Source of the DNA: Pseudovibrio sp. Alg231-02
Lineage (GTDB): Bacteria > Pseudomonadota > Alphaproteobacteria > Rhizobiales > Stappiaceae
Direction: 5' to 3'
Length of the DNA stretch: 64,000 nt
NCBI RefSeq assembly: GCF_900143565.1
Contig: NZ_FREX01000001.1
Location: forward strand, 883,068 to 947,067
Shown: positions 1 to 64,000 of the stretch, piece by piece
Position numbering within the stretch: position 1 is the stretch's first letter
Layout of the letters: each line of letters opens with the position of its first letter
Program-made: the position numbers and the translations under genes
The notes under the pieces: model-generated
What the model was told of the DNA's origin: nothing
The model's input: only the letters and a program-made list of their open reading frames with translations
Databases searched by the model: none

Positions 1-682
1 CAGCAGGATGTGCGGATGGCTGGTGCGCACGCGGCTGCATTGGTGCAGGCTCAGCATATTGCTGGGCGCGGCGCTGCGGCGCATAGGCTTCAGGTGCCTG
101 TGGTAAAGGAGCCTGTTCCTGCCTGCGCATAACTGGTGGGCGCGGATGCAGGAGCGGATCACGAGAAATACCAGCGCGTGCATACAGGTGCTGGTCGGCA
201 GACGGATCGTACTGATCCTCATAGGCATGTGGGCTTGTTGACTGGTCGAGACCGGATCTCAGGTCAGAGCGGTGCCATGGATCACGATTTTGGGGATCAC
301 GAACTTGGGCGTCACGAGTATGTGGGTCGCGAACATGAGGATCACGCGCATGCGGCGCATGCATGTGTTGATCACGTGCACGTGGCTGTGGTTCTGCCTG
401 AGCGAGGGGTGTACGGCCTTCAGACTGCATCAGGCGGCTTAGTGCCTGCGCAACTTCGTTCATCGCCGCTTCCTGAGACGTGGGATGAGGTTGTCCGTAA
501 GGTTGCTGCGCCGCTGTACCAAATTCATCAGAATAGGGAGAATGGGCCGCATGCCTTGCTGCTGCAGGATTATGTTGCGCCATTCCACTTTCCTCCAACC
601 ACTTTACGTGGTCTGCATCCAGCCCTTCACCAAAGGACTTGTCTGAAGCGGATTTTCCAAATTCTGGTTTATTCCAAGACAT
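1..682 (-). CDS. N-terminal part of a low-complexity protein, cut by the window edge
   Basis: An open frame runs from an ATG at 682 to the left edge without a stop (227 codons), so it is the N-terminal part of a larger protein. I do not recognise the family. It is rich in Gln, His, Pro, Arg and Ala and probably disordered. Around residues 100-125 it carries short degenerate repeats of the form RDPH/RDPQ (RDPHVRDPHTRDAQVRDPQNRD). A short helix-like segment (NEVAQALSRLMQSEGR, about residue 75) precedes them. Start choice is open. ATG 682 has GAGG 10 bases upstream. An internal ATG at 583 has a better GGAGGAAAG, but the residues between the two starts (GEGLDADHVKWLEESG) look protein-like. A third ATG at 720, in another frame, opens a 38-codon ORF (listed separately). 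Confidence 0.6.
   Translation of the reverse strand, partial: MSWNKPEFGKSASDKSFGEGLDADHVKWLEESGMAQHNPAAARHAAHSPYSDEFGTAAQQPYGQPHPTSQEAAMNEVAQALSRLMQSEGRTPLAQAEPQPRARDQHMHAPHARDPHVRDPHTRDAQVRDPQNRDPWHRSDLRSGLDQSTSPHAYEDQYDPSADQHLYARAGISRDPLLHPRPPVMRRQEQAPLPQAPEAYAPQRRAQQYAEPAPMQPRAHQPSAHPA
596..615. repeat. 20-bp direct repeat, copy 1 (inside coding sequence)
   Basis: CAACCACTTTACGTGGTCTG occurs here and again, identical, at 762-781. It contains the short inverted repeat CCAC-TTTAC-GTGG. Here it encodes the segment DHVKW of the truncated protein if that gene starts at 682. Confidence 0.8.
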
Positions 683-720
683 GCCTGAAGGGCCTCATAA
701 AACTGTCCGGACCACGCCAT
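604..720 (-). CDS. possible 38-codon upstream ORF / leader peptide
   Basis: A small ORF starts at ATG 720 with a strong Shine-Dalgarno (AGGGAAAG, about 6 bases upstream). It encodes MAWSGQFYEALQACLGINQN and 18 further residues, ending in TAA at 604-606. It overlaps the start region of the truncated gene in another frame and stops 21 bases before the alternative ATG 583, which has its own GGAGG. It could be a translated leader peptide, or it could be chance. I know of no homologue. Confidence 0.25.
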   Translation of the reverse strand: MAWSGQFYEALQACLGINQNLENPLQTSPLVKGWMQTT

Positions 721-761
721 GTCGTCTTTCCCTGCCCAAATCACATTATAAAAATAAACGT

Positions 762-781
762 CAACCACTTTACGTGGTCTG
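762..781. repeat. 20-bp direct repeat, copy 2 (intergenic)
   Basis: Exact second copy of the 20-mer at 596-615, placed 80-100 bases upstream of the candidate starts at 682 and 720, where a promoter would be expected. On the minus strand it is followed by an AT-rich stretch containing TATAAT. Confidence 0.8.
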
Positions 782-1090
782 TGAGCGGGTCAAGAAACGA
801 ATCACTTTGCGGTTTTGCACCGGTCTTAAAACTCGTAGGACTAGTTTTTTACTCGTTAGGGTAAATAGCGGGTTAATAGCTCGAATTCTGCGTGAAGAGC
901 CCTTAAGGAATGTGAATTACGGCGGTTATCATGCAGATACCCTGCTATTTCAGGGAGTACGGAACAAACTCATGAAAATAATTCGTGTCCCGATTTACTC
1001 GAATTAAGGGTTATCAAGCCGCGCACGCTGGACCTACGTGTTCTTGCCAATGTATAAACTTGATGGAAATTGCGCGGTGCATCATTTAGC

Positions 1091-1117
1091 ATGTACTTAA
1101 GTACGGATGTCGTACAT
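1091..1117. promoter_or_regulatory. palindromic site upstream of the MerR-family gene
   Basis: GTACTTAAGTAC (1093-1104) is a perfect 12-bp palindrome. It is nested in a wider inverted repeat ATGTAC (1091-1096) / GTACAT (1112-1117). It lies 43 bases before the regulator's ATG, a plausible operator position for autoregulation. It is unlike the ACGT-type site before the acyl-CoA dehydrogenase gene, so a different protein may bind it. Confidence 0.4.
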
Positions 1118-1159
1118 TAGAGGCAGTGTCGTGAGAGAAAAGAAGAACAGGTCAAGCAG

Positions 1160-1606
1160 ATGAGCGAAGCCCTACATATCAATGAGATGATTGTTGATGT
1201 TGTTGCCAATGAGCTGGGTAAGGGAAAGAAGACACAGTTTACCATTGGCGACCTGGCAAAAGAATTTGATGTTACCCTCCGCACTCTTCGATTTTACGAG
1301 GACAAGGGCCTCCTGAATCCTAAGCGTGACGGGCTTAATCGCATTTATAACCGTCGGGATCGTGCGCGTTTGAAGCTGGTTCTGATGGGAAAACGTGTTG
1401 GTTTTTCTCTCACTGAAATCCGCAGTATGCTGGATCTTTATGATCTGCGTGACGGTCAGGTCACCCAGCTTGAGGTGGCACTGAGCCGCTTTCAGGAGCA
1501 GATTAAAGTGCTTGAAGGTCAGCGCGCCAATATTGATGAAGCGATTGAAGACCTGCAGAGAACCGTCACGATTGTTGAAGGTATGCTGCGCGAAAAAAGA
1601 GGCTGA
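1160..1606 (+). CDS. MerR-family regulator, LiuR-like
   Basis: A 148-residue MerR-type transcription factor. The winged-helix N-terminus is clear (residues 28-95: FTIGDLAKEFDVTLRTLRFY, then EDKGLLNP and RLKLVLMGKRVGFSL). A coiled-coil dimerisation helix follows (about 105-145). There is no C-terminal effector domain and no metal-binding cysteine pattern. It resembles LiuR, the MerR regulator of branched-chain amino-acid and fatty-acid degradation genes in proteobacteria. Two small genes and an ArsR-type regulator separate it from the beta-oxidation block at 3466-9459, which it may control. That link is inferred from family and neighbourhood. An intrinsic terminator follows the gene. Confidence 0.85.
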   Translation: MSEALHINEMIVDVVANELGKGKKTQFTIGDLAKEFDVTLRTLRFYEDKGLLNPKRDGLNRIYNRRDRARLKLVLMGKRVGFSLTEIRSMLDLYDLRDGQVTQLEVALSRFQEQIKVLEGQRANIDEAIEDLQRTVTIVEGMLREKRG

Positions 1607-1620
1607 TTTTCAGTCCGGTC

Positions 1621-1646
1621 AGGTGGGGCTTTTACCCCACCTTTTT
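1621..1646 (+). terminator. intrinsic terminator of the MerR gene
   Basis: AGGTGGGG-CTTTTA-CCCCACCT forms a perfect 8-bp stem followed by TTTTT, 15 bases after the stop codon. Confidence 0.9.
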
Positions 1647-1745
1647 GATTTATAGCCACTTATAGGCACCTGAATTTATTCATGATGAATACGTTCAATA
1701 TTTTTCACCTATAAAATACCGGCACATCTCCCGAACTTTCTTAAT

Positions 1746-2054
1746 TTAATTGTTATCCAAGCCATAATCTCGCAAAACGCTTGCCACGCGGATGCGATAC
1801 TTCTGGAAATATTCATTTTTTCCCAGTTGCTGCGCTTCCTGATGCTTTTCCTGAGTGCGCCAGCGTTTCACGGCATCTTCGTCCTCAAAAAATGACAGTG
1901 ACAAAATTTTCTCAGGATTGGTGAGACTCTGAAATCGCTCAACAGAGATAAACCCCGGAATTTTCTCCAGTTCAGGCTTAATTGAGGCGGCCACATCCAG
2001 ATAACTGGCTTTGTGGTCTGCGAAGGGTTCAACTTCAAAAATAACGGCAATCAT
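1746..2054 (-). CDS. antibiotic biosynthesis monooxygenase (ABM)-domain protein
   Basis: A small protein of about 102 residues with the ABM ferredoxin-like fold pattern: MIAVIFEVEP at the start, then a helix with LEKIPGFISVERFQS, LSLSFFEDEDAVKRWR, and a C-terminal YRIRVASVL strand. Such proteins act as small oxygenases or as stress-related proteins of unknown substrate. An in-frame GTG at 2069 would add MKVPS, but neither start has a strong ribosome site, so I prefer ATG 2054. It is co-directional with the NIPSNAP-family gene 30 bases upstream, and the two (both dimeric alpha/beta-barrel folds) probably form an operon divergent from the ArsR-type regulator. Confidence 0.75.
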   Translation of the reverse strand: MIAVIFEVEPFADHKASYLDVAASIKPELEKIPGFISVERFQSLTNPEKILSLSFFEDEDAVKRWRTQEKHQEAQQLGKNEYFQKYRIRVASVLRDYGLDNN

Positions 2055-2083
2055 GCTGGGAACTTTCACGGCTTATTTGGCGA

Positions 2084-2404
2084 TTACGGCTTTGCATGCG
2101 GCGTGGATGCAAGAGTGAGAAACGTTCGGTCTTCTTTCAGGATGAACTTTTCTCTCATAGCGAACTCATAGTTTTCGCGCCCGAGCGGGTCATTTGCAAG
2201 AGTGGCTCTGTATTCTTCATAGTGAGCCAAGCTTTGCACATTGTAGATGCCATAGGCCAATGTGGTGGAACCTTCATGAGGGGCATAGTAGCCAATCAAG
2301 TCCGCTCCACAGCGCGGGATCGCCTGCCCCCAATCGCGCGCATATTGTTGGAATTCTGCCTTTTTCGTCGGGTCTATCTGGTAGCGGATGACACAGGTGA
2401 GCAT
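2084..2404 (-). CDS. NIPSNAP-family protein
   Basis: A protein of 106 residues beginning MLTCVIRYQIDPTKKAEFQQ, the usual start of NIPSNAP-family dimeric alpha/beta-barrel proteins, continuing with ARDWGQAIPRCGADLIGYY and HYEEYRATLANDP. The biochemical role is unknown for most bacterial members. I chose ATG 2404 because GGAG lies 9 bases upstream (CCGGAGATTTGTGATG). An upstream in-frame start at 2488 would add 28 residues that look unlike the family. It shares its upstream region with the divergent regulator at 2540. Confidence 0.8.
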   Translation of the reverse strand: MLTCVIRYQIDPTKKAEFQQYARDWGQAIPRCGADLIGYYAPHEGSTTLAYGIYNVQSLAHYEEYRATLANDPLGRENYEFAMREKFILKEDRTFLTLASTPHAKP

Positions 2405-2465
2405 CACAAATCTCCGGTTCAGTTCATCAATGCCCCCGGTGTAACAAGCTGGCCTGCGCTGTTGT

Positions 2466-2481
2466 TTCGATCGTGATCGAA
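2466..2481. promoter_or_regulatory. perfect palindrome, candidate ArsR-type operator
   Basis: TTCGATC-GT-GATCGAA is a perfect 7-bp inverted repeat with a 2-base centre. It sits between the divergent NIPSNAP gene (start 2404) and the ArsR-type regulator (start 2540), where a regulator controlling both directions would bind. Confidence 0.5.
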
Positions 2482-2539
2482 CTATCAATTTTGCGTGTGT
2501 GCTATAGTCATCGGGCAGAATTCAAGAATGGAGCCCCAC

Positions 2540-3220
2540 ATGAAAGAAGGTCCAAATATTGCCGGGATTGCCGCGCTCATTGGAGATCCGGCACGGGCAA
2601 ACATGTTGCAGGCTCTTATGACCGGCGTGGCGTTGACGGCCAGTGAGCTGGCTCAGGAGGCTGGTGTCACGCCTCAGACCTCCAGTTTTCATCTGGGACG
2701 GCTGGCGGAGGCCGGATTGGTTACCCTGCGCAAACAAGGACGGCACAAGTATTACAACCTGGCGGATGCTGATGTTGCGGCTTTGCTGGAGGCCATGAGC
2801 GGGATTGCCATGCGCTCTGGCATGACGCGTGTGCGGACCGGGCCAAAGGAGCCCGCCCTGCGCAAAGCCCGTATCTGCTACAACCATCTGGCCGGAGAGT
2901 ATGGGGTGCAGGCCTATGACAGTCTGCTGGCGCGAGAGTTTTTGGTGGAAGATGGCGAGCAGCTTCATCTGACCGGAGATGGCCGATCCTTCCTGAGTGA
3001 GCTGGGCGTGGCGCTACCGGACAAGGAGACCAAGCGGCGGCCCTTGTGCAAATCCTGTCTGGACTGGAGTGCACGGCGGTCTCATCTGGCAGGAATTGCG
3101 GGCACCTCCCTGCTCTCCTTCTTTCTGGAGCAAGGCTGGGCCAAGCGTGTGGACGGGAGCCGGATAATCGAGTTTTCCAAAAACGGCGATTCTCGCTTTC
3201 ACGCCATATTTTCCCTTTAA
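2540..3220 (+). CDS. ArsR-type winged-helix regulator with C-terminal extension
   Basis: A 226-residue DNA-binding protein. The first 85 residues form an ArsR-like winged helix (IAALIGDPARANMLQALM, LTASELAQEAGVTPQTSSFH, then LVTLRKQGRHKYYNL). The C-terminal part, with RRPLCKSCLDWSARRSHLAG, matches a common group of two-domain ArsR-like regulators. The two close cysteines could sense metal or redox, which is speculative. I chose ATG 2540 because GGAG lies 8 bases upstream; ATG 2528 is also in frame. It is divergent from the ABM/NIPSNAP pair across a perfect palindrome and probably regulates them and itself. Confidence 0.8.
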   Translation: MKEGPNIAGIAALIGDPARANMLQALMTGVALTASELAQEAGVTPQTSSFHLGRLAEAGLVTLRKQGRHKYYNLADADVAALLEAMSGIAMRSGMTRVRTGPKEPALRKARICYNHLAGEYGVQAYDSLLAREFLVEDGEQLHLTGDGRSFLSELGVALPDKETKRRPLCKSCLDWSARRSHLAGIAGTSLLSFFLEQGWAKRVDGSRIIEFSKNGDSRFHAIFSL

Positions 3221-3405
3221 AATTGAGGGGCAGACAAAGCTTACCCGTCACTTTCATAGTGCTAGAGGCAGGGTCCACTAAGATTTCACAGGGAAGTTAT
3301 CAGGTGCAAACCCGCAGGATTCCGCGGATACGTACCTACCCCTAAGAAATTACACTTGGGTATAACTTGCCGCAGGCGCGAGGGCGCTCTATATTCCGTC
3401 ACAAG

Positions 3406-3427
3406 TTGACGTTTACGCAAACGTTAA
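3406..3427 (+). promoter_or_regulatory. ACGT-type inverted repeat / promoter before the beta-oxidation genes
   Basis: TTGACGTTTAC/GCAAACGTTAA is an 11+11 inverted repeat with 9 of 11 matching positions, ending 38 bases before the acyl-CoA dehydrogenase ATG. Its left end (TTGACG) can serve as a -35 box, with CATACC (3431-3436) as a weak -10 after a 19-base spacer. A long spacer covered by the operator is the classic MerR-family layout. Binding by the LiuR-like protein at 1160 is inferred. Confidence 0.55.
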
Positions 3428-3465
3428 AGCCATACCTCTAGGGTTGGTCGGAAGGAAAAATTGCT

Positions 3466-5262
3466 ATGCCGAGTTATAGTGCTCCCGTCGAAGACACTCT
3501 CTTTTTGCTCAAAGATGTTTTGGGTTACGAAAAACATTCCAACTTGCCTGGGTTCTCCGAGGCGACGCCGGATCTGGTTGAAGCCATCTTGAAAGAAGGC
3601 GCAAAGTTCTCTGAGGAGATCGTGCAGCCGCTGAACCATTCTGGCGATAAAGCTGGTTGTATCCGCCATGATGATGGCTCTGTGACAACGCCTCCAGGCT
3701 TTAAAGAGGCCTACAACGCCTATGTTGAAGCTGGTTGGGGTGGTCTGTCCGTTCCTGAGCAGTATGGTGGTCAGGGCCTTCCGTCCATCTTCTCCGGCAT
3801 TGTGAATGAGTACATCTGTTCGGCGAATATGGCGTTTGCCATGTATCCGGGCCTGACAGCTGGCGCGATGGCTGCTCTGCATACGCATGCAAGTGACGAG
3901 ATCAAGGACACTTACCTGCCTAAGATGGCAACGGGTGAGTGGACTGGCACCATGAACCTGACCGAGCCGCATTGTGGTACGGATCTGGGCATGCTGCGCA
4001 CCAAGGCTGTACCGCAGGCGGATGGCTCCTACAAGATTTCCGGCACAAAGATCTTCATCTCTGCAGGTGATAACGATCTTTCCGAGAACATCATTCACCT
4101 CGTTCTGGCTCGTATCGAAGGCGCTCCTGCCGGCACCAAGGGTATTTCCCTGTTTGTTGTGCCGAAGAAGAAGCTCGATGCAGACGGCAATCCGGGTGAA
4201 ATGAACGGCGTTTCCTGTGGTTCCATTGAAGAAAAGATGGGCATCCACGGCAATGCAACCTGTGTCATGAACTATGACGATGCGACTGGTTTCCTCGTTG
4301 GTGAGGAAAACAAAGGCCTGCGCGCCATGTTCGTGATGATGAACGAAGCGCGTCTTGGCGTTGGTATTCAGGGTCTGTCCCAGTCAGAAGTGGCTTACCA
4401 GAACGCAGTTATCTACGCGAAGGATCGCTTGCAGGGTCGTTCCCTGACCGGACCTAAGGCACCAGATAAGCCAGCTGACCCGATCATCGTACACCCGGAT
4501 GTGCGCCGCGTGTTGATGACCATCCGCTCCTTTAATGAGGCAGCGCGTGCTCTTTACATGTGGACTGGCCTGCATGGCGATGTCTCTCATCTTTCCGAGG
4601 ATGAAGCTGAAAGACAGTCTTCTGACGACATCATGGGTCTCCTGACCCCAGTGATCAAAGGCGTTATCACCGATAAAGGCTTTGACAACGCTGTGATGGC
4701 TCAGCAGCTTTACGGTGGTCATGGTTACATTCAGGAATGGGGTATGGAGCAGTTCGTTCGCGACGCTCGTATCGCCATGATCTATGAAGGTGCCAACGGC
4801 ATTCAAGCGCTTGACCTTGTTGGCCGTAAGCTGCCAGCAAACGGTGGCCGCGCTATTCAGGCATGGTTCAAAGAAGTTGGCGCGTTCATCAAAGAGCATG
4901 AAGGCGACGAAGAGCTGACCGTTTACACCACAGCGCTGAAGCAGTCTTTGAAGGACCTTCAGGCCGCGACCATGTGGTTTATGCAGAACGCGATGAAGAA
5001 CCCAGACAATGCGGGTGCCGGATCCAACGACTACATGCACCTGTTTGGCCTTGTTGCCCTTGGTTACATGTGGACCAAGATTGCGATTGCAGCAAAAGGA
5101 AAAATTGCTGAAGGCGCAAACGGCAAGGAAGACTGGCTGAACACCAAACTGACCCTTGGTACCTTCTTCATGGAGCGTATCATGCCGGAATCTTCTGCTC
5201 ATCTGGCCCGCATCTCCACCGGTGCGGACACAATGATGAGCCTGGACGCAGAAGCGTTCTAA
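3466..5262 (+). CDS. acyl-CoA dehydrogenase (long, FadE/DmdC-like group)
   Basis: A 598-residue FAD-dependent acyl-CoA dehydrogenase with a C-terminal extension, the roughly 600-residue class that includes FadE-like enzymes and 3-methylmercaptopropionyl-CoA dehydrogenase (DmdC). Both family signatures are present: [13 protein letters not shown] near residue 165 and [20 protein letters not shown] near 423, followed by YEGANGIQA, whose Glu is the expected catalytic base. It catalyses the first oxidation of the acyl-CoA, passing electrons to ETF. It leads a run of beta-oxidation genes and has an operator-like inverted repeat upstream. The substrate (fatty acyl-CoA or DMSP-derived) cannot be settled from sequence alone. 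Confidence 0.9.
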
Positions 5263-5279
5263 TCACTTTATCGCAACTC

Positions 5280-5307
5280 AAGGGCCCAGGACCTATCCCG
5301 GGCTCTT
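5280..5307 (+). terminator. hairpin after the acyl-CoA dehydrogenase gene
   Basis: AAGGGCCCAGG pairs with CCCGGGCTCTT across a 6-base loop, with one wobble and one mismatch. No T-run follows, so it may attenuate expression or stabilise the mRNA end rather than terminate fully. Confidence 0.45.
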
Positions 5308-5362
5308 GTCCTGCCCTATTCTCAATCTGATATATTAAGCTGACAGATTTTAGGAGTGCGAT

Positions 5363-6001
5363 ATGGCGGAATATGAACTTCAGTGTTTTGCGCAAAGCGG
5401 CAATGCCTACAAGGTTGCGCTGATGCTGGAGCTTTCCCAGGCATCATGGACCCCGACGTGGGTTGATTTTTTCAATGGTGCAACCCGCGATCCTGAGTTC
5501 CGCAGCGAGCAGAACGAGATGGGGGAGATTCCCGTGCTGATCCACGGGGAAACACGGCTGACCCAGTCTGCCGTGATACTGGAATACCTTTCCCAGCAGC
5601 TTGGCACATTTGGCTGGGAGAGCGAGGAAGAACGCCGGGAAATTTTGCGCTGGCTTTTCTGGGATAACCACAAGCTGACCAGCTATGTGGCAACCCTGCG
5701 CTATATGCGAGCCATGGTGAAGACCGGTGAAACCGATGTGACCCGCTTTTTTGAAGGCCGGACCATCGCCACGTTGAAGGTGCTGGACCAGCGCCTTGCG
5801 AACAGTGACTTCCTTGTTGGAAATCGCCCGACAATCGCAGACCTTTCGGTGTGCGGATACTTGTTTTGGCCAGAAGAGATTGGTGTGGACTTCGGCCCTT
5901 ATTCAAATGTGAATGCATGGCTTGAGCGGATTAAGGCCCTGCCCCATTGGGTAGCCCCTTATGACCTGATGCCCGGCCACCCCTTGCCTACACCAGCCTG
6001 A
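5363..6001 (+). CDS. glutathione S-transferase family protein
   Basis: A 212-residue cytosolic GST-like protein. The N-terminal thioredoxin fold covers residues 1-80 (SGNAYKVALMLELS, GEIPVLIHGETRLTQSAVIL), where the cis-Pro of IPVL and the TQSAVI stretch form the glutathione site. The helical C-terminal domain carries RPTIADLSVCGYLFW. It lies between the acyl-CoA dehydrogenase and thiolase genes, 21 bases before the latter, so it probably travels with the beta-oxidation genes. The substrate is unknown. Confidence 0.88.
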   Translation: MAEYELQCFAQSGNAYKVALMLELSQASWTPTWVDFFNGATRDPEFRSEQNEMGEIPVLIHGETRLTQSAVILEYLSQQLGTFGWESEEERREILRWLFWDNHKLTSYVATLRYMRAMVKTGETDVTRFFEGRTIATLKVLDQRLANSDFLVGNRPTIADLSVCGYLFWPEEIGVDFGPYSNVNAWLERIKALPHWVAPYDLMPGHPLPTPA

Positions 6002-6022
6002 CCAATTTTTGCGGAGGACAAT

Positions 6023-7231
6023 ATGGCAGACGCCCTTATATTCGATCATGTGCGCACCCCACGCGGGCGCGGCAAGAAAGACGGCTCCTTGCATGAAGTT
6101 TCGACAGCGCGCCTTGCAGCGAACGCTCTTGAAGCCATCAGAGACCGTAATGAGCTTGATACCAAGCTTGTAGACGATGTTGTGCTTGGCTGTGTTGACC
6201 CAGTGGGTGACGCAGGCTCTGACATTGCACGCGCTGCTGTCTTCGCAGCAGATTATGACCGCTCAGTCCCTGGTATGCAGATCAACCGCTTTTGTGCGTC
6301 TGGTCTGGATGCGGTGAATATGGGTGCCTCGCAGATCATGGCCGGTCAAAACCAACTGGTTATTTCCGGTGGTGTTGAAGCGATGAGCCGTGTTGGTCTT
6401 GGTGCTTCTGGTGGCCCTTGGCCTGCTGACCCGCAGGTGGCTATTCCTGCTTACTTCATGCCTCAGGGTGTTTCTGCTGACCTGATCTCCACCAAATACG
6501 GGTTCTCCCGTGATGACGTGGATGCATATTCTGTAGAAAGCCAGCGCCGTGCGAAACAGGCATGGGATGAAGGCCGCTTCAAGAACTCAGTTGTTCCTGT
6601 GCGCGACATCAATGGCCTGACCATTTTGGACCGTGATGAGCACATGCGCCCTGAAACAAACATGCAGTCCCTTGCAGGTTTGAACCCATCCTTTGAAATG
6701 ATGGGCAGTATGGGTGGCTTTAACGCTGTAGGTATTCAGGCACATCCTGAGATCGAAAAGATCAACCACATGCACCATGCTGGTAACTCCTCCGGTATCG
6801 TGGATGGTGCTGCGGCTGTGTTGATGGGTACGAAAGAGGCTGGTGAGGCTTATGGCCTGAAAGCACGCGCACGCATCAAAGCGTTTGCAAACATCGGTTC
6901 TGATCCGGCTTTGATGCTGACAGGCCCGGTTGACGTGACCGAGAAGCTTTTGAAAAACGCTGGCATGGAAATTGGCGATATCGACCTGTTTGAACTGAAC
7001 GAAGCCTTTGCTGCTGTTGTTCTGCGCTACATGCAGGCGTTTGAGATTGACCACGCCAACATGAACGTAAACGGTGGTGCAATTGCAATGGGTCACCCAC
7101 TTGGTGCAACCGGCGCAATGATCCTTGGTACAGTTCTTGATGAGCTGGAGCGCCAGGACAAAAACACTGCTCTTGTTACGCTGTGTATTGGTGCTGGCAT
7201 GGGCACAGCAACCATCATTGAGCGCGTTTAA
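6023..7231 (+). CDS. fadA: acetyl-CoA C-acyltransferase (thiolase)
   Basis: A 402-residue thiolase. The nucleophilic cysteine lies in [14 protein letters not shown] (Cys91). The second catalytic region is [16 protein letters not shown], and the C-terminal [15 protein letters not shown] carries the acid/base cysteine. It cleaves 3-ketoacyl-CoA in the last step of beta-oxidation. The start has GCGGAGG 8-10 bases upstream. Only 14 bases separate it from the multifunctional FadJ-like gene, the usual fadA/fadB-type pairing in alphaproteobacteria. The length and IERV end fit the FadA/acetyl-CoA acetyltransferase group; chain-length preference is not evident. Confidence 0.92.
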
Positions 7232-7245
7232 GGGGAGAGACGAAC

Positions 7246-9459
7246 ATGACTTACACACACTTTACCCTTGAAACCGATGCGGACGGCTTTGCAGTTCTGA
7301 AATGGGACTCGTCTGAAAAGCCGATGAACGTGTTTGACGAGTCCGTCATTAACGAGCTGGACAAAATCATCGACGACATCACCGCTGATGACGCCATCAA
7401 AGGTGTTGTGGTTGCGTCTGGCAAGAAAGCGTTTTCCGCTGGTGCTGACCTTTCCATGATTGGCAAAGCTCTTGCCGGCTTTAAAAAGCGTCAGAGCGTT
7501 GATCCGGAAGGCGCTGCGAAAGAACTGTTTGAAGGCACTCGCAAGCTTTCTCTCGTGTTCCGTAAAATGGAAACCTCCGGCAAGCCATATGTGGCTGCGA
7601 TCAACGGCGTTTCCATGGGCGGTGGCACCGAGCTGGCGTTGGCCTGTCACAAGCGTATCGGCGCTGAGGAAAGCCTGAAGATGGCTCTTCCTGAAGTGAA
7701 GGTTGGCCTGTTCCCAGGTGCTGGTGGCACACAGCGTGTTATGCGTTTGGTTGGTGACCTTCAGGGCGGTCTGCAGTTCCTGCTGATGGGTCAGAACCTT
7801 GATGCGAAGAAGGCCATGCGCCTGAAGCTGATTGACGCTGTTGCGCCTGAAGCTGAGCTGGTTTCTGCTGCCAAGAAGATGCTGAGCGAAGGTGTTGACC
7901 CAGTTGCGCCTTGGGACAAGAAGGGCTTCAAAATCCCAACCGGTAAGGTTTACTCCCCATCCGGTATGCAGTTCTGGCCTGCTGCAAACGCGATTTACCG
8001 TCAGAACACCTACGACAACTACCCGGGCGCACGCTACATGCTGCACTCTGTTGTTGAAGGCCTGATGGTACCAATGGACACTGGCCTGACCATTGAGAGC
8101 CGTTACTTTGCCCATGTTCTGCAGAGCAAGGAAGCTGCCGCCATGGTTCGCTCCCTGTTTGGTTCCATGCAGGAGCTGAACAAAGGGGCTCGCCGTCCAG
8201 CTGGTGTGCCTGAGACACAACTGAAGAAGGTTGGTGTGCTTGGCGCTGGCATGATGGGTGCAGGCATTGCTTACGTGACAGCAAAAGCTGGCCTTGAGGT
8301 TGTTCTGATCGACCAGTCTCAGGAAGCTGCTGACAAAGGCAAAGCTTACTCTGAAGGCCTTTTGGACAAAGCTATCAAGCGCAGCAAGTCTACTCCTGAG
8401 AAAAAAGAGAAACTGCTGAGCCTGATCACTGCGACGACTGACTACAACGCCCTGAGCGATGTAGATCTGGTAATCGAAGCTGTGTTCGAAGACCGTGAAG
8501 TGAAACGCGTTGTGACCGAGAAAGCAGAAGCAGCAATGCCAGCTTCCGCAGTTTACGCATCCAACACGTCTACGCTTCCGATCACCTCTCTGGCAGAAGC
8601 GTCATCGCGTCCAGCTGACTTCATCGGCATTCACTTCTTCTCCCCAGTGGACAAGATGATGCTTGTTGAGATCATTTTGGGTGAGAAGACTGAGGACAAG
8701 GCAACAGCTGTTGCACTGGACTACGTGAAGGCCATCAAGAAGACCCCGATTGTTGTGAATGACAGCCGTGGTTTCTACACCTCCCGCGTGGTCGGCACTT
8801 ACGTTCGTGAAGGCATCATGATGCTTTCCGATGGCGTTCCGGCAGCGATGATCGAGAATGCTGGCAAGATGGCAGGCATGCCTGTTGGTCCGCTGTCTCT
8901 GGGTGATGAAGTTGCTCTGGACCTTGCCTGGAAGATTAAGGAAGCGACCAAGAAAGACCTTGGCGATGCTTATCCTACCAGCGGTTTTGACACCATTTTG
9001 GATGCAATGGTTGTTAAGAACGAGCGTTTTGGCCGTAAGAACACCAAGGGCTTTTACGACTACAAAGGCAAGGACAAGGCTCTGTGGCCTGGCATTACTG
9101 ACATCACAGGCCCTTCCAAGTCTGCCGATGAGTTTGACATTGAAGAACTGAAGGACCGTCTTTTGGGCATTCAGGCTCTTGAAACCGCGCGCGTGTTTGA
9201 AGAGAACTGCCTGACGGACGTTCGTGAAGCAGACGTTGGCTCTATCCTCGGCTTCGGCTTTGCACCATTCTCCGGTGGCACGCTGTCCTACATCGACGGC
9301 ATCGGCACCAAAGAGTTTGTAGAGCGCTGTGACAGGCTGGCTGCAAAATGGGGCGACCGCTTCGCACCAAACAAACAGCTGCGCGCAATGGCCGACGCTG
9401 GCGAGACCTACTACGGTAAGTTCTCCCCTGCCGAGGCTGTCGCAGAAGCTGCTGAGTAA
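7246..9459 (+). CDS. fadJ: enoyl-CoA hydratase / 3-hydroxyacyl-CoA dehydrogenase (FadJ/FadB-like)
   Basis: A 737-residue multifunctional beta-oxidation enzyme. Residues about 1-200 are an enoyl-CoA hydratase/isomerase domain (SAGADLSMIGK, AAINGVSMGGGTELALAC, ALPEVKVGLFPGAGGTQR, with both expected glutamates). Residues about 325-500 are the NAD-binding hydroxyacyl-CoA dehydrogenase domain (KKVGVLGAGMMGAGIAYVTA, GIHFFSPVDKMMLVEII). Two C-terminal helical dehydrogenase domains follow. It carries out the two middle steps of fatty-acid oxidation and works with the upstream thiolase. A good terminator follows at 9510. Confidence 0.93.
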   Translation: MTYTHFTLETDADGFAVLKWDSSEKPMNVFDESVINELDKIIDDITADDAIKGVVVASGKKAFSAGADLSMIGKALAGFKKRQSVDPEGAAKELFEGTRKLSLVFRKMETSGKPYVAAINGVSMGGGTELALACHKRIGAEESLKMALPEVKVGLFPGAGGTQRVMRLVGDLQGGLQFLLMGQNLDAKKAMRLKLIDAVAPEAELVSAAKKMLSEGVDPVAPWDKKGFKIPTGKVYSPSGMQFWPAANAIYRQNTYDNYPGARYMLHSVVEGLMVPMDTGLTIESRYFAHVLQSKEAAAMVRSLFGSMQELNKGARRPAGVPETQLKKVGVLGAGMMGAGIAYVTAKAGLEVVLIDQSQEAADKGKAYSEGLLDKAIKRSKSTPEKKEKLLSLITATTDYNALSDVDLVIEAVFEDREVKRVVTEKAEAAMPASAVYASNTSTLPITSLAEASSRPADFIGIHFFSPVDKMMLVEIILGEKTEDKATAVALDYVKAIKKTPIVVNDSRGFYTSRVVGTYVREGIMMLSDGVPAAMIENAGKMAGMPVGPLSLGDEVALDLAWKIKEATKKDLGDAYPTSGFDTILDAMVVKNERFGRKNTKGFYDYKGKDKALWPGITDITGPSKSADEFDIEELKDRLLGIQALETARVFEENCLTDVREADVGSILGFGFAPFSGGTLSYIDGIGTKEFVERCDRLAAKWGDRFAPNKQLRAMADAGETYYGKFSPAEAVAEAAE

Positions 9460-9509
9460 GACAGATTTGGCTGGGCTTTATTGCTCAGCCCTCTGGTTTG
9501 AGATTGAAC

Positions 9510-9540
9510 CGCCGGTGGGAGAAATCTCATCGGCGTTTTC
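9510..9540 (+). terminator. intrinsic terminator of the beta-oxidation operon
   Basis: CGCCGGTGGGA-GAAA-TCTCATCGGCG makes an 11-bp stem with two G-U wobbles and a GNRA-type loop, followed by TTTTC. A weaker hairpin (GGCTGGGC / GCTCAGCC, 9469-9490) precedes it. The end just touches the convergent GNAT gene. Confidence 0.85.
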
Positions 9541-10022
9541 TATGCAGAAACATCTAGACTAACAGGCTTGAACTCGTATTTCTTTTCACGGCTATTAGCC
9601 TCGATCAACTGGAACCCATTTCGAGTATAGAAAGCGTTTACTCGACTTTCTGGAAAAGTTTCGAGGATGATCGGCTTGCCCTGCTCTCTTGCAAGGCGTT
9701 TCATTTGCGACAGAACCTCACTTCCAACTCCACGACCTTGAGCTTCTGGCCGAAGATAAAGGCGCTCCAGATACAAGTGGTCTTCACGATCCCACAAAAC
9801 GTAGAAGCCTAGGGTCTCACCTTCCATGATGATCTTTCGTGTGGATGTTGGATCAAACGTGCTCTGAAACTTCTCCCGATAAAGCGCATGGTCAAACATT
9901 CCATTCGCAGCCCATTCATCTTTCATGGCCTCCTGCCGAATGTCCGCAAGTAGACCGAAATCGGACTTGGCCGCAGCTTCCAGAGTAAAACTCTTAACCA
10001 CACATGAGCACTGCAAAGGCAC
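9540..10022 (-). CDS. GNAT acetyltransferase domain protein (last unit of a broken poly-GNAT array)
   Basis: A 160-codon frame from a GTG at 10022, containing one complete GNAT domain (ADIRQEAMKDEWAANGM, then LYLERLYLRPEAQGRGVGSE, the acetyl-CoA binding R/Q-x-x-G-x-G/A motif, and NAFYTRNGFQLIE). The same frame is open upstream of 10022 and encodes the tail of another GNAT domain (RLEVLPQSRANAFYLRHGFE, 10023-10121). The gene therefore looks like the severed last part of the multi-GNAT protein encoded just upstream, whose stop is 36 bases before this start. Translation may be coupled or may depend on a purine-rich GGGAAGAGGAG. Function unknown; acetyl transfer to a small molecule or protein is likely. 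Confidence 0.75.
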   Translation of the reverse strand: MPLQCSCVVKSFTLEAAAKSDFGLLADIRQEAMKDEWAANGMFDHALYREKFQSTFDPTSTRKIIMEGETLGFYVLWDREDHLYLERLYLRPEAQGRGVGSEVLSQMKRLAREQGKPIILETFPESRVNAFYTRNGFQLIEANSREKKYEFKPVSLDVSA

Positions 10023-10121
10023 CCATTCATACAGCTTCTCCTCTTCCCTCTCCTCAATCAGCTCAAACCCATGGCGGAGGTAGAATGCGTTGGCACGGCT
10101 TTGGGGGAGGACTTCGAGGCG
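10023..10121 (-). pseudogene. remnant of a fourth GNAT repeat
   Basis: In the frame of the downstream GNAT gene this stretch encodes RLEVLPQSRANAFYLRHGFE plus LIEEREEEKLYEW. It aligns with the last third of the neighbouring domains (for example RLDALRISRSNEFYQTHGFS in repeat 3). The front two thirds of the domain are missing. The junction with repeat 3, around 10121-10145, is out of frame, so the upstream ORF reads through it in another frame and stops at 10058. Confidence 0.75.
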
Positions 10122-11500
10122 GTTTGGAGTTGGAAGGCTGGTTCAGGGGTGAACTCGTAAATGTTCTCGTAGCCTTCCGAATGGATCACTGAGAAACCAT
10201 GGGTCTGATAGAATTCGTTGGAGCGACTGATCCTGAGAGCGTCAAGGCGTATTGGCTTACCGGCTCCCACGGCAATCTCTTTCAGTTGACGAAGTACTTT
10301 TGAGCCAATCCCCTTCCCCTGCGCAGAGGGATGCAGGAACAGCATGTCCAGATAGAAATGGTCCGGATGGGAATGGAATGCATAAAATCCGCAGAGTTTT
10401 TCATTCTGAAAAATCTTTGTCGTTACCTGCGGTCTGAAATCTTCAAAGAAATGACTGCGTGCAAGTGGATAGTCCGTCAGACCATTGGCAGCCCATTCCT
10501 CCTTCATAGCCTCATGTCGCAGGTCTGTTAGTTGCTCAGCATCGGCCTGTTCAGCTGGTTTCAAACTGAAAGAAGGCTTCGTTTGCTCAATATCGTTGGG
10601 TGTGAACTCGTAGTAGTTGTTGAAGTCCACGTTGTGCGTGAAGTTGAAGCCTTGCGCCAGATAGAACTTGTTGGAGTTGCTGATACGCAGCGCTCCAAGC
10701 CGGATTGACTTGTTCAGCTGCGTAGCTTGTTCTTTGATGTTTGTAACAATCTGCCCACCGATACCCTGCCCTTGGGTTGTTGGGTGCAGGTAGATCATGT
10801 CTAAATGGATATGATCTTCGTACTCATGCACTGCTGTGAAGCCGAGCAACTTTTCGTCTAGCACAATCTTTAGTGTGGCTTCCGGTTTGTAGTCTTCAAA
10901 GAAATGTCTGCGGGCAAGGGCATAGTCTGTGAGATTATTAGCTGCCCATTCGTCTTTCATCGCTTCATGGCGCAGGTCTGCGAGCTGTTTGATGTCTTCC
11001 GGTTCAGCGCGTTTCAGAATGAAAGTTGGTGCACTCTGCGGCATGCTTTCCAGCGGGAGTTCGTAGTAGTTGTCGAACTCTGCACTGTGGGTGTGCTGGA
11101 AACCGTGGCGCTGGTAGAAGGCGTTGGCTTTGCTTTGTTTCAACGCACCGAGGCGGATTGGCTTTCCTTTTGAGAACGCATGCGCTTTGATCCGGGAGAT
11201 CACGGCGGCTCCTATGCCACCTCCCTGAGCGCTTGGGTGGATGTAGAGGTGGTCGAGCCAGATGTAATCCTGGCGGTCCCGCAGTACATAGAACCCCAAA
11301 ATCTGTTGTCCTGAGACGAGTTTGAAGGTGTCTTCACAGACAAAGCTGTTCAGGAAACGTTTGCGCGCTCGGTCAGGGTCGAAACGGCCCAGCGCTTCAA
11401 GGCTTTCGCGCATGGACTGGACGCGGATGTTTGCGAGGAGGTCTGCGTCTTCCGATTCCGCAGCGTAGACAATAAACGGCACACCAATAACTTTCAGCAA
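10058..11500 (-). CDS. protein with three tandem GNAT acetyltransferase domains
   Basis: A 480-residue protein of three homologous GNAT domains of about 150 residues each (about 1-151, 152-301, 302-452). Each carries an opening LRHEAMKDEWAANNLTDY-like block, a binding loop (HPSAQGGGIGA, HPTTQGQGIGG, HPSAQGKGIGS) and a closing NAFYQRHGF / NKFYLAQGF / NEFYQTHGF block. Repeats 2 and 3 are clearly closer to each other than to repeat 1. After residue 452 the sequence (EPAFQLQTASKSSPK onward) is an out-of-frame reading of a decayed fourth repeat. The start is uncertain: TTG 11500 or GTG 11482, neither with a strong ribosome site. Substrate unknown. Confidence 0.82.
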   Translation of the reverse strand: MLKVIGVPFIVYAAESEDADLLANIRVQSMRESLEALGRFDPDRARKRFLNSFVCEDTFKLVSGQQILGFYVLRDRQDYIWLDHLYIHPSAQGGGIGAAVISRIKAHAFSKGKPIRLGALKQSKANAFYQRHGFQHTHSAEFDNYYELPLESMPQSAPTFILKRAEPEDIKQLADLRHEAMKDEWAANNLTDYALARRHFFEDYKPEATLKIVLDEKLLGFTAVHEYEDHIHLDMIYLHPTTQGQGIGGQIVTNIKEQATQLNKSIRLGALRISNSNKFYLAQGFNFTHNVDFNNYYEFTPNDIEQTKPSFSLKPAEQADAEQLTDLRHEAMKEEWAANGLTDYPLARSHFFEDFRPQVTTKIFQNEKLCGFYAFHSHPDHFYLDMLFLHPSAQGKGIGSKVLRQLKEIAVGAGKPIRLDALRISRSNEFYQTHGFSVIHSEGYENIYEFTPEPAFQLQTASKSSPKAVPTHSTSAMGLS

Positions 11501-11626
11501 TAACCTGAGCGTACAATTTGGATTTGCATCTATGCAATATCCCTCAGGCTTCCTATATAGAAATCAATGTTAAGCAGTATGCACTAAACTTAGGACAGTC
11601 AAACTGCTTTGACCTTTTATTGCAGT

Positions 11627-11671
11627 GCGTTTCCTTATCCGAAAAGCGGTTTTCAGCATTCGGGGATACGC
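11627..11671 (+). repeat. dispersed palindromic repeat, family A
   Basis: Begins GCGTTTCCTTATCCGAAAAG and ends TTCGGGGATACGC. One of five related copies in the window (also 13656, 36411, 49327, 50851), all in the same orientation and all between genes. The core CCGAAAA…TTTTCGG can form a hairpin. Confidence 0.75.
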
Positions 11672-11692
11672 TTTGGTGTAGCGGAGATTTTG

Positions 11693-11965
11693 ATGTCAAA
11701 CGATAAGTTCAACCGTTTTCTTGGAGACTCGCCGGGGCGCGTTCTCATTCGGCTGATTTTTCTATCTTTGATTGTCGGGATTGTTTTGTCCGCGCTGGAC
11801 TTTTCACCGCTGAGCCTGATCTATTCTGTGCAGGATTTCTTTGTCAGGATCTGGAATATGGGCTTCTCAGCGATTGAACGCTTTGGCTCCTACTTCTTCC
11901 TTGGAGCCATCGTCGTGGTGCCACTGTGGTTCATTACTCGCCTTATGAACTGGCGCGGGCGTTAA
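11693..11965 (+). CDS. DUF6460-type small membrane protein
   Basis: A 90-residue protein beginning MSNDKFNRFLGDSPGRVLIR. It has two predicted membrane helices (about 18-36 and 62-82) flanking IYSVQDFFVRIWNMGFSAIE. This matches a small, conserved alphaproteobacterial membrane family (DUF6460 by recollection) of unknown function. The start is fixed by GGAG 9 bases before ATG 11693; longer in-frame readings run through the upstream family A repeat and are not credible. Confidence 0.75.
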   Translation: MSNDKFNRFLGDSPGRVLIRLIFLSLIVGIVLSALDFSPLSLIYSVQDFFVRIWNMGFSAIERFGSYFFLGAIVVVPLWFITRLMNWRGR

Positions 11966-11991
11966 CCGCGCCTGCTCCGGCAGAGAAACCA

Positions 11992-12555
11992 CTACTGCAT
12001 ACAGATGTTGTGTATGTTGGTTGACAGGTTGTCGAAGATCTCCGGATCTTCGCTCGTGTTGCCAATCAAAACGGCAACTTCCAGTGCTGCAAGCACGAAA
12101 TCGGATTTCACCAGCGCTTCTTCAGAGGACCAGCTGCCACTGTATTCCAACAGGTCCGCCAACCAGACACGGTTGCGGCGCGCGAAAGTCGCAGCAAGTT
12201 CCTGAAGCTCATCTGGCAGCTCTTCATCCTTGTCGCCCAGCACTGCTGAGAGGAACAGCTCACCACCGTCTGCCATGCCTGCCTGAAAGGCGGCAATGTA
12301 GGTATCCAGCGCTCTGCGAAAGTGAGGAGTTTGCGTGGCAGGGTCACCCAGGATCTGCAGGAAGCGGTCGATATACCTTTGCAGCACGGCATGCTCTACC
12401 CCCTTATTGGAAGAGAACATTTTCGAGATATCCTGCTCGCTTGTTCCAGTACTGCTGGCAAGCTGGTCGACATCCAAGCCCAACAGCCCGCTTTCCCGGA
12501 TCATGTAATCCGCAGTATCCAGTACAACGCTTCTATTGGTGACTACAACACCCAT
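11992..12555 (-). CDS. TetR-like transcriptional regulator
   Basis: A 187-residue protein with a TetR-like N-terminus. Helix-turn-helix residues about 12-58 include YMIRESGLLGLDVDQLASST and DISKMFSSNKGVEHAVLQRY, followed by an all-helical ligand-binding domain. The start ATG 12555 has GGAG 8 bases upstream (CTAGGAGACACATATG). It ends 27 bases from the convergent DUF6460 gene. Its target is unknown; no divergent gene shares its promoter, so autoregulation or a remote target is likely. Confidence 0.7.
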   Translation of the reverse strand: MGVVVTNRSVVLDTADYMIRESGLLGLDVDQLASSTGTSEQDISKMFSSNKGVEHAVLQRYIDRFLQILGDPATQTPHFRRALDTYIAAFQAGMADGGELFLSAVLGDKDEELPDELQELAATFARRNRVWLADLLEYSGSWSSEEALVKSDFVLAALEVAVLIGNTSEDPEIFDNLSTNIHNICMQ

Positions 12556-12712
12556 ATGTGTCTCCTAGCCTTCCGAGGCATTTTATTTGCACTTTACGGA
12601 GGGGATACTGCGCATTTTTCATAAAATGGCAAGACACATTTACCTATTCAGTTCTTAATGGTGGAATATTACATTTAACTAAAATTTTATATAAATAGGA
12701 CTTGTTTTTGAA

Positions 12713-13618
12713 TCATAAGTACTTCGCTGCCACTCGGTACAGATTTGAATGCCGGTTAACCAATAGTCGAAGATTATACGAATAACCACCTCCCAGCACA
12801 CCTGCAAGTGGAAGCCCCTCATTCCTTACCAGTTTAAAGACCAGTTCCTCTCGTTTTCGCAGTCCCTCATCAGAGAGTGCAAGGCGCCCTAAACGGTCAT
12901 CATGATGAGGGTCAACGCCTGCATTGAAGAACACCAGATCGGCTTTGAAACTGGTGAGAACCTGTTTGAGCGTGTCCTCCAGGATCTCAAGATATTCATC
13001 ATCCTCCATGCCATCGGTCAGGGGTACATCCAGTGTGGAGGCCTTCTTGCGGACGGGGTAGTTCTTTTCTGAATGGAGGGAGAGGGTGAAGACGCTGGTG
13101 TCATGGGCGAAGATATCGGCAGTCCCGTCTCCCTGATGGACATCCAGATCAATAATGAGCACGCGGCGTACCATGCGCATGGCCTGTACCGCCCTCACTG
13201 CAACGGCCACATCATTGAACACGCAAAATCCTGCTCCTTGTGCAATGCGGGCATGGTGCGACCCACCGGCGGTGTTGCAGGCGACGCCATACTCCAGCGC
13301 TAGCATTGCCGTGAGCAGAGACCCACCTGTTGCGCATTGCGCACGGAAGGAAACGCTTTGGGTCATGGGAAAGCCGATCTCACGCGCGACGGCGTGAGGA
13401 ACATTACAGCTGAGGACCTGATCTACATAGTCTTTTGCGTGCACCCGCAGCAGGTCTTGTCTGGAGATTGGTTCCGGCTCGTGGAAATCATAGAGTGCAC
13501 CATCTGGATCGGTTTGCTTCAACCACTGAGCTACTTCCGCATATTTGCGCATTGGAAACCGGTGGTTTTCCGGAATGTCTGCCGTGTAAGCAGGATGGTG
13601 CACGATTGGGAGCTTCAC
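12713..13618 (-). CDS. histone deacetylase-superfamily protein
   Basis: A 301-residue arginase/deacetylase-fold enzyme of the bacterial HDAC-like / acetoin-utilisation group. Zinc-site motifs are visible: GGSHHA (general-base histidines), LIIDLDVHQGDGT (Asp and His ligands) and FNAGVDPHHDDRLG (second Asp). GVLGGGYS near the C-terminus completes the site. Substrates of bacterial members include acetylated polyamines and lysines; here the substrate is open. The start is a GTG at 13618 with AAGG about 10 bases upstream. Confidence 0.88.
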   Translation of the reverse strand: MKLPIVHHPAYTADIPENHRFPMRKYAEVAQWLKQTDPDGALYDFHEPEPISRQDLLRVHAKDYVDQVLSCNVPHAVAREIGFPMTQSVSFRAQCATGGSLLTAMLALEYGVACNTAGGSHHARIAQGAGFCVFNDVAVAVRAVQAMRMVRRVLIIDLDVHQGDGTADIFAHDTSVFTLSLHSEKNYPVRKKASTLDVPLTDGMEDDEYLEILEDTLKQVLTSFKADLVFFNAGVDPHHDDRLGRLALSDEGLRKREELVFKLVRNEGLPLAGVLGGGYSYNLRLLVNRHSNLYRVAAKYL

Positions 13619-13655
13619 AGGGGCAGTACCTTCTTAGAATTCGCTTTTACTTTCT

Positions 13656-13700
13656 CGTTTCCTTATCCGAAAACCGGTTCCCACGTTTCGGAGATACATT
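13656..13700 (+). repeat. dispersed palindromic repeat, family A
   Basis: CGTTTCCTTATCCGAAAACC followed by GGTTCCCACG and TTTCGGAGATACATT. It lies between the divergent HDAC-like and MATE genes and is the copy closest to 11627. Confidence 0.75.
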
Positions 13701-13813
13701 CTTATCTATAGCAGTTCTACGCGATATGGTATGGACAAACGCAGAACAAACAAATATGCAAATGATACTTTGATTATCCAATCCATTTTGAGCTGCTTGC
13801 TGGTGCTGCACTC

Positions 13814-15166
13814 GTGCGTTTGAAGGTTTCCCGCGTGTCTACAAGTTTCAAGGTGACGAACCGCTCTTTCCTTGCGCTCGCCGTTCCTATGACACTGGCG
13901 TATATCTCCACTCCTTTATTGGGGCTGGTTGATACCGCGGTGATTGGACAGTTGCATGATGCTGCCCTTTTGGGTGGTCTGGCTGTTGGTACGATCCTTT
14001 TTGATGTAATTGGCGCTTTCTTCTACTTCTTGCGAGCCGGAACGACAGGCCTTGCCGCACAGGCTCTTGGTGCCAACAATGGCAATGAACTGCGTGCAGT
14101 GCTCGCCCGTGCCCTTTTGCTGGGTATTATTGGTGGCATTGTCGTCATCTTTTTACAGTGGCCGCTTCTGACGTTTGGCTTGCCCATTATTGGCGGGACG
14201 GATGCGGTGCAGGAAGCTGCGGCGACATACTTTGCGATCCGTGCGTTTTCAGCACCGTTTGTGCTTGCCAACTATTCTATTCTTGGCTGGTATCTGGGCC
14301 TCAGCAAAGCCGGTATCGGACTGCTTATTCAAACCTTCCTGAATGTCATCAATATGGTGCTTTCTGTTGTGTTTGTGCTCCGGTTTGACTGGGGCATTCC
14401 CGGTGTCGCTGTGGCAACCTTTATTGCCGAAATGCTGACATTTGGCCTTGGTCTTTTTCTGATCAAGCGCGAACTCCGCGGCGCACGTTTGCCTTCGTTT
14501 TCTCAGATCATCATTTGGGAGAAACTGAAGCCGATGCTGGCGCTGAACCGGGACATCATGATCCGGTCCATGGTGATGCTGTTTGCCTTCGGCTTCTTTA
14601 CCTCTCGCAGTGCTGCTCAGGGAGAAGTGGTGCTTGCCGCCAATGCTGTGCTTGAGAAGTTCATTCTGATCGCAGCATTCTTTCTGGATGGTACGGCATC
14701 AGCTGCAGAACAGGTAATTGGGCAAGCAATCGGGGCTAAACAGAGGACTGCCTTCCGCAAAGCCCTGCGGCTCTCCATCGGCTGGGGCTTTGGGCTTTCC
14801 TTTGGTGCTGCGGTTGTATTGTGGGTAGCTGGCGGACCGGTTATTGACCTGCTGACAACGCATACAGAGGTGCGAGAAACAGCGCGGACTTATATGATCT
14901 GGGCTGTACTGACGCCGATCATTGGCACATTGGCCTTCCAGATGGATGGCATATTTATTGGCGCGACATGGTCTCAGGATATGAGAAACTCTGTTGTGGT
15001 CTCCACCATCCTGTTCCTTGCCAGCTATTACCTGCTTTATCCGCTCTACGGAAACCACGGTCTGTGGTTCTCATTGCTGGTGTTCTTCGGGGCGCGTGGT
15101 TTGACCCTTAGTTATCTCTGCGTGGTTCGCGAACGCCAGTATTTTGGAGCACTCCAAAAGGCATAA
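13814..15166 (+). CDS. MATE-family efflux protein (DinF-like)
   Basis: A 450-residue multidrug and toxin extrusion transporter with about 12 membrane helices in two halves. Features include FLALAVPMTLAYISTPLLGLVD, the conserved ALGANNG segment near residue 90, and GIPGVAVATFIAEM. The length and the opening PLLGLVDTAVIGQL fit the DinF branch of cation-coupled exporters. The start is a GTG at 13814; a second GTG a few codons on is possible. The substrate cannot be read from sequence. It ends at a convergent hairpin shared with the alcohol dehydrogenase gene. Confidence 0.88.
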   Translation: MRLKVSRVSTSFKVTNRSFLALAVPMTLAYISTPLLGLVDTAVIGQLHDAALLGGLAVGTILFDVIGAFFYFLRAGTTGLAAQALGANNGNELRAVLARALLLGIIGGIVVIFLQWPLLTFGLPIIGGTDAVQEAAATYFAIRAFSAPFVLANYSILGWYLGLSKAGIGLLIQTFLNVINMVLSVVFVLRFDWGIPGVAVATFIAEMLTFGLGLFLIKRELRGARLPSFSQIIIWEKLKPMLALNRDIMIRSMVMLFAFGFFTSRSAAQGEVVLAANAVLEKFILIAAFFLDGTASAAEQVIGQAIGAKQRTAFRKALRLSIGWGFGLSFGAAVVLWVAGGPVIDLLTTHTEVRETARTYMIWAVLTPIIGTLAFQMDGIFIGATWSQDMRNSVVVSTILFLASYYLLYPLYGNHGLWFSLLVFFGARGLTLSYLCVVRERQYFGALQKA

Positions 15167-15196
15167 TTTCAGGACTTCCTCAGCTGAAAGCAGATT

Positions 15197-15227
15197 GTCT
15201 TGCCCGATATGCATACCCGGGCAAGAC
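15197..15227. terminator. bidirectional stem-loop between convergent genes
   Basis: GTCTTGCCCG (15197-15206) and CGGGCAAGAC (15218-15227) are a perfect 10-bp inverted repeat around an 11-base loop. It lies between the ends of the MATE gene and the alcohol dehydrogenase gene. There is no clear T-run on either side. Confidence 0.6.
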
Positions 15228-15239
15228 GCAAGTCACATG

Positions 15240-16277
15240 CTAAGCAATGTCGATGGTGACTTTGCCCATGTGCTGTGCCTGATCCATGTAGGCATAGGCC
15301 TCGTCGATCTGGGACATGAAGAAAGATTTGTCTATGAGCGGTTTGATCTGGTGCTTGGAAACAAACGCACACAGGTTCTCAAAATAAACACGGGAGCCGA
15401 CCAGAACACCCGACAGCGACGAGTTATTCAGGACAAGCTGGCTGATATTCTCGGGGGCGTGTGCCCAACCAGTCAGAACACCCACTTGTGTAATCAGGCC
15501 ATGTGCGGCAACAGCACGTATGGATCGCTCCAGTGTTTCCTTCCCGCCAAGGTCCAGAACCACATCAGCGCCATGCCCATCTGTCAGTTCTCTCAGTTCG
15601 ACATCCCAATCTGGTGTTGTTTTATAGTTGATGGTGATGTCCGCTCCCATCTCCTTTGCTTTCTCCAGCTTTTCATCTGAAGAGCTGATGAGGACAACGC
15701 GGGCTCCAAACGCTTTGGCGAGTTGCAGAGCGAAGATGGCAACACCACCCGTGCCTTGTATCAGAACGGTATCTTCTGATCGCAAAGCCCTGTGTTGCTC
15801 AAAAAGGGCATGCCATGCTGTGACGCCAGCGCAAGGGAGTGTTGCGGCTTCCTGAAAGCTCATATGATCTGGCACACCCACAAGAGTATCCTGATGAAAT
15901 TTCGCTTGCTCTCTTAAAACGCCCGGCTGATCAGCTGAGCTGATTGCGGAAGATAATGCGCTTGGCTGGAATGGGCCTTCGAGCCAGTCCTGAAAGAAGG
16001 TTGGCATGACACGGTCTCCAACAGACCATTTTGTGACTTGCTCACCTACAGCAATGACTTCCCCTGCCCCATCGGACAAAGGCACAAGATCCGCTGGCAT
16101 TTCACCGTACTGGCCTTTTCGGATCATCTGATCTCGTGCATTCAGGCTTGCGGACTGCAGAGCAATCTTCACTTCGAATGGTCCAAGCGGTTCTGCAGGG
16201 AACTTATGGGAGCTGAATGTATTGCCGTTTAAAACGATGCCCTGATGATGATTTTGCGCGTGATTAGGAACGGTCAT
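15240..16277 (-). CDS. NAD(P)-dependent alcohol dehydrogenase / quinone oxidoreductase-like MDR protein
   Basis: A 345-residue medium-chain dehydrogenase/reductase. The N-terminal GroES-like domain has SLNARDQMIRKGQYGEMPAD and PLSDGAGEVIAVG. The Rossmann domain has IQGTGGVAIFALQLAKAFGA near residue 172. The catalytic and structural zinc cysteines of classical alcohol dehydrogenases are not evident, which points to the zinc-independent branch. It follows wrbA's downstream inverted repeat in the same direction; both are NAD(P)H redox enzymes and could share regulation. Confidence 0.8.
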   Translation of the reverse strand: MTVPNHAQNHHQGIVLNGNTFSSHKFPAEPLGPFEVKIALQSASLNARDQMIRKGQYGEMPADLVPLSDGAGEVIAVGEQVTKWSVGDRVMPTFFQDWLEGPFQPSALSSAISSADQPGVLREQAKFHQDTLVGVPDHMSFQEAATLPCAGVTAWHALFEQHRALRSEDTVLIQGTGGVAIFALQLAKAFGARVVLISSSDEKLEKAKEMGADITINYKTTPDWDVELRELTDGHGADVVLDLGGKETLERSIRAVAAHGLITQVGVLTGWAHAPENISQLVLNNSSLSGVLVGSRVYFENLCAFVSKHQIKPLIDKSFFMSQIDEAYAYMDQAQHMGKVTIDIA

Positions 16278-16345
16278 TGAATGATCTCTTAATGAAATTA
16301 TATGGGGCAGGCCTTGGCTGCCTTGAAGGTTTTGTTGAGTTGATG

Positions 16346-16393
16346 CGCCTGATCACACGGCGCAGGCAACGTGCTGCTTGATGTGATCAGGCG
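16346..16393. promoter_or_regulatory. 12-bp perfect inverted repeat between wrbA and the alcohol dehydrogenase
   Basis: CGCCTGATCACA (16346-16357) and TGTGATCAGGCG (16382-16393) are exact reverse complements separated by 24 bases. The spacer can itself pair (GCAG…CTGC). It lies 13 bases after wrbA's stop and 70-115 bases before the dehydrogenase start. It could be a stem-loop at the end of wrbA mRNA or paired operator half-sites. No T-run follows. Confidence 0.55.
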
Positions 16394-16405
16394 TGGCACC
16401 TGCTT

Positions 16406-17005
16406 TTAGCTGGTCAGTTTGCTTGCAATTGTTGCGACGTGGCGCCCCTGATCGCGGGCCAGTTTCAACTCATCCACACTTGGCTGGCGAGAGCCATCCG
16501 GGCCAGCAATGGTGCTCGCGCCATATGGGGAACCGCCGCGCACTTCTGTAATATTGAAGAGTTCCGGACTTGAGTACGGCAGGCCAACAATCATCATGCC
16601 GTGGTGCGCCAGTGTCGACCAGAAGCTGGTGATGGTTGTCTCGTTACCACCGCCTGTTCCGGTGGATGTGAACACCGAGCCGACCTTACCAATCAGCTTG
16701 CCACCAGCCCACAACCCTCCGGTTTGATCCAGAAAGTTACGCATCTGCGATGCCATATTGCCAAAGCGCGTTGGGGTACCAAAAATGATGGCGTCATAAT
16801 CCGCCAGCTCACCCGGCTGCGCAATTGGCGCCTGTTGATCAAGCTTGAAGTGACCGTTTACAGCAACTTCTTCCGGCACAAGTTCCGGCACGCGCTTCAC
16901 AACCACAGTTGTTCCAGCGACATCTTCAGCCCCCTCACGGATGGCCTCTGCCATGGTTTCGATGTGGCCGTAGCTTGAGTAATATAAAACGAGAACTTTG
17001 GTCAT
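16406..17005 (-). CDS. wrbA: NAD(P)H:quinone oxidoreductase WrbA
   Basis: A 199-residue flavodoxin-fold protein of the WrbA (type IV NQO) family. The FMN-binding loop is at the start ([19 protein letters not shown]). Further FMN contacts are [21 protein letters not shown] (about 75-95) and [13 protein letters not shown] (about 112-124), and the family end [12 protein letters not shown] is present. It reduces quinones by two electrons and protects from oxidative stress. Upstream of the ATG (17041-17110) is an AT-rich region that probably holds its promoter. Confidence 0.95.
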
Positions 17006-17164
17006 GGGTCTTCCTTCATGTTGCTCTTACAGTGAAGGTAAAGCACCGACATAAATGAACAATATCACATTAAATAGAATATCTGTTCATTATATATTGA
17101 CAGTCGTAGAGATTTTCGTGCCACTCAGTGGATGGCGGATATCTTTGGCTGGTGTTCTCACAAA

Positions 17165-17196
17165 GAAAAAGGCCAGACTTCCTGCGAAGCCCGGCC
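17165..17196 (-). terminator. pyrD: intrinsic terminator of the DUF952-pyrD operon
   Basis: On the minus strand GGCCGGGCTTC-GCAG-GAAGTCTGGCC forms an 11-bp stem (two G-U wobbles) followed by TTTTTC. It starts about 25 bases after the pyrD stop. Confidence 0.88.
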
Positions 17197-17219
17197 TCAC
17201 TTATCGATAGGTGTGAGCC

Positions 17220-18326
17220 TCAGTTCTCCAGCGATTTATCGGCCCAGATGTCATTGTCGATGCCGACAAGTTCCTGCAAGTTGGCAACCTTGCGGGCAGC
17301 AACGAGGCGGGACAGGTGGTGGTTGATCTTCTTCACCAGCGTTTGTCCTTCATAAACCATGCCGGAATAGAGCTGTATCTGGTTTGCGCCTGCAAAGATC
17401 TTCGCTGCGGCTTTTTCTGGTGTGTCTACACCACCAACGCCAAAGAGCGGCAGATCCGGACCGACTGCACGTCGGGTTTTCGCCAATGCAATGGTGGCTC
17501 GTTCAAACAGCGGTGCGCCTGACAGCCCGCCTGCCTCTTTGGCCTGCTGCTGATCCTTCAGCGTGGCTGGACGGGCGATGGTGGTGTTGGAGACAATCAT
17601 GCCATCGACGTTGCTGGTCAGGACGACTTCTGCGATCTCTTTCAGCGCCTCGTCTGCCACGTCTGGGGCGATTTTGAGCATGACAGGCACCTTACGGCCT
17701 AAGCGGTCTTCCTGCTCGTTGCGCGCTTCCATAATGGCGGTGAGCAGATGCCCCAGTGCATCCTTCTCCTGCAAGTCCCGCAGGCCGGGTGTGTTGGGAG
17801 AGGAAATATTGGCCGTCAGGTAATCCGCCAGTTCTGCAAAGCGCTTTACACCCAGAACATAGTCCGCAACACGATCCTCTGAGAGCTTGTTGGCACCAAC
17901 GTTGATGCCAAGCACTCCCGGTGTGCGGCCAGCTTTGCGGATGCGCTCGTAGACGACATCGTGGCCGTCATTGTTGAAGCCATAACGATTGATAACGGCG
18001 CGATCTGCACTCAGGCGGAAATTCCTAGGCTTTGGATTACCTTCCTGCGGCAGAGGGGTGACCGTTCCCACTTCAACGTGACCAAAGCCAAGTTTCATCA
18101 GCGGCGCGATGGCTTCGGCATTTTTATCGAAGCCTGCTGCCATGCCCACCGGGTTCTTAAAAGTCAGATCACCCCACTTGTATTCGAGAGCTTTGTCCTC
18201 GATCTGGCCGAATGTCGGCGCCAGACCTGAGGCCAGCATCTTGATGGTTGCGTTGTGGGAGGTCTCCGGGTCCAGACAATGCAGTGCCCGGATACCGACT
18301 TTGTTTATGAGGTTTTCAATCGACAT
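17220..18326 (-). CDS. pyrD: dihydroorotate dehydrogenase (quinone), class 2
   Basis: A 368-residue membrane-associated FMN enzyme of pyrimidine synthesis that oxidises dihydroorotate with quinone as acceptor. The class 2 pattern is clear: an N-terminal amphipathic extension (residues 1-45), then NPVGMAAGFDKNAEAI, TVTPLPQEGNPKPRNFRL, the active-site serine region NISSPNTPGLRDLQ, SNTTIARP, and the phosphate-binding FGVGGVDTPE. Its ATG directly follows the TAA of the DUF952 gene, so the two are translationally coupled, an arrangement common in alphaproteobacteria. Confidence 0.95.
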   Translation of the reverse strand: MSIENLINKVGIRALHCLDPETSHNATIKMLASGLAPTFGQIEDKALEYKWGDLTFKNPVGMAAGFDKNAEAIAPLMKLGFGHVEVGTVTPLPQEGNPKPRNFRLSADRAVINRYGFNNDGHDVVYERIRKAGRTPGVLGINVGANKLSEDRVADYVLGVKRFAELADYLTANISSPNTPGLRDLQEKDALGHLLTAIMEARNEQEDRLGRKVPVMLKIAPDVADEALKEIAEVVLTSNVDGMIVSNTTIARPATLKDQQQAKEAGGLSGAPLFERATIALAKTRRAVGPDLPLFGVGGVDTPEKAAAKIFAGANQIQLYSGMVYEGQTLVKKINHHLSRLVAARKVANLQELVGIDNDIWADKSLEN

Positions 18327-18668
18327 TTACAGCTCCGGAAACTCGTGATTGCCATTTGCATCTAATGGCAAAGGTTTGACCCATATAGCTTTGGAGGCGG
18401 GAAACTTGCCATAGAAATGCGGGAAGAGCGTTCCACCCCGGGAGGCTTCCCACTTCATCTGGTCTTCAGGGAAATCTTCACTTTCGACGGCAATCAGCAG
18501 CAAGTCGGTTTGTCCCGCAAAGTACAGCGCTGCTGTTTCTTTCACGGTCTCGGCGCTGGAAAAGTGGATATAACCATCGGCCAGATCGATCGGTGCACCC
18601 GCAAAGAAACCGGCTGCTTCAGCTTCTTGCCAAAGCGCCTTGGGGGCGATCTTGAATATGAGGGACAT
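18327..18668 (-). CDS. DUF952 family protein
   Basis: A 113-residue protein with the DUF952 pattern (IFKIAPKALWQEAEAAGFFAG, DLADGYIHFSSAETVKETAA, then LLLIAVESEDF, RGGTLFPHFYG and PL). The function is unknown; the fold has been compared to ADP-ribosyl-related enzymes. It sits directly upstream of pyrD with no intergenic bases, so both are almost certainly on one transcript. AAAGG lies about 10 bases before the ATG. Confidence 0.88.
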   Translation of the reverse strand: MSLIFKIAPKALWQEAEAAGFFAGAPIDLADGYIHFSSAETVKETAALYFAGQTDLLLIAVESEDFPEDQMKWEASRGGTLFPHFYGKFPASKAIWVKPLPLDANGNHEFPEL

Positions 18669-18880
18669 GGGACTTGCCTTTCAGGAGAGACGTCTACTCA
18701 ACTGAAGTCATGCTCTTACATCCACAAATTAGTGGCTGGCAACCCCTCTCTTTCGTCTAGAGCTTGCAATAGGATTTTATTCACCACATATAAGATCTCT
18801 TTGAGATGCGGGCGCAGTTGGCGTTTTAAGTCATATCTGCGTTCGTTTCAGGTGACGCCGGTGCTGCCGCAGGAGGATAT

Positions 18881-19525
18881 ATGCTGGATCACGAACACCT
18901 TTGGGCCGCACTTGATAAGCTGGCTGTGCAGCATCAATTAACGCCGTCAGGATTGGCGCGCAGAGCTGGGCTTGATCCAACCTCTTTCAATCCTTCCAAG
19001 CGGTTCGCTGCGGATGGTCGTCCGCGTTGGCCTTCTACGGAGTCGCTTGCCAAGGTGCTGGAAGTCACCCAGATGTCTTTCTCGGACTTTGCCGCTTTGC
19101 TGCAAGATAAAGCAGAGATCTCAAGTACACATTTCAGGTCTTTTCCAGCTTTTCTTTGCACGAGCGATGAGTTGAGAGAGGTTGATCCGCAACAGCTTTC
19201 CGATTTTCAGTTGGATAAATTCTGCGATAGCTTCATTTTCCCCAGTTCTCAGAGTGAGAAATTCTTCGCGCTTGAAGTTTCGAGTAATAGTTTTGAACCA
19301 TACTACAGGGAAGGACAAATTCTCATCGTCTCTCCCGAGGCTTCTTTGCGGCGGCATGATCATGTTTTGATAGCAACCACGTCCGGAGATCTTCATTGCG
19401 GTGCTTTGCAACGGCAAACAAACGAGCGCATTGAATTTCGACGGGACACTCCTGACGATAAACCAAGGGTGGTTCAGGTTGCAGATCTGGTTTGGACAGC
19501 AAGAGTTTCATGGGTGAGCCAATAA
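18881..19525 (+). CDS. helix-turn-helix regulator with S24 (LexA/CI)-like C-terminal domain, probably non-cleaving
   Basis: A 214-residue protein. Residues about 5-75 form a phage-repressor-type HTH (LTPSGLARRAGLDPTSFNPS, PRWPSTESLAKVLEVTQMSF). Residues about 120-214 look like a LexA/S24 peptidase fold: FALEVSSNSFEPYYREGQIL keeps the serine position (SNSF in place of GDSM). The stretch where LexA has its lysine (VKRL) reads CGAL, so self-cleavage is unlikely. Similar regulators sit next to pyrD/DUF952 in other alphaproteobacteria as far as I recall. It is divergent from the DUF952-pyrD operon and 15 bases before the thermonuclease-like gene. Confidence 0.75.
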   Translation: MLDHEHLWAALDKLAVQHQLTPSGLARRAGLDPTSFNPSKRFAADGRPRWPSTESLAKVLEVTQMSFSDFAALLQDKAEISSTHFRSFPAFLCTSDELREVDPQQLSDFQLDKFCDSFIFPSSQSEKFFALEVSSNSFEPYYREGQILIVSPEASLRRHDHVLIATTSGDLHCGALQRQTNERIEFRRDTPDDKPRVVQVADLVWTARVSWVSQ

Positions 19526-19540
19526 GCAAACAGGGCGCTT

Positions 19541-20437
19541 ATGCGGATTACCAAGACCACAAGTATTCTTTTTGGAGCTTTGCTTCTTGGCGCCGGGTTT
19601 TATACGCTGACAGAATACAATGCAGCGACAGCCCTACGTGGGAATGCGCGCACATTGTACCGCCCTTCCTCGTTTCCTGTTGAGCATAAGCCGACAGCAG
19701 AAGAGAAGCAGCGGGAACTGGCAGCGCTTGAAGCTGCCCGTGTTGCAGCTGAGGCAAAAATTCCCAAGACGCCGCCCAAGCATCCTCAAACACTTCGTAA
19801 TGTTGGCGGCAGTCGCACGCCCCCTCCTCCTGTAACGACGCAGCTCCAACGCGTTGCACATGTTAAAGTACCTCGCAAATCCAAGCAGCCTCCTCCGAAG
19901 GAACTCGTGCTGTATCGCCCTGTTGCCGTTGACGGTGCAACTCTAAGTGATAAAAAGAAGAGAATATCCCTTCATCACATTCAGCCTGTACCGCTCAGCA
20001 CAACATGCCCCAGTGAAGATGGTGAAAGATGGCCGTGCGGTATCAGAGCACGGACGGCTTTGCGTGCTTTTATCCGCCAGAAGCGTGTCACCTGCTCAGA
20101 TATGAAATCAGTGCAAACAGATGAATATGCTGCTTCCTGCAGTGTGGGCAAACATGATCTTGCCACTTGGCTGATTGAAAATGGCTGGGCCAAGGCTGAA
20201 CGGGATGCGCCAGATTCACTGAAAGAGATCGCGGCACGGGCTCGGCGGTCTGAGCAAGGCATCTGGCGTTCCAAGCTGGTTCAGCTGAGCGAGGATGAAA
20301 CCGCAACACTGGTAAACTCCTGGGAGGAGCTGGATGATGACAGCACCTCAACCACACCGCTGGTGATGGAAGGAGAGCCAGCAATAATCTGGCGTCCACG
20401 CAACAGCGCGACTGCGGAGACGTCTGCCACCGAATAA
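19541..20437 (+). CDS. membrane-anchored thermonuclease (SNase)-like protein, degenerate active site
   Basis: A 298-residue protein with an N-terminal signal/anchor helix (SILFGALLLGAGFYTL), a Pro/Lys-rich linker (residues 45-120), and a C-terminal SNase-like domain (about 130-250). That domain has the alphaproteobacterial pattern CPSEDGERWPCGIRARTALR, VTCSD, YAASCSVGKHDLATWLIENG and GIWRSKL. In active members the first strand ends in a GID(A/T)PE motif; here it reads LHHIQPVPLSTTC, so the catalytic Arg/Glu set looks lost. It may be a binding or structural protein of the periplasm. It follows the S24-like regulator closely. Confidence 0.72.
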   Translation: MRITKTTSILFGALLLGAGFYTLTEYNAATALRGNARTLYRPSSFPVEHKPTAEEKQRELAALEAARVAAEAKIPKTPPKHPQTLRNVGGSRTPPPPVTTQLQRVAHVKVPRKSKQPPPKELVLYRPVAVDGATLSDKKKRISLHHIQPVPLSTTCPSEDGERWPCGIRARTALRAFIRQKRVTCSDMKSVQTDEYAASCSVGKHDLATWLIENGWAKAERDAPDSLKEIAARARRSEQGIWRSKLVQLSEDETATLVNSWEELDDDSTSTTPLVMEGEPAIIWRPRNSATAETSATE

Positions 20438-20473
20438 TTCATTTTTTACAGGGCCTTGGAGAATAAAAACATA

Positions 20474-21643
20474 ATGTCAGGGTTTTGGAATACACTTAAA
20501 CGAGAGGCCTGCTTTCTTGCAGGTGCAGCAACCACAGCCTTCTTCTTTCTGGCTGGGGCGGATCTCTTATTGCCCACCTCCGGTCTCTTTGTGCAGATGT
20601 TCTGTTTCATCTGGCTTTTCGGTGTCATGCTGTGGTGCGCCTTTGGCGTGGTGCGCCATGCAGACTGTCTGGCCGTCATTCTTGGTGAGCCCTATGGAAC
20701 GTTGATCCTGACGCTCTCGGTGATCGGCATTGAGGTCTCCCTGATCGTTTCCATTATGCTTACAGGTGGGACGAATGAGCCTCTGGCCCGGGATACGATG
20801 CTGGCGGTGCTCAATATCGTGCTGAATGGCATGGTGGGTATCAGTCTGCTTCTGGGAGGGCTCAAGTACGGGGAACAGCCTTTCAACACACAGGGCGCCC
20901 GCTCTTTCCTTTCAGTCCTTATTCCGCTCGCTACTTTTTCTCTGATCCTTCCCCGCTATACGACCTCAACAGCTGACCCTTCCCTTTCGACGGGACAGCA
21001 GATCTCATTTGCGGTGATGATCAGCCTGCTCTATGCGATCTTCCTTGCCACTCAGAGCATCCGGCATAAGTCTTTCTTCATTCAGCCTAAACCACACTCT
21101 GGTGTGGCTCTGTCCTTCCTGATGGCGAAGGATGAAGTTGAAGACGATAAGCATGCTCACGATGATGATGATCATCATGATCTGGAGATCTATTCAACCA
21201 GCTATCACGCGATCTTCCTAATCCTGACCATGCTGCCGATTGTTCTGCTTTCCAAAAAGTTCGCGGTGCTGGTGGACTTTGGCATTGCCAGCTTTCATAT
21301 GCCTGCTGCGTTTGGTGGTGTTCTCGTTGCGCTTCTGGTTCTTACTCCTGAAGGCTTGGGCAGCTTCCGTGCGGCACTTTCAAACAGGTTACAACGCTCC
21401 GTGAACATCTGTCTTGGATCAGCTCTGGCGACCATCGGTTTGACAGTCCCGGCTGTCCTGATCGCAGCCGGGATCTTTGACATTCACATTGTGCTGGGTG
21501 TGAAAGATACGGACATGATCCTGCTCCTCCTGACACTCATTTTGAGTATGATCACGTTTACCGGCAGCCGAACGAACGCCCTACAGGGCGCTGTCCATCT
21601 GGTGTTGTTTATCTTTTACTTCATTCTGATCTTCCAGCCCTAG
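20474..21643 (+). CDS. chaA: calcium:proton antiporter (ChaA/CaCA family)
   Basis: A cation/proton antiporter of about 389 residues with 11 predicted membrane helices in two homologous halves. Repeats 1 and 2 contain the family's acidic motifs (LTLSVIGIEVSLIVSIML near residue 80; VALLVLTPEGLGSFRAALSN near 290). A cytoplasmic loop between the halves is very acidic and His-rich (DDKHAHDDDDHHDLE), a likely metal-sensing or buffering segment. I chose ATG 20474 rather than the in-frame TTG 20456, although GGAG is 14 bases away. Its last 63 bases overlap the convergent SGNH hydrolase gene. Confidence 0.85.
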   Translation: MSGFWNTLKREACFLAGAATTAFFFLAGADLLLPTSGLFVQMFCFIWLFGVMLWCAFGVVRHADCLAVILGEPYGTLILTLSVIGIEVSLIVSIMLTGGTNEPLARDTMLAVLNIVLNGMVGISLLLGGLKYGEQPFNTQGARSFLSVLIPLATFSLILPRYTTSTADPSLSTGQQISFAVMISLLYAIFLATQSIRHKSFFIQPKPHSGVALSFLMAKDEVEDDKHAHDDDDHHDLEIYSTSYHAIFLILTMLPIVLLSKKFAVLVDFGIASFHMPAAFGGVLVALLVLTPEGLGSFRAALSNRLQRSVNICLGSALATIGLTVPAVLIAAGIFDIHIVLGVKDTDMILLLLTLILSMITFTGSRTNALQGAVHLVLFIFYFILIFQP

Positions 21644-22357
21644 CAGATCACGCTCGACCAACTCGTTGATCACATGATCCACCCAGTGCTGATTACCAAT
21701 CGGCGCTGCGTGGATTCCATCCTCGCAGAAGCCCTCAGCCGTGATCCCCGGTGTAACGGAGATAGCAATGGCACCGCGCTCATGGCACAGCTGTGTACCG
21801 ACACGATTGATCATCTGTCTGCGAGGTTCCAGAACAGCGCCTAGTCCCCACGAGAGCGCGGGCACGTTCATTGGTGACATGAGGTTGGACCAGTAAATCC
21901 GGGCATGAGGGTACTTGCTACGCAATGCATAAATCAGCTCGCCGAACCCTTTCTTCCAGGCTTTGCCAGAACGGAAGTTCTTCAGGTCATTAAAACCGAT
22001 ACTGATGTAAATGTGTGTGTAATCGGCGTGCGGCAGATTTGGGACGACCACATCACGGATTTGGCTGGAAGTTGCAGAGTTGTTGCCAGCAGCCCGCCAT
22101 TTAACAGGTCGTCCGGATACCTCTGCCATTTTGTGAGCCATCTTGCAGGTCAAGCCATTTGTCGTGTGGTCCAGCCCCACTCCGGCAACGGAAGAATCAC
22201 CAACAACAAGCAGGTTGATCAACTGGCCCTGACCGGGAACCGCACCAAATTGCGGTCCTGGTGCTGGTGACAGCCTTAAGGAATTAGCACGGGCACGTAA
22301 GCCTTCGAAAATGTAGACGGGTAAAAGCGCCCAAGTTAGCCAGCTAGGAAAAGACAT
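21581..22357 (-). CDS. SGNH/GDSL-type hydrolase, membrane-anchored
   Basis: A 258-residue esterase-like protein with an N-terminal hydrophobic segment (WLTWALLPVYIFEGL) as signal or anchor. All four SGNH blocks are present: VVGDSSVAGVG (block I serine), AAGNNSAT (block II/III Gly/Asn), SIGFNDLKN (GxND) and DGIHAAP (block V Asp/His). It probably hydrolyses an ester on a lipid or surface glycan. The ATG at 22357 follows directly on the T-run of the lysK terminator, and its only Shine-Dalgarno-like sequence (GAGGGGG) is the descending arm of that terminator. The 3' end overlaps chaA by 63 bases. Confidence 0.78.
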   Translation of the reverse strand: MSFPSWLTWALLPVYIFEGLRARANSLRLSPAPGPQFGAVPGQGQLINLLVVGDSSVAGVGLDHTTNGLTCKMAHKMAEVSGRPVKWRAAGNNSATSSQIRDVVVPNLPHADYTHIYISIGFNDLKNFRSGKAWKKGFGELIYALRSKYPHARIYWSNLMSPMNVPALSWGLGAVLEPRRQMINRVGTQLCHERGAIAISVTPGITAEGFCEDGIHAAPIGNQHWVDHVINELVERDLLGLEDQNEVKDKQHQMDSAL

Positions 22358-22386
22358 TAAAAAAGCCCCCTCGTTTGAGGGGGCTA
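22358..22386 (-). terminator. lysK: lysK terminator overlapping the SGNH gene's ribosome site
   Basis: On the minus strand GCCCCCTC-AAAC-GAGGGGGC forms a perfect 8-bp GC-rich stem followed by TTTTTTA and then the ATG of the SGNH hydrolase. The arm GAGGGGG lies about 9 bases before that ATG. Confidence 0.9.
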
Positions 22387-22391
22387 ATTCA

Positions 22392-24053
22392 TCACGCTGC
22401 AAGCTCTCCTGCAAGTGCTTTTGCAATCAAACTACGAGTTTCCGGAATACCGTAGAGGGCGATAAAGGAACCAAAGCGTGGACCTTTCTCTTGCCCCAGA
22501 AGTACTTGATAAATCGCAGAGAAAAAAGTCTGTGCGACACCAGGGCGTCCATCTGGACCCGGCTTTGCGGTGTTCTGGTAACGCTCAATATTACGACCAA
22601 TGTCGTAAATTGCGTTTTGGATATCGCCGCCGTCAGTCTCTGCTGGCAGGCCAGCGAGCACTTCATCCAGCTTGGTGAGCATTTCTGTCTCAACTTCATC
22701 AGCTGCTTTGAACTTCTTCGTTGGTTTCACGAAGTCGTCGTAGTAGCGGATGGCGTAGCCAACCAACTCATCCAACATCTTATGTGTTGCAGCAGAAGAG
22801 CCCGGTGCGTAGCGGGAGATGAACGCCCACAGCACGTCCTTGTTCTCTGCGTTAGATGCAGACACCAGGTTGAGCAGCATTGCGAAGGAGATCGGCATCT
22901 CTTCTTTTGGCGGAGTGCCGTAGTGAATGTGCCAGACCGGGTTCATCAGCTTCTGCGCTGCATCCATGTTGTCGAACTTGGACAGGAAGGTGCAGTACTC
23001 ATCAACCGCTTTCGGGATGACGTCAAAATACAGCTTCTTCGCAGTTTTCGGCTTCTGGAAGTTGAACAGGGACAGGCTTTCCTGATTGGCGTACTGGAGC
23101 CACTCTTCCATGGTCAGGCCGTTGCCTTTGGACTTGGAGATTTTCTGGCCTTTGTCGTCCAGGAAGAGCTCGTAGTTGAAACCTTCCGGAGCAGGACCGC
23201 CCAGAGCTTTACAGATCTTGCCAGACAGATTCACGCTGTCGATCAGATCCTTACCAGCCATTTCATAGTCGATGCCCAGCGCGTACCAACGCAGCGCCCA
23301 GTCAGCTTTCCACTGACATTTGACGTTGCCGCCTGTCACTGGCACTTCAATACGCTCTTCAGTCTCAGGGTCAATGTAAGTCACAGTACCTTTTTCGACA
23401 TTGCGGTCGACCATTGGCACCTGCAGCACGATACCTGTACGCGGGCAGACTGGAAGAAACGGAGAATATGTGGCCTGACGCTCTTCACCCAGAGTTGGAA
23501 GAATGATCGCCATGATCTTATCGTAGACTTCCAGCATGCGCAGGAGCGCTTTATCAAACACACCAGACTTGTAGTAGTCGGTAGAGGAGACAAAGTCGTA
23601 CTCGAAGCCGAACTTATCCAGAAACGCCATGAGCTTTGCGTTGTTGGCTGCTGCAAAACTTGGGTATTCGTTGGAAAATGGATCCGGCACGCTGGTCAGT
23701 GGCTTGCCAAGAAATGACGCCATCATCTCCTGATTTGGCACGTTGGTTGGCACTTTGCGGAAGCCGTCCATATCATCTGAAAAGCAGATCAGCTTGGTCG
23801 GGATCTTGTCTTCTGTCAGCACACGAAAAGCGGTGCGCACCATGGTAGTGCGTGCAACTTCGCCAAAGGTGCCCATGTGAGGCAGACCAGATGGACCATA
23901 GCCGGTCTCGAACAAGACCGGCCCGGTCTTGGGTTTCTTCTCCAACCGTTTGACCAGTTTGCGTGCTTCTTCAAACGGCCAGGCTTTAGATACCTGTGCC
24001 GCCTCGATAAGTTCTGGGCTGAGATCGAGTTGAGGCAAACTGTTCATAGACAT
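22392..24053 (-). CDS. lysK: lysine--tRNA ligase, class I
   Basis: A 553-residue class I lysyl-tRNA synthetase, the archaeal-type enzyme found in alphaproteobacteria and spirochaetes in place of class II LysS. The HIGH-type motif is [13 protein letters not shown] (near residue 53) and the KMSKS motif is KISKSKGNG (near 298). A helical anticodon-binding region fills the C-terminus. It charges tRNA-Lys. Start MSMN at 24053 has GGA about 12 bases upstream; the second ATG two codons on is also possible. A strong terminator follows immediately. Confidence 0.96.
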
Positions 24054-24310
24054 GGATTTTGAGATCCGTATTTGGAGATTAAATTGTAACTGAGTTTCGC
24101 TTTCCTCAGCAGGATTTAATGCCGGAAAGCTGCGCGAACTTATGTAAAACTAGCGCCCGCGTCAATGACAGTTCTCGGGTTTTCGGCTCTACCCCCTTGT
24201 ATGAGGCCGGAAGCCCCCTTACCTTTGCAATCATTAACCGCCGCCAGATCATTTGGCAGAGCGAAAAACTAAAGCAAACCAAGAGGCAAAGCTTTTCGCT
24301 TTGGGGAGAT

Positions 24311-24733
24311 ATGGGTACAATAGATAGATTACTGAGCGTAGAAGAAGCCCTCATTCATGTGATGGTGATGGTTTCCGCCGCAGATAGCGCAATGAGCGAT
24401 GCTGAGCTTCGCCAGCTTGGCGATATTGTGGGCATTCTCCCTGTCTTCAAAGATTTTGACGACAATAACCTGATCAAGATTACCCAGCAGTGCGCTGAGC
24501 GTCTTTCTGGCGAAAACGGCATGAACACAACACTGGCACTTGTGGCAGAGTCTTTGCCAACCAAATTGCATGACACGGCTTATGCTCTTGGTGTTGAAAT
24601 TGCCGCGGCTGATCTGCGAGTTAGCCCTGAAGAAGTGCGTATGTTGCAGTTGCTGCGCGACCACCTGAAGCTGGACAAGCTGACGATTGCAGCGATTGAG
24701 CGCGGCGCACAGGCCCGCTTCCGCACGCAATAA
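24311..24733 (+). CDS. TerB-like (tellurite-resistance-type) protein
   Basis: A 140-residue all-helical protein of the TerB/DjlA-like family: VEEALIHVMVMVSAADSAMS followed by DAELRQLGDIVG in the first half, and ALGVEIAAADLRVSPEEVRM with LQLLRDHLKLDK in the second. The paired acidic helices (AADSAMSDAE, AAADLRVSPEE) are the family's putative metal-binding repeats. GGGGAGAT 8 bases before ATG 24311 fixes the start; the longer in-frame extension to 24119 is not supported. It stands alone and diverges from lysK. Function uncertain. Confidence 0.8.
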   Translation: MGTIDRLLSVEEALIHVMVMVSAADSAMSDAELRQLGDIVGILPVFKDFDDNNLIKITQQCAERLSGENGMNTTLALVAESLPTKLHDTAYALGVEIAAADLRVSPEEVRMLQLLRDHLKLDKLTIAAIERGAQARFRTQ

Positions 24734-24746
24734 TTTAGTTCAATCT

Positions 24747-24773
24747 GATTGGCGGGCAGCGCGACTGCCCGCA
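24747..24773. terminator. bidirectional hairpin between terB-like gene and apaG
   Basis: ATTGGCGGGCAG and CTGCCCGCAAT pair around CGCGA, an 8-bp GC-rich core with extra A-T pairs. It lies between two convergent genes and can end transcription from either side, though T-runs are short. Confidence 0.6.
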
Positions 24774-24811
24774 ATCCTGCTCTTTGCGCTGCAAGACATT
24801 GTCTGCAGCTG

Positions 24812-25204
24812 TTAATGCACAGTCTTGACCATATCCGGCAGATCCAGCGAGAAGGCTGGTATCTTCACCGCGAAGGACTCCCCCTTTTCAGTTTGCATGC
24901 GGTAGTTGCCCGTCATGATGCCTGAAGGGGTATTGAGTGGACAGCCCGACGTGTACTGAAACGACCCACCGGGTTCGATGACTGGCTCCTCACCAACCAC
25001 ACCTGCACCGTTGACTTCCTGCGTGTTGCCGTTGGCGTCGATAATATGCCAGTGGCGAGAGCGCAGTTGGATGGTATCAGAACTCAGGTTCTCAATTGAG
25101 ACCGTATAGGCCCAGAAGAACTGCTCATCTTCGGGAGTGGACTCCTCAGCAAGATAATACGGTTCGACAGTGATCTGTATATTTCGGGTAACGGCACGAT
25201 ACAT
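24812..25204 (-). CDS. apaG: ApaG family protein
   Basis: A 130-residue immunoglobulin-like-fold protein: MYRAVTRNIQITVEPYYL at the start, then FFWAYTVSIENLSSDTIQLR, GAGVVGEEPVIEPGGSF, and CPLNTPSGIMTGNYRM. These are the diagnostic ApaG blocks. It is linked to Co/Mg tolerance and dinucleotide polyphosphate metabolism in other bacteria, but its biochemistry is unsettled. I chose ATG 25204 by family length; the in-frame extension to 25258 adds residues not typical of ApaG. Confidence 0.92.
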   Translation of the reverse strand: MYRAVTRNIQITVEPYYLAEESTPEDEQFFWAYTVSIENLSSDTIQLRSRHWHIIDANGNTQEVNGAGVVGEEPVIEPGGSFQYTSGCPLNTPSGIMTGNYRMQTEKGESFAVKIPAFSLDLPDMVKTVH

Positions 25205-25312
25205 AGCACAACCCATTTCTAAGGAAAATTCCACTGCAAATACAACAGCAGTACGCATCCTATTTTTAATAAGTCTAGCCTTTTCACCCCGATCTTCGCA
25301 AGAGCAGCGATC

Positions 25313-25939
25313 TCACACCGAAGGATCTGGGTGGTTCAAAACCATATGTCGAACCATAAAAACGCGAGAAATGGCCGAAAGTGTGCAGATCGCAGCAAAA
25401 GTCCACGCAACCCATGAGAAGTAAGTGGGGAACAAGCAAAATGCGACGAAGACACCAATGGTTTCAAAGCCTTCAGCGAGCCCTCCCAGATAATAGAAGG
25501 ACTTTTTGCCTCGCAATGAGGTTTGCATGCCCAACTTCTGTGCCAGCGTTGCAAATGCAAGGAATGTGGAACCGTTAATGTAAAAGCTGAAAAGCAGGGC
25601 TGCCGCAGCCAAAGCGTTCTGCTCAGGCGCGACAAAGGCAAAGGCCAGTGGGATTGCACCGTAGAAGATGAAGTCGAATGTGATGTCGTAAAACCCGCCG
25701 AGATGTGTGGACCCCGCCGCTCTGGCAATGGCACCATCCAACCCGTCTGCAAAGCGATTGAGCAAGATAAACAGCAGAGCTGTATTAAATTGCCCAGCGG
25801 CCACCGCCGCCCCCGCCGCAAGGCCAAACCCAAGCCCGACCAAGGTCACTGCATTTGCAGTAATCCCCAGATCTGCCAGCGCTTTTCCCATTCTATTGAG
25901 AAGTGGGTCTATATAGCCGCGGAGTTTTGCATCAAACAT
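25313..25939 (-). CDS. CDP-alcohol phosphatidyltransferase family protein
   Basis: A 208-residue membrane enzyme with about six helices. The diagnostic motif is present: ADGLDGAIARAAGSTHLG then GFYDITFD (about residues 65-90), with every conserved Asp, Gly, Ala and Arg of the D-x2-DG-x2-AR-x8-G-x3-D-x3-D pattern. It transfers a phosphoalcohol from CDP-alcohol in phospholipid synthesis; the product is not clear from sequence. Start ATG 25939 has GGAT 9 bases upstream. A spaced inverted repeat lies about 90 bases upstream. Confidence 0.88.
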   Translation of the reverse strand: MFDAKLRGYIDPLLNRMGKALADLGITANAVTLVGLGFGLAAGAAVAAGQFNTALLFILLNRFADGLDGAIARAAGSTHLGGFYDITFDFIFYGAIPLAFAFVAPEQNALAAAALLFSFYINGSTFLAFATLAQKLGMQTSLRGKKSFYYLGGLAEGFETIGVFVAFCLFPTYFSWVAWTFAAICTLSAISRVFMVRHMVLNHPDPSV

Positions 25940-26024
25940 ATCGTATCCTATCAGATATGCTTTTCGTCTTAGGGCTTTTTTTCCAAGGTGCCTATAACAG
26001 CCCGCTCGCAATCCACACGCGCGG

Positions 26025-26055
26025 TGATCAAGATTACTTCATCAGAACTTGATCA
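26025..26055. promoter_or_regulatory. spaced inverted repeat upstream of the CDP-alcohol transferase
   Basis: TGATCAAG (26025-26032) and CTTGATCA (26048-26055) are exact inverted repeats 15 bases apart. The site lies between the sodium-channel gene's end (26093) and the phosphatidyltransferase start (25939). It could be an operator or a weak stem-loop. Confidence 0.35.
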
Positions 26056-26092
26056 TGATCTTCAGCGTAAGTAGTTCTGCCGACGGGTAATC

Positions 26093-26893
26093 TTACTCGC
26101 GGTTTTTCCGCAATTTTTCCAACTCAACCATCAGATCAAGTTTCAGGTCTTTGAGTTCACTCAAGACAACCTTTGTCTCTTCATGCACGTTGATACGATC
26201 TTGCTCAATATCCTTATCGTGCTCCTGCTGCATTGCTGCAACGATTATACCGATAAACAGGTTCAAAACGGTGAAGGCGGTGCACAATATGAAGGGAATG
26301 AAGAACAGCCATGCATTGGGAAAGACCTCCATAACTGGCCGAACGATCCCCATACTCCAGCTTTCCAGTGTCATGATCTGGAACAGCGAGTAGGCCGATG
26401 CTCCGATTGAGCCGAACCATTCGGGAAACACCAAGCCGTACAAGCGCGTGGCCATTACGGAGAAGACATAAAAGACAAGAGCCATGAGCAGGACGATTGA
26501 GCCCATGCCCGGAAGTGCTAGGATCAACCCACCAATGACACTTCGCAGAGACGGGACAACCGAAATAAGCCTCAAAATCCTCAGGATCCTGAGCGAACGC
26601 AGAATGGTCGCCGGGCCAGTTGCCGGGATGACTGCAATCGTGATGATGAAGAAATCGAAGAGGTTCCATGGCCCCTTAAAGAAACCCGGACCAAACGCGA
26701 TGATACGCAGTGTCAGTTCAACAACAAAAATTACAAGGATCAACTCATCAAGAAAGCGCAGTATGGGGCCGTACTTGGCAATAAGCATCTGGCTTGTATC
26801 CAAGCCAAGGACAACAGCGTTCAACGCGATTATACTTATGATTGTGAATTCCCATTGGCGGCTTTCAATGATGGATCGCAACTTCGCCCGCAT
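26093..26893 (-). CDS. bacterial voltage-gated sodium channel (BacNaV), filter TLESWSM
   Basis: A six-helix ion channel subunit, 266 residues from ATG 26893, matching the length of NavAb/NaChBac-type tetrameric channels. The S4 voltage sensor is RSLRILRILRLISVVPSLR, with arginines every third residue. The pore reads FPEWFGSIGASAYSLFQIM, then the selectivity filter TLESWSM followed by GIVRP, the same filter as NavAb as I recall it. S6 (FFIPFILCTAFTVLNLFIGI) leads into a charged coiled coil (about 225-266). An in-frame start at 27007 would add 38 residues absent from its paralogue. The paralogue with a different filter is encoded just upstream. Confidence 0.9.
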   Translation of the reverse strand: MRAKLRSIIESRQWEFTIISIIALNAVVLGLDTSQMLIAKYGPILRFLDELILVIFVVELTLRIIAFGPGFFKGPWNLFDFFIITIAVIPATGPATILRSLRILRILRLISVVPSLRSVIGGLILALPGMGSIVLLMALVFYVFSVMATRLYGLVFPEWFGSIGASAYSLFQIMTLESWSMGIVRPVMEVFPNAWLFFIPFILCTAFTVLNLFIGIIVAAMQQEHDKDIEQDRINVHEETKVVLSELKDLKLDLMVELEKLRKNRE

Positions 26894-27452
26894 TTCGACA
26901 CTTGACCTCACATTTCGAATTTGGGCCCACCCTAAGTAATTATCTGATGGTTTCAAGTTGAAAGGGGCCAGCAAAATATTGACTGGTATAGATGAAGAAA
27001 TCGCCAAGAACTTCAGGTAGTAAAATCAAAACAACACTACCAAAATTAACTTATAGTTTTCATGGGCTTGATCATTTCCACAAGAACTAACAAAAAATTG
27101 CATAAATTTTGTAGAAATTGCGGGTATTGCTCAACACCAGAGCCAAAACCTCCTGAATGTACGATCTGAAGAGTTAAAAGGCTGAGGTTGACACCCGTCA
27201 AATGACCCTGGCTTGACCATTGCAATTGCAGCTTCTCCCTCTCCTCATGCCGCTTTGGTACATGGATGATCTTGTTTAGAGCACTCTCTGCAACTCATAA
27301 AACTCTGTATGCCTACTGGCAGATACAACCTAGGCTATTTTGAGAAGCGGCAGAGACGCCTTCTGAAGGACTGCGCACCAAGTGCTGGTGTTGGTGCGCT
27401 GAGGTGCCTCCATGTTGCACAAAGACCGTCGTCTACGATCTGGGAGTCCGCA
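26894..27452. other. intergenic region between the two channel genes
   Basis: About 560 bases without a recognisable gene. It is AT-rich near 27000-27120, where the promoter of the sodium-channel gene probably lies. The length suggests the two channels are transcribed separately. A weakly open plus-strand frame (27309-27653) overlaps the end of the second channel and resembles no protein. Confidence 0.55.
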
Positions 27453-28280
27453 CTAGGTCAACTCTGCTGTTTTCTTATGAGGGGCCTTACGATTGCGTCT
27501 CAGCTTCGCAACATCTTGCCGCAAAGTCCTGAGCTCTTTCATAATCGCATTTGCTTCCATTCGCACATAATGGTGATGCTCTTCCACATCCCTCTCATGC
27601 TCTTCCTCCATTGCTGCAACAATGACGCCGATGAACAAGTTCAGGACTGTTAATGCAGTGGTCAGAATGAACGGTATGAAGAACAACCAGGCATTCGGAT
27701 AGACATCCATGACTGGGCGGACGATTGCATCACTCCACCCCTCCAGCGTCATAATCTGGAACAGAGAATAAGCGGAAGCGCCGATCGTTCCAAACCATTC
27801 CGGGAAGGTCTCGCCGTAGAGCTGCGTCGCCATGACAGAGAACACATAGTAGACCAGAGAGAGAAGCAACATGATTGAGCCCATCCCTGGCAATGCCAAG
27901 ACCAGCCCTCCGATCACGCGCCTCAGCGATGGGACGACCGAGATGAGCCGCAGAACACGAAGGATTCTCAGTGACCGCAGTATCGCTGCCGGACCCGTGG
28001 CCGGAATAAGCGCAATGCTTACGATAAAGAAGTCGAAGAGATTCCAGGCTCCTCGGAAAAAGCGGAAGCCATATGCAAACACGCGAAGAGAAATCTCAAT
28101 CACGTATATGCCGACTACGATATCGTCCAATGTGCGGAGTATTGGGCCGTAATGTTGTTGAACAGTCTGGCTGGTTTCAACCCCTAAAGTTATCGCATTC
28201 AGGGCGATGATAGATATGATCGTGTATTCCCAAGCCTTACTTTCAATGATCGCACGAAGTTTTTTTCGCATCGTCCACAT
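27453..28280 (-). CDS. voltage-gated cation channel paralogue, filter TLEGWSD (predicted calcium-permeable)
   Basis: A 275-residue six-helix channel subunit closely related to the one encoded at 26093: RSLRILRVLRLISVVPSLRR (S4), FPEWFGTIGASAYSLFQIM (pore helix), S6 FFIPFILTTALTVLNLFIGV, and a C-terminal coiled coil with several His (EEHERDVEEHHHY). The selectivity filter (residues 178-184) is TLEGWSD rather than TLESWSM. Glycine at position 4 and Asp at position 7 are the features I recall from CavMr, a native prokaryotic calcium channel (TLEGWVD). Calcium permeability is therefore predicted, not shown. It starts at MWTMRKK; ATG codons at 28280 or 28271 both fit. Confidence 0.88.
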   Translation of the reverse strand: MWTMRKKLRAIIESKAWEYTIISIIALNAITLGVETSQTVQQHYGPILRTLDDIVVGIYVIEISLRVFAYGFRFFRGAWNLFDFFIVSIALIPATGPAAILRSLRILRVLRLISVVPSLRRVIGGLVLALPGMGSIMLLLSLVYYVFSVMATQLYGETFPEWFGTIGASAYSLFQIMTLEGWSDAIVRPVMDVYPNAWLFFIPFILTTALTVLNLFIGVIVAAMEEEHERDVEEHHHYVRMEANAIMKELRTLRQDVAKLRRNRKAPHKKTAELT

Positions 28281-28537
28281 GTCCAGACATTACGTTAGGG
28301 AATGACGATTTAAACTCTGAAACCAGTTGTTTTTATGTTTCTTCAATAACGAACTCAGAAAAACATCAGGAAAGAGAACAGTTCATTATGCTTGGGTCTA
28401 AAAATATACTTCACTCTTAGACAACTCTGAAGTTCGAGTAAGCATTTTTGTTTCTGTCGTACTACTTGGAGAACCAATATGAAAGGCTGATTGGCGGAAG
28501 ATAACTGCAATGATGGTGACCTGAGAGCGAGTATCAA

Positions 28538-28981
28538 ATGATAAAAACGACCAAGGATGACATAACCCGGTTTGTAATTGCGCAGGACCCGGTTTTCTCA
28601 GAAGTGGTGCAGGAGCTCTCACAAGGCCGGAAGACCTCACATTGGATCTGGTTTATCTTTCCTCAATTACGTGAACTGGGCAGTTCTTCAACCGCACACT
28701 TCTTTGGCATTACCGATCTTGAAGAAGCTCAGCGATATCTTGCTTATCCTCTGCTGGCCGCACGATTACGTGGCTGCTGCGGGTTGCTTCTCAAGCATAC
28801 CGATCTCACTTCCAAGCAAATCCTTGGCGAAATAGACCGCTTGAAGGTGCGCAGCTGTGCAACCCTTTTTGCATATGTTGCTGATGATCCAACAGTGTTT
28901 CATCAATTACTCGATCAGTTCTATAACGGGCAGCCGTGCAACCTCACGATGGACGCTCTCGGGTTGCCTTGGAACGCTTAG
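28538..28981 (+). CDS. DUF1810 family protein
   Basis: A 147-residue protein with the DUF1810 hallmarks: RFVIAQDPVFSEVVQELSQG, the strongly conserved KTSHWIWFIFPQL, TAHFFGITDLEEAQRYLAYP and LKVRSCATLF. The function is unknown. It is divergent from the channel gene and convergent with the glycosyltransferase gene, ending 20 bases from it. Confidence 0.9.
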   Translation: MIKTTKDDITRFVIAQDPVFSEVVQELSQGRKTSHWIWFIFPQLRELGSSSTAHFFGITDLEEAQRYLAYPLLAARLRGCCGLLLKHTDLTSKQILGEIDRLKVRSCATLFAYVADDPTVFHQLLDQFYNGQPCNLTMDALGLPWNA

Positions 28982-29000
28982 TTTCTCTGCGTTCCTATCA

Positions 29001-31136
29001 CTATTGGGCGCTCTTTCTTTCTCCCCGATGACGCACAATGCCATGCTCCGTTTTTCGCCAGTAATGCGGTTTTATGGCAAACTCAATGAGAGCTTTGTAA
29101 GAGGCAATGCAACCAAGAACCCAATAGAATGGAATGCTTGCAATCTCCCAGGTGCGTGCCCGAAAGCCACGCTTTGCACTACCTTGTAGGACCGTGACAA
29201 CAGTGCCACCGAGACCAAAGAGAAAACAAAACATGGCATAGATACTGAAGGCATCAAATGCCTGCAGTCCGGTGTTGTAAAAGTTCAAACTAAGCTTTCC
29301 AAACATGAGCGCAGTCAAGGGAGCTGCCCAAAGGCACAGCATGCCGCCAAAGAACGTCAGGAGCAGTAAAGCAAAGTTTGTCACGCCGAGTTGCTTGTAG
29401 GTCAACATTGGATTGCGCAGATGCACAGCGAGCGTTTGTATCCAACCTTTATGCCAGCGTGTGCGTTGATGGAGCCATGCTGTGAGCGTAAGCGGTGCTT
29501 CCTCAAAGGTGGAACTGTTTAGCGTGCGGGTCTTAAATCCCTGCCGCGCAAACCTGACTGCCAGATCAGCATCTTCAGTCACATTAAACGGATCCCAGCC
29601 ACCAACCTTCCGCAATGCACTGACACGGAAGTGGTTGGAGGTCCCGCCTAAAGGCAGCAAAAGGTTTTTGCGGGACAAGAATGGCAGGAAGACATCGAAA
29701 AGTGCAGCGTATTCAAAGGCAAACTGGCGGACCAACCAGCTTTCTTCGGCATGATCAATGGACAATGCGGCCTGTAAGCAAGCGACATCATGGCCCTCAA
29801 GAGCGAACTGGCAGATGGCCTTTTTTAGTTGTTGTGGCTCAGGCCTGTCCTCGGCGTCAAATACCGTCACAAACTCACCTTTCGTCGCGGCAAGACCAAC
29901 GGACAGCGCACGGGGTTTGGTCTGGGGTTTTCCGGGAGGCAGGATGATCATCCGCATTGATTTTTTCAGCAGTTTGCGGAGATTTTTCTGTGTCAGCTCA
30001 TCGTCCTGCTCAACCAGAAAGATCACATCGAGCGCGTCTTTCGGGTAATCCAACGCATCTAACCCATCGACCAGTTGGCGACAGATTGCTGCCTCCTTGT
30101 AAAGAGGGACAAGGACGGTGTAGTGCGGCCATTTATCCAGCTTTGGGACCGTAAACTCTTGCCGGTCAGAATAAGTGAAAAATGACGCAAGGCGAAGCAA
30201 CCCTGTGACACCGAGTGACAAGGTCAGCAGGATAAAAAGGCCCCATAAAAATGCATCAAACGCGAAGCCGGCTGCACCGAGGAAGATGATTGGGGTGACT
30301 GTCAGCAGCTTTCGTTGCGAAGGCAAAAAGCGATACACTGCCGACATCGAAACATCGTCTTGTGCCAAGGCGTTGGAGCTGGCAGTCGTTACCGTCAATG
30401 CCTTTTGGTATTGCGGTGTCACCACCACAATCTTGCTCGTGGCTTCATCGAAATAACCAAGAGCCCGCTCAAAAGCCTCAAGCTGGTGGCCAAGTGGGGC
30501 TGCTGCGAAGACGACCTTTTGATTGAGGTCCAGTGCCGGTACGAACAAAATTCCTTCAGTTTCAAATGGCTTTAGCTTCTCATCGATTGGAGCGATTGCT
30601 GACAGGCTGCCATCAGACGCATAGCGAATGTTCATTTTGCCGGAAATTCCCCAGTAGAACACTGAGGCATCCAGAAATCCTTGTTCAATCAGGTAATTAC
30701 TGATGCACTTGTCTTCCTTCGAGATCCTCGACTTTGCGAAATCAATCAAGGCATCAGAGCAATTGCATTGCAACAGCACGTCGCGTTCCAGCGCGTTCTT
30801 CAAGCGTACAAATTCAGGAACATATCGTTCTTTGAGTGAAGATCTGGAGACACTCTTGATAAGAGGCCCAGCTCTTTCATAAGGAGAAGGATCATCGGCG
30901 GACTGCTCAAGGGGGGTAATCGCTGTCATACGGCTTCGCAGAGCTTGTCCCGCTTCAACAGAACGTGCGCTTTCAATGCGGCCAATCGATAGAGCTAAAG
31001 AGCGTAGAGTGTTCGCCTGACGCACAGAAAATGGCAGCCCGTTAGCTGCTGATATCTCGCTATATTCCTGATCTCTCCCTGTTAATCTAGGAGGCTCATC
31101 TTCGGTTACAGGTCTTCCCCTTACGCAGACATTCAC
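29001..31136 (-). CDS. family 2 glycosyltransferase with N-terminal MshEN/GspE-N-like domain
   Basis: A 711-residue membrane glycosyltransferase. Residues about 110-260 resemble the GspE/MshE N-terminal domain (CISNYLIEQGFLDASVFYWG, EGILFVPALDLNQKVVFAAA), which binds nucleotides or c-di-GMP in other proteins. Two membrane helices follow (about 285-330), then the GT2 catalytic domain: YTVLVPLYKEA, FDAEDRPEPQQ (DxD-like), TEDADLAVRFARQGF, and QRTRWHKGWIQT (the Q/R-x-x-R-W block of processive enzymes). C-terminal helices complete the channel. The GTG start at 31136 has AGGAG 8 bases upstream. The substrate is unknown. It is divergent from a solute-binding protein 64 bases away. Confidence 0.85.
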   Translation of the reverse strand: MNVCVRGRPVTEDEPPRLTGRDQEYSEISAANGLPFSVRQANTLRSLALSIGRIESARSVEAGQALRSRMTAITPLEQSADDPSPYERAGPLIKSVSRSSLKERYVPEFVRLKNALERDVLLQCNCSDALIDFAKSRISKEDKCISNYLIEQGFLDASVFYWGISGKMNIRYASDGSLSAIAPIDEKLKPFETEGILFVPALDLNQKVVFAAAPLGHQLEAFERALGYFDEATSKIVVVTPQYQKALTVTTASSNALAQDDVSMSAVYRFLPSQRKLLTVTPIIFLGAAGFAFDAFLWGLFILLTLSLGVTGLLRLASFFTYSDRQEFTVPKLDKWPHYTVLVPLYKEAAICRQLVDGLDALDYPKDALDVIFLVEQDDELTQKNLRKLLKKSMRMIILPPGKPQTKPRALSVGLAATKGEFVTVFDAEDRPEPQQLKKAICQFALEGHDVACLQAALSIDHAEESWLVRQFAFEYAALFDVFLPFLSRKNLLLPLGGTSNHFRVSALRKVGGWDPFNVTEDADLAVRFARQGFKTRTLNSSTFEEAPLTLTAWLHQRTRWHKGWIQTLAVHLRNPMLTYKQLGVTNFALLLLTFFGGMLCLWAAPLTALMFGKLSLNFYNTGLQAFDAFSIYAMFCFLFGLGGTVVTVLQGSAKRGFRARTWEIASIPFYWVLGCIASYKALIEFAIKPHYWRKTEHGIVRHRGERKSAQ

Positions 31137-31200
31137 TTAGTATCTCCTTGAGAACTTCCCGTTAGGCTTACGCTCTGTTGCAAACTGGATTGGATAACTT

Positions 31201-32148
31201 TTGCGTTTCCCCGTATTCTTCATATTGCTGATTTTATGTAGTGCCCAGCCGCTCATTTTCGCGGCGTCAAATGCTATGGCACAGAATGCAAATGGCTCGG
31301 ATAGCTGGGAGGTTTCCCAGAGCTCTCCATTGTTGGGAGGGGGAAACAGTGGCTCGGAAATTGGAGTAAAGTCCCGATCAGACCCGTCATCGGTAGTTAT
31401 CCCTTTATTTTCTGGCGGACAGTCTGGTCTAGCGACAACCGGCAAGGCGCCGGAGCGGATCCGTTTCATTGCTGCAGATAACTTTCCACCCTTCATTTTT
31501 CGAGATAGTGAAGAGCGTTTGATGGGTTACAATGTGGATCTTGCCCGCGAGATCTGTCAGAGCCTCAAGGCTGCCTGCAGTCTCAAGATCATTCCGTTTA
31601 ACCACTTGGCCAATACTGTGTTTAATGGCGAAGCAGACGCTGTCATTGCCGGAGTGAGCATGACACCAGAAACCCTTGAGAAACTGTCGTTTTCTCAGAT
31701 CTACATGCGATTTCCGGGGCGCTTTGTCGTGGGCAGGAACAGCACACTGGAACCTCTGCCAGAAACACTGGGTGGAAAGCGCATTGCAGTTGTGGAAGGC
31801 TCGCGCCATGAGGCATTTTTGGAGCGGTTCTTTACAGACGCAGTTGCAGTCCCATTTGAAAATGAAGAGCTTGCCCGCAATGCTTTGTCCAGGTCAAATG
31901 TGGACGCTCTGTTTGGCGATGGGATGAGGCTGTCATTCTGGTTGGATACGCGGACTGCCGACGGATGCTGCAAGTTTGCAGGAGGGCCGTGGCTGGACCC
32001 GAGCTACTTTAGCGGTGGATTGGCGATTGCAACAAAGGCAGGCAATACCAAGATGTTGAATGCGATCAATCTTGGTCTTACCCGCCTTCAATCCAACGGT
32101 CGTCTCGGGGAACTCTATCTCAGATATTTCCCGCGTGGCTTCTTCTGA
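31201..32148 (+). CDS. periplasmic amino-acid-type solute-binding protein (SBP_bac_3)
   Basis: A 315-residue secreted protein with a signal peptide (FFILLILCSAQPLIFAASNAMA) and a Ser/Gly-rich linker to about residue 85. A bacterial extracellular solute-binding family 3 domain follows: IRFIAADNFPPFIFRDSEERLMGYNVDLAREIC, NGEADAVIAGVSMTPETLEKLSFSQIY, LGGKRIAVVEGS, and NLGLTRLQSNGRLGELYLRYFP. The start appears to be TTG 31201 with GGAT upstream. No transporter genes are adjacent, so it may serve as a sensor or partner for the divergent glycosyltransferase. Confidence 0.82.
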   Translation: MRFPVFFILLILCSAQPLIFAASNAMAQNANGSDSWEVSQSSPLLGGGNSGSEIGVKSRSDPSSVVIPLFSGGQSGLATTGKAPERIRFIAADNFPPFIFRDSEERLMGYNVDLAREICQSLKAACSLKIIPFNHLANTVFNGEADAVIAGVSMTPETLEKLSFSQIYMRFPGRFVVGRNSTLEPLPETLGGKRIAVVEGSRHEAFLERFFTDAVAVPFENEELARNALSRSNVDALFGDGMRLSFWLDTRTADGCCKFAGGPWLDPSYFSGGLAIATKAGNTKMLNAINLGLTRLQSNGRLGELYLRYFPRGFF

Positions 32149-32994
32149 TCATCCTTGTTTCGGCGTGCCATCTTTATTGACACGACTGGAAAGCCAGCCT
32201 TGCACATGCGCTAAGGCTTTGAAGGGCAACAGTAATGACCAGCCTAACTGGCGAGGTTCTTTGCCCTGAAATTCACTCAGACCGAAGGTGATATTCTCCT
32301 GACCGCCCTTAGGATCATTCACATAAGTGGAGAACAAACGATCCCACCAAGGGAAGTTGAAGCCGTAGTTACTATCGGTTTCGATGGGTCGGGTGGAATG
32401 GTGGATGCGGTGCATGTCAGGTGTCACGATCATCCAGCGCAAGATGCGATCTGCTTTGTCAGAGAGTTTGATGTTGGCGTGGTTGAACATGGCGGCTGCG
32501 TTGAGGACAACTTCAAAAATCACCACAGAGAGAACAGGTGCGCCGAGGAGTGCGACGACGATCACTTTCCAGAGCATGGAGACTGCAATTTCCAGCGGAT
32601 GGAAGCGAAGAGCCGTTGTGACATCAAAGCGTGGATCTGTGTGATGAACCTTATGCAAATGCCATAGAAACGGGACTTTATGGCTCGCGACATGCATGGC
32701 CCAGACCGCAAAATCGAGCGCAAAAAACGCGATTACGCCCGCTATAACTGGGTCAACTGCCAGCCAGTGCGCGAGACCAAACCCCTCCACGTGTGCCCAG
32801 TAAGCCGTTGATACTGCTGCAAAAGGCAAAGCGAACCGTAGCATCAGAGTGTTGATTATCGACAGGAGAAGGTTGGTTGACCATCGTCGTGGCCGCTCCT
32901 GGCTCTCTGAACGCCTTGGAATGAAGATTTCCAAGAATGCGAACACTAAGAATGCGCCCGCAAATATTCCCAGGCGAATGACGCCTTCTTCCAT
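32149..32994 (-). CDS. sterol desaturase / fatty acid hydroxylase family protein
   Basis: A 281-residue di-iron membrane oxygenase. The histidine clusters are present: HVASH (about residue 116), LWHLHKVHHTD (about 128) and HRIHHSTRP (about 205), with membrane helices in the N-terminal half. Members hydroxylate or desaturate fatty acids, sterols or carotenoids; the substrate is not evident. Its stop abuts the convergent solute-binding protein's stop with no gap. Confidence 0.88.
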   Translation of the reverse strand: MEEGVIRLGIFAGAFLVFAFLEIFIPRRSESQERPRRWSTNLLLSIINTLMLRFALPFAAVSTAYWAHVEGFGLAHWLAVDPVIAGVIAFFALDFAVWAMHVASHKVPFLWHLHKVHHTDPRFDVTTALRFHPLEIAVSMLWKVIVVALLGAPVLSVVIFEVVLNAAAMFNHANIKLSDKADRILRWMIVTPDMHRIHHSTRPIETDSNYGFNFPWWDRLFSTYVNDPKGGQENITFGLSEFQGKEPRQLGWSLLLPFKALAHVQGWLSSRVNKDGTPKQG

Positions 32995-33126
32995 GATGAA
33001 TTCCGTTCGATTAGCGCGTATTTCCTACGCATTTATATTAGATAATTTGAATATGGGTCTTATTGAAGACGGGGACAAGTAAATTTCCTGTCACTTTTGT
33101 CGTGAAAGAGGCGCTAAAATAGCTTC

Positions 33127-33777
33127 ATGACTGAGATTTTATGGACACGTCCTGAAGGTGAGTGCCATGGCACTCTTGTGTTGGCTCATGGTGCGGGTGC
33201 GCCGATGGATGCCAATTTTATGAACCGGTTTGCGGAAGCTGCGGCTGCGAATGGCATTGCTGTTGCACGGTTTGAGTTTGCTTACATGGCGAGGCGCCGA
33301 GAGACAGGCAAGAAGGCTCCTCCTCCGCGGGCGGACAAACTCATAGGCGAATTTCAGAGCGCTATGCAGGATATTCTTGAACAAACTCAAGGCCCTGTCC
33401 TGATTGGGGGCAAGTCCATGGGTGGGCGCGTTGCAGCTATGCTGGCTGGTGGAGAGAGCCTGCCGAAGCGTATTGCGGGCGTTGTGTGCCTTGGGTATCC
33501 GTTCCATACAGAAGCGAAGAAAGAGCTGGCGGACTGGCGGCTTGAGCCGTTGCAGAAATCGACTCGTCCTATCTTGATAGCGCAGGGTGACCGGGATCAG
33601 ATGGGGCACCAGGCTGAGGTGGAAGCTGTTGATTTACCTGAGTTTGTTCGGCTTTTCTGGTTGGAGGATGGAAACCACGACCTTGCCCCGCGCGGTGCTT
33701 CTCCCGCGACCTGGAAAGGCAATATTGAACAATCTGCCAGAGAGACCGCAGAGTTCTTTAAGTCACTGATTTCCTGA
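33127..33777 (+). CDS. alpha/beta hydrolase of the Tex30/KANL3-like family
   Basis: A 216-residue alpha/beta hydrolase: LVLAHGAGAPMDANFM (oxyanion region), the nucleophile elbow IGGKSMGGRVAAML (Ser about residue 99), the acid in ILIAQGDRDQMG, and the histidine in GNHDLAPR. The length and AGAPMD motif fit the bacterial Tex30/KANL3-like group. The substrate is unknown. A hairpin with eight T residues follows the stop. Confidence 0.85.
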   Translation: MTEILWTRPEGECHGTLVLAHGAGAPMDANFMNRFAEAAAANGIAVARFEFAYMARRRETGKKAPPPRADKLIGEFQSAMQDILEQTQGPVLIGGKSMGGRVAAMLAGGESLPKRIAGVVCLGYPFHTEAKKELADWRLEPLQKSTRPILIAQGDRDQMGHQAEVEAVDLPEFVRLFWLEDGNHDLAPRGASPATWKGNIEQSARETAEFFKSLIS

Positions 33778-33786
33778 TAGTATTTT

Positions 33787-33818
33787 GCCCTTCACCTTGT
33801 TGTGCGGGGCTTTTTTTT
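33787..33818 (+). terminator. terminator after the alpha/beta hydrolase
   Basis: GCCC…CAC…GTG…GGGC can pair with an internal bulge and is followed by eight T residues. It lies in front of the dGTPase-like gene, which supports placing that gene's start downstream, at 33845. Confidence 0.65.
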
Positions 33819-33844
33819 GCTCGATTTATTGCGGAGTGGTTGAA

Positions 33845-35194
33845 GTGAGTGATGCTGTTTGGACGGCGCGTCAAAGCGGTTGGGTTCCCAAGTCGGATGA
33901 TGCGCGGACACCCTATGACGTGGATTATGCCCGCATCGTTCATTCTCATGCCTTTCGCCGCCTGCAGGGGAAAACCCAGATCCTCAATCTGGGTGATAGC
34001 GACTTTTATCGCACGCGCCTGACACATACGCTGGAAGTGGCACAGATCGCCTCGGGCATTACCCGGCAGTTCCGGGCGTTCTTCAAGGATCATCCGGCTT
34101 ACGACTACATTCCTGAGGAAAGCCTCGTAAAAACAATCAGTTATTGCCATGACATCGGACATCCACCTTTTGGGCATGGGGGTGAAGTGGCACTGAATTA
34201 CTGCATGCGCGAGGCTGGTGGCTATGAAGGCAATGGCCAGACCCTGCGCATTGTTTCAAAGCTGGAGAAGATGTCGGAGAAGCATGGGGCTGATCTGACG
34301 CGGCGGGCATTGCTTGGCATGATGAAGTATCCGGTGGCGTTCTCAAAGGTCCATAATCCTGAGTTATCCCCGCGGCTTAACCCCAACACCTCCACAGTGA
34401 GCCTGATTGACCGGAAGCGCTCTGCTCCGCCCAAGTGTTTTATGGATGGGGAACAAGAGATCGTCGACTGGGCGTTGACACCACTCTCTGAGCGGGATCG
34501 CTCACTGTTCTGCAGCTTTATGCGCAAGGACGGTAAGCACGGGAAATCTCGTTTTAAATCATGGGATTGTTCCATCATGGATCTGGCTGATGACATTGCC
34601 TATGGGGTCCATGACTTTGAAGATGCAATTGCTTTGGGGCTGGTTCGGGAAGAGCAGTTCCGGGAGGATATCTCTGCAGACGTTTGCGCGGCATTTTTGG
34701 ATGATCTGATCGAGAGCAATCCGAAGAAATATTCTGGCAATGCCTACGAACAAATGATTGCCGGGCTGTTCGGCAATGCTAATCGGCGAAAGCAGTTCAT
34801 CGGAAAGCTCGTTCACTTCTTCATTGTGGCTGTTCAGATCAAGGCGCAGGAGGCTTTCAGCGAACCACTTTTGAAGTACAAGGCTGTTCTGCCAGAAGGG
34901 CATGCCAAGGTACTGGATGCGCTGAAAGGCTTTGTGTTTGAACGGGTTATTCAGGCGCCGAATGTTCAGCATCTTGAGTTCAAAGGGCAGACTATGGTGG
35001 TGGCTGTCTTTGAGACGCTTATGAGCGAGCCCAAGGCGTTCTTACCGGAAGATGTTTATGCTGACTTCGTTGAGACTGAAGACGGTTCACGGATCGTCTG
35101 TGATTACGTTGCCAGCATGACCGACATGATGCTTCTAAAAACCTACGACCGGTTATTCAGCCCGCGCATGGGATCGATATTCGACCGCGTTTAG
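33845..35194 (+). CDS. dgt: deoxyguanosinetriphosphate triphosphohydrolase-like protein
   Basis: A 449-residue HD-domain phosphohydrolase that removes triphosphate from dNTPs. Key residues: FRRLQGKTQIL and FYRTRLTHTLEVAQIASG (first His), SYCHDIGHPPFGHGGE (HD pair), and DLADDIAYGVHDFEDAI (final Asp). The GTG start at 33845 has GGAG 11 bases upstream. An in-frame ATG at 33785 would start inside the preceding terminator. A very strong terminator follows. Confidence 0.92.
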   Translation: MSDAVWTARQSGWVPKSDDARTPYDVDYARIVHSHAFRRLQGKTQILNLGDSDFYRTRLTHTLEVAQIASGITRQFRAFFKDHPAYDYIPEESLVKTISYCHDIGHPPFGHGGEVALNYCMREAGGYEGNGQTLRIVSKLEKMSEKHGADLTRRALLGMMKYPVAFSKVHNPELSPRLNPNTSTVSLIDRKRSAPPKCFMDGEQEIVDWALTPLSERDRSLFCSFMRKDGKHGKSRFKSWDCSIMDLADDIAYGVHDFEDAIALGLVREEQFREDISADVCAAFLDDLIESNPKKYSGNAYEQMIAGLFGNANRRKQFIGKLVHFFIVAVQIKAQEAFSEPLLKYKAVLPEGHAKVLDALKGFVFERVIQAPNVQHLEFKGQTMVVAVFETLMSEPKAFLPEDVYADFVETEDGSRIVCDYVASMTDMMLLKTYDRLFSPRMGSIFDRV

Positions 35195-35227
35195 TCAAGG
35201 TTCTCATTCAATATCAACGAGTTAAAG

Positions 35228-35264
35228 AAAAACGCTGCCAGTGATTTTCTGGCAGCGTTTTTTT
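35228..35264 (+). terminator. dgt: terminator of the dgt-like gene
   Basis: AAAAACGCTGCCAG and CTGGCAGCGTTTTT form a 14-bp perfect stem around TGATTTT, followed by further T residues. It can also act on the minus strand. Confidence 0.93.
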
Positions 35265-35349
35265 GTGCGTTGGTTTGCGTTTTTTACGCTTTTCCTGAGC
35301 TATTGTGCCATTCAGCATTCATGTTCATTCACACTGCCTGCCACAACTT

Positions 35350-35406
35350 TTTGTCTGAGCGAATTCTTGTCGCTCGATTGAATCCAACCAAGCGGAACGC
35401 GCTTTA
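35350..35406 (+). repeat. dispersed repeat, family B
   Basis: Contains GAGCGAATTCTTGTCGCTCG and ends AAGCGGAACGCGCTTTAG. It is a more degenerate copy of the element at 47367-47429 and reaches into the last codons of hslO. Confidence 0.7.
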
Positions 35407-36390
35407 GTCCTCGAACACCTTGTTCGCGTCCAGCTCATAATCCTTAGAGCAGAAGTCGCACTTGATGTGGACGGTTCCTTCCGCTTTCATCTCGGTTTTG
35501 TCTGCCTCAGAAAAGTTCTGCATCATGGCAGTGATCTTTTCTTCAGAGCAGGTGCATTTATCTGACATCTCCTGCGGGGAGAAGACGGATGCACCACGTT
35601 CGTGGAACAAGCGGTACAGAAGACCTTCGACAGTAAGGCTTGGATCGATGAGCTCATCATCTTTTACGGTCTCGACCAGCGAGCGCGCTTCAACCCAGGC
35701 GTCATCTTCGTCAATCTCATGAGCTTCATGTCCTTCCGGTGCATCGCCCGGATGGATGTCGGCCTGTTTGAGACGATCCAGAGACTGAGGCAGGAACTGA
35801 ACCATGATGCCGCCAGCAGCCCAGGAGTGATCAGCGCCACCCTCTTCGGCTTTGGTCAACACTTCAGCCACGCCAAGGCGGACGAATGTCGGGATCTGCT
35901 CTGACTTTTGGAAGTACTCGTGAGCAGCCTCTTCCAAGGTGGTGCCGTTCAGGACCACGATCCCCTGATAGCGACTGGTGTGTGCGCCCTGATCAATGGT
36001 GAAGGCCAGATGGCCTTTGCCGAGCAGGTGGTCTGGTTTGAAACCATCTTTGGCTGCAACTTCGGCGACCTTGTCTTCGCTGAACTGCGCCATAGCACGC
36101 AGCCCGTCAGGCGCGTTGAAATCAACAACGAGCGTGGAGACTGCACCGTCGGTCTGGGCTTGCAAGGTCAGGCGACCTTCGAATTTGAGGGTACTGCCAA
36201 GCATGGCTGTCAGGACAATTGCCTCTGACAGCAGCTTGTTGACTGGCGCAGGGTACTTGTGCCGCGCCAGCATAGAGTTCAGCACCGGCCCCATATTGAT
36301 AACCCGACCGCGAACGTCCAATGCTTCAACAGCAAAAGGAACAACAGCGTCAACGCCAGCGGCGGTCGGTTGAGCAGGTGTATTTGTCAT
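35404..36390 (-). CDS. hslO: Hsp33 family redox-regulated chaperone
   Basis: A 328-residue holdase chaperone activated by oxidation. The four zinc-binding cysteines that act as the redox switch are present near the C-terminus (CTCSEEK and KCDFCSKDYE, about residues 276-318). The N-terminal domain matches Hsp33 (LNSMLARHKYPAPVNKLLSEA, GHLAFTIDQG). It is in the same direction as argF and begins 66 bases after it, with a family A repeat between, so it may be the last gene of the argD-argF transcript. Confidence 0.93.
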   Translation of the reverse strand: MTNTPAQPTAAGVDAVVPFAVEALDVRGRVINMGPVLNSMLARHKYPAPVNKLLSEAIVLTAMLGSTLKFEGRLTLQAQTDGAVSTLVVDFNAPDGLRAMAQFSEDKVAEVAAKDGFKPDHLLGKGHLAFTIDQGAHTSRYQGIVVLNGTTLEEAAHEYFQKSEQIPTFVRLGVAEVLTKAEEGGADHSWAAGGIMVQFLPQSLDRLKQADIHPGDAPEGHEAHEIDEDDAWVEARSLVETVKDDELIDPSLTVEGLLYRLFHERGASVFSPQEMSDKCTCSEEKITAMMQNFSEADKTEMKAEGTVHIKCDFCSKDYELDANKVFED

Positions 36391-36410
36391 CTTATTCTTT
36401 TATCCTTGCA

Positions 36411-36457
36411 CATATCTTTGTCTGAAAACCGGAAAACCACTTTTCAGCGATATGCTT
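36411..36457 (+). repeat. dispersed palindromic repeat, family A (diverged)
   Basis: ATCTTTGTCTGAAAACCGG followed by AAAACCACTTTTCAGCGATATGC. It is placed between argF and hslO and touches the argF stop. Confidence 0.65.
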
Positions 36458-37395
36458 TATCCTTCAGGCAAAGCACCCATGCACCACGCCATAATGCCTT
36501 TTTGGGCGTGGAGTCGGTTTTCTGCCTCGTCGAATACCACAGAATGCGGGCCGTCGATTACCTCATTTGTCACTTCTTCCCCACGATGCGCAGGCAGGCA
36601 GTGCATAAACAAAGATGAATCGTTGGCTTCGCTCATCAGGCGTTCATTGACCTGATAGGGAGCCAGCAGGTTATGACGCGTTTGTGCTTCGTCATCTCCC
36701 ATGGACACCCAGCAATCGGTGATAACACAATCACTGTTTTTCACAGCAGCAAACGGGTCGTCTGTCACGACGAGTTCAGCACCGGATGTATAGGCCTTTT
36801 CGATCCATTCAAGAGGTACTGTCAGTTCATTTGGTGCGGCGACGTTAATTTTGAAGTCAAACTTTGCTGCCGCTTCGATCCAAGAGTAAAGAACGTTGTT
36901 GCTATCGCCCACCCAGGAAACGGTTTTACCCTTAATGCTTCCGCGGTGTTCTTCGAATGTCATAATGTCAGCCATGATCTGACAAGGATGCGAAACCTTG
37001 GTCAGGCCGTTGATGACCGGCACGGTAGCGTACTCTGCCAGTTCTCTCACAGCATCATGGTCCAGCATACGGATCATGATCATGTCCACGAAGCGAGACA
37101 GCACGCGGGCGGTATCTGGAATGGACTCGCCGCGGCCAAGCTGCATCTCTGCGCCCGTCAACATCAGGGTTTCGCCGCCAAGTTCCCGCATGCCCACATC
37201 AAAGGAGATGCGGGTTCTGGTGGAAGGCTGCTCAAAGACCATGGCGAGCACTTTGCCTGCCAATGGCCCCTGCCCGCGATGAACGCCATTGCGGGTGGCT
37301 TTGATCTGATTGGAGACCTGCATAATCTGGCGAAGGTCATCACCGGAAAAATCGCTGATATCGAGAAAGTGCTGTGGTTTTGTCATAGTGGTCAT
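36457..37395 (-). CDS. argF: ornithine carbamoyltransferase
   Basis: A 312-residue enzyme forming citrulline from ornithine and carbamoyl phosphate. The carbamoyl-phosphate site is [13 protein letters not shown] (STRTR, about residue 61) with HPCQIMAD (about 137). The ornithine-binding DCWVSMGDD and the catalytic [11 protein letters not shown] (Cys/His, about 275) are present. Its ATG overlaps the argD stop by four bases (ATGA), so the two genes are translationally coupled in the order argD-argF. Confidence 0.96.
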
Positions 37396-38594
37396 TTGGC
37401 AGTCTCGGCAGTTTTCAGCTCGGTTTCCACATCCGCAGCAGCGGCTTCGATTTTTTGGACGAGCATGTCAATTTCTTCAGCGGTAATGATCATTGGTGGC
37501 ATAATACGGAGCACGTTGTCTCCGGCACCAACTGGCAGCAGGCCGTTGTTGCGCATGTGTGCCAGAACTTGCGTGTTCGGCACTTTGCACTTCAGGCCAA
37601 GCATCAGGCCTTCACCGCGCACCAGCTCAAACACATCACTGTGCTGATCAACAGCGCAGGCCAGCTTCTGCTTCAGCTGCAAGCCTTTTTCCTGCACAGC
37701 TTCCAGAAAACCCGGTTCCAGAACCGTTTCCAGAACAGCATTCCCAACAGCCATCGCCAGCGGGTTGCCGCCGAAGGTGGTGCCGTGAACGCCCGGAACC
37801 ATGCCACTGGCTGCTTCATTGGTTGCGAGGAACGCCCCCATTGGGAAGCCGCCGCCGATGCCTTTTGCAATCGCCATCAGATCCGGTGCAACGCCTGCCC
37901 ATTCATGGGCAAAGAGTTTGCCGGTTCTGCCAACGCCTGTCTGGATCTCATCGTAGATCAGCAACAAGTCATTCTCATCACAGATCTGGCGCAGACCTTT
38001 CAGGAAGGCCGGGTCCATGGTGCGGATACCACCTTCACCCTGAACCGGCTCCAGCATGATGGCTGCAGTTTCCGGTCCAACCATCTTCTTAACCGCGTCC
38101 AGATCACCAGCGGGCACCTGATCGAACCCTTCTGGCGCGGGGCCAAAGCCTTCGAGGTACTTTTGCTGGCCACCTGCGGCGAGCGCTGCCATGGTTCTGC
38201 CGTGGAACGCATTTTCAAAGGTGATAATGCGGTTCTTTTCCGGATTGCCCTTGGCAAAGTGATAGCGCCGTGCGGCCTTCATGGCCCCTTCGGTTGCTTC
38301 CGTCCCGGAGTTGGTGAAGAACACAACATCAGCAAAGGTGTTGTCTGTCAGCAGCTTTGCAAGCTTCTCACCCTCTGGAATTGTATAGAGATTGGTGACG
38401 TGCCACAGCTTTTCAGCCTGAGACTTCAGCGCCTCAACGAGCTTTGGGTGTGCATGACCCAAGCCGGAGACAGCAATACCCGAGGCACAATCCATGTATC
38501 GTCGACCATCAGCCGCAATCAGCCAGACACCTTCCCCACGCTCGAACGCGAGGTCTGAGCGTGCATAAGTCTGCATTAGCGACGAAGTCGTCAT
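37392..38594 (-). CDS. argD: acetylornithine aminotransferase family protein
   Basis: A 400-residue class III PLP aminotransferase: [57 protein letters not shown], and the PLP lysine in [16 protein letters not shown] (about residue 254). It makes acetylornithine in arginine synthesis and probably also acts on succinyl-diaminopimelate. Start ATG 38594 has GAGGAG 9 bases upstream. A near-consensus promoter and an intrinsic terminator lie within 135 bases upstream. Confidence 0.95.
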
Positions 38595-38653
38595 TTCTTA
38601 CTCCTCATGGATTGAGCTTTCTCGATATGCTCAAAAGTCCTGGTTGCTACAAA

Positions 38654-38679
38654 AACAAAAAAACGCCGTGTGGCGTTTT
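38654..38679 (-). terminator. argD: intrinsic terminator inside the argD leader
   Basis: On the minus strand AAAACGCC-ACAC-GGCGTTTTTTT makes a short, complete intrinsic terminator. It lies about 15-40 bases after the expected transcription start and 60 bases before the argD ATG. Either it terminates most transcripts (attenuation) or it defines a tiny RNA. Confidence 0.75.
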
Positions 38680-38698
38680 GAAACTAAGAGAAGCGACA

Positions 38699-38727
38699 TA
38701 TAAACCGCGTTCCCTCAGGGCAGTCAA
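38699..38727 (-). promoter_or_regulatory. argD: strong sigma-70-type promoter for argDF
   Basis: Minus-strand TTGACT (38727-38722) and TTTATA (38704-38699) are separated by exactly 17 bases. Transcription should start near 38692. It is one of the best promoter matches in the window and resembles stable-RNA promoters, including a GC-rich stretch between the boxes. Confidence 0.7.
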
Positions 38728-39397
38728 TAACACGTATTGCCAGCAATACCTTACTCCCGTTCAGGAATTGGCTGCCAGCCTTGTGTCTCTCCCTCTGGTG
38801 CAGCTTAAACAGGCTACTACCGGAAGAAGCATGCATTGTGGCATTTTTAGAGGATAGAGTAGAGATTAAATCCCATGCTCTATGACCAGTTTTTTTCCAC
38901 GGTTCTTAAGGTTTATTCAATACACCTCTAGCGTGTACTACGGCATATGAGAGAGGAGTGCGCTTAGTTCTTGTGTTATGCAATTTGTAGTTTACTAGTG
39001 TTTTTTACTAGTTGTTTTTCAGTGGTAAATATATGTATTAAATATCAACGGGGTAACGCTATCAGCTCTTACTTTGTGTTGGAAAGAATGCGGTGGAACT
39101 TGGTTTAACAAACAGCTCCTATTCTTTAGATTGATAATCTTCTCCCACCACAAGAAGGCTGTTATAGGTAAGTAGTAGTACGGCAATTCTGGGGAAAACC
39201 AGAGTCTTCCCCACCTCAATTCTTTGAGGTTATTGCTCGTATCAACGCCCATATAGTACTGTGTGATAAGAGTTATACACCATCTCGTAGTTACTGAACG
39301 CTGCAAGCACACACGCTCAGGTAAGCGGCACTTTCGGATGCGTCCGAACTGAGCGAATGCTGTTTTGCGCGCCACTGAAGGAAGACGGGGCCCTTTA
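38728..39397. other. long intergenic region before gcrA
   Basis: About 670 bases without a convincing gene. On the minus strand 38730-38790 there are two compact hairpins (GTATTG-CTGG-CAATAC and GGCT-GGC-AGCC). Around 38880-39050 it is AT-rich and may hold the gcrA promoter. I saw no tRNA or SRP RNA signature. A minus-strand ORF (39019-39435) overlaps gcrA and has no protein-like features. Confidence 0.5.
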
Positions 39398-39958
39398 ATG
39401 AGCTGGACAGCAGAACGTGTAGAGTTACTAACCAAACTTTGGGCAGACGGGTTAAGCGCCAGTCAAATCGCGGGGGAACTTGGCAATGTGACCCGTAATG
39501 CGGTGATTGGTAAGGTTCATCGCCTTGGTCTTTCAGGTCGCGCCAAATCGGGAGGTGGTGCAACCAAAACGAGAAAGGCACCTGCCCCAGCGGCAAGGGT
39601 CGTCACCTCAACCAAACCAACAGTGGCTGAAGCGATTGCAGCTGTTGCGCCTTCCCCAAGTCCCCGACAAATTCAGCCAACGATAGCCGGTGCCAACGCC
39701 CTTAAAGTTGAACCGATTGAAGCTATCCAACCAGAAATTTCTCCAGTCCCAACCTCCGATCTCTTTATTCCGGTTTCAGAGCGCGCCTCCATCCTGACAT
39801 TGAATGAGCGCACCTGTAAGTGGCCGATTGGTGATCCGAGTTCTGATGACTTCTATTTCTGTGGGCGCCAGTCAGATGCAGGCACACCTTATTGTGCGCA
39901 TCACCGCAGCATTGCCTATCAGCCCGTCAGCGACCGCCGCAACCGCCGCGCAAGCTAA
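39398..39958 (+). CDS. gcrA: GcrA cell cycle regulator
   Basis: A 186-residue alphaproteobacterial cell-cycle factor that acts with sigma-70 RNA polymerase at CcrM-methylated (GANTC) promoters. The N-terminal DNA-binding segment MSWTAERVELLTKLWADGLS followed by ASQIAGELG and NAVIGKVHRLGL is essentially the family signature. An Ala/Pro-rich linker follows (65-125), then the polymerase-binding end ERTCKWPIGDP, FCGRQ and TPYCAHHRSIAYQP. I chose ATG 39398 because MSWT is the family start; an in-frame start 11 codons earlier is not supported. Confidence 0.96.
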   Translation: MSWTAERVELLTKLWADGLSASQIAGELGNVTRNAVIGKVHRLGLSGRAKSGGGATKTRKAPAPAARVVTSTKPTVAEAIAAVAPSPSPRQIQPTIAGANALKVEPIEAIQPEISPVPTSDLFIPVSERASILTLNERTCKWPIGDPSSDDFYFCGRQSDAGTPYCAHHRSIAYQPVSDRRNRRAS

Positions 39959-39983
39959 TCTGAGCTGAAAAAGCAACGTATTG

Positions 39984-40009
39984 AGCCGGGTCCAAAGCCC
40001 GGCTTTTTA
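39984..40009 (+). terminator. gcrA: gcrA terminator
   Basis: AGCCGGG-TCCAAAG-CCCGGCT is a perfect 7-bp stem followed by TTTT. It lies between the convergent gcrA and GNAT genes. Confidence 0.88.
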
Positions 40010-40057
40010 CCGTTTGCGTGTCGTCTTGATCTGGCGCTTGTCGCTCTGGCCTGAGAA

Positions 40058-40522
40058 CTAGTGTGTTTTAAAGGTTTGGCGGGTGACGGCACCCCAATAT
40101 GGGTCCGTATAGTTTTCTTCCAAAAACTGACCTGAGGTGTAAGTGCTGATAACAGAACGCCAAAAGGCAATGGCCTGATCAGCGCCTTCAATCTGCTTGA
40201 CCTGCCAGTTACCGGGCATTTGATCAAACAACGCAGCCGCAAAGCGCTGTCCCAATTTATGTCTGCGGAACACTGGCACCACGTAAAACTCGCAGACTTC
40301 AAAGTCGTGATGATCTTGCTGCCTGATTGCAGCTAACCCTGCGGGGAGGTCATCATTTAAAGCCAGATAGCCGGTGATGTTGCCTTCAAGGAGCGTGTCT
40401 TTGGCAAACAAACCATCCGCGTTTGGATGTTTGTGTGTGAGAGGTGAGAACTCTGCCTCATAGGCCTGACAGAGATTGTCGTAGATATGAGCGGTCGCTC
40501 GATCAACCGTCTTGATTATCAT
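40058..40522 (-). CDS. GNAT-family N-acetyltransferase
   Basis: A 154-residue single-domain GNAT protein: YDNLCQAYEAEFSPLT near the start, ITGYLALNDDLPAGLAAI, and the acetyl-CoA-binding strand-loop VCEFYVVPVFRRHKLGQRFA (R-x-x-K-L-G). The C-terminal ADQAIAFWRSVI is typical. It is distinct from the tandem GNAT proteins at 9.5-11.5 kb. Substrate unknown. Confidence 0.82.
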   Translation of the reverse strand: MIIKTVDRATAHIYDNLCQAYEAEFSPLTHKHPNADGLFAKDTLLEGNITGYLALNDDLPAGLAAIRQQDHHDFEVCEFYVVPVFRRHKLGQRFAAALFDQMPGNWQVKQIEGADQAIAFWRSVISTYTSGQFLEENYTDPYWGAVTRQTFKTH

Positions 40523-40599
40523 TTGTTATCCGCATTGTTTTTATTCTGCACCTCTGGAAGGGAGATGCAGTTTCACAATGCGTATATAGCAGAGATCAA

Positions 40600-41295
40600 T
40601 TACCCAACAGCGAACTGGTCGTTGAAAGCGTATCCGGCGCCGCGAACGGTGCGGATCGGGTCTTTCATGCGGCCTTTGTTGATGGCTTTGCGCAGGCGGC
40701 CTACGTGGACGTCCACGGTGCGCTCATCTACGTAAACATCATGGCCCCAGACACCATCCAGCAGCTGTTCACGGGAGTAAACGCGGCCAGGTGCGCTCAT
40801 GAGGAACTCCAGCAGGCGGTATTCTGTGGGGCCGAGGTGGATTTCGCGGCCTGTTCTGCGCACGCGGTGGGTTTCGCGGTCAAGCTCGATGTCGCCAGAC
40901 TTGAGCATTGTGGAGACAACTTCTGGCAATGCACGGCGGAAGATCGCACGAACACGGGCCATAAGTTCCGGAACGGAGAACGGTTTGACGACATAATCGT
41001 CAGCCCCGGTTGCCAGACCGCGGATGCGCTCGGATTCTTCACCGCGCGCTGTCAGCATGATAATCGGCATGCGCTCGGTTTCTGAGCGTGCCCGCAAACG
41101 ACGGCAGAGCTCGATGCCAGAGAGGCCCGGAAGCATCCAGTCCAGCAACAGCAGGTCTGGCTGGCTTTCCTGCAGCAGGACTTCCGCCTCATCTCCTCTT
41201 GCGCACACGTCAACAGTGTAGCCCTCTGCTTCAAGGTTATAGCGCAGCAGCAGGCTTAGCGGTTCTTCGTCTTCTACAATCAGTATCTTAGGCAT
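40600..41295 (-). CDS. phoB: phosphate regulon response regulator PhoB
   Basis: A 231-residue OmpR-type response regulator, the last gene of the phosphate operon. The receiver domain has VEDEEPLSLLLRYNLEAEGY, the phosphorylation site LLLDWMLPGLSG (Asp53) and VKPFSVPEL (conserved Lys). The DNA-binding winged helix includes HLGPTEYRLLEFLMSAPGRV, SREQLLDGVWG and VDVHVGRLRKAIN. Phosphorylated by PhoR, it binds Pho boxes such as the pair before pstS. ATG 41295 is the family start. Confidence 0.96.
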   Translation of the reverse strand: MPKILIVEDEEPLSLLLRYNLEAEGYTVDVCARGDEAEVLLQESQPDLLLLDWMLPGLSGIELCRRLRARSETERMPIIMLTARGEESERIRGLATGADDYVVKPFSVPELMARVRAIFRRALPEVVSTMLKSGDIELDRETHRVRRTGREIHLGPTEYRLLEFLMSAPGRVYSREQLLDGVWGHDVYVDERTVDVHVGRLRKAINKGRMKDPIRTVRGAGYAFNDQFAVG

Positions 41296-41368
41296 ATTAA
41301 AGTGCTCTCTTTGCACCTTCTCTTATAAAGCAATTGCGTGTGTTCTGCTCGTTATAAGTGAACACACT

Positions 41369-42073
41369 CTACACGGTTGTGCTCTGCGCCAGCTCGTCCG
41401 TCTTTGGACGATCTGTTGGAAGGTGGCTTCCGGAGATCATGTAGTAGATGTTTTCTGCGATATTGGTTGCATGATCACCGATGCGCTCAATATTCTTTGC
41501 GCAGAACAACAAGTGCGCGCACATGGTGATGGAGCGCGGGTCTTCCATCATGTAGGTGAGCAGCTGGCGGAACAGGCTGGTGTAAAGCGCATCCACTTCG
41601 TCATCGCGAACATGTACGCGCTGGACAACTTCAAGATCACCAGAGGTGTAGGCGTCCAGAACGGCTTTGAGCTGCTCAAGCGCCAGATCAGACATGTGCT
41701 CAACACCCACAGCGAGCTGCTTGTTGTTGAATTCGGATTCAATCGCCAGCGTCCGCTTGCCGATGTTCTTGGCCATGTCACCGACGCGCTCCAGATCGTT
41801 GGAGATGCGCATGGCGGCGATGATGTCGCGCAGATCGCTTGCCATTGGCTGACGGCGTGCGATCACGGAGATGCACAGCTCTTCCAGCTCGGCCTGCATG
41901 TTGTCCAGGCGCTGGTCGGCAGCGATGGTGCGGGTTGCCAGTTCGCGGTCCTGCCTCAGCAGTGCGGTCACAGCGTCATGAACAAGGGTTTCTGCCAGTC
42001 CGCCCATTTCAACGACACGTCCGGCCAGTTCTTTCAGCTCTTCATTGAAGGAAGAGACAATATGATCTTTCAT
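41369..42073 (-). CDS. phoU: phosphate signalling protein PhoU
   Basis: A 234-residue all-helical protein made of two PhoU repeats (about 10-110 and 115-215), each with the metal-binding E/D-xxx-D type helix (AMRISNDLERVGDMAKNIGK and LLFCAKNIERIGDHATNIAE). It links Pst transporter activity to PhoR and keeps the Pho regulon off when phosphate is plentiful. It lies between pstB and phoB as usual in this group. Confidence 0.96.
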   Translation of the reverse strand: MKDHIVSSFNEELKELAGRVVEMGGLAETLVHDAVTALLRQDRELATRTIAADQRLDNMQAELEELCISVIARRQPMASDLRDIIAAMRISNDLERVGDMAKNIGKRTLAIESEFNNKQLAVGVEHMSDLALEQLKAVLDAYTSGDLEVVQRVHVRDDEVDALYTSLFRQLLTYMMEDPRSITMCAHLLFCAKNIERIGDHATNIAENIYYMISGSHLPTDRPKTDELAQSTTV

Positions 42074-42106
42074 CGGATATCTCCTTAGAGTACCGCTCTT
42101 TTATTC

Positions 42107-42946
42107 TTAACCAAAACGGCCTGTGATGTAGTCCTGCGTGCGCTGGTCTTTTGGGTTGGTGAAGATGTCGTTGGTCAACCCCTCTTCCACCAGATTACCC
42201 AGATGGAAGAACGCGGTGCGCTGGGATACACGTGCGGCCTGCTGCATGGAGTGGGTTACGATAACGATGGTGTAGTTCTGGCGCAGCTCGTCCATCAGCT
42301 CTTCCACTTTCGCGGTGGCAATCGGGTCGAGCGCAGAACACGGCTCATCCATCAGGATCACTTCCGGAGACACAGCGATTGCGCGCGCGATGCACAAGCG
42401 CTGCTGCTGGCCACCGGAAAGGCCTGTACCCGGCTCGTCTAGACGGTCTTTCACTTCTTCAAACAACCCTGCACGCTGCAGGGAACTTGCGACGATATCT
42501 TCCAGATCCGACTTGCCTTGTGCCAGACCGTGGATGCGTGGGCCGTAGGCCACGTTCTCGAAGATTGATTTCGGAAACGGGTTGGGCTTCTGGAACACCA
42601 TGCCAACACGGGCCCGCAGTTCCACCACATCAATGCGCGGGTCGTAGACATCGTCATTGTCGAGGAGAATGTCGCCTTGCACGCGGCAGATGTCGATGGT
42701 GTCGTTCATGCGGTTCAGACAGCGCAGGAAGGTGGACTTGCCGCAACCAGACGGGCCGATCAGCGCTGTCACCTGATTTTTGCGGACATCCAGATCGACA
42801 CCATGAAGGGCCTGCTTGTCGCCGTAAAACACTTTTACATCGCGGCCACGCATCTTGAGTGTTTCGCCTTCAGCTGAAACGGCTGGAGGGGCGCTCATTG
42901 TTGTATCCATTGCACTCTCGGTGTCTGTGGTCATTTCCAATGCCAT
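42107..42946 (-). CDS. pstB: phosphate ABC transporter ATP-binding protein PstB
   Basis: A 279-residue ABC ATPase: Walker [21 protein letters not shown], signature [16 protein letters not shown], Walker [14 protein letters not shown], and the switch histidine in [13 protein letters not shown]. The C-terminus [16 protein letters not shown] is PstB-specific. I chose ATG 42946 with AAGG upstream; an in-frame extension to 43009 would run into pstA. Confidence 0.96.
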
Positions 42947-42962
42947 GATCTTGCCTTTCAAA

Positions 42963-44810
42963 TCACCAGCGGCGCTCAAAACGTTTACGAAGGACGATTG
43001 CGATTGCATTCATCGAGATCAGGAAGCCGAGCAGCACCATGATCGCGGCAGAGGTTTTCTGCTGGAAGGCAGGTTCGGGAAAGTCTGCCCACATGAAGAT
43101 CTGAACTGGCAGCACGGTAGAGGGATCAACCGGACTTGCCGGGATATCTACAATGAAGGCCACCATGCCGATCATGAGAAGCGGTGCGGTCTCACCCAGT
43201 GCCTGTGCCATGCCGATGATGGTTCCGGTCAGGATGCCCGGCATTGCCAGTGGCAGCACATGATGGAACACGGCCTGCAAGCGGGAGGCTCCGACGCCGA
43301 GCGCGGCTTCGCGAATGCTTGGTGGCACGGCCTGAAGCGCTGCACGGGAGGCGATGATGATGGTTGGCAGAGTCATGAGCGCCAGCACCATACCGCCAAC
43401 AACGGGCGCCGATCTCGGTAATCCGAAGACGTTAAGGAACACCGCCAGACCAAGCAAGCCGAACACGATGGACGGCACGGCTGCGAGGTTGTTGATGTTC
43501 ACCTCAATCAGGTGTGTCCAGCGGTTCTTTGGTGCAAACTCTTCCAGATAGATTGCGGCAGACACACCAATTGGGAACGAGAGGGACAGGGTAACGAGCA
43601 TGGTCCAGAAGGAACCAACGGCTGCGCCCCAAATGCCTGCCATCTCCGGCTCACGGCTTGCGCCGGACTTGAAGAAGATAGAGTTCCACTCGTTTGCAAC
43701 AGTGCCTTTGGAGACCAGATAGTCGGTGTAGGCGATTTCTTTGTCTGAAAACTTGCGGAAACTTTCCGGCGTTTCCAGCTCTTCAATGCCCCACTGGCCA
43801 GCTGGTACGGCAGCATCCGTAGACAGCGGAATGAAGGCTGTTCCGGTGACGCTGGTTGGTGTCACCTTCTCCGCTTTAATGGTTCCGCCGTTCACCTCTA
43901 CAAAGAAACTTGGCATGTTGGCGTTGAGTGTGCCGCCCGTGCCAATGTTGGCAAGGCGGCCCTGCAGAGTAACCAGTTCAGCTTTTTGCTTTTCCAGCGC
44001 ACTCATGATCTTGACCAGAGCGGCTTTATTGCCTTCAACCTCAGAGGTCAGGCGCTGTGCAACGAGAGGGTCTTTCTCATTGGCCAAGCGGGTCTCCAAG
44101 CCTGCGATCTTGGTTTTCACGCTGATTTCTGATCGGCCACGCGCTTCGATCTTGCCTGTCAGAAGTTCGATTTCACGATCATAATAGGTCTTCAACGCCG
44201 CAAGGACCTGCTCAAACTCAGGCTTCTGCGCACTGATGGTCACCTGACCGTCCGTGCCGGAAACTGTTGCTGCGCTTGAGGTGGCGATCTCGGTTTTCTT
44301 TGTGATCAGACCTTTGACATAAAGGTCGGCAAAGTCGGAGAGCGGGATTGCAACCGGACCGGTCCCACCCAGTATGGATGGATCGGCTATTGCTTGCTTT
44401 TGCAGCGTGACATTGGCACCGGAGGACACCAGAGAATAAAGCACACGGCGGTTTTTACGGTCGGAAGCGAATGGCAATTCTGCCTTCAGTCCGTCGCGAA
44501 TGATCTTGTTGTAGCTTGCGCCAGCCGGATTGGCAGGATCGACCTTTTCTGCGCTCAGATTGAGCGGTACACTTACGTAGTTGTAAGTGAAGGCAGGCAA
44601 GCCTGAGCCGACAATTGTGAAGAGCAGCAGAACCAGAAACGTTGCAGCCAGTGCGATGGCACCCATGCCGTAAGCTTTGAAGCGCGCTTCCATGCTGTAG
44701 CGCTTTTTCAGGCGTTTGCGAGCTTCGTCTGTCGTATGGACGCCGGAAGGAATGCCTTTGACACGCCCGTCAATGGCAGTACCGGCAGTGTCCTGAGCGA
44801 TATCAATCAT
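42963..44810 (-). CDS. pstA: phosphate ABC transporter permease PstA, with enlarged periplasmic region
   Basis: A 615-residue permease. The C-terminal third (about 395-615) is the usual PstA transmembrane domain with the EAA-type loop ([21 protein letters not shown]). The N-terminal part is an alphaproteobacterial DUF3333-like segment (one membrane helix, about 48-72) but contains an extra coiled-coil stretch, about residues 197-288 ([53 protein letters not shown]). From memory, related PstA proteins are near 430-440 residues, so about 170 are extra. Its start overlaps the pstC end by 8 bases. Confidence 0.93.
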
Positions 44811-46191
44811 ACTGTTCCCTATATTTCTTCACGACGCGCAGAGCGAAGATGTTCAGAGCAAGTGTGATGCAGAAGAGGAGAAGACCGAGTGCAAATGCTG
44901 CGAGTGTTTTCGCGCTGTCGAATTCCTGGTCACCGACCAGCAAGGTGACGATTTGCACGGTCACGGTTGTTACAGCTTCCAGCGGGTTTGCCGTTATGTT
45001 TGCGGCAAGCCCTGCAGCCATCACCACGATCATGGTTTCACCAATGGCGCGGGAGATAGCGAGGATGAGAGCGGACACGATGCCCGGAAGAGCGGCTGGC
45101 AGAACAACCCGGCGGATTGTTTCCGACTTGGTGGCACCAAGACCGGCAGAGCCATCGCGCAGTGACTGTGGTACCGCGTTGATCACATCGTCAGAAAGGG
45201 AGGAGACGAACGGAATGATCATAATGCCCATGACAAGGCCAGCTGCCAGCGCAGATTCTGAACTGACTGACAGGCCGATGCTTTCGCCCCAGCCACGGAT
45301 AAAGGGTGCCACAGTCAGCGCCGCGAAGAAGCCGTAGACCACGGTTGGAATGCCAGCCAGAATTTCCAGAACCGGCTTTGCAATGGCGCGCACTGGCGTG
45401 CTTGCATAATCGGAGAGGTAAATTGCTGAGAGCAGACCAACGGGCGCGGCTACGAAAATAGCAATTGCTGTGATCAGCATGGTGCCAACCAGAAGCGGGA
45501 TTGCACCGAAGATTTCTGTATTGGCTTCGCCGTGCTCGGCCCCTGCCCCTTCAAAGGCGCTTTGCGGGCTCCAGTGAGTGCCGAAGACGAAATCCAGAAT
45601 TGGGATCTGGCGGAAGAACATCAAGCTTTCGAAGATAAGCGAGAGAACGATGCCAATGGTGGTGAAGATCGCGACAGCGGAGCACAGGATCAGCAGTGCC
45701 ATGACGGTGCGCTCTACAAAATGACGGGCTCGCATTGTCGGTGTGATGGTGCGATTGCCGTACCACAGACCACCAGCAACCAAAGCGATGATCAGCGTTG
45801 TTTTAAGAATGAATGATGTTTGAGCAAGTGAGCTGAACACTTCAGCCGCCTGCTCTTTGCCGGCATCAGAGAAGGCCACGATGCCGCCGAATGCGATGGC
45901 GCGCGCGTCCCGCAAGAATGCCTGAAGTTCTGCTTTCGACAGTCCTGCAACACTCTCGGCCTTCGCGCTGATTACCATTGTATCAAGCAAGCGCGGCTCA
46001 ACGATTGCCCATGCAATCAAAAGGACAAATGCTGGAAGAGCGGCCAGAATGGCCAGGTATCCACCATGGTAGCTTGGACGGGAATGCAGTGCAGAGAGCT
46101 GATGACCAGCAACCTGCATAGCCCGGAAACGCCCGTAGACATTAGCGGTTACGAAGACCAGTAGAAGAAGGGCAGCGTAAGTCCAGAACAT
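44803..46191 (-). CDS. pstC: phosphate ABC transporter permease PstC
   Basis: A 462-residue permease with the long N-terminal region typical of alphaproteobacterial PstC. Membrane helices lie at the start (FWTYAALLLLVFVTANVYG) and about 45-65. The transporter core begins near residue 160, and the EAA-type loop is NAVPQSLRDGSAGLGATKSE. It forms the membrane channel with PstA. A stable hairpin separates it from pstS. Confidence 0.94.
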   Translation of the reverse strand: MFWTYAALLLLVFVTANVYGRFRAMQVAGHQLSALHSRPSYHGGYLAILAALPAFVLLIAWAIVEPRLLDTMVISAKAESVAGLSKAELQAFLRDARAIAFGGIVAFSDAGKEQAAEVFSSLAQTSFILKTTLIIALVAGGLWYGNRTITPTMRARHFVERTVMALLILCSAVAIFTTIGIVLSLIFESLMFFRQIPILDFVFGTHWSPQSAFEGAGAEHGEANTEIFGAIPLLVGTMLITAIAIFVAAPVGLLSAIYLSDYASTPVRAIAKPVLEILAGIPTVVYGFFAALTVAPFIRGWGESIGLSVSSESALAAGLVMGIMIIPFVSSLSDDVINAVPQSLRDGSAGLGATKSETIRRVVLPAALPGIVSALILAISRAIGETMIVVMAAGLAANITANPLEAVTTVTVQIVTLLVGDQEFDSAKTLAAFALGLLLFCITLALNIFALRVVKKYREQYD

Positions 46192-46237
46192 TTGTTGTGT
46201 CGCCTTATCTGGCTTTAATTTTTGAAGGATGCAGGAA

Positions 46238-46264
46238 AGCGGTCAGCTGGACATGCTGACCGCT
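46238..46264 (-). other. stem-loop between pstS and pstC
   Basis: AGCGGTCAGC and GCTGACCGCT form a perfect 10-bp stem around TGGACAT, without a T-run. Such stems after binding-protein genes commonly protect the upstream mRNA or partly stop transcription, giving more PstS than membrane components. Confidence 0.65.
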
Positions 46265-46280
46265 CTCTTAGCGTTTGCAA

Positions 46281-47300
46281 TTAGAATGCAAGTGGTGTCA
46301 GCGCTGCTGCAGATTTGGAAACTGCTGCACGGTCAGCTGCTGGCATCGGGATCAGACCCTTGTCAGCCAGGTAACCTTCGTCACCCCATGTGTCTTCATT
46401 GGTGAACTCACCGAGGTATTCAGCGATACCTGGGATTACGCCAACGTGCTCTTTCTTGATGTAGAAGTACAAAGAGCGGGACACTGGGTAGTCGCCTGCA
46501 GCAATTGCATCAAATGTTGGTGCAACGCCTGCGATGTTTGCGCCCTGGATCTTGTCAGCGTTCTGATCAAGGAAGGAGAAACCGAAGATGCCGAGTGCAT
46601 TCGGGTTCGCATCAAGCTTCTGAACGATCAGGTTGTCGTTCTCACCAGCTTCGATGTACGCACCATCTTCACGAACTTCGTGACACGCTTTTTTCTTCAG
46701 ACCGAGGTCAGCAGCACCTGGTACCATTTTACAGCCGCCCTGCATTGCCAGCTCGGCAAATGCGTCACGGGTACCGGATGTTGGTGGAGGGCCAAGCACT
46801 TCGATCTTCGAGTTAGGAAGGGAAGGATCAATGTCTGCCCAGGTCTGGTATGGGTTTGCAACCAGTTTGCCGTCCACTGGAACTTCTTTCGCAAGCGCGA
46901 GGAAGATCTGAGCCAGTGTCAGGTCCAGCTGAGTGCCAGCCTTGGAGTTCGCAAGAACGATGCCGTCGAAACCGACAGTAACTTCTACTGGGGTTACGCC
47001 AGCTTCGTTACACTTCACCAGCTCCTTGCCCTTCATGCGGCGGGAAGCATTGGTGATGTCAGGAGTGTTTTCGCCAACGCCTTCACAGAAGAGCTTGATG
47101 CCGCCACCTGAACCAGTGGATTCAACAACTGGTGTTTTGAAGTTTGTCTTCTGACCAAACTGCTCAGCTACAGCTGTTGCAAATGGGAAAACAGTGGAAG
47201 AACCAACGATCTGAATCTGATCACGAGCCTGTGCGGAACCAGCAGCAATGGTACCTGCGAGAGCGAGCGCTGCAACGCTTGCGAATGCCTTGATTTTCAC
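46281..47300 (-). CDS. pstS: phosphate-binding protein PstS
   Basis: A 339-residue periplasmic phosphate receptor. The signal peptide is ASVAALALAGTIAAGSAQA. Phosphate contacts are in QIVGSSTVFPFATAVAEQF, STGSGGGIKLFCEG and ITNASRRMKGKE, with TSGTRDAFAEL further on. It delivers phosphate to PstCA. A long leader (about 190 bases) carrying palindromic repeats lies between the Pho boxes and the ATG. Confidence 0.95.
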   Translation of the reverse strand: MKIKAFASVAALALAGTIAAGSAQARDQIQIVGSSTVFPFATAVAEQFGQKTNFKTPVVESTGSGGGIKLFCEGVGENTPDITNASRRMKGKELVKCNEAGVTPVEVTVGFDGIVLANSKAGTQLDLTLAQIFLALAKEVPVDGKLVANPYQTWADIDPSLPNSKIEVLGPPPTSGTRDAFAELAMQGGCKMVPGAADLGLKKKACHEVREDGAYIEAGENDNLIVQKLDANPNALGIFGFSFLDQNADKIQGANIAGVAPTFDAIAAGDYPVSRSLYFYIKKEHVGVIPGIAEYLGEFTNEDTWGDEGYLADKGLIPMPAADRAAVSKSAAALTPLAF

Positions 47301-47327
47301 CTGAAGTCTCCTGGGAGTCTTGGTTTA

Positions 47328-47366
47328 AGAGCGCGTTGCGTTCATAATATTCACACAACGTGCTCT
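47328..47366. repeat. hairpin repeat in the pstS leader
   Basis: AGAGCGCGTTG (47328-47338) and CAACGTGCTCT (47356-47366) pair with one mismatch. The AGAGCGCGTT edge is the inverse of the family B repeat's end that follows it, so the two may be parts of one element. Confidence 0.55.
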
Positions 47367-47429
47367 CATCTTTGCTTGAGCGAATTCTTTTCGTTTGATT
47401 GAAACCAATCAAACGGAACGCGCTCTAAA
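47367..47429 (+). repeat. dispersed repeat, family B (intact hairpin)
   Basis: Contains TGAGCGAATTCTTTTCGTTT followed by a perfect hairpin CGTTTGATTG-AAAC-CAATCAAACG (47392-47415), and ends GAACGCGCTCTA. The related, degenerate copy is at 35350-35406. It lies inside the untranslated leader of pstS. Confidence 0.75.
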
Positions 47430-47493
47430 CTGTTTAACTACGTTCACCTCACAGCGCCCCGGCTGCGAGCTGGCTGTAACCTAGCGTTTGGCT

Positions 47494-47533
47494 GTGATGG
47501 TTATATGAACGTTGCGTATCAGTTTTATGACAT
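47494..47533 (-). promoter_or_regulatory. pstS: tandem Pho boxes upstream of pstS
   Basis: On the minus strand four heptamers with an 11-base period: ATGTCAT-AAAA-CTGATAC-GCAA, then CGTTCAT-ATAA-CCATCAC. They match the CTGTCAT-n4-CTGTCAC Pho-box pattern, the first box best. PhoB binding here would drive pstS and the genes after it. Confidence 0.7.
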
Positions 47534-47561
47534 TGCAAGCATTTGAATTTATTAGATTATT

Positions 47562-48938
47562 TTAATCGATATCATTTTCATCATAAATAACAGCGCCGGG
47601 TATGAACACGCGGAAGCAGGCGCCTTCATCTGGTTTGCTCTCAATTTCCAGGCGAGCCCTGTGCCTTGTCAGAATGTGTTTTACGATGGCCAGACCGAGG
47701 CCTGTCCCCTTCATCTGACGGCTCGTGACCACGTCAACCCGATAGAAACGCTCGGTTAACCGCGGCAGGTGCTCAGGATCAATGCCCGGACCGAAGTCGC
47801 GGACCTCTGCAATCCAATGTGGTGTCTCGGTGGAATCAGGGTCGAGGCGGCATGTGACATCGACTCGGCCCCCGCTTGAGCCGTATTTCAGCGCGTTTTC
47901 GATGAGATTGCTGAAGACCTGTACGAGTTCGTCTTTCTCACCGCGAATCTCGGCAGGTTCCTCAGGCACATTCACATTCACCTCAACACCCGATTCTTTC
48001 GCGACCGGGAGCAAAGTTTCTACGGAATGACGCATGATCAGGCTGAGATCCACGAGGGTTTCCGGCTGCACGTGCACCTTCATCTCAATGCGGGACAGAG
48101 ACAGAAGGTCGTCAATGAGGCGGCGCATGCGCTCTGCCTGATCCAGCATAATACCGAGGAACTGGTCCTGTGCCTTCGGGTCGCCCTTGGCTGGGCCCTG
48201 CAGAGTTTCAATGAAGCCTGTCAGTGATGCCAGCGGGGTGCGTAATTCATGGGAGGCGTTGGCGACAAAGTCAGCCCGCATCCGCTCCAGACGGCGGGCT
48301 TCGGTCAGGTCGCGAATGACAACGAGAATGAGACCCGGGCGTCCGCGAGGGACGGCGAGGTTTCCGCTGGAAACGGACCAGAGCGGCGCGATGTGCGCTT
48401 CCAGCCAGAGTTCCATCGGCACCTTCTCGGTCCAGTCGATGACTTCTGTAGAGCCACCATTGGAGACACGGTCCAGCGCTTCCAGCAGCGATGGCGCGCG
48501 GATACGGAAGGACAGAGGATCGCCAACTGCAATGGTGCCGAAGCGGCGCTGTGCAGCGAGGTTCACGTATTGAGTGGTGCCACGATAATCGACGACGAAG
48601 CACGGGTCTGGCAGGGCGTTGACGGCAGACTTCATGCCGCGGTCAACAATCTCGCTGGCTTCCTTGCGGCTGACACCGCTTGGTGCTTTGACCTTGGTGC
48701 GGCTTTTCATACCGCCGCCGATGACCAGAACAAAAATGAGGGCGTATGCGAAGAACGAGGCCCAGACGGGTACGTCGAAGGCTATGGAGAAGAGAGCAAA
48801 AATGCCGGCAGATGCCAGAAGGATCCAGCGCACATCAACGGGTTTGCGATAAACCGCACGCCGGTTGAGACCTAATCTCAACGGCTCCTGATTGGCCTGC
48901 TTTTCTTCCTTGTCGGTATCCAGGGACATACGTGCCAC
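47562..48938 (-). CDS. phoR: phosphate regulon sensor histidine kinase PhoR
   Basis: A 458-residue membrane histidine kinase. Two membrane helices lie at about residues 39-75, followed by a PAS-like segment (about 105-205, DPCFVVDYRGTTQYVNLAAQ). The HisKA block is ANASHELRTPLASLTGFIET with the phosphorylated His. The ATPase has NLIENALKYGSSGG, REVRDFGPGIDPEHL-like motifs (residues VRDFGPGIDP) and GTGLGLAIVKHIL. It phosphorylates PhoB and is inhibited through Pst and PhoU. It is the first gene of the pho/pst block, 33 bases before the Pho boxes. Confidence 0.93.
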   Translation of the reverse strand: MARMSLDTDKEEKQANQEPLRLGLNRRAVYRKPVDVRWILLASAGIFALFSIAFDVPVWASFFAYALIFVLVIGGGMKSRTKVKAPSGVSRKEASEIVDRGMKSAVNALPDPCFVVDYRGTTQYVNLAAQRRFGTIAVGDPLSFRIRAPSLLEALDRVSNGGSTEVIDWTEKVPMELWLEAHIAPLWSVSSGNLAVPRGRPGLILVVIRDLTEARRLERMRADFVANASHELRTPLASLTGFIETLQGPAKGDPKAQDQFLGIMLDQAERMRRLIDDLLSLSRIEMKVHVQPETLVDLSLIMRHSVETLLPVAKESGVEVNVNVPEEPAEIRGEKDELVQVFSNLIENALKYGSSGGRVDVTCRLDPDSTETPHWIAEVRDFGPGIDPEHLPRLTERFYRVDVVTSRQMKGTGLGLAIVKHILTRHRARLEIESKPDEGACFRVFIPGAVIYDENDID

Positions 48939-49273
48939 TCTCTAAACGCCGCTGTGCGTTTACGTTGTTTTTCTTTCAAGACTGGCCGAGAATTTAACAG
49001 GGCCAGCATGACATTCTCGCGACGGCGGCACCTCATTTCTTCAGTTTTCCCAACTGGAGATTGTCAAAGACGTAGCGAAACCAAGGATCTTAGAGGGCCT
49101 GCGCCCAAGGGCAAACAATGTTTATCCGCTGAGATCGTATCGACGAGTTGCTGCGGTTATATATTTAGCAGGTTTAACAAATCAAGCAGAAGAGAAGCTG
49201 AGGAATAATAATTAATCGGCAAACCTTCATTTGCGCCAGTGCAGACGTCATGCAACTATCATGTTTGGCGTCT

Positions 49274-49312
49274 AAAGCAGTTCGCATTTAAGTTGAAACA
49301 CCTGAACTGCTT
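49274..49312. repeat. inverted-repeat element AAAGCAGTTC…GAACTGCTTT
   Basis: AAAGCAGTTC and GAACTGCTTT are perfect 10-bp inverted ends around GCATTTAAGTTGAAACACCT. It is followed 14 bases later by a family A repeat. The sequence resembles palindromic intergenic units I recall from Rhizobiales genomes. Confidence 0.7.
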
Positions 49313-49326
49313 TATTCTTTGTTTTT

Positions 49327-49371
49327 GCGTATCTTTATCCGAAAATCGGTTTCCACTTTTCGGAGATACGC
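49327..49371 (+). repeat. dispersed palindromic repeat, family A (near consensus)
   Basis: GCGTATCTTTATCCGAAAAT followed by CGGTTTCCACTTTTCGG and AGATACGC. It is the best-preserved copy; CCGAAAA and TTTTCGG are exact complements and the ends GCGTATC/GATACGC also pair, giving a double hairpin. Confidence 0.8.
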
Positions 49372-49517
49372 TGTAGTGCTCAATTGAAGTGCAGTGTCCT
49401 CCCCCTCTTACCTTTGGTAATTGTATTTAAATGGCCTGCGTCTTTAAATAGGTCTTGCGAGCGGTGTTCGGCATCTATGATTGGACCGCTTATGTGGGGT
49501 GTAACGAAGGGCGAACG

Positions 49518-50099
49518 ATGGAAGAGATTCTCGAAAAGCTGGAAGCTGCGATTGCACAGGAGGATTGGGCGGTAGCGGAAAAGTACATTCTTCTCATGCT
49601 GGAGGAGGATGAGACCAACCCGAGCCTTTGGTACAACCTTGGCCTTGTGCGCCGCCGTGCGGGCAACAATGTGCAGGCCCTTGAGAATTTCGAGAAGACA
49701 CTGGACCTCAATCCGCAACACAAAGGCGCGATGTTTGAACGGGCTGCGGCTTGTCTAGACATGGAGGATTTTGCCTCAGCGCTCAATGACTTTGCCGAGT
49801 TCACCGCCGCCTACCCTGATGATAGCGACGGATTGCTGAACCTTGCCCGCATCGCACTGCACATGGAGGTTCCGGACCTGGCCCTGCAAGCCTTCCAAAA
49901 GCGGGCCGAGCTGGAAAATGATGCTGAGAATATTCTTGGTGCAGCAGAAGCCATGCAGATGCAGGGCAATGATGAAGGCATCAATATGTTGCGACGATTG
50001 TTTGCCAACAATCCGCCTGTGCGCCCTGAATTGCTGAAAATTATGAGCCAGGGATCCTTCGGGCGCGTGCCATTGAACTCGAAAGCTATGCTTCCATAA
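49518..50099 (+). CDS. tetratricopeptide repeat protein
   Basis: A 193-residue protein of about four TPR-like helical pairs: MEEILEKLEAAIAQEDWAVA, NPSLWYNLGLVRRRAGNNVQ, HKGAMFERAAACLDMEDFAS and SDGLLNLARIALHMEVPDLA. It has no signal peptide or catalytic domain and probably acts as an adaptor. AAGGG lies 8 bases before ATG 49518, so I reject the in-frame start at 49455. Partners unknown. Confidence 0.78.
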   Translation: MEEILEKLEAAIAQEDWAVAEKYILLMLEEDETNPSLWYNLGLVRRRAGNNVQALENFEKTLDLNPQHKGAMFERAAACLDMEDFASALNDFAEFTAAYPDDSDGLLNLARIALHMEVPDLALQAFQKRAELENDAENILGAAEAMQMQGNDEGINMLRRLFANNPPVRPELLKIMSQGSFGRVPLNSKAMLP

Positions 50100-50119
50100 G
50101 ACGGCCTTTGACTGGCCTC

Positions 50120-50836
50120 TTAAGCCTCAACGGAGCGCTTGGCACGGACAGATTTGCGGTAGTGGCCCGGTTCTGCCTGTAGTTTGCCTTGTGTGTCCAG
50201 ATGGGTTTCGAACTCGGCTTCATCCATCGGAGCGCAATCCAGCTCCAACGCCTCTCGCTTGAATGGGAAAGCTTGCGCGATCGGGGTGCCTGCTTTTAAC
50301 GTGCCTTCGAATTTTGGGTCTTTCCAAAGCGCTGGAAAATGAACGAAGCCGCCTTTGAAGCGGTCACAATCCACCACACCTGCCAGTGTTCTGAACGGCA
50401 ACTCTTCGCGATTAAGCGGATGGGTGAAGAGCAGTGAGATGCCTTCAGGGGCCTCGATGCTCCAGAAATTGTTGAGCTTGATGATGAAATCACCCGGATT
50501 CGTGCCCAGCGGAGCACCGGTTGCCTGTTCTGGCACATGCAGGCCGATGGGTGATCGGGTTTGTTGTGCTTTAGGTGAGACTGGCTTTGGCCAGTGCCAT
50601 GAAAACTCGCCGCCTTTCATCGTCACATCACAGGGCAGCTTGAAGAGGATGCCCGTTGAAAAGCCGTCGATGATTGGTGGGCAGTGTTTGAGTGTGCGCA
50701 CCTGTTCGCTGCCCAGCAACTCACTTTCAGCCGTTGAAGGGATATCTTTCAACCAGTCAGGCAGTGATGCCTTTGCTTCTACCGGCTCAGGAATATGTCC
50801 GTGAAGTTCTGGCAGGCAACGAAACTTGAGCTTCAT
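50120..50836 (-). CDS. uncharacterised protein, DUF6065-like
   Basis: A 238-residue soluble protein that I do not recognise with certainty. It has no signal peptide or membrane helix. The middle part (KHCPPIIDGFSTGILFKLPCDVTM, then WSIEAPEGISLLFTHPLNRE and DRFKGGFVHFPALWKD) resembles a family of unknown function found in bacteria and phages (DUF6065 by recollection): a beta-rich fold with conserved tryptophans and prolines. The C-terminus (ETHLDTQGKLQAEPGHYRKS) is charged. It converges with the TPR gene. I propose no function. Confidence 0.5.
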   Translation of the reverse strand: MKLKFRCLPELHGHIPEPVEAKASLPDWLKDIPSTAESELLGSEQVRTLKHCPPIIDGFSTGILFKLPCDVTMKGGEFSWHWPKPVSPKAQQTRSPIGLHVPEQATGAPLGTNPGDFIIKLNNFWSIEAPEGISLLFTHPLNREELPFRTLAGVVDCDRFKGGFVHFPALWKDPKFEGTLKAGTPIAQAFPFKREALELDCAPMDEAEFETHLDTQGKLQAEPGHYRKSVRAKRSVEA

Positions 50837-50850
50837 GAAGGCTCCTAAAT

Positions 50851-50896
50851 GCGTCTCTTAATCTGAAATCCAGCGCCCACTTCTCAGTGATACGCC
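50851..50896 (+). repeat. dispersed palindromic repeat, family A (diverged)
   Basis: GCGTCTCTTAATCTGAAATC then CAGCGCCCACTTCTCAGTGATACGCC. It lies between two minus-strand genes at 50120 and 50897, immediately upstream of the first. Confidence 0.6.
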
Positions 50897-51385
50897 TTAG
50901 AGTTTCACGATGGCAGTTTTCAGCTTGTTCAGGCAGTAGGCCCATCCGGCGCTGGAGTTCATGGCACGCAGGTACTCCCGCCAGCCGTCTCCGTAGCGCT
51001 CGAAATGACTATGCACCAGTTTGAGTTGCGTTCCACCCTCAACATCTGAAAACTGAATTGTGACGATGCCAGCTTTTAGCGGGTCTTCAATCAGCAGGCG
51101 CTTGGGCGAGATCTGCCAAGCAAGGACAATCTTGCTGCCCTCCTCCAGCTCCTGAATGGTGCCCCAATGCAAGCGCCTGCCGTCTTCCACATCTTCAAAA
51201 CACGAACCGCCCACCAGTGGCTCGATGCCGAGTACACCCTCAGGTGCGAACCTGTATTCTGCGGGCCACCAGGCGTCGATTTTCTCCAGAAAGCACGCAT
51301 AGGCGCTTTGAGTTGATGCAGGCAGAAGCACCTCTGCCTTGCATAGTGAAAATTGCTCCAAGACGCCCGTTTCGCCTGATGTCAT
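50897..51385 (-). CDS. SRPBCC / AHSA1-like protein
   Basis: A 162-residue START-like fold protein: FSLCKAEVLLPASTQSAYACF (first strand and helix), IDAWWPAEYRF, GTIQELEEGSKIVLAWQISP and VTIQFSDVEGGTQLKLVHSH, ending in a long helix with GWREYLRAMN. Such proteins bind hydrophobic ligands or act as co-chaperones. ATG 51385 has GGGGG 8 bases upstream. Close to the polyamine transporter genes but with no clear link. Confidence 0.8.
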   Translation of the reverse strand: MTSGETGVLEQFSLCKAEVLLPASTQSAYACFLEKIDAWWPAEYRFAPEGVLGIEPLVGGSCFEDVEDGRRLHWGTIQELEEGSKIVLAWQISPKRLLIEDPLKAGIVTIQFSDVEGGTQLKLVHSHFERYGDGWREYLRAMNSSAGWAYCLNKLKTAIVKL

Positions 51386-51403
51386 CGCATCCCCCAATTA
51401 CAC

Positions 51404-52243
51404 TCAACCGCGTCCCTTCCTACGGCGAGCCATCACGTAGACTGTAGCAGCAATTATCGTAATTGCTACAAAGAGAACACCGATGACATTGATGACAGGG
51501 GATATGCCAAACCGCATGCGCGCCCCAATCTCCGTAACCAGTGTCCAGCTTGGGCCAATGGCAAAGAAGGTGGTGTTGTAGTTCTCAATAGACTGCAGGA
51601 ACGAGATTGCAGCAGCTGTGAGAATGGTCGGCATGAGGAATGGCAGTGTGATCTTGCGGAACACAAAGAACGAGGAGGCTCCCAGATCCAACGCCGCTTC
51701 TTCCTGCACGATATCCTGCCGTTGCAGGCGTGCCATGAACATGAGCATGCAATAGGAGGCGATGAAGCTGGACTGCGCAATAGTTGCGGTCAGCAGGCCA
51801 CCTTCCACCCCGAAGGCATCCCGCCAGAAGATGAGCGTGGTTGCCCCCAGCACGATGCCCGGAGTGAGCATGGGCGACACCAACACGGTGTAGAGGAACG
51901 TGGTGGCTTGGGATTGCAGGCGTGTGAGCAACAAAGCCCCAGCCAATCCAAGTGGGATTGAGATGACGATGACGCCCAGCGCGATAATCAGCGAATGCCA
52001 TAACCCGTCTATGAAACGCTGATCCTCTGGCAGTGCACGAAACCAGTCCAGCGTGAAGCCTTGCCAGTCGATGACAGATGGAGTCGGCGATGCGTTGAAG
52101 GCTGCAATCACCATGAAGATCATGGGCAGGAACATGTAGGCGAAGAAGATCACCAGATAGCCATTGAGAATGGCAGCGGCCCAATCAATAGGAGATTTCA
52201 CCTGTTCTTTCATGGCGCCGCTTTCAAGTGTTGTTGTTGTCAT
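51404..52243 (-). CDS. polyamine-type ABC transporter permease (PotC/PotI-like)
   Basis: A 279-residue permease with six membrane helices. The EAA loop is QEEAALDLGASSFFVFRKITLP (about residue 185). The opening MFLPMIFMVIAAFNASPTPSV and SLIIALGVIVISIPLG fit the PotC/PotI branch. Its ATG overlaps the upstream permease stop (ATGA), which fixes the start at 52243. It pairs with the upstream PotB-like permease. Confidence 0.88.
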   Translation of the reverse strand: MTTTTLESGAMKEQVKSPIDWAAAILNGYLVIFFAYMFLPMIFMVIAAFNASPTPSVIDWQGFTLDWFRALPEDQRFIDGLWHSLIIALGVIVISIPLGLAGALLLTRLQSQATTFLYTVLVSPMLTPGIVLGATTLIFWRDAFGVEGGLLTATIAQSSFIASYCMLMFMARLQRQDIVQEEAALDLGASSFFVFRKITLPFLMPTILTAAAISFLQSIENYNTTFFAIGPSWTLVTEIGARMRFGISPVINVIGVLFVAITIIAATVYVMARRRKGRG

Positions 52244-53526
52244 TTCGCGATGTCCCGAATGCCGACGCGGAAGACCCACATGTTGAACAGAATGAAGACG
52301 ATACAGGCCACCAGCAATGCCAGCGAATAGGCGGCGCCCTGGTTCCAGCTGTCTGCCTCAAAGAAACGGCGATAAATCACCTGAGAGAACCAGTCAGGGT
52401 GCAGGCCACGGCCCACAGCACTTGGAACGGCGATAGAGCCCGCAGAGAGCATGAAGGTCATGATCGCGCCAACGGCAATACCGGGTTTGGCATGCGGGAG
52501 AACCACGCGCCAGTGAATACGCCATGTGGACGCGCCCAGATCCTTTGCCGCTTCGATCTGGTTTTTGTCGAGCGTATCAACCGTGTTGTAGATTGGGAAA
52601 ACCATGAAGAGCACGTAGGCGTAGACCATTACGGTGAACACGGCACCATTGGAGGCGACAAAGCGGAAGCCTTCGCCAGCTTCCATGTTGATAATGCCCA
52701 GCAGATCCAGCAGACCATTGAGCACGCCTTGCTTTTCCAGGATCATAATCCACGAGAAGATGCGCAGCAGCTCGTTGATTGCGTAGGGGATCAGCAGGCC
52801 AAGCATCAGGATTGCGAGCTTGTTGCGGTTCGTGGTCATCGCAACGGCGTAGGCCACCGGGTAGCACAGCGCAAACGCCAGAATGGTCACACAGAGCGCA
52901 TAGATGATGGTGGCAAGGAAGATTTGGAAATGCACAGAACTCATCATGGTGAAGTTCTTGAGCGAATAAGAGGTGTCCAAGCCGACAGCGTCTGTCGTGG
53001 ATTTCTCGGTTATTTCCAGCGCAGCAATCTGGGTTTCTAGTTCACCCTTTTGCGCTAGTAACGGTGCTTCTTCGGCCTCAATTTCGGCAAGGCTGCGGTT
53101 TACCGCGCTTGTGTTGCCTGCTGATGGTGCGCCAAACGGGTTCAGGCCTGATGTATCGTTTGCTTCTGGTACTGACGGCGTTCCGAATGGATTGAGGCCG
53201 GTGGTATCATCAGAGGGTGACGGTGTACCAAACGGATTGAGTGCGGAGGCACTGTCTTGCTGGGGAGCAGTAGACGTGCCAGCAATCAGATCTTCTTTTT
53301 CAGCCTGAAGCTCTACCAGTCTGGTGTTGATCTGGAACACGTCTTCATAGGCGCGGTCAATTTCCAGAGCCAGCGTTGCAGCCGCTCCGCCCCTGTCTTC
53401 ATAGGTGAAGGCGCGGTCGATCATGGATATTTGTGGCAGCACAATCAGCACCACAATCCAGATCGCAGCCAGGCCTATAAAGAGTGAGGTCAGGCCTTTG
53501 CCATAACTCTTGATCAGACTATTCAC
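52240..53526 (-). CDS. polyamine-type ABC transporter permease (PotB/PotH-like) with coiled-coil and LNPFG-repeat insertion
   Basis: A 428-residue permease. The core (about 195-428) is a normal PotB-like domain with the EAA loop IEAAKDLGASTWRIHWRVVLP. Between the first membrane helix (about 15-32) and the second lies an unusual insertion, about residues 45-185: a helix (LEIDRAYEDVFQINTRLVEL), three copies of LNPFGTPS/LNPFGAPS (residues 96-103, 111-118, 128-135) in a Ser/Thr/Asp-rich linker, and a second helix (LAEIEAEEAPLLAQKGELET). The two helices could form an antiparallel coiled coil in the periplasm. Typical PotB proteins are near 285 residues. Confidence 0.88.
   Translation of the reverse strand: MNSLIKSYGKGLTSLFIGLAAIWIVVLIVLPQISMIDRAFTYEDRGGAAATLALEIDRAYEDVFQINTRLVELQAEKEDLIAGTSTAPQQDSASALNPFGTPSPSDDTTGLNPFGTPSVPEANDTSGLNPFGAPSAGNTSAVNRSLAEIEAEEAPLLAQKGELETQIAALEITEKSTTDAVGLDTSYSLKNFTMMSSVHFQIFLATIIYALCVTILAFALCYPVAYAVAMTTNRNKLAILMLGLLIPYAINELLRIFSWIMILEKQGVLNGLLDLLGIINMEAGEGFRFVASNGAVFTVMVYAYVLFMVFPIYNTVDTLDKNQIEAAKDLGASTWRIHWRVVLPHAKPGIAVGAIMTFMLSAGSIAVPSAVGRGLHPDWFSQVIYRRFFEADSWNQGAAYSLALLVACIVFILFNMWVFRVGIRDIAK
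53126..53246. repeat. three degenerate in-gene repeats encoding LNPFG(T/A)PS
   Basis: Three related segments at about 53126-53149, 53176-53200 and 53222-53246 share the pattern CCAAACGGATTGAG / CCGAATGGATTGAGGCC / CCAAACGGGTTCAGGCC. Spacing is about 46-50 bases. The nucleotide divergence suggests old duplication with selection on the peptide. Confidence 0.7.
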
Positions 53527-54604
53527 TGGCCAGCTCTCCCGGACGCATCACAACGGCATCTTGCGCGGCAAACCAGAGTTTCTGGTCTGCGCCCAGAGGC
53601 TGGTGGGTCTGCTCAACATTGGTCACATGGATTGCGACGGGCTGGTCCCCTGCCCGCATATGGAGGTTCACAAAAGGGCCTTCCATGTCGCGGCGCTCCA
53701 GAATTGCGGAGAGGCCGTTTTGCTGGCCCTGCTTTTCTTCCAGGGTCATTCGCTCAGGACGCACGAAGAGGATGGCCTCCTCTCCTTCATTCAAGCCGTG
53801 TGCGTTCTGGCCAAAGAGCTTGCCTTGCGATGTTTCCAGAATTGCGAAGTCACCTTCTTTGCCAATGACTTTGCCTTTGAAGATGTTCTGCTCACCCACA
53901 AAGCTTGCCACAAATGGCGTTTTGGGGTGCGCGTAAATCTCGTCAGAGGTGGCGACCTGTTCCACCACGCCTTTGTTCATGACCGCAACACGGTCTGACA
54001 TGGTCAGTGCTTCACCCTGATCGTGCGTGATGTAGATGAAGGTTACACCCGTTTTACGCTGCAGGTCTTTCAGTTCAGCGCGCATGTGCTGGCGAAGTTT
54101 GAGATCAAGTGCGGAGAGCGGCTCATCGAGCAGGAGCACAGAGGGCTCAACTGCAAGGGCGCGGGCAATGGCAACGCGCTGGCGCTGTCCGCCTGATAAT
54201 GCTGTTGGCAGTTTGTCGCCCTGACCATCCAGCGCGACCAGAGACAAAAGCTCCTGCGCCTTTTCCAGCCGGGTCTTCTTTGCGATGCCGCGTGCTTCCA
54301 GACCGAAGGCAATGTTGTCTCGTACGCTCATGAGCGGAAACAGCGCAAGGTTCTGAAAGATCAGAGCGGTTGGTCTGGCGTTTGCACGGATGCCGGACAT
54401 GTCTTTTTCGCCGATCACAACACGGCCCTGTGAGGGAGTAAGAAAGCCGGAGATCATGCGCAAAATGGTTGTTTTGCCACAACCAGACGGGCCGAGGATG
54501 GAGAAAAACTCACCAGCGTTGATCTTAAGGTCAGTGGGCTGGACGGCGACGAAATCGCCAAATTTCATGGAGAGGTTTTCAAGAATTACATCATTGCCGT
54601 GCAT
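53519..54604 (-). CDS. polyamine-type ABC transporter ATP-binding protein (PotA-like)
   Basis: A 361-residue ABC ATPase with a C-terminal TOBE-type regulatory domain. Walker A is LGPSGCGKTTILRMISGFLT, the signature LSGGQRQRVAIARALA, Walker B LLLDEPLSALDL, and the switch YITHDQGEALTMSDRVAV. The C-terminal part (about 240-361) has ILFVRPERMTLEE. It overlaps the next permease gene by 8 bases. I chose ATG 54604 (MHGNDVILENLSMKFGDF) over the in-frame 54673. Confidence 0.9.
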   Translation of the reverse strand: MHGNDVILENLSMKFGDFVAVQPTDLKINAGEFFSILGPSGCGKTTILRMISGFLTPSQGRVVIGEKDMSGIRANARPTALIFQNLALFPLMSVRDNIAFGLEARGIAKKTRLEKAQELLSLVALDGQGDKLPTALSGGQRQRVAIARALAVEPSVLLLDEPLSALDLKLRQHMRAELKDLQRKTGVTFIYITHDQGEALTMSDRVAVMNKGVVEQVATSDEIYAHPKTPFVASFVGEQNIFKGKVIGKEGDFAILETSQGKLFGQNAHGLNEGEEAILFVRPERMTLEEKQGQQNGLSAILERRDMEGPFVNLHMRAGDQPVAIHVTNVEQTHQPLGADQKLWFAAQDAVVMRPGELASE

Positions 54605-54742
54605 GAAGTGCCTATTGCTTCGCTTCAATCTCTTAAAGATTGGAAATTCAGAGGTTTTCTGCGTGCCTGACATTTTGACCAGTGCACAGTCCGTGCTCGC
54701 AAGGTGCGCAGTTTTGCTGCTGCATTTCTTAGGAGCGGATGT

Positions 54743-54770
54743 GCAAAGCGCGGCTGATGCCGCGCTTTGC
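54743..54770 (-). other. 12-bp perfect stem-loop after the solute-binding gene
   Basis: GCAAAGCGCGGC and GCCGCGCTTTGC are exact complements around a 4-base loop, beginning about 10 bases after the binding-protein stop. There is no T-run on the minus strand. It probably stabilises the binding-protein mRNA or reduces read-through to the ATPase gene. Confidence 0.7.
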
Positions 54771-54781
54771 TTTCAACACCC

Positions 54782-55909
54782 TTAAGCGTTGGTGATCTTG
54801 TCAACGTATTCCTGACGCAGCGGAGCGAACCACGGCGTATCTGCCGGGTACCACCACAGGTTCGCCAGCGTGTCGTTGTTGTAGATTTCCAGGAACTGCT
54901 TCTTGTAGGTTTCGCCTGCATGGTTTGCAGCACCAACAACAGCGGAGTTGTAACCGGTGTTTGAGCTGAACATGCCTGCCATTTGCGGGTCAAGCATGGC
55001 GTTGATGAAGGCGTAGGCCTGTTCTGTGTTGGCCGCGCCGCTTGGAATGCCCATGGAATCCATCCAGGTCATACCGCCTTCTTTTGGCATGCGGTACTTC
55101 CATTTTGCATCTTCACGGCTGAGCAGCAGACCGGTTGTGTCCCATGTCTGACCGATAGACGCGCCAGCCTGTTTGAAGGCGTTTGTTGCTTCGGTTGCGT
55201 TGTTCCAGAACGCAGCAATATTTTCTTTGCGCTCAATGATGAACTTGGCCACTTCGTCCCAAACGCGGCGGGCGTCTTCCTCGGTCTTGTAAACATCGAG
55301 CATACGGTCAGATTTCACTTTGCCGATTGCATCGAGGTATAGGCCGGTGCCGATCAGAGCGGATTTCTGGCGGAAGGCAGCCTTGCCTTTTGCTTCCGGT
55401 GCCCAGAGGGAGCCGAAGGAAACTTCGTCGTTTGAGAGCGGGAACACGGAGCTGTCGAAGGTGATTGCCTCTGTGCCCCAGTCGAATGGCAGCAGCATGC
55501 GCTTGCCGCGGTAGGTGCCGCCCAGCTTCACGCTGTCGCGCAGCATGGAAGGCACAACAGCATCAACCTTGAGCTTGCTCTCATCGAGAGGTGCCAGCAG
55601 GTCATCCGGATAGTAATTGGCACCGTTGGTGATGGACGGGAAGATTACGTCAAAGCCCTTGCCACCAGCTGCTTTCAGCTTCTGCTCAGCTTCATCGTTG
55701 GAACCAAAGGTGGACAGGTTGATCTTGATGCCTGTGTCACCTTCAAACTTCTTGATCATGTTGTCCTGAACGTAATCGCCCCATGCGAACACATTCACCT
55801 GACCAGAAGATGCCAGCGCATCAGAGGCCTTCAAAATTGCAGGAGCAGCAATCGCAGCAGCGGAGGCTGCGGCAGTGCCTTTTATAACCGAACGACGAGA
55901 GATAGACAT
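54782..55909 (-). CDS. extracellular solute-binding protein, PotD/PotF-like, Tat-exported
   Basis: A 375-residue periplasmic binding protein. The N-terminus SRRSVIKGTAAASAAAIAAP is a twin-arginine signal. The mature domain follows the spermidine/putrescine type (VNVFAWGDYVQDNMIKKFEG, FDVIFPSITNGANYYPDDLL, LLPFDWGTEAITFDSS, NTEQAYAFINAMLDPQMAG, ending WFAPLRQEYVDKITNA). Acidic pocket residues fit a cationic ligand. Genes for the ATPase and two permeases follow. Polyamines are the best guess; related amines are possible. Confidence 0.88.
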   Translation of the reverse strand: MSISRRSVIKGTAAASAAAIAAPAILKASDALASSGQVNVFAWGDYVQDNMIKKFEGDTGIKINLSTFGSNDEAEQKLKAAGGKGFDVIFPSITNGANYYPDDLLAPLDESKLKVDAVVPSMLRDSVKLGGTYRGKRMLLPFDWGTEAITFDSSVFPLSNDEVSFGSLWAPEAKGKAAFRQKSALIGTGLYLDAIGKVKSDRMLDVYKTEEDARRVWDEVAKFIIERKENIAAFWNNATEATNAFKQAGASIGQTWDTTGLLLSREDAKWKYRMPKEGGMTWMDSMGIPSGAANTEQAYAFINAMLDPQMAGMFSSNTGYNSAVVGAANHAGETYKKQFLEIYNNDTLANLWWYPADTPWFAPLRQEYVDKITNA

Positions 55910-56211
55910 TTACGGACCCTCAAGAGACAAAGAATTCTTAATAGCAACCGAGGCGCGATACTTAGAATCGGCGCCCCTCCGGTTCCATCACCTAGGCAGC
56001 TAACTGCAACCTGTGACAGACCCATGACAATTTACGTATATTAACTTATGGAGCGTAGCTCATTATTAGCGGGCTAGGCAATATTGTATTTATATTTCTA
56101 TAGGTTGACCTGAAAACTCTAGGTAATTTCAATCTGTTATTTATTTGGCAAACTAAAAAGGGAGCACCTTTTCAGGTACTCCCTTTCAATTGTCGAAGGC
56201 TACAGGCTCTA
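55910..56211. other. intergenic region upstream of the polyamine-type operon
   Basis: About 300 bases. The part next to 55910 should hold the binding-protein promoter, but I see no outstanding -35/-10 pair. The other end holds the terminator of the Sit operon. Confidence 0.5.
56156..56187 (-). terminator. terminator of the sitABCD-type operon
   Basis: Minus-strand AAAGGGAGTACCT-GAAA-AGGTGCTCCCTTT forms a 13-bp stem with one internal wobble, followed by TTTAG. It starts about 25 bases after the last permease gene. Confidence 0.88.
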
Positions 56212-57153
56212 TCAGACGCTTGCGTGCGCTCTTTGCCGGCGACGCCGCATAACGACGCCATACTGCGGAGCAAACAACATGGCAAGCACCTGCTGCAGAC
56301 CAGCGACAACCGCAATCATACCGGCTGCGGACACGGAGAATTCATAGCCAAGCAGGCCCGGACCGAACGCTGCCAGCAGGTAACCAAACAGGCCAGCGGA
56401 CAGGGATGCGATGCCGGAGATGAAGAGCTGGACTTTCAGATTATCTGTCAGCATGCGAGCCGTTGCTGCCGGGCAGATAAACATAGCAATCACAAGGATC
56501 GACCCTACAGCTGTAAATGCAGCAACAGCAGCGATTGCCACCATGACAATGAGTGAAAGGCCAAGCCATTTAGGCGAAAAGCCCAGGCTTGCAGAGAGCA
56601 ACGGGTCAAAGCTGGAGATCTTCAACTCTTTGAAGAACAGCACGATAAACACGATCACCAGCATGTTAACAACAAACAGCTGCTTGATGCTTTCCGGTAG
56701 GGTCATGAGCACCTGCCAGTTCCACAGGTCTGAGAGGGAATAGGCGTCCAGCCAGATTGCACTTTCCAGATTGCCGTAGAGCGCGTGCTCCACATCCAGA
56801 TGGACGCCAGCGGTCCCGGTTTGCTCCAGAATCACAACGCCTGCTGCGAACATGGTGGTGAACACCACGCCCATGGCTGCCCCCGGTTCCACATTGCCGA
56901 TACGCCGGATCAGCTCAATCAGGAGGACTGCAAAGATTGCAGCTCCCCCTGCTCCGAGCATCATGGCCCAGGAGCTGGTCTCATGGGTGAACAGGAAGCC
57001 GATCACGATACCTGGCAGAACCACGTGGGAGATTGCATCGCCCATGAGCGCCTGCTTGCGCAGAACGAGGAAGTTGCCAAGAAGACCGCAGGCGAGTGCT
57101 GCCAGAGATCCGAGCAGGATGCTTGGGAGGTCAAATTGCAGGAAAATATCCAT
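56212..57153 (-). CDS. sitD: metal ABC transporter permease (SitD/MntD-like)
   Basis: A 313-residue ABC-3 family permease with about eight or nine membrane helices: PSILLGSLAALACGLLGNFL, LRKQALMGDAISHVVLPGIV (the conserved DAISH block), FTAVGSILVIAMFICPAATA. It forms the membrane pore with SitC. Its start touches the SitC stop. Substrate is most likely Mn(II) or Fe(II), judged from the binding protein. Confidence 0.88.
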   Translation of the reverse strand: MDIFLQFDLPSILLGSLAALACGLLGNFLVLRKQALMGDAISHVVLPGIVIGFLFTHETSSWAMMLGAGGAAIFAVLLIELIRRIGNVEPGAAMGVVFTTMFAAGVVILEQTGTAGVHLDVEHALYGNLESAIWLDAYSLSDLWNWQVLMTLPESIKQLFVVNMLVIVFIVLFFKELKISSFDPLLSASLGFSPKWLGLSLIVMVAIAAVAAFTAVGSILVIAMFICPAATARMLTDNLKVQLFISGIASLSAGLFGYLLAAFGPGLLGYEFSVSAAGMIAVVAGLQQVLAMLFAPQYGVVMRRRRQRAHASV

Positions 57154-58388
57154 CAGACTGCTCCTCCTTTGCTTGTTTCACCACCGCGCACAACATGCGG
57201 GCTTAGTTCCTGTTCCAGCACCCTGACTGTGTCAGCCGGCAAAACTTCTCCGATTGGCTTCAGAGACCAGTCTGCCAGTGCATGGGATTCTTCTGGGTGC
57301 ATTTCGCGGTAGAGGTTCCAGAGCTTCTGGTCCCGCTCAATGAGACGCGCCTCAGACTGACCTTTGACCGTTGGTTGACCGTCACCGCCCATGAATCCGC
57401 CGCGGCGGAGGATGGAGCGGGTGAGAGGTTCCAGCACTGGTTCATCGTGTGCGATGGCAAGCAAACCCTGACGCAAGTGCACGATGCGTTGGAAACGATA
57501 GTGCTTGAGCGCAGCTGCCAGAATGCCTCTGACAGGCGAGATCAGCAGGGAAACTACAAAGAAACTGAAGAGCACCAGCACGATCAAACCGCCTGTTGGC
57601 ATGTTTGGTGCACTGGCTGAGAGAGCAGCTCCGATGTAGCTTCCCGAGGCGCCAATACCTGCTGCAATGGCAACCAACACCGGCACGCGGTCTGTCCAGA
57701 AACGGGCAGCCACAGGTGGGATGATTGCCAAAGCAATAATGAGAACGAGGCCGACTGTTTTAAGGCCGATCACCACAATGCCCAGCAAAAGCAGAAGCAG
57801 TGTGCGGTCCAGCCAGCGCACGTTGTAGCCACAGGCTGCTGCAAAGCTTTCGTCAAAGCACAGCAGTGAGAATTCTTTCATGCGCAGCACAACGGCAAGG
57901 CCAACGAGTGCTGCTGCCACTGAGATGGTCAGCGCTTCAGACTTGAGCATGCCGGAGGTTGCACCAAGCAGGAAGCCTTCCAGACCCGCCTGCCCTGCAA
58001 TTGACATGGACTGGATGATCGTCAGCAGCACCATACCCACGGCAAAGAAGGTGGAGAGTACGGTGCCGATGGCTGCATCTTCTGTGAGGCGGGTGTGGGT
58101 TTTGATCCAATCTACGGCGAGAACGCCAATACCAGCAGACAAGGCCGCACCAAACAGGAGCACTGGCAGGGAGCGACCTGAATCGAAGTAAACCTGTGCG
58201 ATGATGAAGGCGAGCGCGACGCCGGGAAGTGTTGCGTGACTGACGGCGTCCGAGATCAGTGTCCGCTTTCTGAGCAAAACAAAGACACCGATGGCACCAC
58301 TGGCCGCCCCCAGAAGGGCTGCGCCGATGCAAACCAGCGCTGTGTTGTAGCCTGCGGACAAAGTAAGGGCGGCAAAGAACTGTTCCAT
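57153..58388 (-). CDS. sitC: metal ABC transporter permease (SitC/MntC-like) with C-terminal extension
   Basis: A 411-residue protein. Residues about 1-285 are an ABC-3 permease (LRKRTLISDAVSHATLPGVA, VVIGLKTVGLVLIIALAIIP). The last 120 residues are a soluble extension (HYRFQRIVHLRQGLLAIAHD, LTRSILRRGGFMGGDGQPTV, RDQKLWNLYREMHPEESHAL) that reads like a winged-helix of the DtxR/MntR type. Similar permease-regulator fusions exist in other SitC/MntC proteins as I recall. It may sense cytoplasmic metal or simply stabilise the complex. Confidence 0.88.
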   Translation of the reverse strand: MEQFFAALTLSAGYNTALVCIGAALLGAASGAIGVFVLLRKRTLISDAVSHATLPGVALAFIIAQVYFDSGRSLPVLLFGAALSAGIGVLAVDWIKTHTRLTEDAAIGTVLSTFFAVGMVLLTIIQSMSIAGQAGLEGFLLGATSGMLKSEALTISVAAALVGLAVVLRMKEFSLLCFDESFAAACGYNVRWLDRTLLLLLLGIVVIGLKTVGLVLIIALAIIPPVAARFWTDRVPVLVAIAAGIGASGSYIGAALSASAPNMPTGGLIVLVLFSFFVVSLLISPVRGILAAALKHYRFQRIVHLRQGLLAIAHDEPVLEPLTRSILRRGGFMGGDGQPTVKGQSEARLIERDQKLWNLYREMHPEESHALADWSLKPIGEVLPADTVRVLEQELSPHVVRGGETSKGGAV

Positions 58389-58397
58389 GACGTTGCC

Positions 58398-59222
58398 TTA
58401 CGCGTTTGAGGCTTCAGAGAGACCATCCAGCTGCGTGCTGGCAAGGCGTCCGCCATACGCTTTTTGCAGGTTCTCAGCGGTGAAGGTTGTCTCCACCGGG
58501 CCGTCTGCCACGTGCTGCCCATTGAGCAGCAGAATATGAGAGTAGTAATCACGCACGGTTTCAAGATCGTGGTGCACCACAAGAACGGTCTTACCATCTG
58601 CTACCAGCTGGCGGAGCACGGCCACGATTGCTTTTTCTGTTGCAGCATCCACACCGGCGAAAGGTTCGTCCATGAGATAGACTTCAGAATCCTGCGCCAG
58701 AGCTCTTGCAAGGAACACACGCTGCTGCTGGCCACCGGAGAGCTGACCGATCTGACGGTTTGCAAAGTCCTGCATGCCAACGGATTTCAAACAGTCCATC
58801 GCCTTTTGACGGTGCTTGCGGGATGGCCAACGGAACCAGCCGATTTGCCCGTAAAGGCCCATCAGAACCACATCAATGGCCGTTGCCGGAAAATCCCAAT
58901 CCACGGCTGAGCGCTGCGGAACGTAGGCGATGCGTTTGAGGACCTTTTCAATTGGCGCACCAAAGACTTTGGTGTCACCAGAGAGTTTCGGGATCAGGCC
59001 AAGAGCTGCTTTCAGGAATGTGGACTTGCCAGCGCCATTGGGGCCAATGATGGCTGTCAGGCATCCCTTTGGAGCTGAGTACGACACGCCCCAAAGCACA
59101 GGTTTGTGGTGGTAAGCGACCGTCATGCCCTGCACGGTGAACGGCAGGTCCTGCGGGTTCACAGTTTTTGAGCTTTCGGTGTCATGCAACAAGTGCAGAC
59201 CGGAGGAACTTCTATCATGCAT
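58398..59222 (-). CDS. sitB: metal ABC transporter ATP-binding protein (SitB/MntB-like)
   Basis: A 274-residue ABC ATPase: Walker A IIGPNGAGKSTFLKAALGLI, RIAYVPQRSAVDWDFPATAI (the Q-loop region typical of metal ABC-3 systems), signature [17 protein letters not shown], Walker B VYLMDEPFAGVDAATE, switch VVHHDLETVRDYY. ATG 59222 follows the binding-protein TAA by one base, with GGAGCAGG upstream. Confidence 0.9.
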   Translation of the reverse strand: MHDRSSSGLHLLHDTESSKTVNPQDLPFTVQGMTVAYHHKPVLWGVSYSAPKGCLTAIIGPNGAGKSTFLKAALGLIPKLSGDTKVFGAPIEKVLKRIAYVPQRSAVDWDFPATAIDVVLMGLYGQIGWFRWPSRKHRQKAMDCLKSVGMQDFANRQIGQLSGGQQQRVFLARALAQDSEVYLMDEPFAGVDAATEKAIVAVLRQLVADGKTVLVVHHDLETVRDYYSHILLLNGQHVADGPVETTFTAENLQKAYGGRLASTQLDGLSEASNA

Positions 59223-59223
59223 C

Positions 59224-60192
59224 TTAGTGACCTGCTCCAAGTTTACCCTGCATACCCTGAGCAGGTGCTTCTCCACCCAGAGCGCGTGTAATCGAGGTCA
59301 TGTTGTGGTCGATCATACCGATATACGTTCCTTCATAGGTATTGGACTGGCCCATCGCATCTGAGAAGAGCTCGCCGCCGACCTCGACCTTGTGGCCTTT
59401 GGCTGCGGCACCTTCGACCAGCGCACGTATGTTTCGCTCTGATACTGACGATTCAACAAACACTGCTGTGACTTTGCGGTCGACGAGAAGGTCAACCAGT
59501 GTCTCAATCCGCTGCAAACCAGCTTCTGAGTTGGTGGAGATGCCCTGAATGCCAACCACTTCCAAATTGAAGTCTCGGCCAAGATAGGTGAACGCATCAT
59601 GCGCTGTTACAAGAACACGGCGCTCCTGCGGTACCGTCTGGAGGATCTTATCGCCATAATTTGCCAGCTCCTGCACCTGCGCCAGATAGGCTGCTGCGTT
59701 GTCGCGATAGTCCTGCTCATTTTCAGGGTCCATGGAGACGAAGGCTTCGGTCACACCATTGATCGCGCCTTGCCAAAGGGTCGGGCTCATCCAGACGTGC
59801 GGGTCATAGCGACCAGCGTATGCGGTTGAACCTTCCAGCTTGGCAGAGTCGATGGTTTCACCGATGAAGAAGACAGGTTTACGTTTTTGAAGCTTCAGCA
59901 GCAGATCTTCCATCTGCGCTTCCAGAAACAAACCGTTTGCGAAAATCGCATCTGCGCGGCCCATCTTCACCACGTCAGAGCGGGTCTGGCGGTAGGAGTG
60001 CGGATCAATGCCTGTTCCCATTAGCGCTTCCACAGTGACGTTGTCACCGCCAACGGCACGCACAGCGTCAGCAACCATGCCCACTGTGGCAACCGCATTG
60101 ATCGGAGCCTTTGCAAGTGCCGCTGACAGGCTGGAAAAGCCTGCGAGAACCATCACTGTCACTGCAAACACAGCAGCTTTGAAGTAGCGCAT
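59224..60192 (-). CDS. sitA: metal-binding protein of a SitA/MntA-type transporter
   Basis: A 322-residue cluster A-I periplasmic metal-binding protein with an N-terminal signal (AAVFAVTVMVLAGFSSLSAA). Metal ligands typical of SitA/MntA are in GTGIDPHSYRQTRSD (His), YDPHVWMSPTLW (His), a conserved Glu in FVESSVSERN, and an Asp in TYIGMIDHN. The His-rich loop of zinc-binding ZnuA is absent, so Mn(II)/Fe(II) is more likely than Zn(II). ATG 60192 is preferred over 60240 because it places the signal peptide at the N-terminus. Confidence 0.88.
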   Translation of the reverse strand: MRYFKAAVFAVTVMVLAGFSSLSAALAKAPINAVATVGMVADAVRAVGGDNVTVEALMGTGIDPHSYRQTRSDVVKMGRADAIFANGLFLEAQMEDLLLKLQKRKPVFFIGETIDSAKLEGSTAYAGRYDPHVWMSPTLWQGAINGVTEAFVSMDPENEQDYRDNAAAYLAQVQELANYGDKILQTVPQERRVLVTAHDAFTYLGRDFNLEVVGIQGISTNSEAGLQRIETLVDLLVDRKVTAVFVESSVSERNIRALVEGAAAKGHKVEVGGELFSDAMGQSNTYEGTYIGMIDHNMTSITRALGGEAPAQGMQGKLGAGH

Positions 60193-60532
60193 AAAATCCA
60201 ACTTTCTAAAACGACTAGAGCAAACTTTCAGGCTCTTCATCTTTCGCAGTTCTCCGACCCAGCCACTTTGTTCCTGGCCAATATCTTCGCCCTGAGCTCT
60301 TTAAATAAAGATACCATCAGAATTTCTGCGGGCATCCTGTTTCTTCCTGCAGTCTAGTTGCAACTCATTCTTAATTGCAATATAAAAATGAAAGTTTCTG
60401 AAAATCGGTATTTTGCCGCCTCTTGGATGAACTGTGGGACGTGAGCAGAAAGTCGACCATCAATCAGGCCTAGTTGCCATTGCCTCTTATTTGCCAAAGG
60501 CTTATTTATAAGAGCAATGGGAGAGACCTGAC
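60193..60532. other. intergenic region between sitA and the MBL hydrolase
   Basis: 340 bases between divergent genes. It contains the TTGCAA palindromes at 60356-60381, the best candidate for metal-dependent control. Nothing else stands out. Confidence 0.5.
60356..60381. promoter_or_regulatory. paired TTGCAA palindromes, candidate Mur/Fur-type operator
   Basis: AGTTGCAACT (60356-60365) and ATTGCAAT (60374-60381) are perfect palindromes with a common TTGCAA core, separated by 8 bases. They lie 165-190 bases before sitA. Manganese-responsive Mur sites in alphaproteobacteria also contain TGCAA/TTGCA half-sites, as I recall, so metal control is plausible. Confidence 0.4.
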
Positions 60533-61450
60533 ATGAGCAAGATGGACTTCAATCGCGAATTTGATGCACGACACGGTGAGCTTGTTGCGATCACCGATGA
60601 GCTGTCGCGCGTAACCTGCAATAACCCGAGTGCCCTAACGTTTGCAGGAACTAACACTTTCCTTGTTGGTAAAAACGAGGTTGTTGTCATCGATCCGGGC
60701 CCGATGGATCTGGAGCATCTGGACGCTTTGATGAAGGCCATTGATGGCCGGCCCGTGAAGGCCATTCTCGTCAGCCACACCCATGTGGATCACTCCCCAC
60801 TTGCCGGCCCTTTGAAGGAAAAGACGGGTGCTCCTGTGATGGGGTGCGGACCTCACAAACGAGCTGTTTCATTTTCTGATATGGCAGAAACGCCAATGGA
60901 TGCGAGCTCTCAGAAGGACTTTGTGCCCGACGACGAGCTGGAAGATGGCACCAAAATCTCTGTTGATGGTGTGACAATTGAAGTGGTTGCAACGCCGGGA
61001 CACACAGAGAATCACCTGTCTTTCGCCCTTCCTGAGCAAGGTGTGATGCTGCCCGGTGATCACGTGATGGCCTGGTCGACCACCATTGTGGCGCCGCCAG
61101 ACGGGTCCATGAACGCCTATATGAAGTCACTGGACAAGCTCATGGCGCGCAGTGAAACCCGCTACTTCCCGTCTCATGGCGGCGAGGTAAACAACCCGAA
61201 GGTCTTTCTCCCCCAGTTGAAGCAGCATCGTCAGATGCGCTCCGATGCTATTCTTGAGCGTTTGCGTGCGGGGGATGATGAGGTCATGACCATGGTGAAA
61301 GCCATTTACACAGATGTGGACCCAAAGCTGCATGGGGCAGCGGCGCTCAATGTTCTTGCACAACTGGATGATCTCATCGCTCAAGGGGTTGTCATGTGCG
61401 ATGCGAAGGTTACACTCTCCGCAAAATTCACGTTGCGTGAGCTGACATAG
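60533..61450 (+). CDS. MBL-fold metallo-hydrolase (LACTB2-like)
   Basis: A 305-residue metallo-beta-lactamase-fold hydrolase: AILVSHTHVDHSPLAGPL (the HxHxDH metal site, about residue 84), VVATPGHTENHLSF (His), MLPGDHVMAWSTTIVAPPDG (bridging Asp) and YFPSHGGEV (last His). The C-terminal segment (about 220-305) has the winged-helix-like form of LACTB2-type proteins, which act on RNA or small esters. The substrate is not evident. Confidence 0.88.
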   Translation: MSKMDFNREFDARHGELVAITDELSRVTCNNPSALTFAGTNTFLVGKNEVVVIDPGPMDLEHLDALMKAIDGRPVKAILVSHTHVDHSPLAGPLKEKTGAPVMGCGPHKRAVSFSDMAETPMDASSQKDFVPDDELEDGTKISVDGVTIEVVATPGHTENHLSFALPEQGVMLPGDHVMAWSTTIVAPPDGSMNAYMKSLDKLMARSETRYFPSHGGEVNNPKVFLPQLKQHRQMRSDAILERLRAGDDEVMTMVKAIYTDVDPKLHGAAALNVLAQLDDLIAQGVVMCDAKVTLSAKFTLRELT

Positions 61451-61512
61451 CTCAGCTTACACACTGTCAGGACACCCCAGAGAAACCGATCTCTCCAACA
61501 CTTAGAGACGTA

Positions 61513-62706
61513 ATGACCAGTATTTTTGACCAGAAGATCGATCGCAGAAACACTCATTCTCTTAAATGGGATGAGATGGAAAGTCGCTATGGCATCAGTC
61601 CTGATGACGGTTTGCCGATGTGGGTTGCAGATATGGATTTCCGCCCACCGCAAGCCGTGAACGACATGGTTGCCCGCGCTGCGGAGCACGGCATTAACGG
61701 CTATTACGGTAATGATGCGCCTTACAAAGAGGCTGTCATTTCCTGGATGAAGCGTCGTCACCAGTTCGATGTCTCTCCAGACTGGATCACAACAGTGCCG
61801 GGTGTTGTGGCTGGTTACTCCATGGCTATTCAGGCGTTTTCTGAGGAAGGTGATGGCGTCCTGGTGTTCTCACCAGTTTACCACGCATTTGGCCGCGCTG
61901 TGCGGGACAACAACCGCCGCCTTGTAGAAAGCCAGCTGATTGAGCGTGATGGTGCTTATTACATGGACTTCGACAATCTGGCTGATCAGGTTGATGAACG
62001 CACCAAGATCCTGTTGCTGTGCAGCCCTCACAACCCGGGTGGCCGTGTTTGGACTGCAGAGGAACTGACCCGCATTTGCGAGTTCTGCCTTGAGCACAAC
62101 ATCTTGATCATCTCTGATGAGATCCACCACGATCTCATTCTGGATGGCTCCAAGCATGTGGTCACCTCGACCCTGTCTGAGGCGATTGCAGAGCGGACGA
62201 TTACATTTACATCTGCCTCCAAGACCTTCAATCTGGCCGGTTTTGCGACAGCTGCGTGCATCATCAGCAACAAAGAGCTGCGTGATCAAATCCGCAAGGT
62301 CTTTACTGCTTGTGGAGTTCACGCCACCCCGCTCGGCTCGCAGGCCACAACTGAGGCTTACAACCATGGCGATGAATGGCTCACTGAGGCTTGCGATTAC
62401 ATTGCGGCTAATCAAGAGCTGCTGATTGAGGGGCTGGAAGCTGCTATCCCCGGCGCTAAAGTGATGCGCATGGCGAGCACCTATTTGCAGTGGGTCGACT
62501 TTAAAAATGTTGACCTGCCGTTTGATGAGATCGTCGCTCGAATCCAGAAGCAGGCGAAGGTCGCTGTCAACATCGGCAGCACATTTGGAAAAGGCGGAGA
62601 AACGTTCCTGCGGTTCAATCTGGCCTGTCCAAAATCGACCGTTGAAGAGGCTATCAAACGTTTGGAGGATGTTTTTGCAGATCTTCGCATCCAAACAAAC
62701 GCTTGA
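61513..62706 (+). CDS. MalY/PatB-type PLP-dependent C-S lyase
   Basis: A 397-residue fold-type I PLP enzyme of the cystathionine beta-lyase MalY/PatB group: LPMWVADMDFRPPQAV near the start (family hallmark), VFSPVYHAFGRAVRDNNRRL, LLCSPHNPGGRVWTAEELTR, ISDEIHHDLILDG (PLP Asp/Tyr region), FTSASKTFNLAGFATA (PLP lysine) and ETFLRFNLACPKSTVEEAI. It cleaves C-S bonds of cystathionine, cysteine or related substrates. A strong terminator follows. Confidence 0.9.
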   Translation: MTSIFDQKIDRRNTHSLKWDEMESRYGISPDDGLPMWVADMDFRPPQAVNDMVARAAEHGINGYYGNDAPYKEAVISWMKRRHQFDVSPDWITTVPGVVAGYSMAIQAFSEEGDGVLVFSPVYHAFGRAVRDNNRRLVESQLIERDGAYYMDFDNLADQVDERTKILLLCSPHNPGGRVWTAEELTRICEFCLEHNILIISDEIHHDLILDGSKHVVTSTLSEAIAERTITFTSASKTFNLAGFATAACIISNKELRDQIRKVFTACGVHATPLGSQATTEAYNHGDEWLTEACDYIAANQELLIEGLEAAIPGAKVMRMASTYLQWVDFKNVDLPFDEIVARIQKQAKVAVNIGSTFGKGGETFLRFNLACPKSTVEEAIKRLEDVFADLRIQTNA

Positions 62707-62735
62707 TTTCAAAGCTATATTTTGAGTTATCAAAG

Positions 62736-62763
62736 ATACGCCCATTTCTGGGCGTATTTTTTT
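62736..62763 (+). terminator. terminator of the C-S lyase gene
   Basis: ATACGCCCA-TTTC-TGGGCGTAT is a perfect 9-bp stem with a tetraloop, followed by TTTTTT, starting about 30 bases after the stop. Confidence 0.93.
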
Positions 62764-62905
62764 GTGGGGGCGTGACAATTATCACACACACATGCTATAA
62801 AATGAGTCATATTGAATTTACAGAGTTCAACGGCTTCCCCGGCTTCAGAACTCTCTGAGTTTCGCGATAGCCTTAAAGCGGTACTCGTTGTTCACGCAAG
62901 CTTTC

Positions 62906-62934
62906 ATAACCAGTGCTTCCCCGGCGCTGGTTAT
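62906..62934. other. strong hairpin in an intergenic region
   Basis: ATAACCAGTGC and GCGCTGGTTAT form an 11-bp stem with one wobble around TTCCCCG. It lies between the C-S lyase terminator and the end of the DUF1499 gene (62707-63012, about 306 bases with no gene). It could be a terminator-like end for the DUF1499 transcript or an unlabelled small repeat. Confidence 0.5.
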
Positions 62935-63012
62935 GTCGTTTCTGGGCCTGCTTTTATCTCCGGATCATACTCTACCAAACTGGCAGCAGCTCCTTTGACA
63001 GGTGCAGGCAGT

Positions 63013-63948
63013 TTACTGTGCAGGCTTTTGTGAGGGAATTGGCGCGGTCCCACGCTCTTTCAACATGGATGCAATTGAAGGTGGCAGTTCTAGCGGAGCT
63101 TCCAGCAGTGGCACGCTCTCTGAGATTGTTAGCCGAGGCGGCTCCTCAGCCTCGTCCTGCAGGACCAGCTCTGGCTCTTCAACCCGGGCTGTGATGCCGT
63201 AGTTTTGCAAGAGCACTTTATCCAGACTTGCCAGAAATCCTCTTATACGGCGGGCATTGGTGCCAAAATCATGACTGCCGAAGCGGGACGCAGAGCGGAT
63301 ATCCAAAAGTGTACCGACCCTATCCGGCTGGATGCGAATGGCGACATCATCCTTCAAAGAGAAGTATGGCATGCGTGCTTCCATGAGCAGGTAGGTGGGC
63401 TCGTCCGGGAAACCCGCGGGTAACTCGTAAATCACCTTCCACCCCATGCTGGAGGCGACGCTGGAAACAGCGTTATGCAGCTCAGGAGGAGGCAGGCGGA
63501 ACCGGCGCGGGACGATGTCTGGATAGCTGGCCTTTTGCATGAGCTGCTTGTCCTGCCCGATTTCATCATCAATACGATCTCCGGCAATCAGCGCAGGCGG
63601 CTCATCCATATCTGTTGAGACATCATTGAGTGGCGGGAACAGGTAGAGCCCCAGTGTGGCGATGAAAAGCGGGGCGAGGACGATGGCACCATAAAACGTG
63701 CCCAGAAAGCTGTTGCCAAACCCTTTGCCGCCGTTGTTCCACAGATCAACCACGGCCATGGCGGCCAGCACAATGGCAGCAGCCCCCATGAAAAAGCCGA
63801 TCACGAAGAGAACGAGCAGCACCTCTGTGTTGAACAGCTCGAAGTAATGGCCTGCAACGGAGAGAATAAGAAACGGAATCGCAATTGCGCCGATACGACG
63901 ACTGCGCAAGGCAGTGCGGGAATGTCTTAAGGGCAATTGCAGGGTCAT
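63013..63948 (-). CDS. DUF1499 domain membrane protein
   Basis: A 311-residue protein with three predicted membrane helices in the first 125 residues (AIAIPFLILSVAGHYFELFN, VLLVLFVIGFFMGAAAIVLA, YGAIVLAPLFIATLGLYLFP). A DUF1499 domain follows, about 140-260 (MGWKVIYELPAGFPDEPTYL, RMPYFSLKDDVAIRIQPD, DIRSASRFGSHDFGTNARRI, RGFLASLDKVL). The C-terminal tail is rich in Glu and Pro. The function is unknown; the domain is periplasmic or cytoplasmic near the membrane. The start ATG 63948 has a purine-rich AGAGAGTGGGA upstream. Confidence 0.82.
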   Translation of the reverse strand: MTLQLPLRHSRTALRSRRIGAIAIPFLILSVAGHYFELFNTEVLLVLFVIGFFMGAAAIVLAAMAVVDLWNNGGKGFGNSFLGTFYGAIVLAPLFIATLGLYLFPPLNDVSTDMDEPPALIAGDRIDDEIGQDKQLMQKASYPDIVPRRFRLPPPELHNAVSSVASSMGWKVIYELPAGFPDEPTYLLMEARMPYFSLKDDVAIRIQPDRVGTLLDIRSASRFGSHDFGTNARRIRGFLASLDKVLLQNYGITARVEEPELVLQDEAEEPPRLTISESVPLLEAPLELPPSIASMLKERGTAPIPSQKPAQ

Positions 63949-64000
63949 TCTATCCCACTCTCTTCAATCTGCAGCTCAGAGTTTAACGTAACCATTCAGC

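Follow-up and report, generated by a model that had tools for sequence, protein, structure and literature searches.

A stretch of 64,000 nucleotides from Pseudovibrio sp. Alg231-02 (hereafter the window) carries two adjacent voltage-gated channel genes, A and B, whose selectivity filters read TLESWSM and TLEGWSD. We favour the view that B arose as a tandem copy of A, a NavAb-type Na+ channel, and has neofunctionalised into a voltage-gated channel that is probably Ca2+-permeable and possibly even Ca2+-selective. B is a natural channel that combines glycine at filter position 4 with an acidic residue at position 7, belongs to the canonical family by descent and lies beside an unchanged sister. 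The available part of PMC7041947 describes this filter type, Gly-4 with a polar or acidic position 7, as not observed in the canonical family. The pair thus offers a natural before-and-after case for the evolution of ion selectivity; it is well suited as a test system but not new in kind.

Two adjacent channel genes with different filters

The preliminary description of this DNA had reported the two filters in neighbouring genes, and both open reading frames lie where it placed them on the minus strand, each matching Pfam Ion_trans (PF00520; A 3.1e-37, B 1.5e-44). The features are:

26093..26893, minus strand: channel A, NavAb-type voltage-gated, filter TLESWSM, predicted Na+ channel (Pfam, open reading frame, tree)
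26351..26371, minus strand: selectivity filter of A, TLESWSM (converted from G000:C8 positions)
26894..27452, minus strand: 559-base gap from the stop of B to the likely ATG of A (coordinates)
27453..28280, minus strand: channel B, tandem paralogue of 275 residues, filter TLEGWSD, predicted to be divalent-permeable (Pfam, tree, dN/dS)
27729..27749, minus strand: selectivity filter of B, TLEGWSD, residues 178-184 (sequence)
27948..27977, minus strand: core of the S4 voltage sensor of B, Arg 102, 105, 108 and 111 (invariant in an 18-channel alignment)

B lies upstream of A, and the two genes are co-directional, adjacent and single-domain. The frame of A is readable to a TTG at 27007, but its start is likely the ATG at 26893, which gives 266 residues and lines up with MRKKLR of B. 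A scan of 25900-28700 returned six promoter-like matches (3.5 in shuffles, sd 2.1) and five terminator-like matches (2.4, sd 1.8), with none of either kind in the gap between B and A. Among the eight neighbouring genes that were mapped (lysyl-tRNA synthetase, TerB-like, ApaG, CDP-alcohol phosphatidyltransferase, DUF1810, glycosyltransferase, solute-binding protein and fatty acid hydroxylase) none matched a Ca2+-signalling family; the NCBIfam name of the ApaG neighbour includes Co2+/Mg2+ efflux. The genome itself holds six Ion_trans matches, namely A, B, a further TLESWSM channel C and three proteins with TVGYG or TTGYG filters, which we take from the motif to be K+-channel-like. Channel C lies outside the window (G000:C8:191324-192103; L162, L002) and is a more distant paralogue, identical at 126/266 aligned residues to A and at 130/275 to B; it also occurs in G013, G015 and G024 and is split in G017.

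A and B are identical at 182 of 262 aligned residues, much more than chance would produce, and both have orthologues in other genomes. Identity amounts to 87/125 over the initial part, which includes the voltage sensor, and 80/96 in the pore part, and the region directly after S6 is the least alike (9/31). The near-identity claimed earlier for S4, pore helix and S6 holds: there are 3 differences in the 23 residues of S4 with its end, 3 in the 29 of S6 and none in the 15 of the pore helix with the filter entry, IGASAYSLFQIMTLE. The filter is another matter. Gly181 of B corresponds to NavAb S178 (filter position 4) and Asp184 to NavAb M181 (position 7), and all three bases of the latter codon have changed (ATG to GAT or GAC). 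The residue just behind the filter has changed as well (G182A, position 8), such that A reads TLESWSMG vs TLEGWSDA in B.

The scaffold of B is that of NavMs and NavAb, with the same S4 arginines, filter Glu and filter-to-S6 length. Across the 18 aligned channels there is no variation at the S4 arginines, at Glu and Trp of the filter or at the S6 Asn (alignment A1, whose first row lacks Met1, numbers the S4 arginines of B 101-110). In B the overall helical layout is retained, as are the arginines of S4, the filter Glu that corresponds to NavAb E177, the P1 helix and S6, and the model shows a long C-terminal helix as well. B has no Cys, and 17 residues separate the filter Trp from S6, as in NavAb, with which it shares 115 of 267 aligned residues while differing in the filter (TLEGWSDA vs TLESWSMG). 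Its best sequence matches in the PDB are 6sx5, 6yz2, 5hvx and 5hvd (best 2.5e-84), all titled NavMs, followed by NavAb chains; the first PDB matches of its AlphaFold model are NavAb, NavMs and CavAb. This model is a monomer without Met1, built from 18 sequences (mean pLDDT 77, pTM 0.53), and is uninformative on filter chemistry. At the position of NavAb T206 both A and B carry Ala, and since exchange of T206 for Ala slows inactivation in NavAb (available part of PMC12919392), sustained currents would be expected from both.

Origin of channel B

The tree indicates that B is a tandem duplicate that arose within Pseudovibrio, and that a TLESWSM ancestor gave rise to TLEGWSD. It was computed from 65 rows with IQ-TREE and a mixture model after removal of filter positions 4, 6 and 7; a first tree had 81 hand-chosen rows, from which six long or odd rows and ten near-duplicates were dropped. 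NaChBac and NavAb are included, whereas the sequences of CavMr and NavPp and the broken B copies of G017, G022 and G024 are not among the rows. The three B rows form a clade (100/100, bootstrap/SH-aLRT) whose sister is a group of nine A orthologues (98/95); B with the A orthologues reaches 97/97, and the addition of three more Pseudovibrio channels 99/86. As all 12 of these nearest neighbours carry TLESWSM, the local direction of change is clear. B falls in a group of NavAb and 58 further rows (99/99) and is nested among Pseudovibrio A, while the rows L084 (TLEDWTD) and L090 (TMEGWID), taken as AnclNav-like on their filters alone, fall outside the NavAb branch, with NaChBac. The earlier proposal of a tandem duplication that yielded two different filters is therefore upheld and narrowed to this genus. 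Among 60 NavAb-like rows, at least seven changes are required for Gly-4 and at least six for an acidic position 7, with many of the deep branches weak.

Two other groupings were tried and rejected: placing B with 15 other Gly-4 NavAb-like rows was 161 log units worse (AU p 1.9e-11), and placing it with the other TLEGWSD channel, L112, was 51 log units worse (AU p 0.0275). Horizontal gain of a CavMr-like channel is disfavoured by the position of B in the filter-free tree and by these AU tests. A swap of the filter by recombination from another Gly-4 gene is not favoured either, because P1 and S6 of B are A-like.

CavMr of Meiothermus ruber is a native Ca2+ channel of the AnclNav group, a branch separate from the canonical BacNavs according to the available part of PMC7041947, and the corresponding part of PMC12919392 (2026) calls it the only identified prokaryotic Cav. 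Its filter, TLEGWVD, shares Gly-4 and Asp-7 with B, and the filter likeness pointed out in the preliminary description stands (PMC7041947, as available), but it is one of convergence rather than kinship, because the tree places B among NavAb-type channels and B does not have the disulfide-bearing extension of the L6 loop that the available text of PMC10120453 describes for CavMr, its own loop being of NavAb length. By the tree B belongs to the NavAb branch and not to AnclNav, CavMr itself being outside the tree. B is hence a member of the canonical NavAb-like BacNavs by descent, although its filter departs from their motif, TLESWxxG (PMC4225499, in part).

Rarity of the filter

Filters were surveyed in overlapping samples of order, class and phylum. 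The order sample gave 116 matches to a canonical-type pattern in 110 of 397 genomes; by eye, 110 are TLESWSM, and the others are B, TLEGWAG (G591), TLEGWAA (G629), two TLESWSE (G573 and G515) and one TFESWSM. The class sample, searched with a looser pattern, gave 100 matches in 90 of 385 genomes, of which 10 were set aside as their letters are not channel-like; the 90 retained comprise 72 with Ser-4, 16 with Gly-4 and two others, and include a TLEMWGR that may be no channel, while the pattern missed two Gly-4 channels, L106 and L109, both with Glu at 7. Asp or Glu occupies position 7 in 15 of the 16 Gly-4 channels (the other has Gln) vs none of the 72 with Ser-4, a raw count that ignores relatedness; the tree offers only three independent pairs, of which typically two link Gly-4 with an acidic position 7, none shows the opposite and one shows no difference. 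A strict rule that couples the two positions is disfavoured by the order sample, where two of three Gly-4 matches lack the acid and two Ser-4 matches carry Glu, all read by eye. At the same time, Gly-4 does not appear to be common among Na+-selective relatives, an outcome that would have spoken against the calcium prediction, since it occurs in only 16 of the 90 channels of the class sample and nearly always with the acid. The phylum sample matched in 94 of 398 genomes, with Gly-4, by eye, in B and in G495, G1099 and G1143, which share the class of Pseudovibrio; elsewhere in the phylum the prevalent filters are TLESWSM and T(L/F)EDWTD. Judged from these sequences, the filter of B is rare, and Gly-4 with an acidic position 7 recurs in Alphaproteobacteria.

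What sets B apart is its company. The Gly-4 pattern alone matched in 18 of the 385 class-sample genomes, and of the loci concerned, each some 1.6-3 kb long, only that of B also contains a TLESWSM channel. Within the samples surveyed, a Gly-4/acid-7 channel paired with an unchanged sister is thus found in Pseudovibrio only. The literature consulted yielded no selectivity measurements of natural Alphaproteobacterial Gly-4 channels, and a search by title and abstract start, with most subscription journals outside it, found no paper on Pseudovibrio channels. A natural NavAb-like channel of Thioalkalivibrio sp. HK1 (L056 4001-4792) carries TLEGWSM, the filter of the engineered Li+-preferring channel LivAb, and a locus in another genome (L098, G331:C198) holds two adjacent channels with TLEGWAE and TFDDWIE.

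What channel B may conduct

By analogy with characterised channels we consider it likely that B is Ca2+-permeable, whereas strong Ca2+ selectivity, with PCa/PNa above 10, is a possibility that we hold with some doubt; the calcium reading as a whole is plausible, with permeability alone and selectivity about equally likely. Upon depolarisation, the B homotetramer would open as NavAb does. Gly-4 would widen the filter entrance and expose the Glu ring, and with Met-7, which contributes to the exclusion of divalents in NavAb, replaced by Asp, a mouth lined by four Asp would admit hydrated Ca2+. The published values that follow are those in the available parts of the sources. In NavAb, S178G leaves PCa/PNa below 0.05 with a PLi/PNa of 2.18, M181A raises PCa/PNa from below 0.05 to 0.36, and the double mutant S178G/M181A reaches 0.47 with a PLi/PNa of 0.99 (PMC12919392; the M181A effect is about 10-fold in its discussion, and PCa/PNa stays below 1 in its table). 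On the scaffold of B, Gly-4 alone would therefore confer no Ca2+ permeation, loss of Met-7 would do so partly and the Asp ring may add to it, from which Ca2+ permeability of B can be inferred. A literature search found no published value for a NavAb in which Asp-7 is the sole change (M181D), and the available part of PMC10349818 has nothing on positions 4 and 7.

The premise of the preliminary description, that Gly-4 and Asp-7 mean calcium, is not established by these data. Gly-4 is the calcium determinant in CavMr, where PCa/PNa falls from 218 to 11.9 in G4S, to 7.73 in G4D and to 144 in D7M, and NavPp, which has Asp at both positions, shows a PCa/PNa of 0.308 and Ca2+ block but reaches 41.4 upon D4G (PMC7041947). 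The calcium reading is thus weakened by analogy with NavPp, poorly permeable despite its Asp-7, with CavMr, still at 144 without it, and with G4D, in which added charge at position 4 lowers selectivity. The Ca2+ exclusion of NavAb S178G, the low value of S178G/M181A and the silence of NavAb with the CavMr filter also speak against it, as do the dispensability of B in the genus, the lack of a Ca2+-signalling family among its mapped neighbours and the two Gly-4 channels of the order sample that have no acid at 7. Two published ideas clash over B: a 'beacon' model, by which Gly at position 4 of a one-domain channel leads to Ca2+ selectivity (PMC10120453), and the NavAb S178G result, by which it does not. 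Since no current was obtained from NavAb equipped with the CavMr filter (PMC7041947), changes elsewhere in the channel that make such a filter tolerable to a Na+ pore are of particular interest, and comparison of A with B could reveal them.

It is possible, if rather unlikely, that B is instead no calcium channel but one that passes Na+ or cations in general, with a changed preference among monovalent ions or a block by Ca2+, akin to NavPp or to LivAb. LivAb is the engineered NavAb S178G (TLEGWSM), Li+-preferring and Ca2+-excluding, and shares Gly-4 and the NavAb scaffold with B, which additionally has Met-7 changed to Asp and Gly-8 to Ala. The S178G and S178G/M181A values and those of NavPp favour such a channel, as does NsvBa of an alkaliphilic Bacillus (TLDSWGS), which shows that drift to non-selectivity can occur in the filter of a natural BacNav (PMC4225499), although NsvBa is changed at positions 3 and 6. 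However, B joins Gly-4 with an acidic ring at position 7, which in the NavAb double mutant was occupied by uncharged Ala, and acidic substitutions raised Ca2+ permeation in NavAb and NaChBac, if not in CavMr G4D: TLEDWSM is about 100-fold more Ca2+-permeable than TLESWSM, TLDDWSD (CavAb) is Ca2+-selective (PMC10120453), and in NaChBac TLDDWAD has the same tendency (PMC4225499). CavAb has the NavAb scaffold and Asp-7 in common with B, but it is artificial and also has Asp at 3 and 4, whereas B is natural, keeps Glu-3, has Gly-4 and gained an acid at 7 only.

It is improbable that B serves mainly as a subunit of A-B heterotetramers in which one to three Gly-4/Asp-7 subunits tune the selectivity of A. 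The genes are adjacent, and the overall identity of the proteins, their identical P1 stretch and their near-identical S6 are compatible with co-assembly, which such proximity may favour. Yet the region after S6 is where they are least alike, the pore part being far more similar, and 559 bases lie between the genes.

Returning to a Ca2+-permeable homotetramer of B, one depolarisation could be read out both as Na+ entry via A and as a Ca2+ signal via B, and such a division of labour in a marine bacterium is speculation, to which the eight neighbouring genes do not point. More tentatively still, B could be a native Ca2+-selective channel born within the genus independently of CavMr, and the Gly-4/acid-7 channels dispersed over the NavAb-like clades of Alphaproteobacteria could together form a recurrent class of bacterial calcium channels; we would sooner bet against this combined proposal than for it. 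If it is true, a calcium channel emerged from a sodium channel within one genus via few changes in the filter.

Selection on channel B and its fate in Pseudovibrio

Where intact, B is by codon comparison under strong purifying selection. Its three pairwise dN/dS values are 0.028-0.033 (Nei-Gojobori, dS up to 1.29); those of A are 0.050-0.069 in the same three genome pairs and 0.021 and 0.030 in two others. TLEGWSD is identical in the B of G000, G013 and G015. Among 103 alignment columns invariant in nine A and 12 outgroup rows, B has eight fixed changes, three in the eight columns of NavAb 175-182 vs five in the 95 elsewhere (Fisher p 0.015, for a stretch picked in the knowledge that the filter differs). 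The fixed differences outside the filter stretch are at NavAb 141, 207, 222, 233 and 244.

The relatives of the window are Pseudovibrio genomes, and P. ascidiaceicola DSM 16392 carries a 98% identical B. B is intact in three of 16 genomes of the genus (G000, G013, G015), broken or vestigial in three (G017, G022, G024) and absent from six that keep A (G014, G018, G019, G021, G023, G027), which indicates that it is dispensable; the remaining four (G016, G020, G025, G026) gave no match or weak or partial ones. G018, G019 and G027 show a partial rearrangement of the locus, and the tree implies losses of B in G014, G021 and G023. The survey of relatives proposed in the preliminary description hence gives a divided answer: every intact B has TLEGWSD, but the intact pair is confined to three of 16 genomes.

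In G017 a one-base frameshift interrupts B, with TLEGWSD still present; it may be a draft-assembly error, since channel C of this genome is also split. In G022 B is cut after codon 65, and a search of the genome did not find the rest; both contig ends carry transposase pieces (L118 5807-5941 and L117 108-605), with Pfam HTH_Tnp_1 on one and the rve integrase core on the other. These two breaks and a remnant in G024 might suggest that B is a duplicate in decay and that its filter was altered by relaxed drift, but this is very improbable and already disfavoured, given the dN/dS of the intact copies, below that of A in the same pairs if not in the other two, the identical filter in all three and the possible assembly error in G017. 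The G024 remnant is B-like and C-terminal, has the filter TLEEWSD (L119 4225-4605) and lies on the opposite side of A from the place of B, a position that suggests more than one tandem rearrangement.

Other adjacent channel genes

Tandem pairs occur elsewhere in other forms. Three genomes of one alphaproteobacterial family hold two TLESWSM channels 911 bases apart, with the same filter in both copies (G271:C71, G443:C29, G365:C53; L167, L168, L170). A different genus of the Pseudovibrio family provides two genomes in which an Ion_trans frame lies beside a NavAb-type channel (G042:C9:103957-104607 and G056:C2:1013073-1013756; L160, L159). This frame (322 residues, Ion_trans 2.3e-8) is 25-27% identical to B; by eye, only one of the four spaced arginines of S4 remains, and LFELASWYE or LSDLAPWYE stands in place of a filter. 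The two copies have 271 of 302 residues in common, and the frame may encode a silent or regulatory subunit that has been kept.
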